NCBI RefSeq assembly: GCF_000511385.1
Contig: NC_023137.1
Location: 3,169,001 to 3,233,000, forward strand
Reading direction: 5' to 3'
Length of the DNA: 64,000 nucleotides
From: Phaeobacter gallaeciensis DSM 26640
GTDB taxonomy: Bacteria > Pseudomonadota > Alphaproteobacteria > Rhodobacterales > Rhodobacteraceae
Shown here: in pieces, positions 1-64,000 of the stretch
Position numbering within the stretch: the stretch's first letter is position 1
Layout: each line of letters opens with the position of its first letter
The notes under the pieces: model-generated
Seen by the model: the letters and a program-made list of their open reading frames with translations, nothing else
Told to the model about the DNA's origin: nothing
Databases searched by the model: none
Made by a program: the position numbers and the translations under genes

Positions 1-957
1 GCGATAGCGGATCGCCTCGTCCATGGTTTCGGCCAGACCGGAGAATTTGCCGATGTCCAGATAGACCCAGCGATGCAGATCACCTGCATCTTTGCGCGAC
101 ACCAGTAGAACTTCTGCTGCGATTGCGCCTGCCTCTGCCACCAGCCCGCGGCCCGGTTCCGCCATGATCTCGCAGGCGTCCGGAAACCGTGCGTTCACCA
201 GCGCCATTACTTCCTGAGCATAGCGGTTCGGCGCCATCACCTCAGTGCCATAGCTGGCGGGAAAACCGCCGCCAATGTTCAGAAGTGTCAGCTGATGTCC
301 AGCGCCCTTGGCCGAACGCCAGACCTGCGCCACCTGATCAAGCGTGTCAGCCCACATCTGCGGTTCACGGGTCTGCGATCCGACATGGAACGAGAGACCA
401 GACACGCAGAGATCAAGGTCGCGGGCCCGGTCCATCAGGGTCAGGGCCATTCCTGCGGTACAGCCGAACTTACGGCTCAGCGGCCAATCGGCGCCGGTCG
501 CCTCAACCAGCAGACGGATACAAACCCGCGCGCCCGGCGCGTGAGCGGCCAATTTTTCCAGTTCCTCCAAAGCATCAACAGCGAAATGCGTGATACCGAT
601 CTCATGCGCGAAAGCGATGTCCGCCGGACGCTTGATGGTGTTGCCAAAGGTGATCTGTTTCGGTTTTGCGCCAGCGGCCAAACACATCTCGATCTCAGCA
701 CGGCTGGCGGCATCAAAATTCGCCCCCATCCTGGTCAGACGACGCAGGATCTGCGGCTCCGGATTGGCTTTGACTGCGTAGTGAATACGGGCGCGGCCCA
801 GACCCTGCGCGAGAGCGGCGTATTGCCGGGCGACAGCTTGACTGTCGATCACCAGTGTCGGTCGGTCAAATGCGTTCTGTGCAATGTAAGACAGGTGGCG
901 AGAAACGGGAGCAATAGCATCTTCACGGACGAGTGGCCCGGTTACGTTTGCGTTCAT
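1..957 (-). CDS. Ornithine decarboxylase-type PLP enzyme (fold III), C-terminus off the window
   Basis: The first 319 residues of a type III PLP-dependent decarboxylase are visible; the gene runs off the left edge, so the C-terminal beta-barrel is incomplete. Seen: the PLP lysine motif YAVKANP (Lys about 63), HVGSQ near 190, the glycine-rich GGGFP and the phosphate-binding EPGRG near 270. In this family these support ornithine decarboxylase, which makes putrescine for polyamine synthesis in the cytoplasm; lysine or diaminopimelate decarboxylase of the same fold are the alternatives, but a separate true lysA lies elsewhere in the window. The ATG at 957 has GGAGATGACC just upstream. Substrate specificity is inferred, not seen. 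Confidence 0.85.
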   Translation of the reverse strand, partial: MNANVTGPLVREDAIAPVSRHLSYIAQNAFDRPTLVIDSQAVARQYAALAQGLGRARIHYAVKANPEPQILRRLTRMGANFDAASRAEIEMCLAAGAKPKQITFGNTIKRPADIAFAHEIGITHFAVDALEELEKLAAHAPGARVCIRLLVEATGADWPLSRKFGCTAGMALTLMDRARDLDLCVSGLSFHVGSQTREPQMWADTLDQVAQVWRSAKGAGHQLTLLNIGGGFPASYGTEVMAPNRYAQEVMALVNARFPDACEIMAEPGRGLVAEAGAIAAEVLLVSRKDAGDLHRWVYLDIGKFSGLAETMDEAIRYR

Positions 958-1210
958 GGTCATCTCCAAAAGACCCGGCCATCTATGACCGCTCACTTCA
1001 ATCAGAGACGTTACCGTCGCTACGTAACCATGGGGGATGACCCTTGGGACAGAGGCGCGTGCGTTGGCGTCTGCGCGCCATATCCACCAAAGCAACGAGT
1101 CGATCAAGCACTTTTTCGCCCGCCTCTCAGCCTATGCGGGACATGTGCGTATGCCAGGTGTCAGCGGTCTCACCAGCCTTACGACATAGTGGTTTGGGCG
1201 AAGCCCCTGC

Positions 1211-1402
1211 CTACTCCGCCAGACGCAGACATAGTTTCGGCGCCGCAGAGCCGGGTTGTACGGCGCCGCAAGCCGCACATCTCCACTGGTCAGCCGCGCG
1301 TTCCTGCCGCCAACGACAATGTCGGCTCAGACTGGACGTGTTGTGCCGCCATAGGAAGTATCCAAAAACGCCAAGCAACAGAAAGATTATCAACACGGGC
1401 AT
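1211..1402 (-). CDS. Small membrane-anchored protein with Cys pairs
   Basis: A 63-residue frame begins with a hydrophobic segment (residues 2-18, ending FLWRH) followed by a basic, cysteine-containing tail with Cys29, Cys42, Cys45 and Cys58; CAACG looks like one knuckle of a zinc ribbon. It would be an inner-membrane protein with a small cytoplasmic metal-binding or redox tail. The Shine-Dalgarno signal is weak (AGACAGG). No family was recognised. The hydrophobic start plus CxxC pattern make it more likely real than a chance frame, but no experimental or homology support is available here. Confidence 0.5.
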   Translation of the reverse strand: MPVLIIFLLLGVFGYFLWRHNTSSLSRHCRWRQERAADQWRCAACGAVQPGSAAPKLCLRLAE

Positions 1403-1467
1403 GCAGCCTGTCTATCTACTGCTTTATTCAGCTGCAACTGCTGCCAACGCCAGCCTGCTCCGACCAA

Positions 1468-1668
1468 TCAGGCCGCGGCATAGTAATCGACAACGCCCTC
1501 AGTGGTCGCAGGCTCTATGATAGCGCCGGAAGCTGCGCGTGGTTCCGGCACATAGTAAGCCCAGGCCTGTTCCAGATGTGCCAGTGCTTCGGCAGCTCGC
1601 CCTACCTTCGGCGACGTCGCAGAGTTTGCAGCGGTCTGGTGAATTTGCTTCACGGCTTGATCGGTCAT
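1468..1668 (-). CDS. Small hypothetical protein, 66 aa
   Basis: A short alanine-rich protein (starts MTDQAVKQIH, ends VVDYYAAA) with no signal peptide or membrane segment. I choose the ATG at 1668 rather than the upstream in-frame start because AGGAG lies 7 nt before it. The middle (residues 20-40) reads as a short amphipathic helix with LEQAWAYY. No family recognised; it stands alone between the decarboxylase gene and the sdh operon. The good ribosome binding site and natural-looking composition support it as a real gene. Confidence 0.6.
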   Translation of the reverse strand: MTDQAVKQIHQTAANSATSPKVGRAAEALAHLEQAWAYYVPEPRAASGAIIEPATTEGVVDYYAAA

Positions 1669-1822
1669 GTGATCGCTCCTGCTCAAGAGAATGCCTCTCC
1701 CCTGCTCAGGAATTTATGCCTGTGAGCGTGCTAACACACCCTCCGTTTCAACAAGATCGCCATGCGTGCAGCGCAACCCCATACCCAAGGGATCTTTGAA
1801 AAGACAGTGTCTGACGATACAA

Positions 1823-1857
1823 AGAAAAACGCCGCCCAGGGGTCCTGAGCGGCGTTT
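1823..1857 (-). terminator. Intrinsic terminator of the sdh operon
   Basis: On the minus strand an 8-bp stem AACGCCGC / GCGGCGTT encloses a 13-nt loop and is followed by TTTTTCTTT. It lies 24 bp downstream of the sdhB stop codon, so it most likely ends the sdhCDA-sdhB transcript. Confidence 0.8.
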
Positions 1858-1880
1858 GAGAATACGTACTCTGAGTCAGA

Positions 1881-2660
1881 TCAGACCGCGCGTTCCACCA
1901 TCATCTGCTTGATGTGCGAAATCGCCTTGGCCGGGTTCAGACCCTTGGGGCAGGTTTTTGCGCAGTTCATGATCGTGTGGCAACGGTAGAGCTTAAAGGG
2001 GTCTTCCAGCTCATCCAGACGTTCCGGTGTCGCCTCATCCCTGCTGTCGATGATCCAACGGTACGCATGCAGCAGCGCGGCCGGCCCAAGATAGCGATCA
2101 CCGTTCCACCAATAGCTGGGGCAGGACGTCGAACAGGAGGCACACATCACACATTCATAAAGACCGTCGAGTTTCTTGCGATCCTCAATAGACTGTTTCC
2201 ACTCTTTTGCAGGGCGGTTGGTCTTGGTTTCCAGCCACGGCATGATTGAGGCATGCTGAGCATAGAAGTGCGTCAAATCGGGGATCAGATCCTTTACCAC
2301 CGGCATATGCGGCAGCGGATAGACCTTCACGTCACCCTTGATTTCATCCAGCCCGTAAATACAGGCTAGCGTGTTGATACCGTCGATGTTCATCGCGCAA
2401 GAGCCGCAGATCCCTTCGCGACAAGAGCGGCGGAATGTCAGGGTCGGATCGATCTCATTCTTGATCTTGATGAGCGCGTCCAGAACCATCGGACCGCATT
2501 TGTCCATGTCGACAAAATAGGTATCCACCTGCGGGTTCTTGCCGTCGTCCGGGTTCCAGCGATAAATGCTGAATTTGCGCACATTGGTTGCGCCTTCGGG
2601 CTTGGGCCAGGTTTTACCCGTGGTGATCTTGGAATTTTTCGGAAGTGCGAATTCGACCAT
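1881..2660 (-). CDS. sdhB: Succinate dehydrogenase iron-sulfur subunit
   Basis: SdhB passes electrons from the flavin of SdhA to ubiquinone in the membrane anchor (complex II, inner side of the cytoplasmic membrane). All three cluster motifs are intact: [2Fe-2S] at Cys80, Cys85, Cys88, Cys100; [4Fe-4S] at Cys170, Cys173, Cys176 with Cys180; [3Fe-4S] region with Cys227, Cys233, Cys237. Length 259 aa fits the family. AAGGAG sits 8 nt before the ATG. It is the last gene of the sdh operon but is separated from sdhA by a sulfotransferase-like gene and a further 150-bp gap, which is unusual compared with the compact sdhCDAB of enterobacteria. Confidence 0.98.
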
Positions 2661-2810
2661 AGATCGTTCTCCTTGCTTAGCTGCCCACCGACCGCAGGCG
2701 CGAGGCGCTGCGGAGGCAGGAGATCGGTGTCTGCGGCCCGGACAGGCCGGATCGCAGCTCTTTGGGTGTCGCGGCTATGCCAGCCGCAAAGTCATGGGCA
2801 CGGGGCCGCA

Positions 2811-3725
2811 TCAGAACAGCCCCCCTGCCGTAAAAGGGGTGTGTTCCGCCAGCCGCGAAAGCCGAGCCGCATCATCGGGGTAATGCCGCACCAAAGCTGC
2901 CAGCAGTGCGTCATCACGAGCCGCGAGGTGCAAAATCGCCTGATATTCTGCATCTCCCGCCATCTGTCGGCAGCGTTGATCCGTCTTCAGATCAAAATCG
3001 GCGTCGCCCTGATCCTTGTCGAAGGACGACCCACCGCCGTAGGTTTGCATCTTGCCGAGCGTATTGTCCGCAACAGGCAGGCCCAAACGGTCCAGCAGAT
3101 CCGTCCGATAGTTGGCACTGCGCATCCAACGGTCGTAGTCAACCACCACCAGTGCAAGCTCATCCGCATGTGAGGCCAGCTCCAGCATGCGCCGATAGCT
3201 GTCTATTGCCCGCAGCACCACGGCGTTACGCTGAACCAGCGAAAAAGCGGGATTACTCTGCAGCTTTTTCAACAAAGAGGCCGACCAATTCAGGAAACCA
3301 CGCAGTAGCAGGATATCCCCGCTAAACAGCCTCTCATCCAGATCGCCCGAGACAGGACGATCCAGACTGTAATCCGACGGAACAGTGTCTTCGTAAGAAA
3401 TCAACAGCAGACCACCGGAGGCCATTGACGCCCCAAGCGCATGCAGATCACGCGCCTCTGATCGCGACAGGCCCACGGTATTACGCTCTATCCCTTGATG
3501 ATGCGACAGCGGCAGTCGGGCCGGTTTGCAGTTGTTGAAGAACAGAGCCTGCTGCCTCGGCGCGTTGCGTTGCAACCAATTGGCAATCGCATGATTGCCG
3601 GACCGACGCATCCCGAACAGGCGAAGTGCGACGTCAGGCTGCCAGCCAAGACCCGGCCAACCGCCGGGTTGTTCTGCAGCAGCGGCCGGAGACGGTATTG
3701 AAACGTCTTGCTCAATTGCCATCAT
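2811..3725 (-). CDS. Sulfotransferase-like P-loop protein inside the sdh operon
   Basis: About 304 aa, located between sdhA and sdhB on the same strand. The N-terminal motif FGMRRSGNHAIANWL (residues 37-51) resembles the 5'-phosphosulfate-binding loop of PAPS-dependent sulfotransferases (RSGNHAI in place of RSGTTWL). No signal peptide or membrane segment is seen, so it is probably cytoplasmic. A TTG at 3737 is possible but ATG 3725 with GGGGG five bases upstream is preferred. Substrate is unknown. Its position suggests co-transcription with complex II, but nothing in the sequence ties it to succinate oxidation; a sulfotransferase-fold protein with another role is equally possible. Confidence 0.7.
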   Translation of the reverse strand: MMAIEQDVSIPSPAAAAEQPGGWPGLGWQPDVALRLFGMRRSGNHAIANWLQRNAPRQQALFFNNCKPARLPLSHHQGIERNTVGLSRSEARDLHALGASMASGGLLLISYEDTVPSDYSLDRPVSGDLDERLFSGDILLLRGFLNWSASLLKKLQSNPAFSLVQRNAVVLRAIDSYRRMLELASHADELALVVVDYDRWMRSANYRTDLLDRLGLPVADNTLGKMQTYGGGSSFDKDQGDADFDLKTDQRCRQMAGDAEYQAILHLAARDDALLAALVRHYPDDAARLSRLAEHTPFTAGGLF

Positions 3726-3809
3726 AGCAGCCCCCAACCATGTACACTCAGCTCCCGCGAGGGGGCGCTGAGTGTCATGTGATATGCGGGAACTGCGCGC
3801 ATCACGGTC

Positions 3810-5615
3810 TTAGAACGTCCGTGCCTTGGGGGCGATTTTCGCCTCGCTGATGCCGCCTTCGGCCTCAGTGGTGAGAGGATCAACAATCACCGGACGGTAA
3901 GTCAGATCCACCTTGTTGCCATCGACGCGGCTCACGGTATGGACACGCCATTTCTCATCGTCCCGGCTGGTGAAATCCTCATGCGCATGGGCACCACGGC
4001 TTTCCTGACGTGCCTCGGCCCCGACAATTGTCGCCAGGGCGTTTGGCATCAGGTTGGTCAGCTCAAGCGTTTCCATCAGGTCAGAGTTCCAGACCAGCGA
4101 CCGGTCCGTCACAGCCAGATCGTCGATCTTTGCTGCGATGGCGGTCATCTTGGTCACACCTTCCGCCATGGTCTCCGATGTGCGGAACACGGCCGCATCG
4201 CTCTGCATGGTGCGCTGCATTTCCAGACGCAGATCCGCGGTTGGAATGCCGCCCTTGGCATAGCGCAGACCGTCAAACCGGTCGAAGGCTTTGTCCACCT
4301 GCGCCTGATTGAGAACCGGGTTCGGCGCATCAGCATCCACCACCTTGCCCGCACGGATTGCCGCAGCTCGGCCAAAGACCACAAGGTCGATGAGCGAGTT
4401 GGACCCCAATCGGTTGGCCCCGTGAACTGAGGCACAGCCCGCCTCGCCCACGGCCATCAGGCCCGGCACCACAGCGGTCGGATCCTCGGCTGTCGGGTTC
4501 AGCACCTCACCCCAGTAGTTGGTCGGTATACCGCCCATGTTGTAGTGAACCGTTGGCAGAACCGGAATCGGTTCCTTGGTCACATCCACGCCGGCAAAGA
4601 TCTTCGCGCTTTCGGAAATCCCCGGCAAGCGTTCGGCCAGCGCTTCGGCTGGCAGATGGCTGAGGTTGAGGTGAATGTGATCACCATGTTCACCCACACC
4701 GCGGCCTTCGCGGATCTCCATGGTCATCGAACGCGAAACATAGTCACGCGGCGCCAGATCCTTGTACTGGGGCGCATAGCGCTCCATGAACCGTTCGCCT
4801 TCGGAATTGGTCAAATACCCGCCTTCGCCCCGCGCGCCCTCGGTGATCAGACAGCCGGAGCCATAGATCCCTGTGGGGTGGAATTGCACGAATTCCATAT
4901 CCTGCAGCGCAAGGCCTGCCCGCGCCACCATGCCACCGCCGTCGCCAGTACAGGTATGCGCAGAAGTTGCGGAGAAATAGGCACGGCCGTAACCGCCAGT
5001 TGCCAGCACCACCATCTTCGCGTTGAAGACATGCATGGTGCCATCGTCCAGCTTCCAGCAAACAACACCCTGACACTGCCCATCCTCGGACATGATCAGG
5101 TCGATAGCAAAATACTCGACATAGAACTCAGCATTGTTCTTCAGCGACTGACCATAGAGCGTATGCAGGATCGCGTGGCCGGTCCGGTCAGCAGCGGCAC
5201 AGGTACGCTGCACTGCAGGGCCTTCGCCGAACTCGGTGGTATGCCCACCGAAGGGACGCTGGTAGATCTTGCCTTCCTCGGTCCGCGAGAATGGCACACC
5301 GTAATGCTCGAGCTCGTAAACCGCCTTGGGCGCTTCACGCGCGAGGTACTCCATCGCGTCAGTATCGCCGAGCCAGTCAGACCCTTTGACCGTGTCATAC
5401 ATATGCCACTGCCAGTGGTCAGGACCCATGTTGGACAAGGACGCCGCAATGCCGCCCTGGGCCGCCACGGTATGCGAGCGGGTCGGGAAGACCTTCGTCA
5501 CGCAAGCCGTGCGCAGCCCCTGCTCTGCCATGCCGAGGGTGGCGCGCAGGCCGGCACCACCGGCGCCAACCACGACCACGTCATAATCATGTGTTTCGTA
5601 TTCGTAAGCAGCCAT
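3810..5615 (-). CDS. sdhA: Succinate dehydrogenase flavoprotein subunit
   Basis: SdhA oxidises succinate to fumarate in the TCA cycle using covalently bound FAD. The dinucleotide motif GAGGAG is at residues 17-22 and the FAD-linking histidine is in [10 protein letters not shown] (His48). The substrate region HPTGIYG, the catalytic-arginine region and the [11 protein letters not shown] motif are all present. 601 aa is normal for the family. The ATG follows CGAGG by 6 nt; the gap to sdhD is 15 bp, so the two are co-transcribed. Confidence 0.98.
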
Positions 5616-5630
5616 TGAAAACCTCGGGAT

Positions 5631-6002
5631 TTACAGCGCCAGGCGGATCAGCGCATAGGCGCTGACCGCGGCCACGGCATAAGACAGGCAGGTGACCAGA
5701 ATGATCGTCAGACGACCGGCAAAGCCATGCACATAGTCCTCGATCATGATCTGCGCACCGGATTTAAAGTGCATCATGCCGACCCAGATGGTCAGCAGAG
5801 CGACAAGTGCAGGAAACGGGCGAGCGTAGTAGGCGGTGATCTCTTCATAAGATCCGCCCAGCGCCGAGCCAAAAGTGAACACGAACAAAGGCACCAGGAT
5901 AAGCAGCCCGATAGAGCTGACCTGCATTGACCAATGATGTGCCGTACCGGATTTCGCAGCACCCATGCCCACGGCACGCTTGCGATCTGTCAAATAACGC
6001 AT
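5631..6002 (-). CDS. sdhD: Succinate dehydrogenase membrane anchor subunit
   Basis: A 123-residue protein with three hydrophobic helices (about 27-50, 60-78, 95-120) preceded by a short cytoplasmic N-terminus. With SdhC it holds cytochrome b and the ubiquinone site of complex II. HFKSGAQIMIEDYVH in the second half is the conserved histidine/aspartate stretch of this family. AAGGAG lies 8 nt before the ATG, and it is 18 bp downstream of sdhC. Confidence 0.95.
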   Translation of the reverse strand: MRYLTDRKRAVGMGAAKSGTAHHWSMQVSSIGLLILVPLFVFTFGSALGGSYEEITAYYARPFPALVALLTIWVGMMHFKSGAQIMIEDYVHGFAGRLTIILVTCLSYAVAAVSAYALIRLAL

Positions 6003-6020
6003 TGCGATTGCTCCTTCAGA

Positions 6021-6404
6021 TCAGACGAGAACAAGGGTGAGGGCGGTCAGCACAACCGACCCGATAATGACGAACCAACCCAGTTTCTGCGCAGGCTCCA
6101 GATCCAACATTTTGCCGTTGTCCCAGATCAGGTGACGCACGCCAGCCAGCGTATGGTACCAAAGGCCCAGCACCGACAGGCTCATCACGATGTCGCCGAA
6201 CCAGCTGGTCATTACAGTATTGGCGGTGCGGAAGTAGTCTTCAGAGGTTGCCGCCGCCAGGAACCACCAGGCGATCAGTAACGCGCTCACGATAAGGGCA
6301 TTGCCCGTAATCCGCGTCAGGATCGAGGTGATCGAAGTGATCTGCGGGCGATAAACCTGCAAATGTGGCGAAAGCGGGCGGTTGCCCCGATTTACATCGG
6401 CCAT
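6021..6404 (-). CDS. sdhC: Succinate dehydrogenase cytochrome b556 subunit
   Basis: First gene of the sdh operon, 127 aa. It carries the family signature RPLSPHLQVYRPQITSITS (residues 9-27), whose Ser/Arg residues border the quinone pocket, three transmembrane helices, and the histidine of YHTLAGVRHLIWD, the usual heme b ligand region. AAGGAG is 6 nt before the ATG. The 190-bp region upstream contains a paired palindromic operator shared with the suc operon. Confidence 0.96.
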   Translation of the reverse strand: MADVNRGNRPLSPHLQVYRPQITSITSILTRITGNALIVSALLIAWWFLAAATSEDYFRTANTVMTSWFGDIVMSLSVLGLWYHTLAGVRHLIWDNGKMLDLEPAQKLGWFVIIGSVVLTALTLVLV

Positions 6405-6517
6405 GTTGGCTCCTTTCCGGTTAGCTGACGACGTTTTAGCGGTTTTTTACGTCCTGTCACGCAAACGAGCGGTAAAAATGCGCAGTTATTTTTAGGAATG
6501 CCGCGAAAACAACAATA

Positions 6518-6548
6518 TGTGATCACACGCTTCCGGTAAGTGATCACA
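6518..6548 (-). promoter_or_regulatory. Paired TGATCA palindromes upstream of sdhC
   Basis: Two palindromes, TGTGATCACA at 6518-6527 and AGTGATCACA at 6539-6548, have centres 21 bp apart, i.e. two helical turns. The near edge is 114 bp from the sdhC start codon. The same arrangement, with matching flanks (CACACG inside, ACAAAAT outside), occurs upstream of sucC. I infer a double operator for a dimeric regulator acting on both TCA operons. The regulator is not identified. Confidence 0.75.
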
Positions 6549-6596
6549 AAATAGGATATACGAGAATCCTTACAGAATCACATGGTGTTCGCGAAT

Positions 6597-7286
6597 TTAT
6601 GGGATCGTCGGGAGAAAGCTGCTCAATCCCGCGTTCTGCTGCGCCACTTCACGTAACAGCTTTTTACGGATCGCTTCCGGATAGTCCTCAAACCCTGCTG
6701 CCGTCTGCACAAAGGCGCCCGCTCCATGAATGACCTGCTCAAAGAAATAGGCCGTCAGATCCGGCTCGCTCTCCTCAATGGCCAAGGCATTCACCGTGAC
6801 GCCAGCGGCGCTGAGCGCGTCTCGGATGGCGGTTGGCTCCACCCCCTCATTGGACGGCCCGTCGCCAGAAACATCAATCACGCGGCGGCGGCATCCGGGC
6901 ACGGTTTGAAACTGCTTGATGGCCAGCTGTAGCGCCTCTCCTATGCCAGTTGCATAGTTTCGCCAGGGACGCGGCGCCGCCGCGATATCAGCCGCCAGCT
7001 GGTCCAAGGCTTGGAAGTCCGCAGCACGTCGCCAGCTGAGCGTGATCTCCTGGCGACCACTGCCAGACCACTGCATCAATGCTACCCGCGCCTGCGCCCG
7101 CACCAAGGCCTCCGCCACGACCCCATCCTGTAACGCGGCGGCCAGACCTTCCATCTGTGTGCGGTATTCTTCAACATCGACGCTGCCAGAGACATCCACC
7201 GCTAGTACCAATGCCAGATCACAGGCGCGCGCCGGTATTGGCACCTGGATGACAAGCATAAAAACCAACAGTCGAAAAATCCGCAT
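6597..7286 (-). CDS. DUF1194-type secreted von Willebrand factor A protein
   Basis: 229 aa with a cleavable signal peptide (residues 1-21, cut near ARA/CD) and a VWA fold. The metal-ion-dependent adhesion site is intact: DVSGS at 31-35, a later Thr, and SGDGPSNEG supplying the third Asp. This length and motif set match the DUF1194 family of Rhodobacteraceae, whose function is not known; metal-dependent protein binding outside the cytoplasm is the inferred role. No clear Shine-Dalgarno sequence was found before the ATG. It stands alone between the sdh promoter and the next gene. Confidence 0.85.
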   Translation of the reverse strand: MRIFRLLVFMLVIQVPIPARACDLALVLAVDVSGSVDVEEYRTQMEGLAAALQDGVVAEALVRAQARVALMQWSGSGRQEITLSWRRAADFQALDQLAADIAAAPRPWRNYATGIGEALQLAIKQFQTVPGCRRRVIDVSGDGPSNEGVEPTAIRDALSAAGVTVNALAIEESEPDLTAYFFEQVIHGAGAFVQTAAGFEDYPEAIRKKLLREVAQQNAGLSSFLPTIP

Positions 7287-7318
7287 AGGGCTAGCTTAAC
7301 TAAAACCGAACCGCGGCC

Positions 7319-7948
7319 CTATTGTTTTTCTCGTGATTGGTTTTGGTCCACAAATAATGTCTCTATCGGTGCCCAGTGGGACAGCGGACTATGGCTGCGA
7401 CGGTCATATGCAAACCAGTTGCCGCCACCGGGAGGTTGATCCCACCGTCGATCAATTTTCTGCCCGGCCAGCGCGCAATATAGCAGTGTACCAACAGCGC
7501 CATGACCACAGATGATTAACGCACACCCCTCGTGATCTGCCTCTGCGGCGACCATCTCGCGTAGAATGCGGGCCTGTGCATTCTGTGCCGTCTCCCAACC
7601 GCGGACTGATCGCGCCGGGTTGGCAAAAAACGCATCCGCTTGCCGCTCAAACGCGTCGGGCGGTAAAAACCCGGTACTGCTGCGGTCGTTCTCATGCGTG
7701 TGATGGCGCTGCTCAAGATCCACGCCCAGCGCATTGGCAAGTGGCTTGGCCGTCTCAATTGCTTTTCGCTCTCCACTGCAAACCACTGCAACAGGACAAG
7801 TCGACGACAGAGCAGCAACACGTTTCGCCAGTTGGTCAACGCGTTCTGCCCCCAATACGGATAGCTGCCACTCGGTCACCTGTACCTGCGTGTCCACAAT
7901 GACCTGAGGATGGGTGACATAGATCGCCGTCTGTGGCGTCAGTTGCAT
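7319..7948 (-). CDS. Histidine phosphatase family protein with altered RHG motif
   Basis: 209 aa resembling phosphoglycerate-mutase-like histidine phosphatases. The phospho-acceptor histidine is in YVTHPQV (His13), so the usual R-H-G is T-H-P; the later motifs are present: SGERKAIETA (phosphate-binding Arg) and ICGHGAVG (second catalytic His). It is cytoplasmic by appearance. Substrate unknown. GAGAGG is 8 nt before the ATG. The lost Arg and Gly could lower phosphatase activity or shift specificity. Confidence 0.8.
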   Translation of the reverse strand: MQLTPQTAIYVTHPQVIVDTQVQVTEWQLSVLGAERVDQLAKRVAALSSTCPVAVVCSGERKAIETAKPLANALGVDLEQRHHTHENDRSSTGFLPPDAFERQADAFFANPARSVRGWETAQNAQARILREMVAAEADHEGCALIICGHGAVGTLLYCALAGQKIDRRWDQPPGGGNWFAYDRRSHSPLSHWAPIETLFVDQNQSREKQ

Positions 7949-7971
7949 GGCGCAACCTCTCTGCCTCTGCG

Positions 7972-9003
7972 TTAGAGCGGCATCAACGCCCAGTAGTCGA
8001 GATCCAGCAGAACCTCCGGGTGATATTTGCCGTCCTCCCCCTTCAGTTGGAAAGGTGCCCCACCGCTGGTCGCAACCAGACGCAACCGAATGGCGCCGAC
8101 ACCGGGCGCACTTGTCTCAACCTTATCCAACACTTCGGACCAAGCACGGATCGTCATACCGGCGGTACACGGGTTGGCATGCGCACCGCCATTCAGCCCG
8201 ACAATTATTTGCGCATTGGCCAAGCCGTTGAAGGACAGCGCCCGCGCCATGGAGATCACATGCCCGCCGTAGATCAGCCGTGATCCATCCGGCCGAGCCG
8301 TGGTGTCAAAGTGAACCTTGGCCGTGTTCTGCCAGAGCCGGGTTGCGAGCATATGCTCGGCCTCTTCGACCGTGACACCGTCGATGTGATCAATCTGTTC
8401 CCCCACCGCATAGTCGCCCCAGCGGTGCGGCTCCCCCGCGAGCGTGAAATCATAGCTGGAGAAATCCAGCCCTTCGGGAATGACCAGATCCTCAGCCGGG
8501 ATCACCCTGGTGAGTTCGGGAATACAGGTCTCGGGCGCGGGCGCTTCCAGATTGCCTTTGCGCACCATAACCCAGCGCACATAGTCCAGCACGCAGTCAT
8601 CCCGCTGATTGAGGCCGCGTGTGCGAACATAGACCACACCGGATTTCCCGTTAGAATTCTGTTTGACCCCAATCACTTCGCTCTCAGCGCGCAGAGTATC
8701 ACCAGCGTAAACCGGCAGATGCCAGCGCCCTTCGGCATAGCCAAGGTTTGCCACCGCATTCAACGAGACATCCGGAACGGTCTTTCCAAAGACCATGTGG
8801 AACGCCGCCAGATCCTCAAGCGGCGCGCCCGCCAGACCACATCCTCGCGCAAATTCATCCGAGGAGTAGAGCGCATGCCGTGCCGGGTACAGCGCATGGT
8901 ATAATGCGCGCTCCCCCCCCGAGACAGTGCGCGGAACCGCATGGTACAGCACATCGCCAACGGCATAATCCTCGAAAAAGCGGCCCGGATTGGTCTTGGC
9001 CAT
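7972..9003 (-). CDS. mch: Mesaconyl-CoA hydratase (MaoC family)
   Basis: A 343-aa double-hotdog MaoC-type protein that matches the beta-methylmalyl-CoA dehydratase/mesaconyl-CoA hydratase of the ethylmalonyl-CoA pathway in both length and sequence style (starts MAKTNPGRFFEDYAVGD). It hydrates mesaconyl-CoA to beta-methylmalyl-CoA during acetyl-CoA assimilation. Its ATG overlaps the stop codon of the upstream DUF1737 gene (TAATG), so the two are translationally coupled; GGGAG precedes the start. The neighbouring CitE-family gene belongs to the same pathway, which supports the assignment over a generic dehydratase. Confidence 0.88.
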   Translation of the reverse strand: MAKTNPGRFFEDYAVGDVLYHAVPRTVSGGERALYHALYPARHALYSSDEFARGCGLAGAPLEDLAAFHMVFGKTVPDVSLNAVANLGYAEGRWHLPVYAGDTLRAESEVIGVKQNSNGKSGVVYVRTRGLNQRDDCVLDYVRWVMVRKGNLEAPAPETCIPELTRVIPAEDLVIPEGLDFSSYDFTLAGEPHRWGDYAVGEQIDHIDGVTVEEAEHMLATRLWQNTAKVHFDTTARPDGSRLIYGGHVISMARALSFNGLANAQIIVGLNGGAHANPCTAGMTIRAWSEVLDKVETSAPGVGAIRLRLVATSGGAPFQLKGEDGKYHPEVLLDLDYWALMPL

Positions 9004-9209
9004 TAGTGTTCTCCCAGTTTGGTCTCAGGCGTGTAGGTGCCAGGCACCTCCTTCACCACGGATTGACCGCAGCGCATGATCCCCTTCACGGGGTCGAAAG
9101 TCTGGGTCGGACTCCCGTAGAGCTCCCACCCTTTGTTCAGCGCATCGGTCACCTTGTGGCAGAAGGCTGACGTGTCGTCCTCAGACAGAAATCGATAGAG
9201 TTTCATCAT
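9003..9209 (-). CDS. DUF1737 domain protein
   Basis: 68 aa, matching the small DUF1737 family (starts MKLYRFLSEDD, with GWELYGSPTQTFD). The family has no known function. Two adjacent ATGs are possible starts (9209 and 9206). It lies 3 bp after nnrU and overlaps mch by one base, so it is part of an mcl2-nnrU-DUF1737-mch transcription unit. Confidence 0.85.
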   Translation of the reverse strand: MMKLYRFLSEDDTSAFCHKVTDALNKGWELYGSPTQTFDPVKGIMRCGQSVVKEVPGTYTPETKLGEH

Positions 9210-9212
9210 TGA

Positions 9213-9761
9213 TTACCCCGGAAACGGCGAGGGGCCGATCAGCCCGTGAACATAGCCGATCACACCCAATAGGACGATCGACGCGACAAAGAACATCCCG
9301 TCCTTGGCAAGGCTGCCCTTCGGGTTTGCTGTCCAGACCGGCTCAGCGCGATTGATCACAACCATTTCCGCCAGCGCCCAAATCAGCATGCTCCCAAAGA
9401 GCACAAAGGACGCAGGATCCCAGTTTACCAGCAGATGTGCGACCGCCCACATCGCAACGCCCAGCAACATGGGGTGGCGGAGTTTGTAAAACAGCGCGCC
9501 CTTGCTGGGACCAGGGCTGGTGAAATAAAGCGCCAGCAACACCAATGTGTTGTTGATGTGCGTGAAGAATGGCGGCGGCAGCGCAAGATCAAAGGACTCA
9601 GCACTACGATATCCGACAACCATCAAAACCACACTGGCCAGCAAAATAAGCGCTATCAACCCTTTGCCACGATCGCCAAGAGCAGCGCGTGCATCAGGCG
9701 CCAAACGTTTAAAAAAATGGGCTCCCCACCAAATCAGGATGCCTAGAAGCAACAATGCCAT
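9213..9761 (-). CDS. nnrU: NnrU family membrane protein
   Basis: 182 aa with five to six transmembrane helices and the NnrU signature FYKLRHPMLLG near residue 90. The family was named in denitrifiers but occurs in many Rhodobacteraceae that lack denitrification genes, and its biochemical role is unknown. GGGAG lies 6 nt before the ATG. No denitrification genes are nearby; here it is embedded in an operon with ethylmalonyl-CoA pathway genes. Confidence 0.88.
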   Translation of the reverse strand: MALLLLGILIWWGAHFFKRLAPDARAALGDRGKGLIALILLASVVLMVVGYRSAESFDLALPPPFFTHINNTLVLLALYFTSPGPSKGALFYKLRHPMLLGVAMWAVAHLLVNWDPASFVLFGSMLIWALAEMVVINRAEPVWTANPKGSLAKDGMFFVASIVLLGVIGYVHGLIGPSPFPG

Positions 9762-9796
9762 GTCAGTCTCCCATAGAATTTTGACTGACCCAACGC

Positions 9797-10651
9797 CTAG
9801 GCTGAAACCGCTGCGATTGCATCCGCTTTTGCAAGAATTTCACGGGCGGTAGCCACGTGCAGATTCTCGACAATCTTGCCATCCACAACGGCCACACCCT
9901 GCCCCTCTGCCTCTGCGGCATCAAACGCCGCGATCTGACGTCGTGCGAGGTCAATCTCGTCCTCGGAAGGGGCGAAGGCGACATTTGCCACATCTACCTG
10001 CGCCGGGTGGATCAATGTCTTGCCATCAAACCCCATATCGCGGCCCTGATTACACTCGGCTTCCAACCCTTCGGCATCCTTAAAGGCGTTGTAGACCCCG
10101 TCGACAATGACCACCCCTTCCGCCTTGGCCGCCAGCAGGCACTGCCCTAGCCCGGCCATCAGCGGCAACCGATCCGGGCGAAAGCGCACTTGCAGCTCCT
10201 TCGCCAGATCATTGGTCCCCATCACCATGCCTTGCAAGAGCGGATGCGCAGCGATGGCCGCGGCATTCAACATGCCGCGCGGTGTTTCCATCATCGCCCA
10301 CAGCGGTTTATTCCCTGTGATGGTTGCCAGAGCGTCCAGATCAGCTGGGGAGGAGACTTTGGGCAACAGGATCGCATCACAGTCCATCTTGCCCGCCGCC
10401 GCAGCATCAGCGCGCCCCCATTCGGTATCCAATCCATTGATCCGAACAATCTTCACCCGCGCCCCATAGCCACCTTCGCGCAGCGCCTCTTCCAGCGTTT
10501 GGCGGGCGTTTGCTTTCTCATCCGCCGAGACCGCGTCCTCAAGGTCAAAGATAATCGCATCCACCGGCAGATTGCGGGCCTTGTCCAGCGCGCGAGGCTT
10601 GGACCCCGGGATATACAGAACCGACCGATAGGGGCGTGTGCGCGGATCCAT
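9797..10651 (-). CDS. mcl2: (3S)-malyl-CoA thioesterase, CitE family
   Basis: 284 aa, TIM-barrel of the HpcH/HpaI-CitE family. Seen: the CoA/acid-binding FDLEDAVSADEK near residue 36, IRINGLDT-like VRINGLDTEWG, the METPRGMLN metal-ligand Glu, and GFDGKTLIHPAQV near the end. Length and the nearby mch gene fit Mcl2, which in Rhodobacter sphaeroides releases malate and CoA from (3S)-malyl-CoA, rather than the longer Mcl1 lyase. A citrate-lyase-beta-like lyase remains possible. AGGAG is 7 nt before the ATG. It is the first gene of the four-gene unit ending in mch. Confidence 0.82.
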   Translation of the reverse strand: MDPRTRPYRSVLYIPGSKPRALDKARNLPVDAIIFDLEDAVSADEKANARQTLEEALREGGYGARVKIVRINGLDTEWGRADAAAAGKMDCDAILLPKVSSPADLDALATITGNKPLWAMMETPRGMLNAAAIAAHPLLQGMVMGTNDLAKELQVRFRPDRLPLMAGLGQCLLAAKAEGVVIVDGVYNAFKDAEGLEAECNQGRDMGFDGKTLIHPAQVDVANVAFAPSEDEIDLARRQIAAFDAAEAEGQGVAVVDGKIVENLHVATAREILAKADAIAAVSA

Positions 10652-11035
10652 GAGTAATCTCCTGAGTCATTTTGTTGCGCAAACGGCTATATAATTGAAA
10701 GTTAGCTTTCAAGTGAAATGATGCCGCACCGCAGAATAAGTCACGTTAACACAGCGAGTACGCAGGTCTGTGATCGCAATAAAGCCCAGATAAATAGTTA
10801 TTATTACTGGCTCCGCCCCCCGAGAACGGGCCGTTAAGAGGATGTCAGCTTCTTTTCGCCACTTTGTTTGCACCGGATGAGGATCGAACCAAAACGGCAT
10901 CACACATCCGGGAGCGGGCACAGCAGCCCGTGCAGACGATGACGCGATACCGGTACGGCGTACACCCTGTCCGGGTCTGATCACACGACCCGAAGGGCCA
11001 GCCCGCCGCCGGATCTTCCGGAAAGGGTAAAACCC
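10652..11035. other. Divergent intergenic region, 384 bp
   Basis: The region separates two diverging genes. It holds the palindrome described separately, an AT-rich stretch near 10685-10720 suited to the mcl2 promoter, and TCTGATCACACG at about 10977, which is a poor single match to the sdh/suc operator half. I see no gene in it. Confidence 0.5.
10695..10712 (-). promoter_or_regulatory. Palindrome upstream of mcl2
   Basis: TTGAAAG and CTTTCAA form a perfect 7-bp inverted repeat separated by 4 bases, 44-61 bp upstream of the mcl2 start codon, where an operator would lie. It could bind a dimeric repressor or activator of the mcl2-mch unit. No transcription factor is assigned. Confidence 0.4.
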
Positions 11036-11365
11036 ATGTTGAAGAAGACGTTTGAACTTGCAGTCCTCAAAAGCGCCGCTTTGGCAGCACTCGCCCTGAT
11101 GGCACTGCCCGCTGTCGCACAGACAAGCAACAACTGCGCGCCCCGCGATCAGGTGGTGAAGCGCCTTGCCGAACGCTACGGCGAAAGTCGGCAAAGCATC
11201 GGCATCGGACAGCGCGGCGTGGTGATGGAAACATTCGCCTCGGCGGATACCGGCAGCTGGACCATCACGATAACCACCCCCGGCGGCGTGACCTGCCTTG
11301 TGGCCTCGGGCCAGTCTTATAAATTTCTGGCGGAGGCCCTACCAGTTGTCGACAGTGACGCCTGA
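11036..11365 (+). CDS. Small secreted protein of unknown function
   Basis: 109 aa with a clear signal peptide (positive MLKKTFELAVLKS, hydrophobic core, AVAQ cleavage near residue 29). The mature part is about 80 residues with two Cys (CAPR and TCLV), presumably disulfide-bonded in the periplasm, and a beta-rich SWTITITTPGGVTC stretch. I recognise the type as common in Roseobacter genomes but not its function. AAAGGG lies 8 nt before the ATG. Confidence 0.8.
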   Translation: MLKKTFELAVLKSAALAALALMALPAVAQTSNNCAPRDQVVKRLAERYGESRQSIGIGQRGVVMETFASADTGSWTITITTPGGVTCLVASGQSYKFLAEALPVVDSDA

Positions 11366-11475
11366 GCGGGCTTCATCGCAAGATGAGCCTTAGGCGTGAG
11401 ACATCCGATCTGACCAGTCGGCGGAGGGGCCATGTAAAAATGGCCCTCTGCCAGCAACGCAAGATCCGCCCCCGC

Positions 11476-12231
11476 TCAGGTCAATCCGTCCCAGATCAGC
11501 TTTGTCCCGGTGGTGACCAACAGCACATAGGTCAGGCCAAAAAACATAGGCTCAGATACCCGATGATGTAAGCGGACCCCGATCCAGGCCCCCAGCAAGG
11601 CGAAGGGCGCCAGCATCAGATCCAGTGTCAGTGACGCGGGCGTCACCATTCCCAGCATCGCATAGGGGACGAACTTTGCCGCATTCAGGATACCGAACAC
11701 CAACACGGTCGAGGCTTGGTATTCTGTTTTGCTCATATTGCGTCCAAGCAGATAAACAGCCGCCGGCGGTCCACCTGCGTGGCTCACGAAACTTGTAAAC
11801 CCAGCAACCACGCCGGCTACAATCCCGGTCACATCCGCCTTTTCGCGCGGCTTAGCCAATCGTGCCCTGAGTCGCCCGGACAGCTGCCAGGCCACAAAAG
11901 CGACCGAGATCACACCAATCAATATCCGCATCGCATCGGCGTCGACAGATTTGTAAAATGCTGCCCCCAATGCCACGCCAGGCAAGCCGCCGAGGATCAA
12001 CAAAAGCGACTCCCGCAGCCGCCAGCGCCCCCAATAAGGCCGCAGCGAGGCAACATCGATCAACATCAACAGAGGCAACATAAAAGCAAGCGCCACGCCG
12101 GGCTCCACAATCAGAGCGAGAATCGAAGACGACGCAAAAGCTGCGCCCGATCCAAAACCGGCCTTAGAAACACCAGCAAACGTAATTGCCAATACCGCTA
12201 CCAGAAAAAACATCACTGTAATCTCAGGCAT
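11476..12231 (-). CDS. TauE/SafE family sulfite/organosulfonate exporter-like permease
   Basis: 251 aa with about eight hydrophobic helices in two repeats; VSKAGFGSGAAF in the first and FTSFVSHAGGPPAAVYLLG in the second are the paired family motifs. These inner-membrane proteins export small anions such as sulfite or sulfoacetate, but substrate cannot be read from sequence. GAGGGG stands 8 nt before the ATG at 12231, which I prefer to the in-frame TTG/ATG further upstream. It is single and divergent from mdh. Confidence 0.88.
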   Translation of the reverse strand: MPEITVMFFLVAVLAITFAGVSKAGFGSGAAFASSSILALIVEPGVALAFMLPLLMLIDVASLRPYWGRWRLRESLLLILGGLPGVALGAAFYKSVDADAMRILIGVISVAFVAWQLSGRLRARLAKPREKADVTGIVAGVVAGFTSFVSHAGGPPAAVYLLGRNMSKTEYQASTVLVFGILNAAKFVPYAMLGMVTPASLTLDLMLAPFALLGAWIGVRLHHRVSEPMFFGLTYVLLVTTGTKLIWDGLT

Positions 12232-12388
12232 CTGCGAAACCCCTCTAAGTGCCTCATATGTCGGTTTTTTAAACACATCTGTCCGATTTGAACAGTCTGC
12301 GGCACATCGGCCTTCGCGGTGCAGGGATCTTGCGCCACGCCACGGAACGGCTTAGTCCTCCCGGCAATCACAACCGGACCGGAGATAA

Positions 12389-13357
<969 letters not shown>

Positions 13358-13386
13358 GATCTGGCCAAGACACTGTGAATTCCCTG

Positions 13387-13415
13387 AAGGCCCGTCCAAT
13401 TGGCGGGCCTTTTCC
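13387..13415 (+). terminator. Terminator of mdh
   Basis: AAGGCCCG and CGGGCCTT form an 8-bp stem (extended by CC/GG inside) followed by TTTCCTTT, 30 bp after the mdh stop codon. Confidence 0.85.
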
Positions 13416-13461
13416 TTTGCAGTTTCTTAAGGACGCATCTTTAGCACCGCTGCGCGCTTGC

Positions 13462-14010
13462 TCACGTACCGCCGAGACGCCCCACAATGAAGTCCGCCCG
13501 AGCCACGACGTCGGTCTTCGGCAAAATAACGATATCATAGCCAAGCGTCTGATACCCTGATCGCAGCCGTGTGTATTCCTCTAGCGCCTGCGCGTAGCTG
13601 TGCCGCCGCGCTGCTGTCTGTCGATAGATTTCGGGCCAGGGTGGCGTGAGAAAGACCACGTCATAATAGCGCTCAGCAGGATCCAGAGTGGTCGCAACCG
13701 AGAGCCCGCATACATGCTCCAGGGCGAGAGCCGCATCCACCAACCCACGATCAAAGAATACCCAATCCTTCGCGGTTGCCACTCGTTGGCGGTCCGCGCG
13801 GGCCAGCTGTAGGGCGCACCGGGCGAAAGCCTCCATATTGACCCAAGGAAGGGCGCCCCCCGCACTATCCATCTCTTGCGCGACGATCCGGAGACCCGGC
13901 TCCGGCACGGTCTCAAATCCCCGCCCCGACAGCTCCGTCAGCAGCGTTGATTTCCCCCCGCCGGAACACCCGGACAGGATCACATGCCGTGTTTTGATGT
14001 CTGCAGTCAT
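13462..14010 (-). CDS. AAA-family ATPase/kinase-like protein
   Basis: About 182 aa with a Walker A motif SGCSGGGKSTLL near the start, FFDRG in the middle in the position of a Walker B/lid motif, and a DVVFLTPPW stretch, as in the AAA_28 group of nucleotide-kinase-like ATPases. Substrate unknown. The ATG at 14010 with GGAG 7 nt upstream is preferred to a longer start. It faces mdh and is divergent from sucC; its promoter must lie in the shared 337-bp region. Confidence 0.8.
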   Translation of the reverse strand: MTADIKTRHVILSGCSGGGKSTLLTELSGRGFETVPEPGLRIVAQEMDSAGGALPWVNMEAFARCALQLARADRQRVATAKDWVFFDRGLVDAALALEHVCGLSVATTLDPAERYYDVVFLTPPWPEIYRQTAARRHSYAQALEEYTRLRSGYQTLGYDIVILPKTDVVARADFIVGRLGGT

Positions 14011-14347
14011 ATCGGTGCTCCAGATCTCCTTTGCAGTCGGCATTCCACTAATTTCCAGCCTATCATATGGCTCCGGACCAAGCGGCACCGCCGCACCTCA
14101 ATCAGTTTCGCCTTAACCAGATAGATGCCGCATCAGTGTAACGTAGTGTCGGAGTTGATCAAAACCGCTCTTATCGAATCAACTTCGTTCACCTCTTGTA
14201 AATTTGTGATCACACGTCGGAAATGCGTGATCACAAAATCAATAAATCTTCGGGATTTCTTTACCAGCTGTAAGAAAACCCTTTAAACATTGGCGCTATG
14301 ACGGCGTATTAGATCAAGATAATTGCAGCCAGACGGGACAGTTTCAG
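14011..14347 (+). other. sucC promoter region, 337 bp
   Basis: Intergenic between the divergent ATPase gene and sucC. It contains the paired operator described separately and an AT-rich segment (14236-14330) that should hold the sucC promoter. I could not place the -35 and -10 boxes with confidence and see no gene here. Confidence 0.6.
14205..14236 (+). promoter_or_regulatory. Paired TGATCA palindromes upstream of sucC
   Basis: TGTGATCACA (14205-14214) and CGTGATCACA (14226-14235) have centres 21 bp apart, and the pair ends 112 bp before the sucC ATG. The inner and outer flanks (CACACG, ACAAAAT) match those of the pair upstream of sdhC. Probably the binding site of one shared regulator of the two TCA operons. 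Confidence 0.75.
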
Positions 14348-15541
14348 ATGAACATCCACGAATATCAGGCCAAGGCCCTCCTCCGCAGCTACGGCGCGCC
14401 GGTTTCGGACGGGCGTGTGGTGCTCAAGGCAGAAGATGCCAAAACCGCAGCAGGTGAGCTGGACGGCCCGCTCTGGGTGGTCAAAGCTCAGATCCACGCT
14501 GGTGGTCGCGGCAAAGGCTCCTTCAAGGAGGCTGACGCGGGCGAAAAAGGCGGCGTGCGTCTGACCAAATCGGTTGAAGAAGCGGCTGACGAAGCCAAGA
14601 AAATGCTGGGCCGCACCCTTGTGACCCATCAGACCGGCCCGGCCGGTAAGCAGGTGAACCGCATTTACATCGAGGCAGGCTCCGGCATTCAGACCGAACT
14701 CTACCTCGCGCTGCTGGTGGATCGTCAAACCTCGCGCATCTCCTTCGTCTGCTCCACCGAGGGCGGCATGGACATCGAGGAAGTCGCCGAAGCCACCCCC
14801 GAGAAAATCCTGTCCTTCTCCGTTGATCCGGCGACTGGCTATCAGGCGTTCCACGGCCGCCGCATCGCCTTCTCGCTCGGTCTTGAAGGCGCACAGGTCA
14901 AGCAATGCGTCAAGCTGATGGGCCAACTCTACAAGGCATTTGTCGAAAAAGACATGGAGATGCTGGAAATCAACCCGCTGATCGTCTCCGACAGTGGCGA
15001 CCTGAAGGTGCTGGACGCCAAGGTCGGCTTCGACGGCAACGCGGTCTACCGCCACGCTGACATTTCCGAACTGCGCGACACCACCGAGGAAGACCCCAAG
15101 GAGCTGGAAGCCTCCAAATACGATCTGAACTACATCGCTCTGGACGGTGAGATCGGCTGCATGGTGAACGGCGCGGGTCTGGCGATGGCCACCATGGACA
15201 TCATCAAACTTTATGGTGCGGAGCCTGCAAACTTCCTCGATGTGGGCGGCGGCGCCACCAAGGAGAAAGTGACCGAGGCGTTCAAGATCATCACCTCTGA
15301 CCCGAACGTCAAAGGCATCCTGGTCAACATCTTCGGCGGCATCATGCGCTGCGACGTCATCGCCGAGGGCGTGGTCGCCGCGGTGAAAGAGGTCGGCCTG
15401 AAGGTACCGCTGGTTGTCCGCCTCGAAGGCACCAACGTGGAAGCCGGCAAAGACATCATCAACACCTCCGGTCTTGATGTCATCGCAGCCGACAACCTGT
15501 CCGACGGCGCCGAGAAAATCGTGAAAGCGGTGAAAGGATAA
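14348..15541 (+). CDS. sucC: Succinyl-CoA synthetase beta subunit
   Basis: 397 aa. With SucD it converts succinyl-CoA, ADP/GDP and phosphate to succinate and ATP/GTP. The ATP-grasp N-terminal half starts [35 protein letters not shown] and the C-terminal [10 protein letters not shown] are family motifs. Only a weak Shine-Dalgarno (GGGACAG) precedes the ATG. It is the first gene of the suc operon and shows the strong codon bias of an abundant protein. Confidence 0.98.
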
Positions 15542-15549
15542 AGCCGCTT

Positions 15550-15906
15550 ATGCTGCTGTGGGCGACATACGCAATTGCGATCATTCTTGCCGGTTTGGCT
15601 GCCGCTTTGGCCGCCGGTTTGGTTGGGCTTGCACTTGTACCATTGGTTCGGTTTGCCCATCGCAGCGCGCTTTTCCTTTTTGTACCAATCGTAGGGTTCG
15701 CGGGGTACTGGGTTTCCAGAACCACCATCTATCCGATTCAACAAGGTTTTGAGTCAGGAACCATTGACGGTCCTTCCGGCATTGGGGCGGCAGCACTGCT
15801 ATTTGGCGCCTACGCTTTTGTCATCGCATTTTGCGCTGCATCGTTTTTTGTCTGCGCAAATCTTTGGATCCAGTCTGCGGCGAAGACGCCGAATGAGACG
15901 AACTAA
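15550..15906 (+). CDS. Small membrane protein inserted between sucC and sucD
   Basis: 118 aa with three hydrophobic helices (about 4-36, 42-57 and 76-106) and no recognised family motif. It starts 8 bp after sucC and ends 16 bp before sucD, on the same strand, so it must be co-transcribed with them. Codon use is plainly different: many TTG, GTT and GGT codons, against the C-ending codons of sucC and sucD, pointing to low expression or late acquisition. AAGGATAA is the only SD-like sequence. Function unknown. Confidence 0.75.
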
Positions 15907-15922
15907 TCAAGGAGACTCCTAA

Positions 15923-16807
15923 ATGGCAGTCCTCATCGACGAAAACACCAAAGTCATCTGTCAGGGCTTCACCGGCTCGCAGGGCACCTTCCACTCCGAA
16001 CAGGCCATCGCCTATGGCACCAAGATGGTCGGCGGCGTGACCCCCGGCAAAGGTGGCCAGACCCACCTGAACCTGCCGGTCTTCAACTCCGTGCACGAAG
16101 CCAAGCATGTGACCGAGGCGAATGCCTCTGTGATCTACGTGCCGCCCCCCTTCGCGGCTGACTCCATCCTTGAGGCCATCGACGCCGAGATGGAGCTGAT
16201 TGTCTGCATCACCGAGGGCATCCCGGTTCTGGACATGATGAAAGTGAAGCGCGCGCTGGAAGACAGCAAATCGCGTCTGATCGGCCCGAACTGCCCCGGC
16301 GTGATCACGCCTGATGCCTGCAAGATAGGCATTATGCCTGGCCACATCCACAAACGTGGCTCGGTTGGCGTTGTCTCCCGCTCGGGCACCCTGACCTATG
16401 AGGCGGTGAAGCAAACCGCAGACATCGGTCTGGGCCAGTCCACCGCTGTCGGCATCGGCGGCGACCCGATCAAGGGCACCGAGCACATCGACGTGCTGGA
16501 CATGTTCCTGAACGATGATGAAACCCAGTCGATCATCATGATCGGTGAAATCGGTGGCTCCGCTGAAGAAGAAGCCGCAGAATTCATCGCCGAGCAGAAG
16601 AAAAAAGGCCGCTGGAAGCCCATCGCTGGCTTTATCGCAGGCCGCACTGCCCCTCCGGGCCGTCGCATGGGTCACGCTGGCGCGATTGTCGCAGGCGGCA
16701 AAGGTGGTGCCGAAGACAAGATCGAGGCGATGAAATCCGCTGGTATCGTCGTCGCCGACAGCCCCGCCACACTGGGCGAGGCGGTTCTGAAAGCGATCGG
16801 CAAGTAA
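15923..16807 (+). CDS. sucD: Succinyl-CoA synthetase alpha subunit
   Basis: 294 aa. Carries the CoA-binding Rossmann domain ([13 protein letters not shown]), the phosphohistidine loop in [17 protein letters not shown] (His in GHAGA) and [16 protein letters not shown] lies 9 nt before the ATG. The stop codon overlaps the next start (TAATG). Confidence 0.98.
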
Positions 16808-17331
16808 TGCGATTGGCGCGCGCAGCATATACCGAACTGACGAGATCTTTTGATTTCGCAAATCGTACTGCGCGCGCAGACTATTTCAGCTTTGTAGTCG
16901 CCAGCATGTGCACAATGAGCCTGGTAATTTTCGCCTGCCATCACGTGCTGCCCTCAGACATTGCTCTGCAAGCAACGCTACTCACCGTCTTGTTCTTTTA
17001 CTTTCCCGTAACGTCGGCCGGAGTACGACGATTGCATGATGTAGGGGAAAGCGGCCTCCTTATGTTGGAGCCGCTAAAGCCGTTCCTTGCTCTTGGAGTA
17101 CTGGCGGTTTTGGTCTGGCTTTGCGTCTCTGGAACGGTAATCGGCGGTTTTGTAGGAATATTCTCCGCGCTTTACTTTGGGACTGCCATAACAATCGTCG
17201 CGTCCATCGCAGCTTTGGTTGCTCTCTTCCTGACCCTTGCTTCTTTCTCCACAACGCTGGGCTTACTTTTCCTGCCCTCCCAAACTGGCCCTAACAAATA
17301 CGGTCCCAACCCGCACGAGGCACCCAAATGA
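16807..17331 (+). CDS. DUF805 family membrane protein between sucD and sucA
   Basis: 174 aa with four hydrophobic helices and DUF805 landmarks: an N-terminal SFDFANRTARADYFSF, the conserved RRLHDVGESG at about 77-86, and a C-terminal PSQTGPNKYGPNP. The family is of unknown function and sits in the inner membrane. It overlaps sucD by one base (TAATG) and sucA by four (ATGA), so it is translationally coupled on both sides. Codon use lacks the bias of its neighbours. In most genomes sucD and sucA have no such insert. Confidence 0.88.
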   Translation: MRLARAAYTELTRSFDFANRTARADYFSFVVASMCTMSLVIFACHHVLPSDIALQATLLTVLFFYFPVTSAGVRRLHDVGESGLLMLEPLKPFLALGVLAVLVWLCVSGTVIGGFVGIFSALYFGTAITIVASIAALVALFLTLASFSTTLGLLFLPSQTGPNKYGPNPHEAPK

Positions 17332-20285
17332 CCGACCAATCGCCCAACGACCTCTTCCACGCCTCCTCTTTCATGCAGGGGCACAATGCGGAGTATCTTG
17401 AGCAGCTCTATGCCCAATACGCCAATGACCCCAATGCGGTGGATGCCGCCTGGGCTGAGTTCTTCCGGCAAATGGGTGACGCAGAACTTGATGTGAAGGC
17501 GGAGGCCGCCGGCCCCTCCTGGGCGCGCGGCGACTGGCCTCCTGCCCCCAATGATGATCTAACAGGCGCGCTGACAGGCGAGTGGCCCGCTCCAGCCGAA
17601 ACCAAGGGTGCTGGTAAGAAGATCAAGGAACAGGCTGCCGCCAAGGGCGTCGAAGTCACCGATGACCAAGTGCAGCGCGCTGTACTGGATTCGATCCGGG
17701 CGCTGATGCTGATCCGGGCCTACCGGATCCGTGGCCATCTGGCCGCCAATCTCGACCCCCTCGGTATGCGCGAGGAAGCCCAGCACCCCGAGCTGGATCC
17801 GCGCACCTATGGCTTCACCGAAGCGGACATGGACCGCCCGATCTTCATCGACAATGTTCTGGGGCTTCAGGTCGCCTCGATGCGTCAGATCGTCAGCATC
17901 GTGAAGCGGACCTACTGTGGCACCTTTGCGCTACAGTACATGCATATCTCCGATCCCGAACAGGCCAGCTGGCTGAAGGAGCGGATTGAAGGCTACGACA
18001 AGGAAATCCGCTTCACCCGTGAAGGGCGCAAGGCAATCCTCAACAAAATGGTTGAGGCAGAGGGTTTCGAGAAGTTCCTGCACGTCAAATACATGGGCAC
18101 AAAGCGCTTTGGTCTGGACGGTGGCGAGAGCCTCATTCCGGCAATGGAGCAGATCATCAAGCGCGGTGGCGCGCTGGGGATCCGCGATATCGTCATCGGC
18201 ATGCCGCACCGCGGTCGCCTGTCGGTGCTCGCCAATGTGATGCAGAAGCCCTACAAGGCCATTTTCAACGAATTCCAGGGCGGCAGCTTTAAGCCTGAAG
18301 ATGTCGATGGGTCAGGCGATGTGAAATATCACCTTGGCGCGTCCTCGGATCGCGAATTTGACGGCAACTCCGTTCACTTGTCGCTGACCGCGAACCCCTC
18401 CCACCTCGAGGCGGTGAACCCGGTGGTGCTGGGCAAGGTCCGCGCCAAACAGGATCAGCTCAAGGACAGCGAGCGCAGCAAGGTGCTGCCGATCCTGCTG
18501 CACGGTGATGCAGCCTTTGCCGGTCAGGGTGTTGTGGCTGAGTGTTTTGCACTCTCCGGCCTGCGCGGCCACAAGGCCGGCGGCACGATGCATATCGTGG
18601 TGAACAACCAAATCGGTTTCACCACCGCACCGCATTTCTCGCGCTCCTCGCCCTACCCCACCGACAACGCGCTGGTGGTCGAAGCGCCGATCTTCCACGT
18701 GAACGGCGACGATCCGGAGGCTGTGGTCCACGCGGCCAAGGTCGCCACTGAATTCCGCCAGAAGTTCCACAAGGATGTCGTTCTCGATATCTTCTGCTAC
18801 CGCCGGTTTGGCCATAACGAGGGCGACGAGCCCATGTTTACCAACCCGCTGATGTACAAGAAAATTAAAGGCCACAAAACAACCCTGTCGCTTTATACTG
18901 AGCGTCTGGTCAAGGATGGCTTGATTCCCGAGGGTGAGATTGAGGATATGAAAGCCTCGTTCCAAGCCCGATTGAATGAGGAATTCGAAGCCGGCAAGAA
19001 CTTCAAGCCGAACAAGGCTGACTGGCTGGATGGCCGCTGGTCGCACCTCGACAAGAAGGACACCGATTATCAGCGCGGCCAGACCTCTGTGTCGCCCGAG
19101 ACGTTCAAGGACGTGGGCACGGCTCTCAGCCGAGTGCCCGACGGTTTCCCCGTCCACAAGACCATTGGTCGTTTCCTGGACGCGCGCGCCAAGATGGTGG
19201 ACAGTGGCGAGGGGATTGACTGGGCAACCGGTGAGGCGCTGGCCTTTGGTTCTCTTCTGACCGAAGGTTATCCGGTGCGCCTGTCCGGGCAGGATGCCAC
19301 CCGTGGTACATTCTCGCAGCGTCATTCCGGCATCGTCAATCAGAACACCGAGGAACGTTACTATCCGCTCAACAATATCCGCAGCGGGCAGTCCCACTAT
19401 GAGGTGATCGACTCGGCCCTCAGCGAATATGCTGTGCTCGGCTTCGAGTATGGCTATTCACTTGCCGAACCCAATGCACTGACGCTCTGGGAAGCGCAGT
19501 TCGGCGACTTCGCCAACGGTGCCCAGATCATGTTCGACCAGTTCATCTCCTCTGGCGAAAGCAAATGGTTGCGGATGTCCGGCCTGGTCTGCCTGCTACC
19601 GCACGGATTTGAGGGCCAGGGGCCGGAGCACTCCTCCGCCCGCCTTGAACGCTTCCTGCAGATGTGTGGTCAGGACAACTGGATCGTGGCCAACTGTACG
19701 ACGCCTGCTAACTATTTCCACATTCTCCGCCGCCAACTGCACCGCACCTTCCGCAAGCCGCTGATTCTGGTCACGCCGAAATCGCTGCTGCGTCACAAAT
19801 TGGCGGTGTCCAAGACAGAAGAGTTCACCACCGGATCGTCCTTCCACCGGGTTCTGTGGGATGATGCGCAGCACGGCAATTCTGACACCAAACTTGTCGC
19901 CGATGACAAGATTAAGCGCGTCGTACTCTGCTCAGGCAAAGTCTACTACGACCTCCTCGAAGAACGCGACGTCCGTGGGCTCGACGATGTCTACCTGATG
20001 CGGATCGAACAATATTATCCGTTCCCTGCCATCTCCCTTGTGAAGGAGCTAGAGCGCTTCAAAGGTGCTGAGATGGTCTGGTGCCAGGAGGAACCCAAAA
20101 ATCAGGGCGCCTGGAGCTTCATCGAACCGAATATCGAATGGGTGCTGACGCGCATCGGCGCCAAGCACAGCCGCCCGACCTATGTCGGTCGCGCCACCTC
20201 GGCTTCGCCCGCAACGGGCCTGGCCAGCGAACACAAAGCCCAACAAGCTGCGCTCGTGAACGAAGCGCTGAGCATCGAAGGATAA
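17328..20285 (+). CDS. sucA: 2-Oxoglutarate dehydrogenase E1 component
   Basis: 985 aa, the thiamine-diphosphate-dependent first component of the oxoglutarate dehydrogenase complex. Seen: the N-terminal FLxGxNAxYLExLYxxY-type SubB-binding tract (HNAEYLEQLYAQY), IGMPHRGRLSVLANV, the GDAAFAGQGVVAE ThDP motif and RRFGHNEGDEP. Its ATG overlaps the DUF805 stop by 4 bp. Length is normal for alphaproteobacteria. Confidence 0.98.
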   Translation: MTDQSPNDLFHASSFMQGHNAEYLEQLYAQYANDPNAVDAAWAEFFRQMGDAELDVKAEAAGPSWARGDWPPAPNDDLTGALTGEWPAPAETKGAGKKIKEQAAAKGVEVTDDQVQRAVLDSIRALMLIRAYRIRGHLAANLDPLGMREEAQHPELDPRTYGFTEADMDRPIFIDNVLGLQVASMRQIVSIVKRTYCGTFALQYMHISDPEQASWLKERIEGYDKEIRFTREGRKAILNKMVEAEGFEKFLHVKYMGTKRFGLDGGESLIPAMEQIIKRGGALGIRDIVIGMPHRGRLSVLANVMQKPYKAIFNEFQGGSFKPEDVDGSGDVKYHLGASSDREFDGNSVHLSLTANPSHLEAVNPVVLGKVRAKQDQLKDSERSKVLPILLHGDAAFAGQGVVAECFALSGLRGHKAGGTMHIVVNNQIGFTTAPHFSRSSPYPTDNALVVEAPIFHVNGDDPEAVVHAAKVATEFRQKFHKDVVLDIFCYRRFGHNEGDEPMFTNPLMYKKIKGHKTTLSLYTERLVKDGLIPEGEIEDMKASFQARLNEEFEAGKNFKPNKADWLDGRWSHLDKKDTDYQRGQTSVSPETFKDVGTALSRVPDGFPVHKTIGRFLDARAKMVDSGEGIDWATGEALAFGSLLTEGYPVRLSGQDATRGTFSQRHSGIVNQNTEERYYPLNNIRSGQSHYEVIDSALSEYAVLGFEYGYSLAEPNALTLWEAQFGDFANGAQIMFDQFISSGESKWLRMSGLVCLLPHGFEGQGPEHSSARLERFLQMCGQDNWIVANCTTPANYFHILRRQLHRTFRKPLILVTPKSLLRHKLAVSKTEEFTTGSSFHRVLWDDAQHGNSDTKLVADDKIKRVVLCSGKVYYDLLEERDVRGLDDVYLMRIEQYYPFPAISLVKELERFKGAEMVWCQEEPKNQGAWSFIEPNIEWVLTRIGAKHSRPTYVGRATSASPATGLASEHKAQQAALVNEALSIEG

Positions 20286-20291
20286 CACCCC

Positions 20292-21839
20292 ATGACCACC
20301 GAAGTTCGCGTGCCCACCCTGGGCGAATCCGTGACCGAAGCCACCGTCGCCACCTGGTTCAAGAAGCCGGGTGACGCGGTCGCCGCAGATGAAATGCTCT
20401 GCGAGCTGGAAACAGACAAAGTCACCGTTGAGGTCCCGGCTCCTGCCGCCGGCACCCTGGGTGAGATCGTCGCCGCCGAGGGCGAAACCGTCGGCGTCGA
20501 TGCGCTGCTTGCGACAATCGCAGAAGGCGGCTCTGCCGCAGCGGCCGCCCCTGCAGCTTCCGCACCAGCCGCCACGAAGGAAACAACAGAAGGTGATGCA
20601 GGCGCAGCCACCGATGTGATGGTTCCCACCCTGGGCGAATCTGTGAGTGAAGCCACCGTTTCCACCTGGTTCAAGAAGGTCGGCGACAGCGTCGCGCAGG
20701 ACGAAATGCTCTGCGAGCTGGAAACGGATAAGGTTTCAGTCGAAGTTCCAGCCCCGACTGCCGGTATCCTGACCGAGATCACCGCTGAAGAAGGCAGCAC
20801 CGTCGACGCGACTGCCAAACTGGGTGTGATCTCAGGTGGCGAAGCAGGCGCCGTAACGCCTACGCCCACCAAAGGGGAAACCGCAGGTGGGGCGCAATAT
20901 ACCACGCCCCCCGCTGGCCAGGGCGGCCCCGCCAAGGATATCGCAAATGCACCTTCCGCCGAGAAGGCAATGGCAGAGGCCGGCCTGTCCGCCGATCAGG
21001 TGCAAGGCAGCGGCCGCGATGGCCGCATCATGAAAGACGACGTTGCCCGTGCCGTGGCCGCTGCCGCAGCTGCGCCTGCCAGCACCTCGACCCCAGCAGC
21101 GGCGGCACCTGTGCGCGCGCCGGTTGCTGCGGACGACGCCGCCCGTGAAGAGCGCGTGAAAATGACACGCCTGCGCCAGACCATCGCCAAGCGTCTGAAG
21201 GACAGTCAGAACACCGCTGCCATGCTCACCACCTACAACGAGGTCGATATGACCGAGGTGATGGCCCTGCGCAACGAGTACAAGGATCTGTTCCTGAAGA
21301 AACACGGCGTGAAACTGGGCTTCATGTCGTTCTTCACCAAGGCCTGCTGCCACGCCCTGAACGAGGTCCCTGAGGTCAACGCCGAGATCGACGGCACCGA
21401 CATCGTCTACAAGAACTTCGTCCACATGGGCATCGCCGCTGGCACGCCCACGGGTCTGGTCGTTCCGGTCATCCGCGACGCCGATGCAATGTCGTTCGCG
21501 GACATCGAGAAGGCGATCGCTGAGAAGGGCGCCCGCGCCCGTGACGGCAAGCTGTCGATGGCAGAGATGCAGGGCGGTACCTTCACCATCTCCAACGGCG
21601 GCGTCTATGGCTCGCTGATGTCTTCGCCCATCCTGAACCCGCCGCAATCCGGCATCCTGGGCATGCACAAGATCCAGGACCGCCCGATGGCGATCAACGG
21701 CAAGGTTGAGATCCGCCCGATGATGTATCTGGCACTCTCCTATGACCACCGCATCGTCGACGGCAAAGGCGCCGTCACCTTCCTCGTGCGCGTCAAAGAA
21801 GCACTGGAAGATCCTCGTCGGTTGCTGATGGATCTGTAA
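20292..21839 (+). CDS. sucB: Dihydrolipoyllysine succinyltransferase (E2) with two lipoyl domains
   Basis: 515 aa. Two lipoyl domains in tandem, with lipoyl-lysines in ETDKVTVE (Lys43) and ETDKVSVE (Lys147), joined by Ala-rich linkers; then an E3-binding domain (about 214-250) and the catalytic domain ending in [16 protein letters not shown]. It transfers succinyl groups to CoA. E. coli SucB has one lipoyl domain, so this is the longer alphaproteobacterial type. AAGGA lies 9 nt before the ATG, 6 bp after sucA. Confidence 0.97.
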
Positions 21840-21847
21840 GGTTAGCA

Positions 21848-21875
21848 GATGGTACCTCCCATTGGAGGTACCATC
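21848..21875 (+). terminator. Perfect 12-bp hairpin after sucB
   Basis: GATGGTACCTCC and GGAGGTACCATC pair perfectly around a CATT loop, 8 bp after the sucB stop. No run of T follows (CGCCTATTTG), so it is more likely a 3'-end stabiliser or partial terminator than a strong intrinsic terminator; it could lower expression of the following small gene. Confidence 0.6.
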
Positions 21876-21898
21876 CGCCTATTTGATCGGTGTAGTTA

Positions 21899-22303
21899 AT
21901 GAATGATATTGAGAAGTCAGAAATCGTAATCTCAAAGATCGTCAACTTATTGATGAGTTGGGGCATACAGGAATGCACCATGGAATTTGACGAACTGGAA
22001 TTAGATCCGGAGGAATTTGGCGGTTTCTTTTTTCCCTGTGTCGATTGGCTGGTATCCGAAGGCGTCATTCGCGTCCAAGACATTCGCCGCTACACTGACT
22101 CAAACCATTCCGGCTTTCCTGACCGTCCGGTCCTCACCTCGTACGGGTTCCAGCTTTTGGAGCAGAAAATTAGTGTTGGAGCTGACGCTGAGCGTCTTGC
22201 TAATCGAGTGAAGGAAGTGAGCAGTAACGGTGTTGGGTATGCTAATGTCGGTGACTTAATCGGAGGTATTTTAGGCGGCTTTACGAAGTCGATAGGTTCA
22301 TGA
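21899..22303 (+). CDS. Hypothetical protein, low G+C, in the suc-lpd gap
   Basis: 134 aa, acidic N-terminal half with several helices (EKSEIVISKIVNLL, FDELELDPEEFGG), a middle that resembles a winged-helix end (VLTSYGFQLLEQ), and a C-terminal GYANVGDLIGGILGG glycine-rich hydrophobic tail that might insert in a membrane. Base composition is visibly more AT-rich than any flanking gene, suggesting transfer. Its stop overlaps the next start by 4 bp (ATGA). No family recognised. Confidence 0.72.
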   Translation: MNDIEKSEIVISKIVNLLMSWGIQECTMEFDELELDPEEFGGFFFPCVDWLVSEGVIRVQDIRRYTDSNHSGFPDRPVLTSYGFQLLEQKISVGADAERLANRVKEVSSNGVGYANVGDLIGGILGGFTKSIGS

Positions 22304-22689
22304 CCCCTGAACTCACAGCCCTCACCCTCGCTGCCCTGCTGCAAGCCTTGCAGTTTTGCGCATATGCAATCACGGCAAACCGTCAGCTGGATCCCAAAAT
22401 CGCTCTGGGCCCCCGCGACACACCTGTCACCCTCACAGGTACAGCCGGGCGCTTCAAACGCGCGATGGAAAACCATTTCGAAGGGCTAATCCTCTTCACC
22501 ATCGCCTGCGGCGTGGTGGTGATCAGCGATCAATCGACGGGCTTCACCTCGGGCTGCGCCTGGGTCTACCTTGCCGCCCGGGTGCTCTACGTACCAGCCT
22601 ACGCATTGGGCTGGACCCCTGGCCGTTCGATCATCTGGTTTGTCGGCTTTTTCGCAACGGTCTTCATGTTGATCGCAGCGCTGGTATGA
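22300..22689 (+). CDS. MAPEG family membrane protein
   Basis: 129 aa with four hydrophobic helices and the MAPEG arrangement, including [14 protein letters not shown] near residue 50 and [13 protein letters not shown] near 90. The family covers glutathione- or lipid-related membrane enzymes; the substrate here is unknown. It starts inside the stop of the preceding gene and lies 91 bp before lpd. Confidence 0.88.
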
Positions 22690-22699
22690 ACCGTCATCT

Positions 22700-22755
22700 T
22701 TCCCCAAATACTCCGGGGAAGGCCCGCAAGGGCCAGGGGCAGCGCCCCCTCCCCG
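22700..22755. repeat. Cluster of three small GC-rich hairpins before lpd
   Basis: Between MAPEG and lpd three short inverted repeats follow each other: CCCC...GGGG near 22703-22718, GGCCC GCAA GGGCC (22721-22734) and GGGGC AGC GCCCC (22736-22748). Such stem-loops are typical of intergenic repeats in Roseobacter genomes; whether this is a member of a dispersed family cannot be told from one copy. Confidence 0.5.
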
Positions 22756-22780
22756 TTCAACCCTGAAGGAGCACATCAAA

Positions 22781-24178
22781 ATGGCATCCTATGACGTCAT
22801 CGTAATCGGCGCCGGCCCCGGTGGCTATGTAAGCGCCATCCGCTGCGCCCAGCTCGGCCTCAAGACCGCGGTGGTCGAAGGCCGCGAAACCCTCGGCGGC
22901 ACCTGCCTCAACGTCGGCTGTATCCCGTCAAAGGCATTGCTGCACTCGACCCATCTGCTGCATGAAGCGGAACATAACTTCGCCCATATGGGTCTGAAGG
23001 GCAAAAGTCCCTCGGTCGACTGGTCCCAGATGAAATCCTATAAGGAAGAGGTCATCGGCCAGAACACTGGCGGTATCGAATTCCTGTTCAAGAAGAACAA
23101 GATTGACTGGATCAAGGGCTGGGCCTCCATTCCCGAGGCTGGAAAGGTCAAGGTGGGCGACGACAGCCATGAGGCCAAGAACATCGTGATTGCCTCCGGC
23201 TCCGTTCCCTCCTCGCTGCCAGGCGTTGAGGTCGACAATGACAAGGGGATTGTGGTGGACAGCACCGGCGCGCTGGACCTGCCGAAGATCCCCAAGAAAA
23301 TGGTTGTGATCGGTGCTGGTGTGATCGGCCTGGAACTGGGGTCAGTCTATGCACGTCTGGGGTCTGACGTGACCGTGGTTGAATATATGGACGCCGTCTG
23401 TCCCGGCATGGACAAAGATGTTCAGCGCAGCTTCAAGCGGATCCTCGAAAAGCAGGGCCTGACCTTCATCATGGGGGCTGCGGTACAGGGGGTTGAAACG
23501 TCCAAAACCAAGGCGAAGGTGAAGTATCAGCCTAAAAAGGGTGGTGACGAAGAGGTGATCGATGCCGATGTGGTGCTCGTTGCCACAGGTCGCAAACCCT
23601 ATGCCGATGGTCTTGGGCTGGACGCACTTGGCATCAAGATGACCGAGCGCGGCCAGATCGCAACCGATGCTCATTGGGCCACCAATGTCAAAGGCGTTTA
23701 CGCCATCGGCGACGTCATCGAAGGTCCCATGCTGGCGCATAAGGCCGAAGACGAAGGCATGGCCGTTGCCGAGGTGATTGCGGGCAAACATGGCCATGTG
23801 AACTACGGCGTCATTCCCGGCGTGGTCTACACCACGCCCGAGGTGGCAACCGTTGGCCAGACCGAAGATGCGCTGAAAGCCGAAGGTCGCAAAATTAAGA
23901 CTGGCAAGTTCATGTTCATGGGCAACGCCCGCGCCAAGGCCGTGCATCAGGCCGAAGGTGGTTTTGTGAAACTCATCGCGGACAAGGAAACCGACCGTAT
24001 CCTGGGTGCAGCCATTATTGGTCCGGGCGCTGGCGATCTGATCCATGAAATCTGCGTCGCAATGGAGTTCGGCGCCTCTGCCGAGGATCTAGCCCTCACC
24101 TGTCACGCGCATCCGACCTATTCAGAGGCGGTCCGCGAGGCGGCCCTGGCCTGCGGCGACGGCCCGATCCACAGCTGA
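22781..24178 (+). CDS. lpdA: Dihydrolipoyl dehydrogenase (E3)
   Basis: 465 aa. Reoxidises the lipoyl groups of SucB and passes electrons to NAD. Seen: FAD motif [10 protein letters not shown], redox disulfide [13 protein letters not shown] (Cys42, Cys47), second dinucleotide motif [12 protein letters not shown] and the C-terminal catalytic [16 protein letters not shown] is 8 nt before the ATG. Completes the 2-oxoglutarate dehydrogenase set. Confidence 0.98.
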
Positions 24179-24247
24179 TCAGGGCTTTGCCAATAGGAAA
24201 CGGGGTACGTTCTGCCACCGCCTGCTGTTAAATATAGACCCAACACC

Positions 24248-24278
24248 AAAGCGGCCCATCCATGGTGGGCCGCTTTCT
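24248..24278 (+). terminator. Terminator after lpd
   Basis: AAAGCGGCCCA and TGGGCCGCTTT form an 11-bp stem followed by CTT. It lies 69 bp after the lpd stop and 20 bp before the next start codon. Confidence 0.8.
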
Positions 24279-24298
24279 TATAAAACGGAGCCTTTGCC

Positions 24299-24613
24299 AT
24301 GACAGTCAGCCTGCAAGTGATCTACCCCGCATCCGAAGACGCAACCTTTGACTACAACTACTATGAAAAAACCCATCTTCCCCTGTTGGAAGAACACTGG
24401 GGCGATCTGATGGACACGGTGGAGGCCTCACGCGGGATTGCCAGCGGGCCGGACGTACCACCTGCCTTTCTGCTGATTGCGACCATTACCTTCCCGAATA
24501 TGGAAACGCTCGACACAGCGATGGTGGAGAAAGGCGGGCCAATCATTGATGATGTGGCAAACTTCACCAACATTCGCCCGCAGATCCTTGTCGGGCAAGT
24601 CCTGATGAGCTGA
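24299..24613 (+). CDS. EthD family protein
   Basis: 104 aa, a dimeric alpha-beta barrel protein of the EthD type, with the family pattern DYNYYEKTHLPLLEEHWG in the first third. The family was named from an ethyl tert-butyl ether degradation cluster, but most members have unknown roles. GGAG is 9 nt before the ATG. No neighbour points to a pathway. Confidence 0.88.
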   Translation: MTVSLQVIYPASEDATFDYNYYEKTHLPLLEEHWGDLMDTVEASRGIASGPDVPPAFLLIATITFPNMETLDTAMVEKGGPIIDDVANFTNIRPQILVGQVLMS

Positions 24614-24649
24614 CTGAAGGCACCTCACGCCTTAACTATCGATGCCCTT

Positions 24650-24675
24650 AAGAAGGGGCGCTGGTCCGCGCCCCA
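24650..24675 (-). terminator. Terminator of the ftsE-ftsX-plsC-PPOX operon
   Basis: On the minus strand GGGGCGC and GCGCCCC pair around a 6-nt loop and are followed by TTCTTAAG, just downstream of the PPOX gene stop. Confidence 0.7.
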
Positions 24676-24686
24676 ACGCGTTGGCT

Positions 24687-25292
24687 TTACCACATGGTCT
24701 TGGCGGCGCGCGGTGCCCAGGCTTCGTCGTAGGCCTTTCCGCCCTCTTCTCCGGCTGTCTGCTCCGCAAGGATCTCCCCCATGGTGGGCAGACCTTCGCT
24801 TTCGTCGCCAGAACTCCAGGTCCGCGCCCGCATTAGAGCACGGGCACATTGGCTATAGATCTCGTTGATTTCAATAACAATGACGGTGCTGGGCTGTTTG
24901 CCACTCCTGTCAAACTTGGCGCGCAGGTCGGCATCTACCGTCACCTTGGCTGTCCCGTTCACGCGCACCACATTGTTCGATCCCGGCACCAGAAACATCA
25001 GAGATACGCGCGGATCCCGCACGATATTACGCAGGCTGTCGATCCGGTTGTTGCCGCGCCAGTCCGGCAGGGCCAGTCTGCCCGGGTCGAGTTCAAGAAC
25101 GACCGGGCCATCATCACCGCGTGGGCTGTCATCGGTGCCTTCCGGCCCGACCGTGGCCAACATGCAAAGCCGCGAGGCCATGATCCACTTGCGATAAAGC
25201 GGCGTCATCTGCCGTGCGACCTTGCGCAGGGAAGGCGCCCCTGGCGTACCGTAGTGGGCCTCCAGCTCTTCAACCGTGGTGAGAAACTCCAT
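24687..25292 (-). CDS. Pyridoxamine 5'-phosphate oxidase-like FMN protein
   Basis: 201 aa of the PPOX split-barrel fold, close to the MSMEG_1061 subgroup. Motifs include FLATVGP-like MLATVGPEGTDDSPRGD, the flavin-site stretch LPDWRGNNRIDSLRNI, and RVSLMFLVPGSNNVVRVNG. It probably binds FMN and reduces an unknown substrate. The start overlaps plsC by 23 bp, so it belongs to the same operon. Confidence 0.85.
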   Translation of the reverse strand: MEFLTTVEELEAHYGTPGAPSLRKVARQMTPLYRKWIMASRLCMLATVGPEGTDDSPRGDDGPVVLELDPGRLALPDWRGNNRIDSLRNIVRDPRVSLMFLVPGSNNVVRVNGTAKVTVDADLRAKFDRSGKQPSTVIVIEINEIYSQCARALMRARTWSSGDESEGLPTMGEILAEQTAGEEGGKAYDEAWAPRAAKTMW

Positions 25293-26019
25293 CGACTTTA
25301 AACCCCGCTTCCTGCATCAACTTATTCGAATGATTTTCGACCTCGCGCTCAAGCCTGGCCATGAACTCATCGCGCTCCAGTCCCGGCGCGATCGCGGGCA
25401 AGAACTCAACAACACCCAGGCCGGGTTTGCGCATGATTCCGGTGCGCGGCCAGAACAGCCCAACATTGGTCGCCGCAGGCACACAGGGCTGCTCCAGCGC
25501 GGCATAAAGAACCCCAGTGCCGATTTTGTAAGGCCTGTCTGCCCCCGGTGCGACGCGGGTGCCTTGCGGATAGATCACCAGCTGACCGGGGTCGGCGAAC
25601 TCTGCCGCGACATCCTTGACCATGCGGGCGATGGCATTGCCCTTCTTACCGCGGTTGACCGGCACACAGCCCAGACGCTTTGCATAAATGCCAATGATCG
25701 GTGTCCACAACAACTCGCGTTTCATGATGAACTTGGCTGAAGGCGTGGCGTGAAAAATGATCAGAATGTCCAGAAAGCTCTGATGCTTCGCTGCGATGAT
25801 CACCTCTTCGGTCGGCACTGGACCTCGCACCTCGGTACGCAGACCCAGCATCCAGCGGGCGCACCAGAGCACATAGCCCGCGTAGCTGCGACAGGCGACG
25901 CGGGCACCGCGCGGCGACACCAAAGCCCATGGCGCAAAAACCAGACCAAAGATCAGCATCATCACATAGATCTGAACCATAAACACGGCCGAGAGCAGCC
26001 ATCGCAATGCAGTTTTCAC
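25270..26019 (-). CDS. plsC: 1-Acyl-sn-glycerol-3-phosphate acyltransferase
   Basis: 249 aa. Transfers a second acyl chain to lysophosphatidic acid in phospholipid synthesis, at the inner membrane. Motifs: KHQSFLD (H-X4-D catalytic pair), PVNRGKKG and YPQGTRV (EGTR variant with Gln). An N-terminal helix (residues about 5-35) anchors it. I take the GTG at 26019, with GGAG 7 nt upstream; it overlaps the ftsX stop (GTGA). The longer in-frame start upstream has no such support. Confidence 0.93.
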   Translation of the reverse strand: MKTALRWLLSAVFMVQIYVMMLIFGLVFAPWALVSPRGARVACRSYAGYVLWCARWMLGLRTEVRGPVPTEEVIIAAKHQSFLDILIIFHATPSAKFIMKRELLWTPIIGIYAKRLGCVPVNRGKKGNAIARMVKDVAAEFADPGQLVIYPQGTRVAPGADRPYKIGTGVLYAALEQPCVPAATNVGLFWPRTGIMRKPGLGVVEFLPAIAPGLERDEFMARLEREVENHSNKLMQEAGFKVDGVSHHG

Positions 26020-26915
26020 GCCAAATCTCCAAGACGTTTGTTGGCCGCACGCGTTGTTGCGGCAAAGGCGACGAGCGCACCAAGCAAAGGAATGCACAGG
26101 GGCAGGAGCCAGCTCCACCCCTGAAAACCAAGACCAGTCAGAAATCCGCCCTCACGAGAGGCCTCGGGCATCAGCCAGACTCCCAACATACCAAGCCCCA
26201 CGCCAACCCCCGCCCCAAACAGAGCGCGCAGGGTAAAGCGACGGATAAAGGCCTGAGCAATATAGGTATCTAAGGCACCAACAAGGCGCAGCACCTCAAT
26301 TACCTGGGCATTGGCCGCAAGGGCCGCATTGGCTGCGAGGGTGATCATCGCGGCCGTGGCACCACCGATAAGCAGAATAGACACCCACGCCAGACGCCGT
26401 AGCGCCTGCGCCGCGTCCACCAACGGTGCCCGCCAACGGGTATGATCATCCAGAACAGCACCCGGCACCTCAGCCTGCAGCCGCAATCGCAATCCTGCAT
26501 CATCGTAGCCCGGATCACCTTCGATCACCTCAATCAGCTGCGGGATCGGCAGTGTGTCCAGCGGCAGCTTGGTCCCGAACCACGGTGTCAGAAGTGCCGC
26601 CTGTTCTTCGCGGCTGAGCGCGCGGGCGGAGGCAACACCCGGGGTCTGTTCCAGAATGGTCATCGCCGCTTCGGTCTGGGCGACTCGCTGCTCGGCAGGC
26701 GCGTTGATTCGCAGCGTCGCAGCGCGGGCGAGCTCTTCTGCCCAGCGGTCCGCCAACCGGCCTGAGGCCAGCGACAAGGCCAGCGCAAAGACAGCCAGAA
26801 ACGCCATCGCCCCCGACACAAACAGCGTCAGCTGGGCGGTAAACCCGCTTGGCGGAACCACGCGGTCAGCCTGAGCATCTCCGACGATCACATTGCGCAG
26901 CCGGGCCAGATTCAT
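26016..26915 (-). CDS. ftsX: Cell division protein FtsX (ABC permease)
   Basis: 299 aa with a cytoplasmic N-terminus, a first helix (about 28-50), an extracytoplasmic domain, and three helices in the C-terminal half, the last ending near 280. With FtsE it regulates septal peptidoglycan hydrolases. The start overlaps the ftsE stop by 4 bp (ATGA). Confidence 0.92.
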   Translation of the reverse strand: MNLARLRNVIVGDAQADRVVPPSGFTAQLTLFVSGAMAFLAVFALALSLASGRLADRWAEELARAATLRINAPAEQRVAQTEAAMTILEQTPGVASARALSREEQAALLTPWFGTKLPLDTLPIPQLIEVIEGDPGYDDAGLRLRLQAEVPGAVLDDHTRWRAPLVDAAQALRRLAWVSILLIGGATAAMITLAANAALAANAQVIEVLRLVGALDTYIAQAFIRRFTLRALFGAGVGVGLGMLGVWLMPEASREGGFLTGLGFQGWSWLLPLCIPLLGALVAFAATTRAANKRLGDLA

Positions 26916-27589
26916 AGATCTGCCCCCGCCTGCTGAAGCTGCCGGTTAGAAATCCGCAGGACCCGTGCCTGCACCTGTTTTTTGGCCGCCCGGATGAGCG
27001 ACAGATCATGAGTGGCCACCAATACCGTTTTGCCCATGTGGTTCAGCTCCACCAGCAATTGCAGCAGTCGCTGCGACATGTCCCAATCCACATTGCCTGT
27101 TGGTTCGTCCGCGATGATTACCTCAGGTGACAGAATAACCGACCGGGCCAGAGCCGCGCGCTGCCGTTCTCCCCCGGACAGCTCCGGCGGCGTTGCATGC
27201 GCCCGCTCCGACAAGCCGACCCAATTGAGCAATTCCCTCAGATTGGCCTCTTCCTGATCGATGTCGCGCCCGGATACCGTCAGCGGCAAAGCGATGTTTT
27301 CGATCACCGGCAAATGGTCCAAAAACCGGCAATCCTGATGGACCACACCGATACGCCGCCGCAAATAAGCCATCTGATCACGGTCCAAACCATTGATATC
27401 CATGTTGAAAGCGCGCGCGCGGCCTGACGTTGGAGTCAATGCGCCATAGCAGAGTTTCAACAGGGTCGTCTTGCCCGCACCCGACGGGCCCGTTAGGAAA
27501 TGGAACGACCCCGGCGCCAGCTGTACTGACACCTCGCTCAGCAGTTCCCCGCCACCGTAATTGTACCCCACATTGTCCAGCTCGATCAC
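26912..27589 (-). CDS. ftsE: Cell division ATP-binding protein FtsE
   Basis: 225 aa ABC ATPase: Walker A GPSGAGKTTLLKL, signature LSGGERQRAALARS, Walker B VIIADEPTGNVD. Partner of FtsX. I take the GTG at 27589, preceded by AGGGG at a spacing of about 6-7 nt; the longer frame upstream lacks the conserved start and would add an unrelated 52-residue leader. Divergent from a zinc-ribbon gene, an arrangement common in alphaproteobacteria. Confidence 0.95.
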   Translation of the reverse strand: MIELDNVGYNYGGGELLSEVSVQLAPGSFHFLTGPSGAGKTTLLKLCYGALTPTSGRARAFNMDINGLDRDQMAYLRRRIGVVHQDCRFLDHLPVIENIALPLTVSGRDIDQEEANLRELLNWVGLSERAHATPPELSGGERQRAALARSVILSPEVIIADEPTGNVDWDMSQRLLQLLVELNHMGKTVLVATHDLSLIRAAKKQVQARVLRISNRQLQQAGADL

Positions 27590-27805
27590 GGCGGTCCCCT
27601 TTTGGTCACCGGTGTTTTGCCCGACTGTGCGACCAGTTTCAATGGTCGGCGCTGTTGCGGTGCTGCGCCCTCTGGAACAGTCAACGCCCGTCGACGCGAT
27701 TGGCTCTTTCGTGGAAAGGCGGAACTGCCTATGATTATTCAACAATCACACGCCGACAGCCGCCCGGACCCCCCCGGAGCCACCCCAGGTCCCAAGGAGT
27801 GACCC

Positions 27806-28687
27806 ATGCGACTGACATGTCCGAACTGTGCCGCCCAGTATGAGGTGCCGGATGATGTAATCCCTGATGAGGGCCGCGACGTGCAATGCTCCAATTGCGG
27901 GCAGACGTGGTTTCAGGCTGGCCGTGCGTTGGACGCAGATGACGCTGAGAGCGCGCCAACAGCAGGCCCGAATCTCGCCGACCTACCGCCGGATGCAGAT
28001 ACGCCCGCATCTCATATTTCTGATCAGGACCCGCTGACAGACGACGCAGACGACGATATCGCCGAGGAGACCGATCTGCCCCCCGATGAGGCAGTGTCCG
28101 AAGATCACCCCGCCGAAGAGGACACGGCCGAGGATCGCCCCCCCGACGTCGCGGCCACTGCGCGCGGTCTGGATCCGGCAATCAGCGATATCCTGCGCGA
28201 AGAGGCAGAGCGCGAAGCCAGCCTGCGTGCCGCTGAAAACAGCCCGCTGCAAACCCAGACAGATCTGGGGCTTGATTCACTGCCTGAGGAAGAATCGGCG
28301 CGACGTGCCCGTGAAGCCCGCGAACAGATGGCCCGGATGCGCGGCGAGGATCCGCAGCAGCTGGCCACCGCTGAGACGGAATCTCGCCGTGGACTGTTGC
28401 CGAATATTGATGAGATCAATTCCACCCTGCGCTCAGGCGAGGGCGCCGCAGCGCCAATCACCCCCCCGATGGATGCAGCACCGCCCAAGAAAAAGCGCAA
28501 CTTTGCCCGCGGGTTTGCCTTCGCCCTGCTGATCGCGCTGGCCCTTGCTATGGCCTATGATAACGCGCCCCTGATCGCACAGAAACTGCCACAAGCTGAT
28601 CCCTATCTCAGTACATATGTCGCCAAGGTGGATGCCGCGCGGTTGTGGCTGGATACGCAAGTGCGCGCTTTCACCGTGCAGCAATAG
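27806..28687 (+). CDS. Zinc-ribbon membrane protein (MJ0042 type)
   Basis: 293 aa. The first 40 residues form an MJ0042-type zinc ribbon (CPNCAAQY and CSNCGQTW). A long acidic, low-complexity middle (about 50-210) follows, then a single transmembrane helix near 235-253 and a short C-terminal tail. AAGGAG stands before the ATG. The usual position next to ftsEX suggests a role in the cell envelope or division, but this is inference. Confidence 0.85.
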   Translation: MRLTCPNCAAQYEVPDDVIPDEGRDVQCSNCGQTWFQAGRALDADDAESAPTAGPNLADLPPDADTPASHISDQDPLTDDADDDIAEETDLPPDEAVSEDHPAEEDTAEDRPPDVAATARGLDPAISDILREEAEREASLRAAENSPLQTQTDLGLDSLPEEESARRAREAREQMARMRGEDPQQLATAETESRRGLLPNIDEINSTLRSGEGAAAPITPPMDAAPPKKKRNFARGFAFALLIALALAMAYDNAPLIAQKLPQADPYLSTYVAKVDAARLWLDTQVRAFTVQQ

Positions 28688-28741
28688 CCCGTCGCGCTCA
28701 GGCTTGGAGAACGTCCAAACGTGGTGGCGCCACCGGCCCCA

Positions 28742-31555
28742 TCAGAACCGGTCGAGTAACCGCTCAAGATAACTGCGTTCGGTGTCGCTGCGGCTGCGTT
28801 CACCGGCCCGGCGGCGGATTTCCTCCAGCAGGTCCCAGGCGCGGCGATAGGCCTGACCCTCGCTGAACTGCCCGTCCGAGACCCCGCCGTCCCCCTGTTC
28901 GCCATTACGCCGACCCAGCGGGTCCATGCGATTGCCCTGCGCCGAGGTATTGGCGCGCCCCTGCCCCTGCTGCTGTCCGGGCTGTTGCTGTTCTGCCATC
29001 GCTTCGCCAAGCGCCCGCATACCTTCGCGCAGCGCCTCCATGGCGTCGGACTGGCGGTCGATGGCCTCTGCCAGATCTCCCTGTCGCAGCGCCTCCTCAG
29101 CACCGTCCATGGCACGCCCGGCATCATCCAAAGCGTCCCGCGTCGCCTGATCCCCTTCGCCATTGCCCAATGGCAGACCGTCGCGCTGCGCACGCAGCTG
29201 ATCCCTGAGGGCTTGCTGGCGATCCGCAAGGGAACCACCGAGGCCACGACGCCCGCCCGGCTGGGCTGCATCGCCACCGCTCTGCCCCCCATCGGCATCA
29301 GGTGCGCGCTGCCCCTGACCACCCTGGCCGGGCTGTCGCTCCCCGCCGGGAGTGCCAGCACCCGGCCGGTCGCCCTGCCCCCCTTGATTGCCCTGCCCGC
29401 CCTCATGGGACTGTCCACGGCCCAGACCGCCATTGCGTCCTTCGTTGCCTTCGCTTTCGCCACGGCGAGCACCGGGGTTGAATTGCTCCTGTAAGTCGCG
29501 GAACGCCTGATCCGACAAGCCCTGCTGTTCGCGCAGGGTATCAGCCAGCCCCTCCATGCTTTGCTCACCGGGAGACCCATCCTGCCCCTGCTGCCCCTCA
29601 GTCACGCGCATGTTCTCCATCATCTGCTGAAACTCACGCAGCGCCTGCTCAGCCTCGGCCATGCGGCCCTGTTCCATCAGCTCCTGAATGCGATCCATCA
29701 TCGCTTGCAAGTCCTGCTGGCTCAACTGCATCGCGTTCTCATCCGGGGCGCCCTGCTGCTCGCCCTGATTGCCCTGTTCTTGTGCCTGCCGCTGCAACTG
29801 GCGCAGATAATCCTGCGTCGCATCGCGCAGCTGCTGCATCAGGCGGGCAATCTCTTCCTCGCTGGCGCCGTCTCGCATCGCCTGGCTGAGCTGCTCCTGC
29901 GCCCGTTGCATCCGCGCCATGGCATCCCCGACGTCTCCCTCTTCAAGCTGAACAGCAAGATCCCATAGCGCCTCAGCAAGATCTTCCTGCTGGTTCGGCC
30001 CCAAAGTGCCCGCCGCGCTATGCTGCTCAAGTCGACGTAAAATAGTGCGCAGGCGCAGGTAATCACCGTGATCGCGAAATACCTCAGCCGGGTAGGTCGA
30101 CAGGGTGCGCAGGATCTGCGCCACCCTTGATGCATTGGCGCGCGCCCAGAGGAGGTCGCGCCGCTGCTCCGCCACCGCAGCGGCCATAGGATCAAAGAAA
30201 CGGCGGGTCACAAGCGGCGCGCTCAGTGGCTCGGCCTTCGCCTCCTGACCAGCAGCATCCTGTGCAACCATCCGGTAGGTGACCGGCATATTCGCCCATG
30301 GATGCTTGGCGAAGGTCTCAATCATCTGTTCATCAAACGCACGACGATCACCACTGAGTGGCAGCGGCAGATCCAGCACAATCGGATCACGCGCACCCGG
30401 CAACGCCGCCAACCCGTGACGCCGATCCAGCGCGTCCAAATCCAGTGCGATCTCCACCTGCCCACCATCGACGCCGTAGTCATCGCTTGCCGTGTAGGCC
30501 AGCGATGTGGTGTCATCAGCTTCAAGCGTCGGCTCGCCGATGATGGCAACGCTCGGAAGCTGATCCCTTAGCAGTGTGACATCCCAACTGCGCCCGCCTG
30601 CACCGTTGATCGAGAGTGTGCCGTCACGGGTAATCTCAAAACTCTGTTCGGCGGCAGCGGCAGACGGCAAGTCACCAACACGTCCGGAGATTGTCTCGTC
30701 CAGTGTCAGATCGCCGACCTCACCATAAAATCGCAGGGTAAGACGGCTGTTCTCCGGCAGGTTCAGCGCGGTCTCAGTCTGATCATTGAGATAAAGCACC
30801 GGAAGCCCAGTGTAGCGTGGCGGCTCGATCCAGCCTTCCCAGGTCGGCCCCGTAGCAGCCGCAACCGCGCCGGGGGTGATCTCGCCAAGGGTGCCGACCC
30901 GCCAGATGGAGCCGAACAACACTGCCACCGCCAGCGCCAACATCGCCAGATAGCGCAACGCAAACGGGTCCGCCCGCGCAACAGAGAGATTGGGTTTCGG
31001 AGCTTTGGCCGCAGCAGCGCAGGCCTGCATCCGCTGCTGGTGCGCCTGCCAGAGCGCTTGCGATGCGGGATCATCAGAACCAATAGCCTGCGCATCCAGC
31101 AGTGCGGCAATCGGATGTCCGGGAACCGTCGCATCCAATCGCGCAAGAGCGTCCGACAGACGAGGCCAAGTAAAGCGCCAGACCCCAAAAGCAAACGCTG
31201 CCACAACAGCCATGACCAGCGCAACCGCGCCGAACCAGACCAGCTCCACCGGCAGCTTTTCATGCAGCCCAAGCATCATCGCGGCAAGCGCCAGCATCAC
31301 CAGCGACAACAGGGGCCAATAGGCCCGTACCAGGCGTTCAGAGAGCAGGCCGAGCCATGTTAATCGCAAGGGCAAGCGCAATCGCGTCAACCGCGGGTCA
31401 GAAAACTGCAAACCTGATGACGCAGAATCTGGCGGCGCGTCGCCGCCACCTGCTCCCGATGTCCGCCCCAAATCTGCCTTGCCACGCCCCTGAGAACTGG
31501 GCGCGGTTGCAGGTCTGTCGTCAGCCTTGCGGCGAAACTTGGGGGTCTTCACCAT
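28742..31555 (-). CDS. TIGR02302-type large membrane protein
   Basis: 937 aa. Two hydrophobic helices near residues 75-120, a third near 210-230, then a long extracytoplasmic region with coiled-coil (about 560-700) and a Gln/Gly-rich low-complexity C-terminal region. The architecture and alphaproteobacterial context match the TIGR02302/DUF4175 family of unknown function. GGAGG lies about 11 nt before the ATG. Together with lysA, argH and the small lipoprotein it forms a minus-strand cluster, with a 52-bp gap to lysA. Confidence 0.88.
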   Translation of the reverse strand: MVKTPKFRRKADDRPATAPSSQGRGKADLGRTSGAGGGDAPPDSASSGLQFSDPRLTRLRLPLRLTWLGLLSERLVRAYWPLLSLVMLALAAMMLGLHEKLPVELVWFGAVALVMAVVAAFAFGVWRFTWPRLSDALARLDATVPGHPIAALLDAQAIGSDDPASQALWQAHQQRMQACAAAAKAPKPNLSVARADPFALRYLAMLALAVAVLFGSIWRVGTLGEITPGAVAAATGPTWEGWIEPPRYTGLPVLYLNDQTETALNLPENSRLTLRFYGEVGDLTLDETISGRVGDLPSAAAAEQSFEITRDGTLSINGAGGRSWDVTLLRDQLPSVAIIGEPTLEADDTTSLAYTASDDYGVDGGQVEIALDLDALDRRHGLAALPGARDPIVLDLPLPLSGDRRAFDEQMIETFAKHPWANMPVTYRMVAQDAAGQEAKAEPLSAPLVTRRFFDPMAAAVAEQRRDLLWARANASRVAQILRTLSTYPAEVFRDHGDYLRLRTILRRLEQHSAAGTLGPNQQEDLAEALWDLAVQLEEGDVGDAMARMQRAQEQLSQAMRDGASEEEIARLMQQLRDATQDYLRQLQRQAQEQGNQGEQQGAPDENAMQLSQQDLQAMMDRIQELMEQGRMAEAEQALREFQQMMENMRVTEGQQGQDGSPGEQSMEGLADTLREQQGLSDQAFRDLQEQFNPGARRGESEGNEGRNGGLGRGQSHEGGQGNQGGQGDRPGAGTPGGERQPGQGGQGQRAPDADGGQSGGDAAQPGGRRGLGGSLADRQQALRDQLRAQRDGLPLGNGEGDQATRDALDDAGRAMDGAEEALRQGDLAEAIDRQSDAMEALREGMRALGEAMAEQQQPGQQQGQGRANTSAQGNRMDPLGRRNGEQGDGGVSDGQFSEGQAYRRAWDLLEEIRRRAGERSRSDTERSYLERLLDRF

Positions 31556-31607
31556 GCGGGCGGCGCCTCCGATCAGCCCTGCGCCGCGCCAGATGCCGCG
31601 AAACCCG

Positions 31608-32873
31608 TCAGAGCCACTCAGGGATGGTATCGCGGTTTATCATTTCGTCAAAGTCCGGACGTCGGCGAATAACCGCAAATTGATCCCCATTCACCAGAAC
31701 TTCGGGGATCAGAGGGCGCGAATTATATTCACTGGCCATCACCGCCCCATAAGCGCCTGCACTGCGAAATGCGACCAAATCCCCCGCCTCAAGTGGCGGC
31801 ATATCGCGGTGGCGGGCAAAGGTATCGCCGGTTTCGCAGACCGGACCAACAATATCATAGGCCCGCTGTTCAACCCCAGCACTCGGTTCGATGACCGGGA
31901 CGATATCGTGGTAAGCCTCATACATCGCGGGGCGGATCAGATCATTCATCGCACCGTCAATGATCAGGAAATCCCGGTCTTCCCCGGATTTCACATAGAT
32001 CACCTTGCTCACCATGATCCCGGCGTTGCCCGCAATCAGGCGCCCCGGCTCAATCTCAATCTCACACCCAAGGTGCCCCAATGTGCGCTGCACCATGGCA
32101 CCATATTCCACCGGCAGCGGCGGTGTATCATTGGAGCGGGTGTAGGGAATGCCCAAGCCACCGCCGAGATCCAGCCGGTGGATATCATGCCCGTCGGCGC
32201 GCAACTGCTCGGTCAGCTCCGCCACCTTCTGATAGGCCAGTTCAAACGGGGCAAGCTCAGTCAGTTGCGATCCGATATGAACATCGATGCCGATCACTTT
32301 CAGCCCCGGCAGGCTCGCGGCTCGGGCATAGACTTCGCGCGCGCGGGCAATCGGGATGCCAAACTTATTCTCGGATTTGCCGGTGGCAATCTTGGCATGC
32401 GTTTTGGCGTCAACATCAGGATTCACTCGCACGGTGATGGGCGCCACCACTTCCAGCTCCATCGCCACGGCGTTGATCACATCCATTTCCGGCTCGGATT
32501 CGACGTTGAACTGGCGGATGCCGCCGCTAAGTGCGGTGCGGATCTCGTCCTGGGTCTTACCGACGCCCGAGAACACGATCCTGTCGCCCGGAACCCCTGC
32601 CGCCTTCGCGCGCAGATATTCGCCCTGGCTGACGACATCCATTCCGGCTCCGGCCTGTGCCAATGTTTTCAGAATCGCCTGATTGCTGGCGGCCTTCATC
32701 GCGTAGCAGACCAGATGATCCATACCCTTCAATGCGTCATCAAAGAGATGAAAATGGCGCAGCAGCGTCGCGGTGGAGTACAGGTAGAACGGGGTGCCCA
32801 CAGCGGCCGCGATCTCGGCCACCGGCACATCTTCGGCGTAAAGCGCGCCGTCACGATAGAGAAAATGATCCAT
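31608..32873 (-). CDS. lysA: Diaminopimelate decarboxylase
   Basis: 421 aa, final step of lysine synthesis (meso-diaminopimelate to L-lysine). PLP lysine in YAMKAASNQAIL, HIGSQL, GGGLGIPY, EPGRLIAGNAG and CETGDTFA (substrate-binding Cys/Glu) are all present. The Shine-Dalgarno signal is weak. It lies 52 bp downstream of a small lipoprotein gene, a usual arrangement. Confidence 0.97.
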   Translation of the reverse strand: MDHFLYRDGALYAEDVPVAEIAAAVGTPFYLYSTATLLRHFHLFDDALKGMDHLVCYAMKAASNQAILKTLAQAGAGMDVVSQGEYLRAKAAGVPGDRIVFSGVGKTQDEIRTALSGGIRQFNVESEPEMDVINAVAMELEVVAPITVRVNPDVDAKTHAKIATGKSENKFGIPIARAREVYARAASLPGLKVIGIDVHIGSQLTELAPFELAYQKVAELTEQLRADGHDIHRLDLGGGLGIPYTRSNDTPPLPVEYGAMVQRTLGHLGCEIEIEPGRLIAGNAGIMVSKVIYVKSGEDRDFLIIDGAMNDLIRPAMYEAYHDIVPVIEPSAGVEQRAYDIVGPVCETGDTFARHRDMPPLEAGDLVAFRSAGAYGAVMASEYNSRPLIPEVLVNGDQFAVIRRRPDFDEMINRDTIPEWL

Positions 32874-32925
32874 AGATCGCGCTTAGACCAGAACCGGGGC
32901 GCGGATCAAATGATTCCGCGCTGCA

Positions 32926-33111
32926 TCACACGCCAAGATAAACGCTGAGCGGCCCCTTGTGCAGGCCAAGACTGCCGCCTGCGTGCACACCGCTGCTAGA
33001 AACACCGACGCCTGCGTTCAGAGAGGGGCGCACCGGTTCGCCGTCAACACCACAGGCCGCAAGACCAGCGCAGGCTGCCAGCGCACATAGGATCAGAACG
33101 GGTTTTGCCAT
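32926..33111 (-). CDS. Small LptM-like lipoprotein
   Basis: 61 aa. Lipobox LAAC around residue 20 and a short Gly/Ser-rich mature part (CGVDGEPVRPSLNAGV), so an outer- or inner-membrane lipoprotein. Its place between argH and lysA, and the CGxxGxP pattern after the lipidated Cys, resemble LptM-type lipoproteins, which assist assembly of the LPS translocon. AGAGG is 7 nt before the ATG. LptM identity is inference. Confidence 0.72.
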   Translation of the reverse strand: MAKPVLILCALAACAGLAACGVDGEPVRPSLNAGVGVSSSGVHAGGSLGLHKGPLSVYLGV

Positions 33112-33191
33112 GGCGACCTCTTTCGACGTTGGCCTCTATTCAGTTGGGCGGTTGCGGTCGGGTTTCCCTTCTGGCCGCAACCTTGCTGCCG

Positions 33192-34586
33192 TCAATCGGA
33201 CAGGACATCCTGCCAGCGGGCGATCTGCGCACGCACTTGCGCCGGAGCCGTGCCGCCATAAGATATGCGTGAGTTTACCGAATTCTCAACACCAAGCACA
33301 GAGAAGATGTCTTCGGTGATGCCTTCGTGAACACCCTGCATATCCGCCAGCGACAGGTCTGGCAGGTCGCAGCCACGGCTTTCGGCCATGGCCACAAGCG
33401 TCCCGGTCACGTGGTGGGCGTCGCGGAACGGCACCTTCAGCACCCGCACCATCCAGTCTGCCAGATCGGTCGCGGTGGAGAAGCCAGAACCTGCGGCGGC
33501 GGCCAAAGATTCGCGGTTACCGGTCATATCTTTGACCATGCCTTCCATCGCCGCCAGCGCCAGCATCCAGTTATCGGCGGCGTCAAAGACCTGCTCCTTG
33601 TCTTCCTGCATGTCCTTGGAATAGGCCAGCGGCAACCCCTTCATCACCATCATCAGCGCGGTATTGGCGCCAAAGATCCGTCCCACCTTCGCGCGGATCA
33701 GCTCGGCGGCGTCCGGGTTCTTCTTCTGCGGCATGATGGATGAGCCGGTGGAGAAACGGTCCGACAGGGTCACAAAGCGGAACTGGGCGGAGGACCAAAT
33801 CACCAGCTCTTCGGCAAAGCGGCTGAGGTGGACAGCACTGATCGAAGCCACCGACAGGAATTCCAACGCGAAGTCGCGGTCACTGACCGCATCCAACGAG
33901 TTTGCTGCCGGACGATCAAAGCCAAGCGCCTTCGCCGTCATCTCCCGGTCGATCGGAAAGGAGGTGCCGGCCAGTGCCGCCGCGCCCAGCGGCGATTCGT
34001 TCATCCGCGCGCGGGCGTCGCGCACGCGGGACAGGTCACGGCCGAACATCTCGACATAAGCCATCATGTGGTGGCCCCAGGTCACCGGCTGCGCGGTTTG
34101 CAGATGGGTGAAGCCCGGCATCACCCAATCGGCGCCTGCCTCAGCCTGCGACAGAAGCGCGCGGATCAGCGCCAGAAGGCCGCTTTCGGCTGCGTCCAGC
34201 TGGTCGCGCACCCAGAGTTTGAAATCGGTCGCCACCTGGTCATTGCGGCTACGGCCCGTGTGCAGACGGCCCGCGGGCTCACCGATGATCTCCTTCAGGC
34301 GGGCCTCCACGTTCATGTGGATATCTTCCAGCGCGGTGGAAAACTGGAAAGTTCCGCCCTCGATCTCTGACAAAACGGTGAGCAGCCCTTCCCGAATGGC
34401 TTTAGCATCATTATCCGTAATAACGCCTGTCGCGGCCAGCATCGCCGCATGGGCTCTGGAACCGGCAATGTCCTGCGCTGCCATCCGCTTGTCGAACCCG
34501 ATCGAGGCATTGATTGCCTCCATGATCGCGTCCGGGCCAGCGGCAAAGCGGCCGCCCCACATCTGGTTCGAGGATTGATCTGTCAT
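33192..34586 (-). CDS. argH: Argininosuccinate lyase
   Basis: 464 aa, last step of arginine synthesis. The fumarase-superfamily signature [20 protein letters not shown] is intact, with [13 protein letters not shown] and the catalytic His in [13 protein letters not shown]. Its start codon lies only 22 bp from the divergent thioredoxin-like gene, so the two promoters must overlap with the opposite coding sequence. Confidence 0.97.
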
Positions 34587-34608
34587 GGTGTGGAACCCCG
34601 GAGATAAT

Positions 34609-35172
34609 ATGCGTCTGTTTCGTCAGCTTTCCCTTTATATGGCCCTGACCTTGGGTGCAAATGCCGCCTTGGCCGCCGACCCGGTGGCGCTCGCGGATAT
34701 GCGACAGGGCGACATGAAAAAACTGGTGCTCCATAGCGCCCCGAAACCTGTGTCCAGCGCGGAGTTTCAGTTGGCGGACGGCGCGGGCACCGCGACGTTG
34801 GGGGATTACCAAGGCAAGATCGTACTGCTGAACTTCTGGGCCACCTGGTGCGCGCCCTGCCGCAAGGAGATGCCCCAGCTGTCAGAGCTGCAAGAAGAAT
34901 TTGGCGGCGACGATTTCGAGGTGCTGACACTTGCCACCGGGCGCAACTCGCCTGCCGGTATCCAGAAGTTCTTTGACGATACCGGCATCACCAACCTCCC
35001 CCGCCATCAGGACCCCCGGCAGGCCGTAGCGCGTGAAATGGCGGTCTTGGGTCTGCCGATTACCGTTCTGCTCAACCGCGAGGGCGAAGAAATCGCCCGA
35101 CTACGCGGCGATGCCGAATGGAACTCTGACAGCGCCAAAACCATCATCCGGGCGCTGATCGCCTCCGACTGA
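34609..35172 (+). CDS. TlpA-like thiol-disulfide oxidoreductase
   Basis: 187 aa: signal peptide (residues 1-22, cut near ALAAD), then a thioredoxin fold with active site WATWCAPC (CxxC) and cis-proline region GLPITVLL. A periplasmic reductase, likely for cytochrome c or other extracytoplasmic disulfides. GGAG is 5 nt before the ATG at 34609; the longer frame upstream is not supported. Divergent from argH. Confidence 0.88.
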
Positions 35173-35257
35173 AGTCTCAGGGCAATCGTTTGCCGAACGT
35201 CTCGCCAACGACAACGGCAGGCCGCTTGACCCCACGCCACCTTTGACAGGACCGCGC

Positions 35258-35283
35258 CCCTGCCACCAATCTCGGTGGCAGGG
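35258..35283 (+). promoter_or_regulatory. Hairpin overlapping a ribosome-binding site
   Basis: CCCTGCCACC and GGTGGCAGGG pair perfectly (10 bp, 6-nt loop). The last three bases of the stem are the first three of GGGAGG, the Shine-Dalgarno of the following gene. A hairpin there could reduce ribosome access. Confidence 0.45.
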
Positions 35284-35288
35284 AGGAT

Positions 35289-35732
35289 ATGATGCCGCTG
35301 GAAATCCTGATCGCAATGGTGCTGGTCGGCATTATTGTCATAGCTGTTGTGCTTCATTTTACTGGCCGGTCGGCGCCAGTCCCCATGACGCGCGAGACGG
35401 CTTCTAGGGCATGGTCCCGCCACGATCCCGACTCCCGGATCCATGATGCCCAGCCAAGCACTCTTGGCCATGCCGCCCTGATTGACACGGATAATGGGCT
35501 CGGTTTGGTCTGGTGTTTTGGTGCCGACACAATCGCCCGCCCGCTTGCCGGGTCCAGCCTCATGGATCACCCCAAAGGGTTCCGGGTTAGGTTTGCCGAT
35601 TTCGCTACCCCATCTGTGCTGCTGCACCTGTCCGATAGTGAACGCGAGGGCTGGCGCCGCCGGATCCTGGCCGCAAGCGCCACCTCACAGCCCCCGACCG
35701 CCACAGAACAGAGAGACCAGACACATGCCTGA
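35289..35732 (+). CDS. Membrane-anchored hypothetical protein
   Basis: 147 aa with an N-terminal transmembrane segment (residues 4-24) and a cytoplasmic or periplasmic tail without known motif; it includes GLGLVWCFGADTIARPL. Two adjacent ATGs are possible starts. GGAGG lies upstream. Its stop overlaps the start of the sterol desaturase-like gene by 8 bp. Confidence 0.72.
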   Translation: MMPLEILIAMVLVGIIVIAVVLHFTGRSAPVPMTRETASRAWSRHDPDSRIHDAQPSTLGHAALIDTDNGLGLVWCFGADTIARPLAGSSLMDHPKGFRVRFADFATPSVLLHLSDSEREGWRRRILAASATSQPPTATEQRDQTHA

Positions 35733-36660
35733 TACGATCTCCTACCCTGATGTCACCCAATGGGCCGTTCCCTTTTTCATCGCGGCCATTCTGGCGGAGT
35801 TTCTCTGGATCGCGATCAAGCGGCGGGGCGGGCGCTATGAGACCCGTGATGCTGTCACCTCTCTGGTGATGGGGGCAGGCAGTGTGGCCTCTGGCATTGC
35901 GCTCGGTTTCATCGCTTGGGCGTTCTTCATGCTGCTGTGGCAGATCACGCCGCTAGACCTCGGCACCTCGGTCTGGGTGATTGTACTGTGTTTTGTCCTT
36001 GATGACCTGCGCTACTACTGGGTGCATCGGTTTGGGCATCGGGTGCGCTGGGTCTGGGCCAGCCATGTCAATCATCACTCCAGCCAGCACTACAACCTGA
36101 CTACGGCACTGCGGCAGACTTGGACCGGCACCTTCACCTTCATGATGGTAGTGCGCGCGCCTCTGGTTCTGCTGGGGTTTCACCCCGCCATGGTGCTTTT
36201 CGTCGGGGGGATTAATCTGGTCTATCAGTTCTGGATCCACACCGAAGCTATTGGCCGTATGCCCCGCTGGTTTGAGGCGGTGATGAACACGCCCAGTCAC
36301 CACCGCGCCCATCATGGGCGCAATCCACGCTATCTCGATTGCAACTATGCCGGTGTCTTCATCATCTGGGACAAGGTGTTTGGGACCTTCGTTCCCGAAC
36401 AGGATCACGATCGGCCGGATTATGGTCTGGTCCACAACATTGGTACTTTCAATCCGCTGCGTGTGGCTTTTCACGAATGGGTCAGTATTTTCAAAGACAT
36501 GACACAGCCGGGCCTGACGCTACGGCAGCGCCTTCTCTACGCAGTTGCGCCCCCTGGGTATAGCCACGATGGCAGTCGCGACAGCTCCGAGACGATCCGC
36601 GCCAAACATCTGCAGCGGCATCCGGAGGACATTGGCAGCGCCGGATTTGACAAGACCTGA
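35725..36660 (+). CDS. Fatty acid hydroxylase/sterol desaturase family protein
   Basis: 311 aa with hydrophobic helices and the di-iron histidine motifs of the family: HRFGHR, HVNHHS and HRAHH. It acts in the membrane on a lipid substrate that cannot be read from sequence (carotenoid, hopanoid or fatty acid). I choose the ATG at 35725 rather than longer upstream starts, since residues before it do not match the family. GAGAG precedes the start. Confidence 0.9.
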   Translation: MPDTISYPDVTQWAVPFFIAAILAEFLWIAIKRRGGRYETRDAVTSLVMGAGSVASGIALGFIAWAFFMLLWQITPLDLGTSVWVIVLCFVLDDLRYYWVHRFGHRVRWVWASHVNHHSSQHYNLTTALRQTWTGTFTFMMVVRAPLVLLGFHPAMVLFVGGINLVYQFWIHTEAIGRMPRWFEAVMNTPSHHRAHHGRNPRYLDCNYAGVFIIWDKVFGTFVPEQDHDRPDYGLVHNIGTFNPLRVAFHEWVSIFKDMTQPGLTLRQRLLYAVAPPGYSHDGSRDSSETIRAKHLQRHPEDIGSAGFDKT

Positions 36661-36775
36661 GCGCTGCTCCTCAATTTGGATAAAATTCTTCCTTTAATCC
36701 AAGCGCAACGCTTTTGCGTCAAGGTACAGCCTGATCCATATTGATCAAACCACGCCAGTGCCAAGGGATATACCC

Positions 36776-37618
36776 GTGAAGAAGAAGCAAAAGGTCATGG
36801 CCGACATGCCGGAAGGCGGGGAGAATCCGCTGACCTCTGCGGTTGTCTCGCGCGATCGGTCGACCCTCGACATGGTCAGCGATGCGATTCGTCACAATCA
36901 GACTATGCTCGCCTATCAGCCCATCATGCAGGCCATGCCGCCACAGGGGGTTGCCTTCTACGAAGGGTATATTCGTGTTCTCGACTCGACGGGTCGTGTG
37001 ATACCAGCACGCGACTTCATGCCATTGGTTGAAGACAAAGAAGAAGGCCGCGAACTGGACTGCCTCGCCTTGGAACATGGCCTGAAGGCGCTTGCGCGCA
37101 GCCCCAATATCAGGCTCTCCATTAACATGTCAGCGCGATCTATCGGCTATCGGCGCTGGATGCGGGTTCTGGAACGCCACCTGAAGAAAGATCTCACACT
37201 GGGCGAGCGGTTGATGCTTGAGATCAGCGAAGCCTCTGCAATGGCGACGCCTGAACTGGTGATCGATTTCATTGACCGGATGCAGAAACATGGCATCGCC
37301 TTTGCGCTTGATAACTTTGGTGCGGGAGCAACCGCTGTCAGCTACTTCCGGCAATTCTTCTTTGATGCGGTGAAAATCGACGGCCAGTTTGTGCGCAACA
37401 TCCATGCCAGCCACGACAATCAGGCAGTGGTCCGTGCGCTGGTCGGGATCGCAAAGCAGTTTGATATGCTCGTCGTTGCTGAATCCGTAGAAAGCCCAGC
37501 CGACGCCGAATTCCTGATCTCGATTGGGGTGGATTGCCTGCAAGGGTATCTGTTTGGCGCACCCTCAGTCAGCCCGCCTTGGCTGGAAGAGCTGCGGGAA
37601 AACAGCCGCGCCTCCTAA
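36776..37618 (+). CDS. EAL domain protein, catalytic site partly altered
   Basis: 280 aa, a stand-alone EAL domain after about 45 residues. The phosphodiesterase Glu (YEGYIR) and NMS, EISE, KID, AES and QGYLFG residues are kept, but the DDFG motif reads DNFGAG, so the second metal-ligand Asp is Asn, and the EAL triplet itself reads EGY. It may be a weak or inactive c-di-GMP hydrolase, or a c-di-GMP sensor. The GTG at 36776 with AGGG about 8 nt upstream is preferred. Confidence 0.85.
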   Translation: MKKKQKVMADMPEGGENPLTSAVVSRDRSTLDMVSDAIRHNQTMLAYQPIMQAMPPQGVAFYEGYIRVLDSTGRVIPARDFMPLVEDKEEGRELDCLALEHGLKALARSPNIRLSINMSARSIGYRRWMRVLERHLKKDLTLGERLMLEISEASAMATPELVIDFIDRMQKHGIAFALDNFGAGATAVSYFRQFFFDAVKIDGQFVRNIHASHDNQAVVRALVGIAKQFDMLVVAESVESPADAEFLISIGVDCLQGYLFGAPSVSPPWLEELRENSRAS

Positions 37619-37916
37619 CCCCTCCGGCCTGCTATCCACAACCTGGCCAAAATTAGCCGATTCTCGCTCCGTGCAGAATCGCCATAAGGCCGCGTTGAAT
37701 TGATTGCTTGGCAAATGCGCGGGCCTGTCACAGTATATTAGACATAGTATTGATTGACACAGGCTCTTCCTGTGGGACACCTTGCACGTGCTGCACTTGC
37801 AGCAAGATACACGGCCTTTTTCAGAAAAGGCAGGGGGATCCCGGTTGCTGCGGCTGCAAAAAAGTAGACTGCTCAGTTGGCCTCCCGGGACTATGAATCG
37901 CAGAGGACCCTAACTG
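37619..37916 (+). other. phaA leader region with a Cys-rich reading frame and hairpins
   Basis: This 298-bp stretch before phaA holds several small inverted repeats (CACAGG/CCTGTG near 37758-37774, GCTGC/GCAGC near 37790, GCCTTTT/AAAAGGC at 37814-37831) and an in-frame, TTG-started frame (37708 or 37750 to 37896) rich in cysteine (CGTPCTCCTCS, CCGCKKVDC). No ATG start or good Shine-Dalgarno is seen, so it may be a structured leader or small RNA rather than a gene. TATATT near 37735 could be a -10 box. Confidence 0.4.
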
Positions 37917-39092
37917 ATGACTAACGTAGTAATTGCATCCGCCGCACGCACCGCCGTCGGCAGTTTTGGTGGCGCATTCGCCAAGACCCCCGCACATGAC
38001 CTCGGCGCTGCGGTGCTTCAAGCGGTTGTCGAACGTGCCGGGATCGACAAATCCGAAGTCTCAGAAACCATTCTGGGCCAAGTGCTGACTGCAGCGCAGG
38101 GGCAGAACCCAGCCCGTCAGGCGCATATCAATGCAGGGCTCCCTCAGGAAGCCGCAGCTTGGGGCCTCAATCAGGTCTGCGGATCGGGATTGCGGGCCGT
38201 GGCCTTGGCCGCTCAGCACATTCAGTTGGGCGACGCTGCTATCGTCTGCGCCGGCGGTCAGGAAAATATGACGCTCTCGCCGCATGCTGCAAATTTGCGT
38301 GCCGGTCACAAGATGGGCGATATGAGCTATATCGACACCATGATCCGCGATGGTCTTTGGGACGCCTTTAACGGCTACCACATGGGGCAAACCGCTGAGA
38401 ATGTTGCCGATAAATGGCAGATTTCCCGCGAGATGCAGGATGAGTTCGCTGTTGCCAGCCAGAACAAGGCCGAGGCGGCTCAGAAGGCGGGCAAATTTGC
38501 TGATGAAATCGCGGCCTTTACGGTCAAAACGCGTAAAGGTGACATTATTGTGGATCAGGATGAATACATCCGCCACGGTGCTACAATCGAAGCCATGCAA
38601 AAACTGCGCCCCGCCTTCGCCAAGGATGGTTCGGTCACCGCCGCTAATGCCTCCGGCCTCAATGACGGTGCCGCTGCCACACTGCTGATGAGTGCGGATG
38701 ATGCTGAGAAGCGCGGCATTGAGCCTCTGGCGCGGATCGCCTCCTATGCCACCGCTGGGCTGGATCCGTCGATCATGGGTGTCGGCCCGATCTACGCCTC
38801 CCGTAAGGCGCTGGAAAAGGCAGGCTGGTCCGTTGATGACCTAGATCTGGTGGAGGCGAACGAAGCCTTCGCAGCGCAGGCTTGCGCGGTGAACAAGGAT
38901 ATGGGCTGGGATCCAGCAATCGTGAACGTCAACGGTGGTGCCATCGCCATTGGTCACCCGATTGGGGCCTCTGGATGCCGGGTTCTCAACACTCTGCTGT
39001 TCGAAATGAAGCGGCGCGACGCCAAAAAAGGGCTGGCAACCCTTTGCATCGGTGGCGGCATGGGTGTCGCCATGTGTGTGGAGCGCCCCTAA
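37917..39092 (+). CDS. phaA: Acetyl-CoA acetyltransferase (beta-ketothiolase)
   Basis: 391 aa. Condenses two acetyl-CoA to acetoacetyl-CoA, the entry to polyhydroxybutyrate and to the ethylmalonyl-CoA pathway. Catalytic Cys in [11 protein letters not shown] (about 89), the His motif [10 protein letters not shown] and the C-terminal [11 protein letters not shown] are intact. AGAGGA is 10 nt before the ATG. Followed by phaB in the same direction but with a terminator between, so partial separate transcription. Confidence 0.97.
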
Positions 39093-39114
39093 GGCGCAGA
39101 CTGCTGACCATATC

Positions 39115-39139
39115 AAGGGCGCCCCGGTGGCGCCCTTTT
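39115..39139 (+). terminator. Terminator between phaA and phaB
   Basis: AAGGGCGCC and GGCGCCCTT pair around CCGGT and end in TTTTC, 23 bp after the phaA stop. Confidence 0.8.
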
Positions 39140-39297
39140 CTATCTCTGGTGTATTTTGCGATACATTTGCGGAACAAGGCGACGCGACGTTCACCTTAAT
39201 ATCGACCTAAGAAGATGTTTTCTTCACGAAATATAATTGCGCAACTTATATCAAAATAGTAGCAAGATTACCAAGTCAAATAACGGAGGACTATTCC

Positions 39298-40020
39298 ATG
39301 GCACGTAACGCACTCGTCACCGGCGGCTCTCGCGGCATCGGCGCAGCAATCTCTCAGGCGCTGAAGGCGGAGGGTTACACGGTGGCGGCGACCTATGCCG
39401 GCAATGACGAAGCAGCGGCAAAGTTCACCGAAGAGACCGGCATCAAGACCTACAAGTGGGACGTTGCCAGCTATGAGGATAGCGCTGCCGGAATCGCCAA
39501 GGTCGAAGCGGATATCGGCCCCATCGACATCGTGGTCGCCAATGCCGGCATCACCCGCGACGCCCCGTTCCACAAGATGACGCCAGAACAATGGCAGCAG
39601 GTGATCGACACCAATCTCACCGGTGTGTTCAACACCGTGCACCCGATCTGGCCCGGCATGCGTGAGCGCAAATTCGGTCGTGTGATCGTGATTTCTTCAA
39701 TCAACGGGCAAAAGGGTCAGTTCGCGCAAGTGAACTATGCCGCAACCAAAGCTGGGGACCTCGGCATCGTGAAATCCCTGGCCCAAGAAGGCGCCCGCGC
39801 CGGCATCACTGCAAACGCCATCTGCCCCGGCTATATCGCGACTGAGATGGTGATGGCCGTTCCAGAGAAGGTCCGCGAATCGATCATCGGTCAGATCCCG
39901 GCAGGCCGCTTGGGCGAACCCGAGGAAATCGCCCGCTGTGTTGCCTTCCTCGCGTCGGAGGACTCGGGCTTCATCAACGGCTCAACCATCTCGGCAAACG
40001 GCGCGCAGTTCTTCGTCTGA
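39298..40020 (+). CDS. phaB: Acetoacetyl-CoA reductase
   Basis: 240 aa short-chain dehydrogenase that reduces acetoacetyl-CoA to (R)-3-hydroxybutyryl-CoA with NADPH. GGSRGIGAAI (cofactor loop), NAGITRDAPFHKM, the catalytic SSING and YAATKAG (Tyr and Lys) are present. GGAGG lies 8 nt before the ATG. Downstream of phaA, the usual order. Confidence 0.96.
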   Translation: MARNALVTGGSRGIGAAISQALKAEGYTVAATYAGNDEAAAKFTEETGIKTYKWDVASYEDSAAGIAKVEADIGPIDIVVANAGITRDAPFHKMTPEQWQQVIDTNLTGVFNTVHPIWPGMRERKFGRVIVISSINGQKGQFAQVNYAATKAGDLGIVKSLAQEGARAGITANAICPGYIATEMVMAVPEKVRESIIGQIPAGRLGEPEEIARCVAFLASEDSGFINGSTISANGAQFFV

Positions 40021-40041
40021 GACCCAGAAAGCCAAAAAACG

Positions 40042-40075
40042 GCAAGGGCCGGTCCTACGGGCCGGCCCTTTTCCA
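40042..40075 (+). terminator. Terminator of phaB
   Basis: AAGGGCCGG and CCGGCCCTT form a 9-bp stem with a 9-nt loop and run into TTCC, 24 bp after the phaB stop. Confidence 0.8.
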
Positions 40076-40095
40076 ATCCCGTAAGGACATGCGCG

Positions 40096-40242
40096 CTATG
40101 CCCAGCGGGAAACCCCTGTACCCACACGGCCAATACGACGGGATGCAAATAAACGTGCCCAGAGTGCACGAAGGACCTGACCGCGCTCCTCATGCGCGCG
40201 CTGCATGGCCAGTTTCACTGTACTATTGGCAGAATATTCCAT
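40096..40242 (-). CDS. 48-residue basic protein
   Basis: A small frame on the minus strand, starting MEYSANSTVKLAMQ and ending GTGVSRWA, rich in Arg/Ala (QRAHEERGQVLRALWARLF). It is preceded by a very good Shine-Dalgarno: GGAGG 8 nt before the ATG. No family recognised. The clear ribosome-binding site and helix-like composition make it likely real, although it is short enough that gene finders often miss it. Divergent from the LysR regulator gene. Confidence 0.65.
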   Translation of the reverse strand: MEYSANSTVKLAMQRAHEERGQVLRALWARLFASRRIGRVGTGVSRWA

Positions 40243-40355
40243 CGTTTCGGCCTCCATTCAGATCAGTGTTGCTAACTTGATCTCAATATGGACCTTTCTT
40301 GGAAAAGCGACAAACGAGACTTTTCACCGCTTCAGTTAAGTAATACTGATGTCAA

Positions 40356-41297
40356 ATGTCCGACCGTCTTCCTCCACTGACCGCCTTACGTGCCTTTGAG
40401 GCAGCTGCGCGCCACATGTCCTTTGCCCGTGCGGCGCAGGAGCTCAACGTTACGCCCGCAGCGTTGTCGTTCCAAATAAAATCACTTGAAGAGCATTTGG
40501 GCACACCGGTGTTTCGTAGGCTAAACCGCGCAGTGGAGCTGACCGCCGCCGGAACCGCCCTTGCGCCAGGAACCTCTGATGGGTTCCAGGCCCTGACCGC
40601 CGCGTGGCGCACAGCCCTGCGCCTGCAAGACGAGGGTGCCTTGACGGTTACCGCCGGTCCCGCCTTCACCGCCAAATGGCTGGCCCCTCGGTTTTATGAA
40701 TTTGCCCGCGCCCATCCGGAGATTGATCTTCGGTTTTCCGCCAGCCTGCGCCGGGTAGACCTGATGCGCGACGATGTGGACGTCGCCATCCGCTTTGGCT
40801 ATGGCCCCTATCCGGACGTCTATTCCATGCCGCTTCCAGTCGAATGGGTCATGCCCGTGATGACACCAGAGGTGGCTCAGCAATATCCCACACTCAAAGC
40901 CCTGAAAGACGCGCCACTGATCCACGATGATTCACTGAATTTCATGTCCCCGCAGTTGGACTGGGCCGCCTGGTTCAAAATGATGGGCGAGGAATTCAAC
41001 CCGACGCATGGCGCGCGCTTCAGCAATTCAGATCACGCGGTTGACGCAGCCTTGGCCGGTGCGGGAGTAGCCCTGGGAAGGCGGGCCTTGGTGGTGAAAG
41101 ATATTGCCGAAGGACGACTGGTTACGCCGTTCAGGACGGCACTTACAGGCAAGGCCCGCTTTAGCTTTCTGTGCCAGAAGGGGGCCGAGAACCGCCCTCA
41201 AATCGTAGCCTTCCGCGACTGGATACTTGCCGAAATCGAAAAAACGGCTGAGGTATCCGAAGGATTGACCATAGTCTCGGTGGATAGCTTTACATGA
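40356..41297 (+). CDS. LysR-family regulator, GcvA-like
   Basis: 313 aa: N-terminal winged helix (LTALRAFEAAARHMSFARAAQELNVTPAALSFQIKSLE region, residues 8-46) and a C-terminal effector-binding domain. Closest in style to the GcvA group. It overlaps the next gene by 4 bp, so it is co-transcribed with the DMT transporter and may regulate it. Confidence 0.9.
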   Translation: MSDRLPPLTALRAFEAAARHMSFARAAQELNVTPAALSFQIKSLEEHLGTPVFRRLNRAVELTAAGTALAPGTSDGFQALTAAWRTALRLQDEGALTVTAGPAFTAKWLAPRFYEFARAHPEIDLRFSASLRRVDLMRDDVDVAIRFGYGPYPDVYSMPLPVEWVMPVMTPEVAQQYPTLKALKDAPLIHDDSLNFMSPQLDWAAWFKMMGEEFNPTHGARFSNSDHAVDAALAGAGVALGRRALVVKDIAEGRLVTPFRTALTGKARFSFLCQKGAENRPQIVAFRDWILAEIEKTAEVSEGLTIVSVDSFT

Positions 41298-42160
41298 GTA
41301 GAAATCGCGCAACCGCCATCGGATTTATCGCTGTGCTCCTCTGGGCTCTTCTGGCGGTTTTCACCGTTGGCACGGCCCCAACCCCGCCACTGTTGTTGAA
41401 TGCGTTGTGCTTCACCATTGGCGGTTCGCTGGGGCTGATCTGGTGTTGGCGCAGTGGCGGCCTTACCGCATTGCGGGCGGTGTCGTGGCGTGTCTACCTC
41501 TTTGGCAGTCTGGGTCTCTTTGGCTATCACGCGCTCTATTTTTCGGCCCTGCGGCTAGCGCCCGCTGCCGAGGCCGGATTAATCGCCTACCTCTGGCCAT
41601 TGCTGATCGTGTTGTTCTCCGGCCTGTTGCCTGGAGAGACCCTGCGGGTCGGGCATCTCCTCGGGGCTATTTTGGGGTTTGCAGGAGCCGCCACGATCAT
41701 CACCGGCGGCGGCGCGGAGTTTGATGCTGCGGCCCTTCCGGGGTACGGGCTGGCGCTACTCTGCGCCCTAACTTGGTCGGGCTATTCCGTGCTTGCGCGA
41801 CGTCTTGGCACCGCGCCTACAAGTACCGTTGCGGTGTTCTGCCTGATTACTGCTGCGGCCTCCTGGCTGCTGCATTTCGCGCTTGAGGACAGTCAATGGC
41901 CCATTGGCATCGCAGGTTGGGGCGCAACACTGGCGCTGGGGTTGGGGCCGGTTGGGCTGGCGTTCTACGTCTGGGACATTGGTGTGAAGCAAGGCGACAT
42001 CCAATTGCTTGGCACAAGCTCTTATGCGGCGCCGCTTCTCTCTACCCTAATCCTGGTGCTGGTCGGGATTGCCCCTGCCACCTGGACGCTGGCCATTGCA
42101 GCCTGCCTGATCACGGGCGGAGCCGTTCTTGCAGCCCGTGCCAACAGAGGGCATTCATAG
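41294..42160 (+). CDS. DMT-superfamily transporter (EamA/YddG-like)
   Basis: 288 aa with ten predicted helices in two EamA halves. The pattern resembles YddG-type exporters of aromatic amino acids, but substrate is not readable. Starts inside the stop of the LysR gene (ATGA). Confidence 0.85.
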   Translation: MSRNRATAIGFIAVLLWALLAVFTVGTAPTPPLLLNALCFTIGGSLGLIWCWRSGGLTALRAVSWRVYLFGSLGLFGYHALYFSALRLAPAAEAGLIAYLWPLLIVLFSGLLPGETLRVGHLLGAILGFAGAATIITGGGAEFDAAALPGYGLALLCALTWSGYSVLARRLGTAPTSTVAVFCLITAAASWLLHFALEDSQWPIGIAGWGATLALGLGPVGLAFYVWDIGVKQGDIQLLGTSSYAAPLLSTLILVLVGIAPATWTLAIAACLITGGAVLAARANRGHS

Positions 42161-42273
42161 AGATGGAAACGAAAAGGGGCCACCAGCCACGCCGATGACC
42201 CCCTCACATCCTACTTCAAGTTCCCGCTACCGCAGCGGCGGCGCTGCAAGTCACACGGGAGACAAAGCGCTCC

Positions 42274-42453
42274 TCAGACGGCAAGCTCCTCCGTCGAGAG
42301 GCGTTCAATTTCTTCTTTCAGCTTCAATTTCTGCTTCTTCATCGACGCGATACTTAGCCCGTCCGTTGCAGGCGAACGTTGGGCGTGTTCAACTTCCATG
42401 CTCAGATGCTCGTGCTTCTTCTTTAGTTCGGTGAGATGCGAGCTGAGGCTCAT
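42274..42453 (-). CDS. DUF465 (YdcH-like) small protein
   Basis: 59 aa, heptad-rich coiled-coil protein (LKKKHEHLSMEV, MKKQKLKLKEEIERL) of the DUF465 family. AAGGAGGA precedes the ATG at 42453, which I prefer to the longer frame. Function unknown. Confidence 0.88.
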   Translation of the reverse strand: MSLSSHLTELKKKHEHLSMEVEHAQRSPATDGLSIASMKKQKLKLKEEIERLSTEELAV

Positions 42454-42610
42454 GTCATTCCTCCTTCTTTGAGCGTGTTGCGTACAAAGTGAGTGGAGCA
42501 CAAGAATATTGCCCTGTCACGCTGCAGAAGCATATATTTTGTCATGAAACCGTCATTTCGGCATGGACCCGCCGAATGAGGTCCGATTTCTCAGGAATCA
42601 ACCGTAAGTG

Positions 42611-43378
42611 TTAACGAGGCCAGGGTAGCGCACACCCATCTCGAAGCACGGCCCGAATATCCGGCCGGTAGCTCTCGGCATCACACAGATGCACCTCTCC
42701 ATCATGCAGGATCAGTGGCGCGTGCAACTTGAAACCCGCACGTCCGCCCTTGCGCGCGCGCAGCAACACGAGTTCTGCGCTCCGGCCCACACGAGCGGCC
42801 AAGGGCAGCACCTCAAGCGATCCCAAACGCCCCAGACAGGCGCCCAGCATTTCCGGCAGGCGATCGGCCCGCTGGATCATATGAAGATACCCTTTGTGAG
42901 AGAGACGCCGCGCAGCTGTGTCGAACCAGACGCTCAGCTCGGTTGCGCCACCCAGCGCAATTTGCCGCCCGACATCCTGCGCGGGGCTATGCGCGCCTGC
43001 ACGGTAATAGGGCGGATTGGCGATCACCTGGTCAAATTGCTGTTGCCGCAAATCCATCGGCAACTCTGCCAGATCCGCTTCAACCACGGTCATTTCGACT
43101 GCGTTCAGCGCGGCATTGCGTCGCGCCAGATCCGCATAGTCAGCTTGCAGCTCCACGCCGGTCAGTTCAAGCCCCGGCACCCGTGCGGTCAGACAGAGCA
43201 GTCCTGGCCCACCGCCGCAACCCAGCTCTAGCACCCTGTCGCCAGGGCGTGCAGGAACAGCCGCAGCCAGCAACACCGGGTCCACGCCAGCACGATATCC
43301 TTGCTTCGGCTGCAACAGCTGCACTTGCCCACCCAAGAAAGCGTCCTGAGTAAGCGCCGCGTCGTCAAACCCCTGCAT
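42611..43378 (-). CDS. TrmN6-like tRNA adenine methyltransferase
   Basis: 255 aa. SAM-binding motif VLELGCGGGPGLLCL and the N6-adenine catalytic motif NPPYY are present, as in TrmN6/YfiC, which methylates A37 of tRNA1(Val). The start is the ATG at 43378, overlapping the upstream stop codon (TGATG), so it is translationally coupled to the DUF2007 gene. Confidence 0.88.
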   Translation of the reverse strand: MQGFDDAALTQDAFLGGQVQLLQPKQGYRAGVDPVLLAAAVPARPGDRVLELGCGGGPGLLCLTARVPGLELTGVELQADYADLARRNAALNAVEMTVVEADLAELPMDLRQQQFDQVIANPPYYRAGAHSPAQDVGRQIALGGATELSVWFDTAARRLSHKGYLHMIQRADRLPEMLGACLGRLGSLEVLPLAARVGRSAELVLLRARKGGRAGFKLHAPLILHDGEVHLCDAESYRPDIRAVLRDGCALPWPR

Positions 43379-43590
43379 CAACGCAACGGGATGTCATTGT
43401 CGCGCATCACACGCTCGGCCGCGGCATGATCATCGCTGCGCACCATCAGCCTGCGGGGAAAGATTCCGATGCCGCCTTCAAGGATGCTCATATTTACGTC
43501 CATTTGAAAGCAGTCTATATCCTCACCCTCAAGAAGGGCGGTGGCAAAGGCCATGATGGTTGGGTCGGTGCTGCGCAAAAGTTCCTTCAT
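43378..43590 (-). CDS. DUF2007 domain protein
   Basis: 70 aa with the family pattern of a small ferredoxin-like signal-transducing fold (MKELLRSTDPTIMAFATALLEGEDI). The ATG at 43590 matches the conserved start, although no strong Shine-Dalgarno is seen. Divergent from ispB with 57 bp between start codons. Confidence 0.8.
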   Translation of the reverse strand: MKELLRSTDPTIMAFATALLEGEDIDCFQMDVNMSILEGGIGIFPRRLMVRSDDHAAAERVMRDNDIPLR

Positions 43591-43647
43591 AGGGATGGAT
43601 CTAAGGGCAAGGCCTGCGCCTTGTCGAGCCTTGCAAGCGGGAAAACG

Positions 43648-44646
43648 ATGAATCAAATCCTGACGCAAAAGCCGCATGACATGCTGGCCGCGACACTCAG
43701 CGACGAAATGGCAGCGGTGAATTCGCTGATCCAGACCCGGATGGCGTCCAAACACGCCCCGCGCATTCCCGAAGTGACCGCCCATCTGGTTGAGGCCGGC
43801 GGCAAACGCCTGCGCCCCATGCTGACGCTCGCAGCAGCGCGCCTCTGTGGATACAGCGGCGACAACCATGTGAAACTGGCAGCCACTGTGGAGTTCATTC
43901 ACACTGCCACCTTGCTGCATGACGATGTGGTCGACGAAAGTGGCCAGCGGCGCGGTCGCCCGACGGCAAACCTGCTGTGGGACAACAAAAGTTCCGTCTT
44001 GGTAGGCGATTACCTGTTTGCCCGTAGTTTTCAGTTGATGGTGGAAACGGGATCATTGCGGGTTCTCGACATCCTCGCCAATGCCTCCGCCACCATTGCC
44101 GAAGGTGAAGTCCTGCAAATGACCGCAGCCAGTGATCTGGCTACGGACGAGGACATCTACCTTCAGGTTGTGCGGGGCAAAACCGCGGCATTGTTCTCAG
44201 CGGCCACGCAGGCTGGTGGCGTTGTCGCAGGCGCGCCTGAGGCGCAGGTTGACGCCCTCTTTGCCTATGGGGATGCCCTTGGTATCGCCTTTCAGGTCGC
44301 CGATGATCTATTGGATTATCAAGGTGATAGCGCCGCCACCGGCAAAAACATCGGCGATGATTTTCGCGAACGCAAGCTGACCCTCCCGGTGATCAAAGCC
44401 GTGGCGCAGGCCACCGCAGAGGAGCGTGCATTCTGGGTCCGGACTATTGAGAAGGGGCGTCAGGACGAAGGTGATCTGGACCACGCACTGGCGCTGATGG
44501 AGAAATACGACACCCTGAGCGCAACCCGCCACGACGCCATGGGCTGGGTGGCAAAAGCGCAGGATGCATTGACCGCGCTGCCCGATGACCCAATCCGCCA
44601 GATGCTGCATGACCTGGCCGATTACGTGGTGGCCCGGCTCGCCTGA
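43648..44646 (+). CDS. ispB: Polyprenyl diphosphate synthase (ubiquinone side chain)
   Basis: 332 aa trans-prenyltransferase with both Asp-rich motifs: LLHDDVVD and DDLLDYQGD, and GGKRLRPML. Makes the long isoprenoid tail of ubiquinone (octaprenyl or decaprenyl; the chain length is not readable, and decaprenyl is usual in this family of bacteria). The ATG at 43648 has GGGA 6 nt upstream; a longer frame begins inside the DUF2007 gene and is not needed. Confidence 0.93.
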   Translation: MNQILTQKPHDMLAATLSDEMAAVNSLIQTRMASKHAPRIPEVTAHLVEAGGKRLRPMLTLAAARLCGYSGDNHVKLAATVEFIHTATLLHDDVVDESGQRRGRPTANLLWDNKSSVLVGDYLFARSFQLMVETGSLRVLDILANASATIAEGEVLQMTAASDLATDEDIYLQVVRGKTAALFSAATQAGGVVAGAPEAQVDALFAYGDALGIAFQVADDLLDYQGDSAATGKNIGDDFRERKLTLPVIKAVAQATAEERAFWVRTIEKGRQDEGDLDHALALMEKYDTLSATRHDAMGWVAKAQDALTALPDDPIRQMLHDLADYVVARLA

Positions 44647-44679
44647 AATTCTAAAATAAAGTGGTGATATAGCCAAACG

Positions 44680-44706
44680 AAGCCAGCGCCCACGCGCTGG
44701 CTTTAT
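44680..44706 (+). terminator. Terminator between ispB and ispE
   Basis: AAGCCAGCGC and GCGCTGGCTT form a 10-bp stem with a 4-nt loop, followed by TATC. It lies between convergent genes and may serve both directions. Confidence 0.75.
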
Positions 44707-44719
44707 CAGTATCAGGGTC

Positions 44720-45556
44720 TCAGGCCAGCAGACGCCCTGCGCGGACCCACCAATCAGCATCTACCCCCCGCAGCCAGTCTGCGGCGGCCTGTGCTTCTGC
44801 ATCTGTTGGGTAAAGACCATAGCAAGTCGCGCCCGAACCAGACATGGCGTGATACAGGGGCGCCGTCTCAGACAACGCATCCAGAACCTCTCCAATCACC
44901 GGCTCCAATCGGATCGCTGGCGGTTGAAGATCGTTGCGCTGTGTCTTGAGCCATGCCGCCAGATCGCCAACAGAGTCCCAGGTTGGCAGCTCAGCAGGCA
45001 TGGCAGGGTTGTCCCGTTTGCCCATCGCGCGAAAAATCGCAGGCGTCGCAACCGACACGCCCGGATTGATGAGCACAATCGCGCAGTCTGGTAGCGGCGA
45101 CAGACCGTCCAGCCGCTCCCCAATCCCGCGCATCCGCTGCGTGCTCGGCGACATGCAGACCGGCACATCGGCCCCCAGCGGCAGGACCTCCTGCGTGCCC
45201 GGCAGGGGTTGCCCCCATAGTTCAGCAAGTGCCCGAAGAGTCGCCGCCGCATCAGAGGACCCACCGCCAATGCCAGATGCAGGCGGCAGGTTTTTCTCCA
45301 GTGACAGCGCAGCGCCGCGCGCGGGATCCATCAGCGCCGCGGCCTTCATCATCAGATTGCTGGCATCCACCGGCACGCCTGCTGCCATCGGCCCGGTCAC
45401 CTGCAGCGATCGCTCATCCGACGAAGCAACCGTGATCCGATCACCGATATCGGCAAAAACCACAAGAGAATCAAGGATGTGATAGCCATCCGCGCGTTGG
45501 CCAGTCACATGCAGGGTCAGATTGATTTTGGCCGGGGCAAAGGCCTCAACCGTCAT
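44720..45556 (-). CDS. ispE: 4-Diphosphocytidyl-2-C-methylerythritol kinase
   Basis: 278 aa GHMP kinase of the MEP isoprenoid pathway. Motifs: AFAPAKINLTLHVTG (substrate site) and the ATP loop PPASGIGGGSSDAAATL. The ATG at 45556 is preferred to the TTG 6 nt upstream. It overlaps the TPR gene by 11 bp, so it is in the same operon. Confidence 0.94.
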   Translation of the reverse strand: MTVEAFAPAKINLTLHVTGQRADGYHILDSLVVFADIGDRITVASSDERSLQVTGPMAAGVPVDASNLMMKAAALMDPARGAALSLEKNLPPASGIGGGSSDAAATLRALAELWGQPLPGTQEVLPLGADVPVCMSPSTQRMRGIGERLDGLSPLPDCAIVLINPGVSVATPAIFRAMGKRDNPAMPAELPTWDSVGDLAAWLKTQRNDLQPPAIRLEPVIGEVLDALSETAPLYHAMSGSGATCYGLYPTDAEAQAAADWLRGVDADWWVRAGRLLA

Positions 45557-47294
45557 GGGCAACCTTCAAGGGCGCCGCGCCCTCTTCCGCAAGCACCGCA
45601 TCGAGCCCGGTGTCCAGTTTGCGGCGAATACGCTCTGGGTCGGCCTCGCTGTCAGTATCCTCCGGGTCGATGAAGGATAGCGCCCGCTTCCACTGGAATT
45701 CAGCCTCACGGGCCCGGCCAACGGCCCAGTAGACATCGCCAAGATGATCATTGACCACCGGGTCCACCGGCATCAACTCGACGGCAGTCTCCATATGGCC
45801 AACCGCCTCTTCATAACGCCCCAGTCGATAAAGCACCCAACCAAGGCTATCGACGATATAGCCTGCATCAGGCCGTGCCGCGACAGCGCGCTCGATCATC
45901 GAGAGGGCTTCATCCAGCTTGATCTGCTTTTCCACCAGCGAATAGCCAAGATAGTTCAGCACCTGAGGTTGATCGGGGCGAATATCCAAAGCCGCACGAA
46001 AATCGGCCTCTGCCTGCTCCCAGTTTTTCAGCCGCTCATGACAGATTCCGCGGGCATAGAGCAGGAACCAGCGCCCCTCAACGCTCTCATCCATCAGATC
46101 CAGCGCGGTATCATAGGCGGTGACCGCGCCGCTATAATCTTCCTGCTGGCGCAGCAGGTCACCCAGATTGGTGTGAACCGGCACTTCCATTGGGAAATCG
46201 CGCGCCAACTGCTGCAACACCTCGGCGGCAGCATCCGGCTTGGCTGCACGGCGCAGGGCCTCAGCCCGGCCCAGTTCAGCCGCGTGGTAATCGGGATGGT
46301 CGCGCGGCACCTGTTTGTAGAGATCGATCGACAGGGTATAGCGGCCCAATTGGTCAAACAGCTCTGCCGCCAGCAAGAGCGCATCCACGTGATCCTCTCG
46401 CAGGGCCGCAGCGACGCGCGCATACATCAGCACATAGTCATCCGCCATCTCACCATTGAGTGCCGCACCCATGGTGAAAAATACTTCGGCAATGCCCTGC
46501 TGCGGTGTCGCCGCCAGCGCGTAAGGCAATGTTTCACCGTCCTTCAAGCGGTCCGACAGAGCCGCCAGACCGGGGTCCAGCTGCCCACTGAAAGCCTCGG
46601 AAAGGACCTCCAGCGCCTTCTCGTTGCGGCCGAGCTGGGACAGGATTTCAAGCCGTGCGATCACCGCTCGGCGTGAGGTATTGGTCAGCTGCCCCTCATC
46701 AGCGGCAAAAAGCGCCTCCGCCCCCTCATAATCGCCAACGGATGCGAGCGCCAAAGCACGGTGATAGCGCGCAAAGAGGCCCAGCCCCTCTTTCTCGCCC
46801 AGTTGGTCGAACTGCGCCAGCGCATCATTCACCGATCCGGCGCCAAGATAGGCCCAGCCCAACAACAGCCCATCAACCAGAGCGTTGATTTCATATTGGC
46901 CGTCTTGCTGCGAGGTCACGCGCTCAATAATGGTATGGTAGTCCTCTGCCATCACCAGACTGGCGGTCATGACGATATTGGCAACCTGACTGCGCGCGCC
47001 CATTTCGGACAGGCGTTCCGCCACTGGCGCTGCCCCTTTGACGTCACCCAGCGCCAGCCGCGCAAAAACCACATGCTCCATCAGCAGCGGGTTCTGCGGA
47101 TCGCGCACCAACGCCCGATTGTAATAATCTGCCGAGGCCTGGAAATCGCTATCCAATGTCGCCGCCCGCGCCGCCAGATACGCCCCGGCAAGCCCATTTG
47201 CATGCGCTGCATTGGCCTGCAAGAACATCGGCAGGGTGGTCGTCGCGGCGAGGGCCGCCGCACATGTCAGGCTGCGAAAGAATCGGACGGGCAC
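45546..47294 (-). CDS. Secreted tetratricopeptide-repeat protein
   Basis: 582 aa. Signal peptide (residues 1-33, cut near AHA), then repeated TPR units: about 70-110, and later 425-560 with clear TPR pattern such as NYLGYSLVEKQIKLDEALSMIERA. Function is unknown; TPR proteins in the periplasm act as scaffolds for enzymes or transport. The GTG at 47294 with AGGAGG 6 nt upstream is a strong start; longer frames are not supported. Confidence 0.87.
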   Translation of the reverse strand: MPVRFFRSLTCAAALAATTTLPMFLQANAAHANGLAGAYLAARAATLDSDFQASADYYNRALVRDPQNPLLMEHVVFARLALGDVKGAAPVAERLSEMGARSQVANIVMTASLVMAEDYHTIIERVTSQQDGQYEINALVDGLLLGWAYLGAGSVNDALAQFDQLGEKEGLGLFARYHRALALASVGDYEGAEALFAADEGQLTNTSRRAVIARLEILSQLGRNEKALEVLSEAFSGQLDPGLAALSDRLKDGETLPYALAATPQQGIAEVFFTMGAALNGEMADDYVLMYARVAAALREDHVDALLLAAELFDQLGRYTLSIDLYKQVPRDHPDYHAAELGRAEALRRAAKPDAAAEVLQQLARDFPMEVPVHTNLGDLLRQQEDYSGAVTAYDTALDLMDESVEGRWFLLYARGICHERLKNWEQAEADFRAALDIRPDQPQVLNYLGYSLVEKQIKLDEALSMIERAVAARPDAGYIVDSLGWVLYRLGRYEEAVGHMETAVELMPVDPVVNDHLGDVYWAVGRAREAEFQWKRALSFIDPEDTDSEADPERIRRKLDTGLDAVLAEEGAAPLKVAHDG

Positions 47295-47434
47295 GGGGGG
47301 CCTCCTCTTTGGTGACTGGTCAATATCTGCCTCGCCACAAAGCGTAGAGCGCCACCCCTTAACACGCAATGGGGCAGCCCGCAGGCTACCCCTATTATTC
47401 CGGCAAATACCCGCCGAAACCGCTCGATAAGCGA

Positions 47435-49081
47435 TCACATGTTCGGGTAGTTCGGCCCATCGCCCCCCTGCGGCGTGGTCCAGGTGATATTCTGGCTCGG
47501 ATCCTTGATGTCACAGGTCTTGCAATGAACACAGTTCTGGAAGTTCACCACGAACTCCGGCTTGCCATCCTTTTCGACCACCTCATAGACACCGGCCGGG
47601 CAGTAGCGTTGCGCGGGTTCGGCGAATTTGGGCAGGTTGACACTGATTGGGGTGTCCAGATTGCCCAGACGCAGGTGACAAGGCTGGCTTTCCTCGTGGT
47701 TGGTGGCGGCAAAGGCCACGTTGGTCAGCCGATCAAACGACAACACACCATCGGGTTTGGGGTAATCAATCGGCTTATGCTTGGAGGCTTCTTCCGTTGC
47801 CTCGGCGTCGTTTTTGCCATGGCCAATCGTGCCGAACAGCGAAAAGCCGAGTGTGTTGGTCCACATATCCAGACCACCGAGCATCAACGATGCAGTGAGG
47901 CCCCACTTTGACCACATCGGTTTGACATTGCGCACCTTTTTGAGGTCGGCGCCAATCGCCCCGTCGCGAACGCTGACCTCATAGTCGGCCAGCTCATCGC
48001 CCGAACGCTCCGCCTTGATCGCGTCGAAGGCCGCTTCGGCAGCAGCTTTGCCCGACAACATGGCGTTGTGGTTGCCCTTGATGCGCGGCACATTGACCAT
48101 ACCGGCAGAGCAGCCCAGCAGAGCCACACCCGGCGCGACCAGTTTCGGCATGGACTGATAGCCACCTTCGGTGATCGCACGGGCACCGTAGGCGACGCGC
48201 TTACCCCCCTTCAGCAACTCAGCCACCATCGGGTGATGCTTGAAGCGCTGGAATTCCATGTAGGGATACAGATGCGGGTTCTTGTAGTTCAGGTGAACCA
48301 CGAAACCGACATAAACCTGATTGTTGTCGAGATGATAGATGAAGGAACCACCGCCCGCATTGGAGCCCAGCGGCCAGCCCATTGTGTGGGTGACAGAACC
48401 CTCTTTGTGCTTGGCGGGGTCGATCTCCCAGATCTCTTTCATGCCAACGCCGTATTTCTGCGGCTCTTTGTCATCAGAGAGGCCGTATTTGGCAATCACT
48501 TCCTTGGAGAGCGAACCGCGCACACCTTCGGACAGGAACACATATTTGCCGTGCAGCTCCATGCCCGGTTCGGTGTTGGGACCATAGGAGCCATCAGCTT
48601 CCAGACCAAAGACACCGGCAACCACACCTTTGACTTCGCCGTTGTCGCCGTAAACCAGCTCGGAACACGCCATGCCCGGGAAAATCTCGACGCCCAGCTC
48701 TTCGGCCTGCTCTGCCATCCAGCGGCAGACGTTGCCCATGGAAACGATGTAGTTGCCGTGGTTGTTCATCAACGGTGGCATGGGGAAGTTGGGGATACGG
48801 ATCTGACCCGCCTCACCCAGCATGTAGAAATTGTCGTCCTTGACCGGCACGTTCAGCGGCGCGCCTTTGTCCTTCCAGTCAGGGATCAACGCATCCAGAC
48901 CGCACGGGTCCAACACCGCACCGGAGAGTATGTGCGCGCCCACTTCGGACCCTTTTTCCAGCACCACAACCTGCAGGTCGCTATCCAGTTGCTTCAATCG
49001 GATCGCCGCAGACAGACCAGCCGGGCCTGCCCCAACGATCACAACGTCGTATTCCATCGCTTCACGTTCAATCTCGGCCAT
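47435..49081 (-). CDS. Electron transfer flavoprotein-ubiquinone oxidoreductase
   Basis: 548 aa. FAD motif GAGPAGLSAAIRLKQ near the N-terminus; C-terminal ferredoxin-like [4Fe-4S] motif CVHCKTCDIKDPSQNITW. It oxidises ETF and reduces ubiquinone in the inner membrane, linking acyl-CoA dehydrogenases to the respiratory chain. The ATG at 49081 with AAGGAG 7 nt upstream is preferred. An acyl-CoA dehydrogenase lies 11 kb away in this window. Confidence 0.96.
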   Translation of the reverse strand: MAEIEREAMEYDVVIVGAGPAGLSAAIRLKQLDSDLQVVVLEKGSEVGAHILSGAVLDPCGLDALIPDWKDKGAPLNVPVKDDNFYMLGEAGQIRIPNFPMPPLMNNHGNYIVSMGNVCRWMAEQAEELGVEIFPGMACSELVYGDNGEVKGVVAGVFGLEADGSYGPNTEPGMELHGKYVFLSEGVRGSLSKEVIAKYGLSDDKEPQKYGVGMKEIWEIDPAKHKEGSVTHTMGWPLGSNAGGGSFIYHLDNNQVYVGFVVHLNYKNPHLYPYMEFQRFKHHPMVAELLKGGKRVAYGARAITEGGYQSMPKLVAPGVALLGCSAGMVNVPRIKGNHNAMLSGKAAAEAAFDAIKAERSGDELADYEVSVRDGAIGADLKKVRNVKPMWSKWGLTASLMLGGLDMWTNTLGFSLFGTIGHGKNDAEATEEASKHKPIDYPKPDGVLSFDRLTNVAFAATNHEESQPCHLRLGNLDTPISVNLPKFAEPAQRYCPAGVYEVVEKDGKPEFVVNFQNCVHCKTCDIKDPSQNITWTTPQGGDGPNYPNM

Positions 49082-49238
49082 TGCGGGCTCCTTGGCTGTA
49101 GGTCTGGGCCATCCCATGCGGGTGGCGTATCCTTGGCGTAATTTTGTTTCGCGGTTGCTTAGCGGGTGGCAGAGGCACTGGTCAATCCAAACTCTACGTT
49201 ACACTGCTGTAGAACCCTCAAATGCGACAATTCGAGCG

Positions 49239-49733
49239 TCAGTTTTCGTCATTTGAAGGAGTATTCCCGTCGTTCATCGTTTCTGAGGGCTTATCCCCCA
49301 TCAGATAGCGCGGTCCCTGCCCTTTGGCAGCGGCAGCATCATCCGGGTTGTACAGCTTGCAGGTGGGCAAAGACAGACAGCCGCAACCAATGCAGCCATC
49401 CAGATTATCGCGCAAACGCTCCAGCGTTTCGATTCGGGCATCCAGATGGCTGCGAAAAGCAGCGGACAGATCGGTCCAGTCGGCCTTGGTCGGGGTACGC
49501 CCCCCCGGCAGGCTTTTCAGAAAGTCGCGGATCTCCGGCAGTGTGAAGCCAAACTTCTGCGCGATCATAATAAAACTCAACCGCCGCAGATCCGCCCGGT
49601 GAAACCGCCGCTGCCCACCCGTATTGCGCCAAGGCTCAACCAGCCCCTGTGCCTCATAGTAGCGAATTGCCGACACCGCGAGGCCCGTGCGCTCCGCCAG
49701 ATAGCCGATGGTCAACCCGTGAGATGCAGCCAT
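49239..49733 (-). CDS. soxR: Redox-sensing activator SoxR
   Basis: 164 aa MerR-type protein. N-terminal helix-turn-helix (LTIGYLAERTGLAVSAIRYYEA) and a [2Fe-2S] site CX2CXCX5C at Cys114, Cys117, Cys119, Cys125. It senses redox-cycling compounds and superoxide and activates by distorting a long promoter spacer. GGGAG is 8 nt before the ATG. Its divergent partner is the VOC gene, and the promoter between has a SoxR-like box. Confidence 0.95.
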   Translation of the reverse strand: MAASHGLTIGYLAERTGLAVSAIRYYEAQGLVEPWRNTGGQRRFHRADLRRLSFIMIAQKFGFTLPEIRDFLKSLPGGRTPTKADWTDLSAAFRSHLDARIETLERLRDNLDGCIGCGCLSLPTCKLYNPDDAAAAKGQGPRYLMGDKPSETMNDGNTPSNDEN

Positions 49734-49815
49734 GAGATACTCCCTTACAGCCCCGGAGATTTCGTAACGCCTTAGCCTGCGGGCTCAGAAAAATCAGAAA
49801 ACACCAAAAAAATGC

Positions 49816-49846
49816 TTGAGCTAAAGTTAGGTTTAGAAATTACAAC
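49816..49846 (+). promoter_or_regulatory. SoxR-type promoter of the VOC gene
   Basis: TTGAGC (-35, 49816-49821) and TACAAC (-10, 49841-49846) are separated by a 19-bp spacer, the length used by MerR-family activators. The spacer holds CTAAA GTTAGG TTTAG, an inverted repeat, in which TAAAGTTAGGTTTA agrees at 10 of 14 positions with the SoxR-box core TCAAGTTAACTTGA. I infer SoxR control. Confidence 0.75.
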
Positions 49847-49881
49847 TCAATCAGGCAAGAGAAAACACAAAGGAGCCTGAC

Positions 49882-50265
49882 ATGACCGTACGTCTTGAAC
49901 ACGCAAACATCACCGTGTCCTCTCCCGAGACCACCGCAGCATGGATGCAGGATGTGTTTGGCTGGCACATTCGCTGGCAGGGGGAGGCCATTAGCGGCGG
50001 CTACAGCCTGCATGTGGGCGAGGCTGACAGCTATTTGGCACTGTACTGCCCCCCAGAACCCCTGGCCAAAGCCCCGACCAGCTACACCGTAAACGGAGGG
50101 CTCAACCATATCGCCGTTGTTGTCGACGATTTGGACGCCGTCGAAACACGGGTTCGCGCGGCTGGCTTCATCCCGGGCGAGCATCACGACTATGAACCGG
50201 GTCGCAGGTTCTATTTCCGCGACCGGGACAATATCGAATTCGAGGTGGTTCAATATGATGCTTGA
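49882..50265 (+). CDS. VOC/glyoxalase superfamily protein
   Basis: 127 aa vicinal-oxygen-chelate fold, with metal ligands likely in RLEHANI (His7), NHIAVVV (His75) and IEFEV (Glu121). Substrate unknown; may detoxify reactive compounds, given SoxR-type control. It is directly divergent from soxR. Confidence 0.85.
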   Translation: MTVRLEHANITVSSPETTAAWMQDVFGWHIRWQGEAISGGYSLHVGEADSYLALYCPPEPLAKAPTSYTVNGGLNHIAVVVDDLDAVETRVRAAGFIPGEHHDYEPGRRFYFRDRDNIEFEVVQYDA

Positions 50266-50689
50266 TCTCCTTTGGCACAGCAGCCACCCGCGCGCGGTTT
50301 TACCCACCCAGCGGCGGCACCCCGCCCCGACGATATTGTCGCAGCAGCGCGCGACGACACGCCAGCTGCCACGGATCCGACGCTCTTCCACGATCAGCCG
50401 TCTGATCAGCTTACTGCAAGGGCTGGATCCCCGGCCACGGGTGCCCCGCCACAGCATCACCGGCAAAACATCCAGTCTGCCTGAGGTTCCCTGACCGCAC
50501 CAAGACGCCGCCGCGATGAAGACAAAAGCGGACCGAAGTCGGCCGACACATTGCGAGTTTCTCGCCAAATCTCCGTCCGGGGGCGTCTAAAAAAGCGGAG
50601 TTTTCCGCCTGTTGGCATGAAATCGCTGTGGACAGGCAACCCCGCCCTCTTGCATTCGGCGGCAGGATTGGGTCAGGTAAATACGACAC
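50266..50689. other. 424-bp gap with no supported gene
   Basis: Downstream of the VOC gene. Two overlapping short frames exist (one starting at an ATG inside the VOC stop, 79 aa, Arg/Pro/Ser-rich; one TTG-started, 70 aa, Ala/Pro-rich), but neither has a recognisable motif, so I do not call them. No repeat or RNA is seen. Confidence 0.45.
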
Positions 50690-50735
50690 AACCGGTTTGT
50701 CCCGCTGTCAGTTCGGCAGTGGGACAACCGGTTTT
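50690..50735 (+). terminator. Large hairpin upstream of greA
   Basis: AACCGGTTTGTCCC and GGGACAACCGGTT pair with a single bulged T, and inner CTGTC/GGCAG extends the stem; TTTTCC follows. It is 60 bp before the greA start, so it is either the terminator of an upstream transcript or an attenuator in the greA leader. Confidence 0.7.
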
Positions 50736-50795
50736 CCTATAGACGCGAACCGCCACGGCTGGTGGCCAAACCTGACACGATATCTGGACACAGAC

Positions 50796-51266
50796 ATGGA
50801 AAAGATCCCGATGACCCCCACGGGTCACGCCGCCCTCGAAACTGAGCTGAAGACCCTGAAATCGGTGGAACGCCCGGCGATCATCAAGGCCATCGCCGAA
50901 GCCCGCGAGCTGGGCGACCTGTCGGAGAACGCCGAATACCATTCCGCGCGCGAAAAACAGTCCTTCATCGAAGGCCGTATCAAAGAGCTGGAGGGCATCC
51001 TGTCGCTGGCCGATGTGATCAACCCGGCAAAGCTCTCCGGTGCAATCAAGTTCGGCGCCAAGGTCACCGTCGTCGACGAAGACACTGACGAAGAGAAGAC
51101 CTGGCAAATCGTCGGCGAACATGAGGCCAATATCGAAGCCGGTCTTTTGAACATCAAATCCCCCATCGCCCGTGCCCTGATCGGCAAGGAAGAAGGCGAC
51201 AGCGTCGAAGTCCGCACCCCCGGTGGGGATCGCGCTTATGAGATCCTCAAGATCATCTACGCTTAA
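50796..51266 (+). CDS. greA: Transcription elongation factor GreA
   Basis: 156 aa. N-terminal coiled coil with the acidic [16 protein letters not shown] tip that enters the RNA polymerase secondary channel and rescues backtracked complexes; C-terminal FKBP-like domain. Starts at the ATG at 50796; only a weak GGA is upstream. Confidence 0.97.
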
Positions 51267-51374
51267 CATACAGCAGCGGCGTGGCGCGCCATACAGGCGC
51301 CCCGCCAATCTCTCCCAGCCGCCGCACACTGCGGCATATGCCAACCCATCTCGCCCCTGTTTCCGAGCAACAGT

Positions 51375-52394
51375 ATGACCCGTTCCAGTTCCCCAGCCGC
51401 AACGCCGCCCACCAGCGCCCTAGAGGCACCACCGGAACGCCCGGTCTTTGGCCTGATCGAAGCTGCGGCACTCGGGCTCAGCGCCCTGTGGTTTCTGGCA
51501 ATCGTCGCGATTTTTGTATTGGGTGGCACAGCAGATGCGCCAGCAGCGGGATGGCCGGATATTCTGCTGCGAATCGTCGCGGTGATCCTGCCGGTGCTAC
51601 TGATCTGGGTGGGCGCCATCGCCCTGCGCTCAGCGCAGGTGATGCGAGATGAATCACAACGGCTCCACGCGGCCATCGACGGGATGCGCAACGCCTATAT
51701 TGCCCATGCTCAACAGGCGGCCTCGGTTGCCGAACCTTCAGTGACCCGCAAGCTGGATGAAATCGCCGCCGCGACCCGCAAGACAGAAACCGCGCTTGCC
51801 ACATTCCAGACCAGCCGCCGAGCCCGGCCGATGCCGGGGATCTCCACGACTGCCGCAGCAGGGGGCGAGACGACCGATCAGGGGCTTCTGGCACTTGGTA
51901 CCCCCGCCGAGGATCTGGCCACTCCGCTGCCCTCTGCCCAGTTGATCCGTGCGCTGAATTTTCCGGAAACCGCAGAGGATGAGGAAGGGTTTGCCGCGCT
52001 GCGTCTGGCCCTGCAGGACCGTAAGGCCGCACAGATCATTCAGGCCGCACAAGATGTGCTGACACTGCTCAGCCAAGACGGCATCTATATGGATGATCTG
52101 CGCCCCGATATGGCGCGTCCGGAAATCTGGCGTCAGTTCGCACAAGGTGCCCGTGGCCGCGCGGTCGCAGCCTTGGGCGGGGTGCGGGATCGCAGTTCAC
52201 TCGCGCTCACGAACGCGCGGATGAAACAGGATCCGATCTTCCGTGATGCCGCACATCACTTCCTGCGCCGTTTTGACCAGATGCTAGCCGAGTTTGAGGA
52301 CGACGCCAGCGATGCAGAGATTTCGTCACTGGGCGAAACCCGCACTGCCCGCGCCTTCATGCTGTTGGGGCGTGTTGCTGGCACCTTCGACTAG
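51375..52394 (+). CDS. Membrane protein of unknown function
   Basis: 339 aa with two hydrophobic helices (about 28-50 and 62-83), a short coiled coil, then a long cytoplasmic part with conserved-looking DLRPDMARPEIWRQFAQGARGRAV. No recognised domain. Starts after a 108-bp gap from greA. Confidence 0.78.
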   Translation: MTRSSSPAATPPTSALEAPPERPVFGLIEAAALGLSALWFLAIVAIFVLGGTADAPAAGWPDILLRIVAVILPVLLIWVGAIALRSAQVMRDESQRLHAAIDGMRNAYIAHAQQAASVAEPSVTRKLDEIAAATRKTETALATFQTSRRARPMPGISTTAAAGGETTDQGLLALGTPAEDLATPLPSAQLIRALNFPETAEDEEGFAALRLALQDRKAAQIIQAAQDVLTLLSQDGIYMDDLRPDMARPEIWRQFAQGARGRAVAALGGVRDRSSLALTNARMKQDPIFRDAAHHFLRRFDQMLAEFEDDASDAEISSLGETRTARAFMLLGRVAGTFD

Positions 52395-52405
52395 ACCCGC
52401 GCGGG

Positions 52406-53662
52406 TTAGAGGCCGAAACTGGCGTAGGGTATGAAACGCACCGGGTCACCGGGTTCGATCGTGGCCGCGCCATCCGCCAATTCAACCAGCCCCTCCGCCC
52501 AGCTGAGCGAACTGACCCGTCCTGAGCCTTCGGATTTGAACACCTCAACCTTGCCATCCCGCACACGGGCACGCAGATATTCCCGCCGCCCTGGCTTTTT
52601 CCGCTTATGAAAGGCGGCCGGTAAGTCAAAGCCCTGCGGCTCAACCCAGCGCGCACCCGCCATCAACCCCATGGATGGACGTGCAAAAATCAATGTACAG
52701 ACCAATGCCGCGACCGGATTGCCCGGCAAACCAAACACCGGCACCCCCTGCCACATCCCCAGCGCCAGTGGCCGGCCCGGCTTCAACGCAATCCGCCATT
52801 GCTGCATGGCACCGCTCTCCCGCAACAATGCCGACATATGATCCTCATCCCCCGCAGAGGCACCGCCGCTGGTCAAGATCACATCAACCTGTGTCGCCGC
52901 ACGATCCAGACAGTTGCGCAACGCTGCGCGATCATCTGGCGCTTTTCCCAGATCCACCGCGACAAATCCCATTTGGGCCAACAAAGCCAACAACATCGGA
53001 CGATTGGCATCATAGATCTGCCCTGCCGCCGCAGGCTCTCCCGGCTCCACCAGTTCATCACCCGTAGAGAGAACACCAACCCGCAGCAGCTCCCGCACTG
53101 GAAGTTCGGACAAGCCCGTCGCCGAGGTCAGCGCCAGATCCGCAGGTGTGATCACCCGCCCCTTGGACAGGATCAGATCACCCGCAGCCGCATCTTCACC
53201 AGCCTTGCGGGTATTGACGCCACGCTTGAGCGGCCCCTGAAACGCGATCTGAGCGCCCTCCCTGCTGACATCCTCCTCAAGGATCACGGTATCCACCCCT
53301 TGCGGCAGGGCAGCCCCCGTCAGGATACGAATGGCCTGCCCAGCGGCGACCTCCCCCTCATAGGACAGACCCGCCGCCGCCCGCCCCTCACAAAGAGGCA
53401 AGACCTGTGGCCCCTCTCCGGCAGGGCCTGCAAACCCGTAGCCATCCACCGCCGTATTCGGTTGCGGCGGGTTGCTGCGAAGAGCAAACACATCCTCCGC
53501 CAAAACCCGGCCCAGACATTGCCCCAACGGTCGCACCGCAGCAGCAGTCACCACTGTCAGGTTTTGCCGCAGATGATCCAGTGCCGCATCAACCGGTGTC
53601 CAGTCGACACCAGCGGGCAAGGCAAAACAATCATTGCGTAAAGGCGGCGGGGCAAGGGTCAT
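52406..53662 (-). CDS. moeA: Molybdopterin molybdotransferase MoeA
   Basis: 418 aa. Inserts molybdate into molybdopterin. The motifs TSGGASAGDEDH and GLPGNPVAALV are intact. Its start overlaps the upstream gene's stop by 4 bp (ATGA). Fourth gene of the fdhD-mobA-mobB series in the same direction. Confidence 0.96.
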   Translation of the reverse strand: MTLAPPPLRNDCFALPAGVDWTPVDAALDHLRQNLTVVTAAAVRPLGQCLGRVLAEDVFALRSNPPQPNTAVDGYGFAGPAGEGPQVLPLCEGRAAAGLSYEGEVAAGQAIRILTGAALPQGVDTVILEEDVSREGAQIAFQGPLKRGVNTRKAGEDAAAGDLILSKGRVITPADLALTSATGLSELPVRELLRVGVLSTGDELVEPGEPAAAGQIYDANRPMLLALLAQMGFVAVDLGKAPDDRAALRNCLDRAATQVDVILTSGGASAGDEDHMSALLRESGAMQQWRIALKPGRPLALGMWQGVPVFGLPGNPVAALVCTLIFARPSMGLMAGARWVEPQGFDLPAAFHKRKKPGRREYLRARVRDGKVEVFKSEGSGRVSSLSWAEGLVELADGAATIEPGDPVRFIPYASFGL

Positions 53663-54471
53663 AGTTGGTCCACTCCCAGGATCCAGCCCTCTTCGGGCGC
53701 GGTGACGGTCAACAGCCGCTGTAATTCTGCCATGGGTAGGCCCGCAAGTTCCAGCGCCAGCTTGTGCACCTGCCAGGCATCCTTGATCCAGTGGTCTGGC
53801 CCCGGCCCAGCCAGCAATGTCGGCCAGATTTCAACCAGCGCCACTGGTTTGTCCAGCGGTTCAAACGGCCAGACCGCGACCTGACCAGCAAAGCGGCGAC
53901 GCAGGCGCTCCAAAACCGGCAGACCCATCATCACCTGACTGCCAACCGCTCCTGCACCGGACATTTGCCAGCAGGTGAAACTGCCCTTGGCATGATGTTC
54001 AACCGCGCGGCGCTCAGGAAACGGATTGCGGTAGTTGTCTTTCTTGCGTGGCAACCCCGGAATATCGCGTTTTAGACCATTGGCCCAGAACGGCCCCAAA
54101 CCACCAAACCGCCGGTTGATGCTCCCGGCGAGATCAAACCGATTGTTGTCCCCCGGCGCATCCTCGATGCGCGTCTCAAACCAGTGCCAGAGGTCAAGCG
54201 GATCATCCGAGTCGGTCAGCGCGCGACAAAATCCAGCCGGGTAGCCAAAAGGGAAATCGAACCCAAGCATTAATCTGCGCCCGGCAGTCAGTTCGACCCC
54301 GATCAGATCGGTCAGCCAATCCTCTGCCAGTTGACGATTGCGCAGATACACAGGGGCATCCGCAGCACCGTCACGATGGACGCTGGCCCAGATCGCATCC
54401 TTGCAAGGCGTTGCACCCCGGTCGTTGCCACCCGACCAGTCCACCATGGCAAAGCTCTGCCAGTGGTTCAC
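53659..54471 (-). CDS. Possible RNase-H-fold (DUF429-like) protein in the Mo-cofactor operon
   Basis: 270 aa. VDWSGG near the start, GFDFPFGYPAGF (an internal acidic motif) and VEIWPTLL later resemble the DUF429 RNase-H-like pattern. It overlaps mobB by 4 bp and moeA by 4 bp, so it is part of the Mo-cofactor gene set. Function unknown; the fold is my inference. Confidence 0.72.
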   Translation of the reverse strand: MNHWQSFAMVDWSGGNDRGATPCKDAIWASVHRDGAADAPVYLRNRQLAEDWLTDLIGVELTAGRRLMLGFDFPFGYPAGFCRALTDSDDPLDLWHWFETRIEDAPGDNNRFDLAGSINRRFGGLGPFWANGLKRDIPGLPRKKDNYRNPFPERRAVEHHAKGSFTCWQMSGAGAVGSQVMMGLPVLERLRRRFAGQVAVWPFEPLDKPVALVEIWPTLLAGPGPDHWIKDAWQVHKLALELAGLPMAELQRLLTVTAPEEGWILGVDQL

Positions 54472-54959
54472 CGGGCAATCTCCCCCGCAATGAAATCGGC
54501 AATCGCTGCGGTATCATCCAGATCAAAAACTGGTCGGTCCAGATCCAGCGGGATGTCACTCGCCACGGCGCGGATGGTGGAATCTTCAGGCGCGATGAGA
54601 GGCTGCCCCGCCGCCGTACGATAGGCCTCTATCTTCGGATGGGCCTCACGTTTGAACCCTTCGACCAGTACCAGATCCACCGGGCGCAACCGGGCCAGCA
54701 ATTCGGTAAACTCCGGCTCAGGCGCACCGCGCAGCTCCTGCATGATGGCCATCCGATTGGGCGAAGCCAGAATAACCTCAGCCGCTCCAGCCGTTCGGTG
54801 ACGATAGCTGTCGGTCCCCGGCTGATCCACATCCGTGCTGTGATGGGCATGTTTCAGCGTCGAGACGCTGAGGCCGCGCCGACAGAATTCAGCGACCAAT
54901 CGCTCCATCAACCCGGTCTTGCCGCAGTTCTTCCAACCCGTGACACCATAGATCTTCAT
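54468..54959 (-). CDS. mobB: Molybdopterin-guanine dinucleotide biosynthesis protein B
   Basis: 163 aa P-loop protein: GWKNCGKTGLMERLV near the N-terminus and VLVEGFKREAHPKIE (Walker B-like). Assists guanylylation of molybdopterin. Overlaps the next gene by 4 bp. Confidence 0.94.
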   Translation of the reverse strand: MKIYGVTGWKNCGKTGLMERLVAEFCRRGLSVSTLKHAHHSTDVDQPGTDSYRHRTAGAAEVILASPNRMAIMQELRGAPEPEFTELLARLRPVDLVLVEGFKREAHPKIEAYRTAAGQPLIAPEDSTIRAVASDIPLDLDRPVFDLDDTAAIADFIAGEIAR

Positions 54960-55597
54960 CGCAGCAATGCCTCCGCCCGCACCAGATCATCCGGCGTATT
55001 GACGTTGAAAAACGGATCAAACGGGTCTGCATCAAACAGCGCTTCGCGACCATCATGGCGGTCGGTCCAGAGCACAACCTTGCGCAGGCCATCTTGCAAG
55101 GCCGCGCGTAGATCATCGCGCAGGGCCACCGGCCAGAGGCCAAAGGTCGGATGTCGGTTTACCCGGCTGCGCCCTCCGGATTTCAGCTCTTCTCCCGTCC
55201 GCGGCGTCGTCGCGAGTACCAGTGGATGCATCTGCCCGGCGGCGCTTTCGCTCAGCCGAGCAACGAGGTCCTGCGGGAAAAAGGGCGTATCGGCCGCGAC
55301 GGTCACGATGCTGTCAGCCCCCTGTTCCGCAGCCCAGTCCAGTCCCGCCAGCACCCCGGCCAGAGGGCCAGCGAATCCGGCGATACTGTCAGCGACCACC
55401 GGCAGTTCCAGATCGGCGAAACGCGCCGCATCACCGTTGGCATTCAGCGCCATATGCGCGACCTGCGGCGACAGGCGATCAATCACGTGACGGATCAGGC
55501 TGCACCCGCCAACCTGCAAGCGCCCTTTGTCGCCACCGCCCATGCGGGTCGCGAGACCTCCTGCGAGGATGATGCCCAAGGGTCCGTTTTGTCTCAT
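54956..55597 (-). CDS. mobA: Molybdenum cofactor guanylyltransferase MobA
   Basis: 213 aa nucleotidyltransferase. LAGGLATRMGGGDKGRLQVGG is the GTP/metal-binding signature. Adds GMP to molybdopterin to give the MGD form of the cofactor, used by DMSO-reductase-family enzymes such as formate dehydrogenase. Followed by mobB. Confidence 0.95.
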   Translation of the reverse strand: MRQNGPLGIILAGGLATRMGGGDKGRLQVGGCSLIRHVIDRLSPQVAHMALNANGDAARFADLELPVVADSIAGFAGPLAGVLAGLDWAAEQGADSIVTVAADTPFFPQDLVARLSESAAGQMHPLVLATTPRTGEELKSGGRSRVNRHPTFGLWPVALRDDLRAALQDGLRKVVLWTDRHDGREALFDADPFDPFFNVNTPDDLVRAEALLR

Positions 55598-55659
55598 GAC
55601 ATCTCCTCTTTGCGCGCGAAATGACGTGGTTTCATAAGCGTACCCCGTATCGAGAGCAC

Positions 55660-56562
55660 TTATCGTTCGGCGCTCTTGCGCCGATGCGCCTTGGCCTCTG
55701 CGGGCACATTGGCCGGATCCATATCCCGGATCAGCCGCGCCTCACCCGACAAACAGATGAACCGCTGCCCGCGCATCCGGCCGATAAGTGTCAGGCCCAG
55801 TTCCTGTGCGATCTCCACGCCCCAAGCGGTGAAGCCGGAGCGCGACACCAGCACCGGGATCCCCATCATCGCGGTCTTGATCACCATCTCCGAGGTAAGC
55901 CGTCCGGTCGTATAGAGGATCTTGTCAGAGACCTCTGCATCCGTGCTCTGGATCCAGCCCGCGATCTTATCCACGGCATTATGCCGCCCGACATCCTCCA
56001 TATAGACCAGAGGGCGATCTTCTTGGCACAGCACCGTGCCGTGAATGGCGCCTGCCTCAAGATAGAGCGAAGGGGTGCGGTTGATCTTGTGGGCCAGCGC
56101 ATAAAGCCAGGAGCTGCGCACGGGTGTCTGCGGCAACACGACCCCCTCAAGCCCCTCCATCATGTCGCCAAAAACCGTCCCAACTGCGCAGCCTGATGTG
56201 CGGGTCTTTTTCTGCAGCTTGTCCTCATAGGAGGTCTCAACCGCAGTTCGAACCACCACCGTCTCCAGTTCTTCGTCATAGTCGATGGCGGTAATCTCAT
56301 CACCTGGGTGCAACATGCCCTGATTGCGCAGAAAGCCAAGCGCCAGATACTCAGGATAATCCCCGATGGTCATCGCCGTCACGATTTCCTGACGGTTGAG
56401 GTAGATCGTCAACGGCCGTTCCTCCACCACCGAGATTTCTGTTGCCGTGCCGGTGTGGTCGACCCCCTGAACCGCCCGCGTCAGCCGCGCATCTGCAGGC
56501 GCAGGGGCAATCACATATTCTGCCAATACCGACGCCAAGTCAGAGCCTTCCTCAGCCATCAT
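55660..56562 (-). CDS. fdhD: Formate dehydrogenase sulfurtransferase FdhD
   Basis: 300 aa. Transfers sulfur to the Mo cofactor of formate dehydrogenase. The catalytic loop reads SGCAVGTVFGDM, so the second Cys of the usual CxxC is absent while the essential first Cys is kept. Start set at the ATG at 56562, with GGGAGG about 10 nt upstream; an adjacent ATG is also possible. It belongs to the same direction as mobA, 62 bp upstream. Confidence 0.9.
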   Translation of the reverse strand: MMAEEGSDLASVLAEYVIAPAPADARLTRAVQGVDHTGTATEISVVEERPLTIYLNRQEIVTAMTIGDYPEYLALGFLRNQGMLHPGDEITAIDYDEELETVVVRTAVETSYEDKLQKKTRTSGCAVGTVFGDMMEGLEGVVLPQTPVRSSWLYALAHKINRTPSLYLEAGAIHGTVLCQEDRPLVYMEDVGRHNAVDKIAGWIQSTDAEVSDKILYTTGRLTSEMVIKTAMMGIPVLVSRSGFTAWGVEIAQELGLTLIGRMRGQRFICLSGEARLIRDMDPANVPAEAKAHRRKSAER

Positions 56563-56621
56563 CAATTGCAAACCTCCCTCGGCGAGCTTATGCCATCTGA
56601 GCAGTAACCTAGGACCAGACC

Positions 56622-57347
56622 ATGGCAATCACCACCACGAAATCGGCTTTTTGGAAGGGGTTTCGCGATGGCGCGCCCTTCCTTCTGGTCTCGGGACCAT
56701 TTGGGCTGCTGTTTGGCGTTCTCGCCGCCGAAGCGGGACTGATTGTCCCCGAAGCCATGATCTTTTCGCTCTCGGTCTTTGCCGGGTCAGCACAGTTCAC
56801 AGCCCTGCAGCTGATGGAAGAGAATACACCTGTGCTGATCATTCTGATCTCAGCGCTGGCCGTGAACCTGAGGGTCGCGATGTATTCGGCATCTCTCACA
56901 CCGTATCTCGGCGGTGCCCCGTTGTGGCAGCGTGCCTGTGCAGCTTACCTGACCGTTGATCAGTCTTATGCGCTCTCCATTGTGCAGTTTGAAACCTACC
57001 CGCAGATGACCCTGTCGCAACGCATGGCGTATTTTTTTGGCACCAACGGATGCGTGGCGCCGGGCTGGATGATTGCCACCTATATCGGCGCCTTGGTAGG
57101 CGCTCAGATCCCGGCCAGCTGGGGGCTCGACTTTGTACTGCCGCTGGCGTTTCTGGCTATGATCGGGCCAATGCTGCGCACGCCAGCCCATGTTGTTGCC
57201 TGTTTCGCCGCCGTCGCCACGGCTCTGCCTGCGACTGCCCTGCCCTATAATCTTGGCCTGATTGTTGCAGGCCTCGTCGGCATGATGGCCGGTGCCCAGA
57301 CCAAGGTCTGGCTGGAGCGCCGCCAAACTGCAAAGGATCCATCATGA
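56622..57347 (+). CDS. azlC: AzlC family branched-chain amino acid exporter subunit
   Basis: 241 aa, five to six helices with the family pattern AAEAGLIVPEAM and VFAGSAQFTALQL near residues 50-65. With AzlD forms a small exporter of branched-chain or azaleucine-like amino acids. AGGA precedes the ATG. Overlaps azlD by 4 bp. Confidence 0.9.
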   Translation: MAITTTKSAFWKGFRDGAPFLLVSGPFGLLFGVLAAEAGLIVPEAMIFSLSVFAGSAQFTALQLMEENTPVLIILISALAVNLRVAMYSASLTPYLGGAPLWQRACAAYLTVDQSYALSIVQFETYPQMTLSQRMAYFFGTNGCVAPGWMIATYIGALVGAQIPASWGLDFVLPLAFLAMIGPMLRTPAHVVACFAAVATALPATALPYNLGLIVAGLVGMMAGAQTKVWLERRQTAKDPS

Positions 57348-57679
57348 CACAGGCCCCCGATCCGACCCTGCTCTGGACCATTATCATTGGTCTGGCCATC
57401 GGCAGTTTCGCCCTGCGGTTTGCCTTTATCGGGCTGATGGGCGGGCGCAGCATGCCGCCCTGGCTGATGCGCCACCTGCGGTACACTGCGGTAGCGATCA
57501 TTCCGGCGCTAGTGACACCTCTCGTGGTCTGGCCAACCCCAACGGGCGGCACGCCCAGCCTTCCGCATCTGGCAGTTGCGGCAGCGGTTTTCGCACTCGG
57601 CTACTGGACGCGAAATGTTCTGATCGCCATGGGCAGCGGCGCGATCGGCTTTCTGCTGCTGTTCCTGTTTTCAGCCTGA
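57344..57679 (+). CDS. azlD: AzlD family branched-chain amino acid exporter subunit
   Basis: 111 aa with four helices, the usual small partner of AzlC. Its ATG overlaps the azlC stop codon (ATGA). Confidence 0.9.
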   Translation: MTQAPDPTLLWTIIIGLAIGSFALRFAFIGLMGGRSMPPWLMRHLRYTAVAIIPALVTPLVVWPTPTGGTPSLPHLAVAAAVFALGYWTRNVLIAMGSGAIGFLLLFLFSA

Positions 57680-57697
57680 TCCATTCCGACCAAAAAC

Positions 57698-57725
57698 AAA
57701 AGCCGCAGACGATGCTGCGGCTTTT
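57698..57725 (+). terminator. Terminator after azlD
   Basis: AAAAGCCGCAG and CTGCGGCTTTT form an 11-bp stem with a 6-nt loop; the stem itself carries the T run. It lies between convergent genes, so it probably ends both. Confidence 0.85.
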
Positions 57726-57758
57726 CGCTATCTTCGGTCGTGGCAAGCGCCGAGGGGA

Positions 57759-58427
57759 TCAACCGCCCGCGTTCAGCGCGGCGTTGTTCTTCGCCAGCCC
57801 TTCTTGCAGATCTGCGCTGTCATTCTCCCGGTAACGCTCCGTCGTGACACCCGGCAATGCCCCGAACTGCTCAGACAGTTTGCCCGGATAGAAAGTCACA
57901 TCCAGTGTCTCGAGCCCCGGAACCTGTTTCAGAATGGACGCCGTCGCATTGGCGCAGAACGCCCCCGGTACACGCCCGTTCGCCCGGACCAGCTGATAGG
58001 CCCGTTGCGCTTGCTCCGGTGTCACCTCGAGCCGCTGCACCACCACATGATGCGTGCTACGTGCATGAGACCCGCGATAGGCTTTTTCTACTCCCGGCGT
58101 AATGCCAAACAGCACATCGTCGCGCTCTGGCACCACATCGGCATAAAATGAGCCCGCCGGATCAAAAATCACCCGTTCGGAGGCGTTGACCATAAGCGAC
58201 GTATGCGCGCCCTTGCCGGTGCGATTGTTGATCATGGTGTACAGCGTCAACGCAGGCGGACCATTGTGACGATAGGCCACCCGCTCAAGCGTGGCGTCAT
58301 CGGCATTGGGCTGCTGCTGGGCCGCGCAAGCCGTCAGCGCGGCAACCACCACACCAAGCGCAGCAAACCGCAATCCGGTCGACAGCCGCCGGATACCGGA
58401 ACGCACGTTAAGATCAGAACCGCTCAC
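57759..58427 (-). CDS. Lipoprotein with possible permuted papain-like fold
   Basis: 222 aa with a signal peptide and lipobox LTAC (Cys34). In the mature part, GKGAHTSLMVN (His75) and later FCANATASIL (Cys158) resemble a permuted NlpC/P60-like Cys protease in which the His precedes the Cys. This is inference from two motifs; another thiol-enzyme or non-enzyme is possible. GTG start. Confidence 0.72.
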   Translation of the reverse strand: MSGSDLNVRSGIRRLSTGLRFAALGVVVAALTACAAQQQPNADDATLERVAYRHNGPPALTLYTMINNRTGKGAHTSLMVNASERVIFDPAGSFYADVVPERDDVLFGITPGVEKAYRGSHARSTHHVVVQRLEVTPEQAQRAYQLVRANGRVPGAFCANATASILKQVPGLETLDVTFYPGKLSEQFGALPGVTTERYRENDSADLQEGLAKNNAALNAGG

Positions 58428-58435
58428 GAGGGTGA

Positions 58436-58570
58436 TCAGGTCGCGAAGATTGCAAGGAACACAGCAAAGAGCAGCGCCGCAATGCAGAACCGAGTGGTAA
58501 ATTTGAGGAAGCCTTCGTAGGTCTTTTCCTGAACGGTAATATCCATCGAACCGTGCTTATGGTCAGCCAT
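58436..58570 (-). CDS. aa3-type cytochrome c oxidase subunit IV (small)
   Basis: 44 aa, with a basic N-terminus (MADHKHGSMDITVQEKTYEG) and one C-terminal transmembrane helix, as in the bacterial COX-IV family of Rhodobacteraceae. The ATG at 58570 with AGGAATGG upstream is preferred; a longer frame is unlikely. No other oxidase genes are in this window. Confidence 0.88.
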   Translation of the reverse strand: MADHKHGSMDITVQEKTYEGFLKFTTRFCIAALLFAVFLAIFAT

Positions 58571-58658
58571 ATGTCCATTCCTATACGCGTCTGTTTTCCG
58601 CTGAATACTGGATTTCGAAGACCCTGTCACCACGTCAATCGGGCGCAGCCGGGTCAAA

Positions 58659-59300
58659 TCAGCGGGTGAAATTGCCACGGCAGGGCCGGTAGCCATACCC
58701 CCAACGCCAACTCAACCCCGAGCAGGGCGCGCCGCCGAATCGCACGGCCGCGTAGATCGCCGTCGCCACTGGTGACGCAAGATTGGCGATTGTGGGTTCT
58801 TTGCCGCTGAGGTTCGTCTCTACGCAGCGGCGCAGAGCCTGATCCGCAGCCAACCGCGCCCGTTGGCTGACCGCCGCCAGCACCGCCTCTTCCCATGCGA
58901 TTGGATCTGCACCACCAATCCCCGCAGCGTTGTGATAAAGCTGGTCATGGGCAATGCAGCAGGCCTCAAACGGCGGGCCACCATCAGCACCGGACCTTCC
59001 GCTCATCTGCCGCCAGATCGCCGACAAACCACCGCTACACCCATCCGTGGTGAACGGCACTGTCTCACCCCCAGCCGCTGCGACCTCCTGCATCAGCGCG
59101 TGATGTGCGGCGCGCTCCAAGCGCTCCCAATAACCGTCTGGCCTGTCCGTATCCGCAGCAATAGCGCTGGCGGCGACGCAGCAAAACAACGCAACGCCGC
59201 CCCACAGGGATAGTGTAACGCGAATATCAGGTCTCAGACCCGTCGCCCTCAAGGTCAGACACCAGACGGAAACCGATCCGATTGGCAGGGGCGGCCTCAT
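58659..59300 (-). CDS. Secreted phospholipase-A2-like protein
   Basis: About 213 aa with a hydrophobic export segment ending near residue 50 (AIAAD). DGCSGGLSAIW and FEACCIAHDQLYHNAAG (Cys114, Cys115, His118, Asp119) match the CCxxHD catalytic core and upstream DGCS of phospholipase A2. Six to eight Cys suggest disulfides. The start is uncertain: ATG at 59300 overlaps the upstream gene by 74 bp; TTG at 59252 is an alternative. Substrate and activity are inferred. Confidence 0.7.
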   Translation of the reverse strand: MRPPLPIGSVSVWCLTLRATGLRPDIRVTLSLWGGVALFCCVAASAIAADTDRPDGYWERLERAAHHALMQEVAAAGGETVPFTTDGCSGGLSAIWRQMSGRSGADGGPPFEACCIAHDQLYHNAAGIGGADPIAWEEAVLAAVSQRARLAADQALRRCVETNLSGKEPTIANLASPVATAIYAAVRFGGAPCSGLSWRWGYGYRPCRGNFTR

Positions 59301-59691
59301 TGCGTTTTGGCAGGGCCCGCAACATCACATTGAGCTGGCTAACATGCTGCACCAGCTGAGTCCGCGCACCGCTGGAATCGCTGCCGTAATATGTGATGAT
59401 ATCGGGGTCAAAATACCCCATACCTTCAATCCGCATCACCCCGGCATCGCCACCGGCAAAGCCCATCGCGACCTCATGCTCCCCGTCCAGCTGCTCCTCG
59501 AAATTCTTGATATAGAGGATCAGTCGCTCATAGGCCCAGCGTGCGGCGCTCTTGTCTGCGACGGGTTTCTGCAACGGCTCAGGCAGCTTCTCGATGCCTG
59601 TACAGGCATCAGGATCGGCATGAACCTCATGCACACAGGGCAGAACAGCCGCCTCGGCGGCCTCGGCGCTTGTTGCGATTTCATCTGTCAT
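59227..59691 (-). CDS. DUF6173-like hypothetical protein
   Basis: 154 aa, acidic, without signal peptide; ends with NRIGFRLVSDLEGDGS. I believe it is of the DUF6173 type known in Rhodobacteraceae, but the identification rests on memory of the C-terminal pattern. Function unknown. Overlaps the next gene on the same strand. Confidence 0.68.
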   Translation of the reverse strand: MTDEIATSAEAAEAAVLPCVHEVHADPDACTGIEKLPEPLQKPVADKSAARWAYERLILYIKNFEEQLDGEHEVAMGFAGGDAGVMRIEGMGYFDPDIITYYGSDSSGARTQLVQHVSQLNVMLRALPKRNEAAPANRIGFRLVSDLEGDGSET

Positions 59692-59715
59692 GATCTCTCC
59701 CTTTCCAGGGGTCGA

Positions 59716-60753
59716 TCACCCCTTGCGCTGGTAGAGCCAGGCCCCGTCAGCCCGGCGGCTGCGGTCCACCTGACCCAGATGGTACAGATGATTTACATGG
59801 GCCACCGCCTCGACCAAAGCAAGCCCGTATTCCCCGCCCCCGATCTTGCGCTTGAACAACGGAGCAAAACACTCTGCCGCAGTCCTCGGCTCATCAAGGT
59901 GATCGAGCAACCGCGCCAGCGCGCCGTGGTGATTGTCAATGAGCTGCGCCATGCGATGCGGCAGGCCCAGAAACGGCAGTTTATGCCCACCCAAGGCGAG
60001 TTGATCCGGCCGGGTAAGCGGTGCCAGACGTTCACAGGCCTCCAGCCATTCCGCCACCGGATCCGCCATCGGCTCGGTCGCGTAGACACCGATATTGGGG
60101 CTAATCGACGAGAGGATCTGATCCCCTGTGATCACCAGATTGTCATCACGGCTCCAGAAGGTTGCATGCTCTGGCGCGTGGCCATTGCCCATATGCACAT
60201 CCCAGTCGCGCCCGCCCATGCGGAACACATCGCCCTGTTTGATACGAGTAAATCCAAGCGGCATGGGATAGACCGTATCAGCAAAATTGAATGGCCGCTC
60301 CGCCACCCGTGCGTCGTAGATCGCCGGATCCATCCCGGCGCTGCGATAAAACGCCAGCGTCTCCTCCGGCCAGCTTTTCTGCACATCCAGCGTCAGCATC
60401 CGTGCAAACAGCCAGGCCGTCCGTGTCGTGACCAATTCCGCGCCATGCTCCGACTGGAACCACCCCGCATTGCCGATGTGATCCGGATGATGATGCGTCA
60501 CGACCACCCGGCGAACCGGTTTGCCACCCAACGGCCCCGCCATCAGCTGTTCCCAGATCCGACGGGTCTTGTTCGACGACATACCCGTGTCAACGATGGT
60601 CCAGCCATCGCCGTCGTCCAGCGCATAGACGTTCACGTGATCCAGTTTCATCGGCAGTGGCAGGCGCATCCAGAGGACGCCCTCAACCACTTCAATCGCT
60701 TCGCCCTGCGCGGGAGGTTCACTCCATGGGCCATCGGGGCGTGGGCTGGTCAT
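59716..60753 (-). CDS. Metallo-beta-lactamase-fold hydrolase
   Basis: 345 aa. The Zn-binding motif HHHPDH (about 87-92) is intact, with later His and Asp ligands (GNGHAPEH and GDQIL). Acts on an ester, lactone or thioester; substrate unknown. Start overlaps the acyl-CoA dehydrogenase stop by 4 bp, so the two are coupled. Confidence 0.92.
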   Translation of the reverse strand: MTSPRPDGPWSEPPAQGEAIEVVEGVLWMRLPLPMKLDHVNVYALDDGDGWTIVDTGMSSNKTRRIWEQLMAGPLGGKPVRRVVVTHHHPDHIGNAGWFQSEHGAELVTTRTAWLFARMLTLDVQKSWPEETLAFYRSAGMDPAIYDARVAERPFNFADTVYPMPLGFTRIKQGDVFRMGGRDWDVHMGNGHAPEHATFWSRDDNLVITGDQILSSISPNIGVYATEPMADPVAEWLEACERLAPLTRPDQLALGGHKLPFLGLPHRMAQLIDNHHGALARLLDHLDEPRTAAECFAPLFKRKIGGGEYGLALVEAVAHVNHLYHLGQVDRSRRADGAWLYQRKG

Positions 60754-62456
60754 CCGTCGGCCAACTCATCCAGGGTCAGCGCCCGTGCGCCATCTGCCCC
60801 CGCCTGCGCATGCGCCAGCAACGCAGCATGTTCCGGCAACATCCGGTTGATGTAGAAGCGCGCAAGCTTCTCACGCGGCCCGCCCAGATCCGCCATCGCC
60901 GCCGCCAAATGGTAATGCCCGCCCAGAACCCGTGCAAAAGCATGCAGATAAGGCACAGCCCCGGCAAAACGCACGTCCAGATCATCCTGTGCTGTCAGCC
61001 ATTCGGTCGCCTCGCGCAGAGATTCGCAGGCCTGCCAGACCGCCTCTGCCATATTCGGATGGGTGGTGCGGGCGCGTTCGGCCTGTTCCTCGATCTCGTC
61101 AATCAACCGGTGCGCCATGTCGCCACCGTCCATCATCTTGCGACCCACCAGATCCATCGCCTGAATGCCGTTGGTGCCTTCGTAGATCGCCGTCACCCGC
61201 ACATCGCGGTAGAATTGCGCCGCGCCGGTTTCTTCAATGAACCCCATGCCACCGTGCACCTGCACCCCGGCTTCCGAAACCCGCATTCCGGTTTCCGTGC
61301 CAAAACTCTTGGCGATCGGCGTCAGGAAAGCCGCCCGCGCGGCCCAGTCCTGCGCACCGGTGGCCGTCTGCATATCAATCGCCTGCGAACACGCCAGAAG
61401 GATCGCGCGCGCGGCAAAGAGATCCGCCTTCATCTCCATCAGCATCCGGCGCACATCCGCATGATCGACAATGGTGCCAGACGCAGAATTGCCCTGTTTG
61501 CGCTCAAGCGCATAGGCCAGCGCCTTTTGATAGGCCGCGCCGGCAATGCCAACGCCCTGACCACCAACGCCAAGACGGGCATTGTTCATCATCGTGAACA
61601 TCGCCGCCAGACCACCGCCCGGCTGACCGACCATCCAGCCAATAGCACCATCATATTGCATCACACAGGTGGGTGAGCCATGCAGACCCATCTTGTGCTC
61701 AAGGCTCACCACCTTCAGATCATTGGCCTTGCCGGGATTGCCCTCGGTGTCCGGCAGATACTTTGGCACCAGAAACAGGGAAATCCCCTTGGTGCCCGGC
61801 GCCGCATCAGGTAGGCGCGCCAGCACCAGATGGCAGATATTGCCCGCAAAATCATTGTCGCCCCAAGAAATGTAAATCTTCTGCCCGCTGATCGCGTAGG
61901 TGCCGTCGTCCAACGGCTCCGCCTTGGAGCTGAGCGCGCCCACATCGGACCCCGCCTGCGGTTCGGTCAGGTTCATGGTGCCGGACCACTCGCCTGAGAT
62001 CAGCTTCGGCAGATACAGCGCCTTGATCTCATCGCTGGCGTGATGTTCCAGCGCCTCGATCTGGCCCTGGCTCATCAGTGGCGCCAGTTGCAGCGACAGG
62101 CAGGCGCCCGACATCATTTCATTCACGGCGGTGGTCAGGGTCATCGGCAGTCCCATGCCGCCAAACGCCTCAGAGGCGCTCATCCCGATCCAGCCCCCCT
62201 CGGAGATCGCCTGCCACCCTTCGGCATAGCCCGGCGATGTGCGCAGCACCCCGTTGTCCAGATGCGCCGGCTGGAGGTCACCATCACGGTTCAACGGCGC
62301 CATGACCTCATCACAGAACTTCCCCGCCTCGGTCAGGATCGCCGTTACGACGTCATCGCTCGCTTCACCAAAGCGGTCGGTGGCAGCGATTTCATTGAAA
62401 CCGATGATATGTTCGAGGAGAAACTGATACTCGGGAACCGGGGCGCGGAAGGTCAT
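60750..62456 (-). CDS. Acyl-CoA dehydrogenase (FadE5/DmdC-type)
   Basis: 568 aa. Acyl-CoA dehydrogenase domains with NLTEPQAGSDVGAL, the MHGGMGFIEETGA-type QVHGGMGFIEETG and FAD motif YEGTNGIQAMDLVGRK, plus an extended C-terminal domain as in DmdC (3-methylmercaptopropionyl-CoA dehydrogenase) and FadE5. It oxidises an acyl-CoA, passing electrons to ETF and ETF-QO. Substrate cannot be decided; in Roseobacters such enzymes include DMSP breakdown. Confidence 0.9.
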   Translation of the reverse strand: MTFRAPVPEYQFLLEHIIGFNEIAATDRFGEASDDVVTAILTEAGKFCDEVMAPLNRDGDLQPAHLDNGVLRTSPGYAEGWQAISEGGWIGMSASEAFGGMGLPMTLTTAVNEMMSGACLSLQLAPLMSQGQIEALEHHASDEIKALYLPKLISGEWSGTMNLTEPQAGSDVGALSSKAEPLDDGTYAISGQKIYISWGDNDFAGNICHLVLARLPDAAPGTKGISLFLVPKYLPDTEGNPGKANDLKVVSLEHKMGLHGSPTCVMQYDGAIGWMVGQPGGGLAAMFTMMNNARLGVGGQGVGIAGAAYQKALAYALERKQGNSASGTIVDHADVRRMLMEMKADLFAARAILLACSQAIDMQTATGAQDWAARAAFLTPIAKSFGTETGMRVSEAGVQVHGGMGFIEETGAAQFYRDVRVTAIYEGTNGIQAMDLVGRKMMDGGDMAHRLIDEIEEQAERARTTHPNMAEAVWQACESLREATEWLTAQDDLDVRFAGAVPYLHAFARVLGGHYHLAAAMADLGGPREKLARFYINRMLPEHAALLAHAQAGADGARALTLDELADG

Positions 62457-62588
62457 GTCTGGCCTCTTTCAGAGAGAGCTGTTCGGGGCAGTCTTGGCAT
62501 CATTGCCCCAAACCTTTATGTTGGTTGTCTTGTTCGATTACCTAATCGGGCCCTGTTTTCAAGCAACCAAAACGCCGCGTCACCAGCC

Positions 62589-63536
62589 ATGTCCAGCCCA
62601 ACAACCCGCCTCCTGACCGCCCAGCCGCAGGAAATCAGCACCGCTGCGGACCTGTTGAAGGAGGGCAAGCTTGTCGCCTTTCCGACAGAAACCGTCTACG
62701 GACTGGGCGCCGACGCGCGCCAGACCGACGCGGTTGAGGCGCTTTATGCCGCCAAGGGACGCCCCAGCTTCAATCCGCTGATCGCGCATGTCCATTCGGT
62801 CGAAACCGCTCAGCGCCATGTGATCTGGTCCGATATCGCCGACAGGCTGGCGGACGCCTTCTGGCCCGGCCCGCTGACCTTGGTCCTGCCGCTGCGCGAG
62901 GACCACGGTATTTCGCCTTTGGTCACCGCCGGGCTGAGCACCCTTGGCATCCGTATTCCTGCCCATCCCGCCGCCCGCGCGCTGCTGTCGGTACTGGATG
63001 GGCCGGTCGCGGCGCCTTCGGCCAATCCGTCTGGCAGGATCAGCCCGACCACCGCCGCCCATGTTATCGCCGGTCTCGATGGGCGGATCGCTGCGGTTGT
63101 TGATGACGGCCCCTGCGGCGTTGGTGTGGAATCAACAATCATCGGACTGGCCACTGGCACGCCCTTGTTGCTGCGGCCCGGAGGGCTGGCCACCGAAGAG
63201 ATTGAGGCCGTTCTGGGCCAGCCTTTGCACCTGCGCGATGCCAGCGATCCGCTGACTGCGCCGGGCCAGCTGCTGTCACATTACGCCCCCCGCGCCAGCG
63301 TCCGCCTGAACGTCACGGCCCCGCAGGACGGTGAACTCTACCTTGGTTTCGGCGCCATGGAATGTGATTTGAACCTCTCCGCCAGCGGTGACCTGCGCGA
63401 GGCGGCCGCGCAATTGTTTGGCCATCTGCACCGCCTTGATGCCAGAGCGCTGCCCATCGCTGTCGCCCCCATCCCGGAGACCGGGCTGGGCGTTGCCATC
63501 AACGACCGCCTGCGCCGCGCTGCTGCGCCGCGCTGA
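62589..63536 (+). CDS. L-threonylcarbamoyladenylate synthase (Sua5/YwlC type)
   Basis: 315 aa. N-terminal TsaC-like catalytic domain (KLVAFPTETVYGLGADA, SANPSGRISPT) followed by a Sua5 C-terminal domain (GQLLSHYAPRA). Makes threonylcarbamoyl-AMP for t6A modification of tRNA. Start at the ATG at 62589; longer frame runs antisense to the neighbour and is not real. Confidence 0.94.
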   Translation: MSSPTTRLLTAQPQEISTAADLLKEGKLVAFPTETVYGLGADARQTDAVEALYAAKGRPSFNPLIAHVHSVETAQRHVIWSDIADRLADAFWPGPLTLVLPLREDHGISPLVTAGLSTLGIRIPAHPAARALLSVLDGPVAAPSANPSGRISPTTAAHVIAGLDGRIAAVVDDGPCGVGVESTIIGLATGTPLLLRPGGLATEEIEAVLGQPLHLRDASDPLTAPGQLLSHYAPRASVRLNVTAPQDGELYLGFGAMECDLNLSASGDLREAAAQLFGHLHRLDARALPIAVAPIPETGLGVAINDRLRRAAAPR

Positions 63537-63571
63537 TCGGCAAGACCCAAACGTCAGCGTGTCTGGAACGG

Positions 63572-64000
63572 TCAGGCGTGACCGGCACTGGTAGACAGGG
63601 TCAAAGGATCAACCCCCAGCGACCGCAAGGCCGCCTCCCATTTGGTGATATCATCCAGATCAAACACCAGTTCCGGTGTTGCCGGAGCGGTGAGCCAGCC
63701 ATTATTGGCAATCTCCGTCTCCAGCTGCCCCGGCCCCCAACCTGCATACCCCAGCATCACCATGACCTGCTCAGGTCCGCGTCCCATCGCGATATCTTCC
63801 AAAACATCCACGGTCGCCGTCATTGAGAACGCCTCCGCCACCCGCAGAGAACTGACGTTGGATTTATATTCAGGTGAATGCAGCACAAAACCACGCTGCG
63901 TCTCAACCGGGCCCCCAAAACGGACCGGCAGGGCCGCCTCTTCTGCACTGCGCGGTGTGATGTCCAACTGTTCCAGAAGATTGGACAAATCGACACCCGC
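63572..64000 (-). CDS. YqgE/AlgH family protein, N-terminus off the window
   Basis: At least 142 residues of a UPF0301/AlgH-type protein, including [29 protein letters not shown], the family signature; function unknown in most bacteria. The start lies beyond the right edge. Confidence 0.93.

Follow-up and report, generated by a model that had tools for sequence, protein, structure and literature searches.

In passages of PMC6365646, GTGATCAC is a reported motif of AkgR, a transcriptional activator of Rhodobacter sphaeroides, and passages of PMC4344238 predict sucCD, sdh and akgDH as targets of the GntR-family protein RSP_0981 of the same species, i.e. the genes for succinyl-CoA synthetase, for succinate dehydrogenase and for alpha-ketoglutarate dehydrogenase. 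The present analysis concerns Phaeobacter gallaeciensis DSM 26640, of which a stretch of 64,000 nucleotides is hereafter called the window. RSP_0981 and AkgR are taken here to be the same protein.

Paired palindromes in front of sdhC and sucC

The window carries sdhCDAB on the minus strand (sdhC start at 6404) and sucC, sucD, sucA, sucB and lpd on the plus strand (sucC start at 14348), sucAB-lpd being located downstream of sucCD on the same strand. The genes and palindromes are as follows:

1881..2660, minus strand: sdhB (NCBIfam NF004616)
3810..5615, minus strand: sdhA (NCBIfam TIGR01816)
5631..6002, minus strand: sdhD (NCBIfam TIGR02968)
6021..6404, minus strand: sdhC, first gene of the sdh operon (Pfam Sdh_cyt, NCBIfam TIGR02970)
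6519..6526, no strand: GTGATCAC, sdh pair, arm nearer sdhC (sequence match)
6540..6547, no strand: GTGATCAC, sdh pair, second arm, 21 bp away (sequence match)
14206..14213, no strand: GTGATCAC, suc pair, first arm (sequence match)
14227..14234, no strand: GTGATCAC, suc pair, second arm, nearer sucC, 21 bp away (sequence match)
14348..15541, plus strand: sucC, first gene of the suc operon (NCBIfam NF001913)
15923..16807, plus strand: sucD (NCBIfam NF004230)
17328..20285, plus strand: sucA, 2-oxoglutarate dehydrogenase E1 (NCBIfam NF006914)
20292..21839, plus strand: putative sucB (named by translation and place alone)
22781..24178, plus strand: putative lpd (named by translation and place alone)

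Between sdhB and sdhA, the sdh operon also contains a 308-aa reading frame (2811-3737, minus strand) with no Pfam match. The sdh control region is bounded upstream by the end of a DUF1194/VWA protein (6597-7286, minus strand), so that positions 6405-6596 hold the whole sdh promoter region.

Both sdhC and sucC are preceded in the window sequence by GTGATCAC-N13-GTGATCAC, with centres 21 bp apart at either place; GTGATCAC is the full perfect palindrome, present in four perfect copies over the two operons. The sdh pair (6519-6547) lies 114 bases upstream of the sdhC start codon and the suc pair (14206-14234) 113 bases upstream of that of sucC, their TGATCA cores occupying 6520-6525 and 6541-6546, and 14207-14212 and 14228-14233, respectively. 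On the plus strand, the flanks are identical at both pairs, with TGTGATCACACG to the left of the pair and GTGATCACAAAAT to its right. The first-pass annotation had described two palindromes upstream of sdhC with this distance between centres, in agreement with the coordinates 6519-6526 and 6540-6547, and flanks repeated at sucC, which were indeed found at both places. As the two operons are transcribed in opposite directions (sdh to the left, suc to the right), the common flanks stand in opposite senses relative to them, which is immaterial because the element is symmetric. A third TGATCA is present upstream of the suc pair (14153-14166, plus strand), within AGTTGATCAAAACC, a sequence that fits the loose published CceR motif.

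In the whole genome (4,540,155 bases), a search allowing 10-16 bases between the arms and a second one allowing 4-34 bases each gave exactly two GTGATCAC pairs, those at sdh and suc, while about 0.008 pairs are expected by chance at the 21-bp spacing. As for single sites, GTGATCAC occurs in 195 copies in the genome and TGATCA is over-represented in the window (38 seen vs. 19.4 expected); being this frequent, they are weak evidence and were dropped as too numerous.

Distribution of the pair among the Rhodobacteraceae

The family sample comprised 149 genomes from 148 genera, 133 of which hold at least one pair (4-34 bases between the arms): two pairs in 92 genomes, one in 22, more than two in 19 and none in 16. 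Fifty loci around pairs or regulators were inspected, some of which overlap so that instances repeat, and these gave 61 instances of the pair, of which 56 have a spacing of 21 bp and two of 20 bp, with one each at 18, 27 and 31 bp. All 58 pairs at 20-21 bp precede sucC (34), sdhC (23) or sucA (1), and the three at 18, 27 and 31 bp stand before none of the tested genes. The sucA case is that of G136 (L131, 8754-8782), in which no sucC was detected next to sucA and sdhC has no pair.

When each upstream region is counted once, mostly in loci picked for holding a pair, 35 of 35 sucC regions are paired (32 at 21 bp and 3 at 20 bp), as are 23 of 26 sdhC regions, all at 21 bp; the remaining three belong to L149, whose pair has one mismatch, and to G090 and G136, with no pair. 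Among the named loci fetched via the regulator, the exact pair is present in all eight readable sucC regions (eight more were too short) and in three of four sdhC regions, the fourth being that of L149. The 13-base insert is AT-rich (62% vs. 37% in the loci, for 54 distinct inserts), and an A stands next to the arm on its outer side in 124 of 138 flanks. The paired site is thus real, specific and conserved. The scan of related genomes and their downstream genes, which the first-pass annotation had suggested, places the 20-21 bp pairs of the 50 loci at TCA operons, and neither of the outcomes it had named as contrary, i.e. a pair no commoner at TCA genes than elsewhere or one lacking in relatives, was observed.

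In the class at large, a pair with 4-34 bases between the arms was found in 23 of 289 genomes; 19 of these genomes lie outside the family, and the one locus inspected in each showed no sdh or suc genes. Two loci of the class outside the family, L260 and L278, carry GTGATCAC pairs with spacings of 21 and 24 bp in the vicinity of genes 30-35% like AkgR, which are perhaps self-regulated cousins of it.

Concerning the promoters, consensus scans revealed no sigma-70-like promoter behind the sdh or the suc pair, and profiles anchored on the second arm displayed an A/T-rich stretch right after this arm, with no clear hexamer pair. This would fit activator-dependent promoters and proves nothing.

The candidate GntR/FCD regulator, its gene and the alternatives

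The Phaeobacter genome has 25 GntR matches, among which the putative AkgR orthologue, of 222 aa and with both a GntR and an FCD domain, is encoded outside the window (G000:C1:353132-353797). In flanks of about 1.5 kb to either side, two of the 25 GntR loci contain GTGATCAC: L006, where it lies inside the frame, and L022, where it precedes the likely start codon by 9 bases; the latter is the gene of the putative AkgR orthologue itself. Moreover, the 11-mer TTGTGATCACA is found genome-wide only at this gene and at sucC. The orthologue is 77-78% identical to the protein of G051, a putative R. sphaeroides genome, which is encoded one reading frame behind sdhB and is 94% identical to a Cereibacter ovatus protein; in many relatives, the orthologue adjoins lpd or sdhB. 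Many relatives also have a second homologue of AkgR (about 40% identity), and in Phaeobacter L023 (G000:C1:3564174-3564353) is a GntR/FCD-like protein resembling AkgR.

Among regions of close orthologues, 31 of 33 have a single GTGATCAC upstream of the regulator gene, and in 27 of these 31 sites it stands 18 bases after the start of TTGAC, i.e. over the spacer and the -10 region of a likely core promoter. Judging from this placement, we infer that the AkgR orthologue may repress its own gene in Phaeobacter. Such autorepression would not be general, since among 79 named relatives nearer to Cereibacter just 16 have the own-promoter site, and it is absent in G051, which has both pairs and no site just before the regulator gene.

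With E<=1e-50 as the threshold for an orthologue, the presence of the pair and that of the regulator agree in 143 of the 149 genomes, with both in 130 and neither in 13 (Fisher p = 2e-13, uncorrected for kinship). An orthologue without a pair was found in three genomes: G040, which has one-mismatch pairs at both operons, and G122 and G147, which are 76% and 73% complete, SdhA being found in neither and SucC being missing or only a 51% match. Three others, G019, G096 and G114 (91, 77 and 100% complete, respectively, the last in 320 contigs), have the pair and no detected orthologue, and a second query yielded in them only matches of 38% identity or less. These three genomes count against AkgR as the reader of the pair, and so do the AT-rich G090 and G136, where the orthologue is present and sdhC has no pair.

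Twelve of the 13 genomes with neither are readable at both operons, where the best pair has 3-7 mismatches out of 16. On a tree of 42 SucC proteins (12 from genomes without the pair, the other 30 including G040 and the pair-only G019, G096 and G114), the pair label changes about six times (bootstrap range 5-7, with three changes forced by well-supported branches), and kinship alone is therefore insufficient to account for the link between pair and regulator. In the class scan, in which at most ten candidates per genome were scored, the orthologue (E<=1e-50) was found in four of 289 genomes, all Rhodobacteraceae. A control GntR/FCD protein, taken from L012, was found in 7 of the 149 genomes and is weak as a control because of this rarity.

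The first-pass annotation had suggested that the site could belong to an undescribed regulator, and this point is not supported: in passages of the two papers cited above, the same motif is reported for AkgR and the same operons are predicted for RSP_0981. A regulator other than AkgR and still to be described could be imagined in view of the three of 149 genomes with a pair and no detected orthologue, and we hold it to be very unlikely against the published motif and targets, the way in which the presence of the pair tracks the GntR orthologue, and the site carried by the regulator gene. That one dedicated regulator serves both sdh and suc, as had also been proposed, is supported; the only two pairs in the genome are there, and the pair is conserved at TCA operons.

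Slighter still is the likelihood that the pair is read by a paralogue, i.e. another GntR/FCD protein related to AkgR, acting alone or in competition with it. The second homologue of about 40% identity is widespread, Phaeobacter included, and the pair-only G019 and G114 have only such homologues; against this, in 45 genomes that have both pair and orthologue no second match reaches E<=1e-20, so that a paralogue is not needed, and G054, whose only homologue is of 39% identity, is without the pair.

A CRP site reads TGTGA-N6-TCACA and an FNR site TTGAT-N4-ATCAA, whereas the arms of each palindrome abut with neither the 6-bp nor the 4-bp spacer; both were rejected, as the first-pass annotation had it. 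Chance, or any known unrelated element of the CRP, FNR or CceR type, has next to no probability: the over-representation of TGATCA in the window and the prediction of CceR for sdh and mdh in R. sphaeroides (in passages of PMC4344238) are outweighed by the two pairs seen where 0.008 were expected, by conservation and spacing, and by the published CceR motif, which is absent from 6405-6600 and in the suc region matches only at 14104 and 14153, beyond the limits of the pair. A CceR site at the pair was likewise rejected, [AGT]GTT-N6-8-AAC[ACT] having no match within either pair.

Proposed operator designs and comparison with described regulators

The paired site is almost certainly the AkgR operator; in Rhodobacter, this regulator has been described before for the operons concerned. 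Three traits of its regulon are present in Phaeobacter, namely GTGATCAC in the control regions, the pair before sdhC and sucC (with sucAB-lpd behind sucCD), and a GntR-family protein, a putative orthologue, encoded in the genome. Taken as a whole, the putative reading in which the pair is the operator of the AkgR orthologue, with two dimers and activation at sdh and suc and probable autorepression, is one in which we have high confidence. Each GTGATCAC would be the site of one AkgR dimer, and two dimers, separated by two helical turns and facing the same side of the DNA, would bind cooperatively ahead of the sdh and suc promoters and, on a metabolic signal, activate both operons in Phaeobacter. 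The single site over the regulator's own promoter would, in turn, probably serve self-repression in Phaeobacter.

More tentatively, AkgR may use two operator designs, a rigid AT-bridged pair for cooperative activation and a single site at its own gene, placed over the -35/-10 spacer, for repression in part of the family, and TCA control may have been rewired repeatedly, the pair and the regulator having been lost or gained together several times within one family.

AkgR with the motif GTGATCAC, and the predicted control of sucCD, sdh and akgDH by RSP_0981, are already described in passages of the papers cited. Concerning the 21-bp pairing, passages of PMC6365646, PMC4344238, PMC4419725, PMC11323563, PMC5507952 and PMC7471390 make no statement, and among the literature matches listed for TGTGATCACA and GTGATCAC no title deals with this system. 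The rigid two-turn pairing and the single own-promoter site in near relatives are possibly new, and may be known too. Three features stay of interest: the rigid spacing of the pair, the distinct site that part of the family has at the regulator gene, and the fact that pair and regulator repeatedly occur, or are missing, together. A name for the regulator is obtained without a new pull-down; GTGATCAC-N13-GTGATCAC provides a sharp signature to mark AkgR targets in unannotated Rhodobacteraceae genomes, and the genomes without both pair and regulator offer natural test cases for the replacement of a TCA-cycle activator.

Of the described systems, CceR of the alphaproteobacteria is likewise predicted for sdh and mdh in R. 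sphaeroides, in passages of PMC4344238, but belongs to another protein family (LacI) and has another motif, to which the pair does not conform. The GntR regulators of the PS417_07240 type, from Pseudomonas and Burkholderia, have the same proposed site GTGATCAC, and the regulator described there is 32% identical to AkgR; according to passages of PMC6365646, they are linked to a deoxyribonate catabolic cluster with one conserved palindrome, whereas here TCA operons are concerned. The AkgR (RSP_0981) regulon of R. sphaeroides, in passages of the two papers, has the same palindrome as the Phaeobacter pairs and the same predicted targets, sucCD, sdh and akgDH, and a GntR/FCD protein that is a putative orthologue of its regulator is encoded in the Phaeobacter genome. 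The two differ at the regulator gene, which in Phaeobacter has a single site and lies far from sdh and suc, whereas that of the putative R. sphaeroides genome G051 is without such a site and lies near sdhB.
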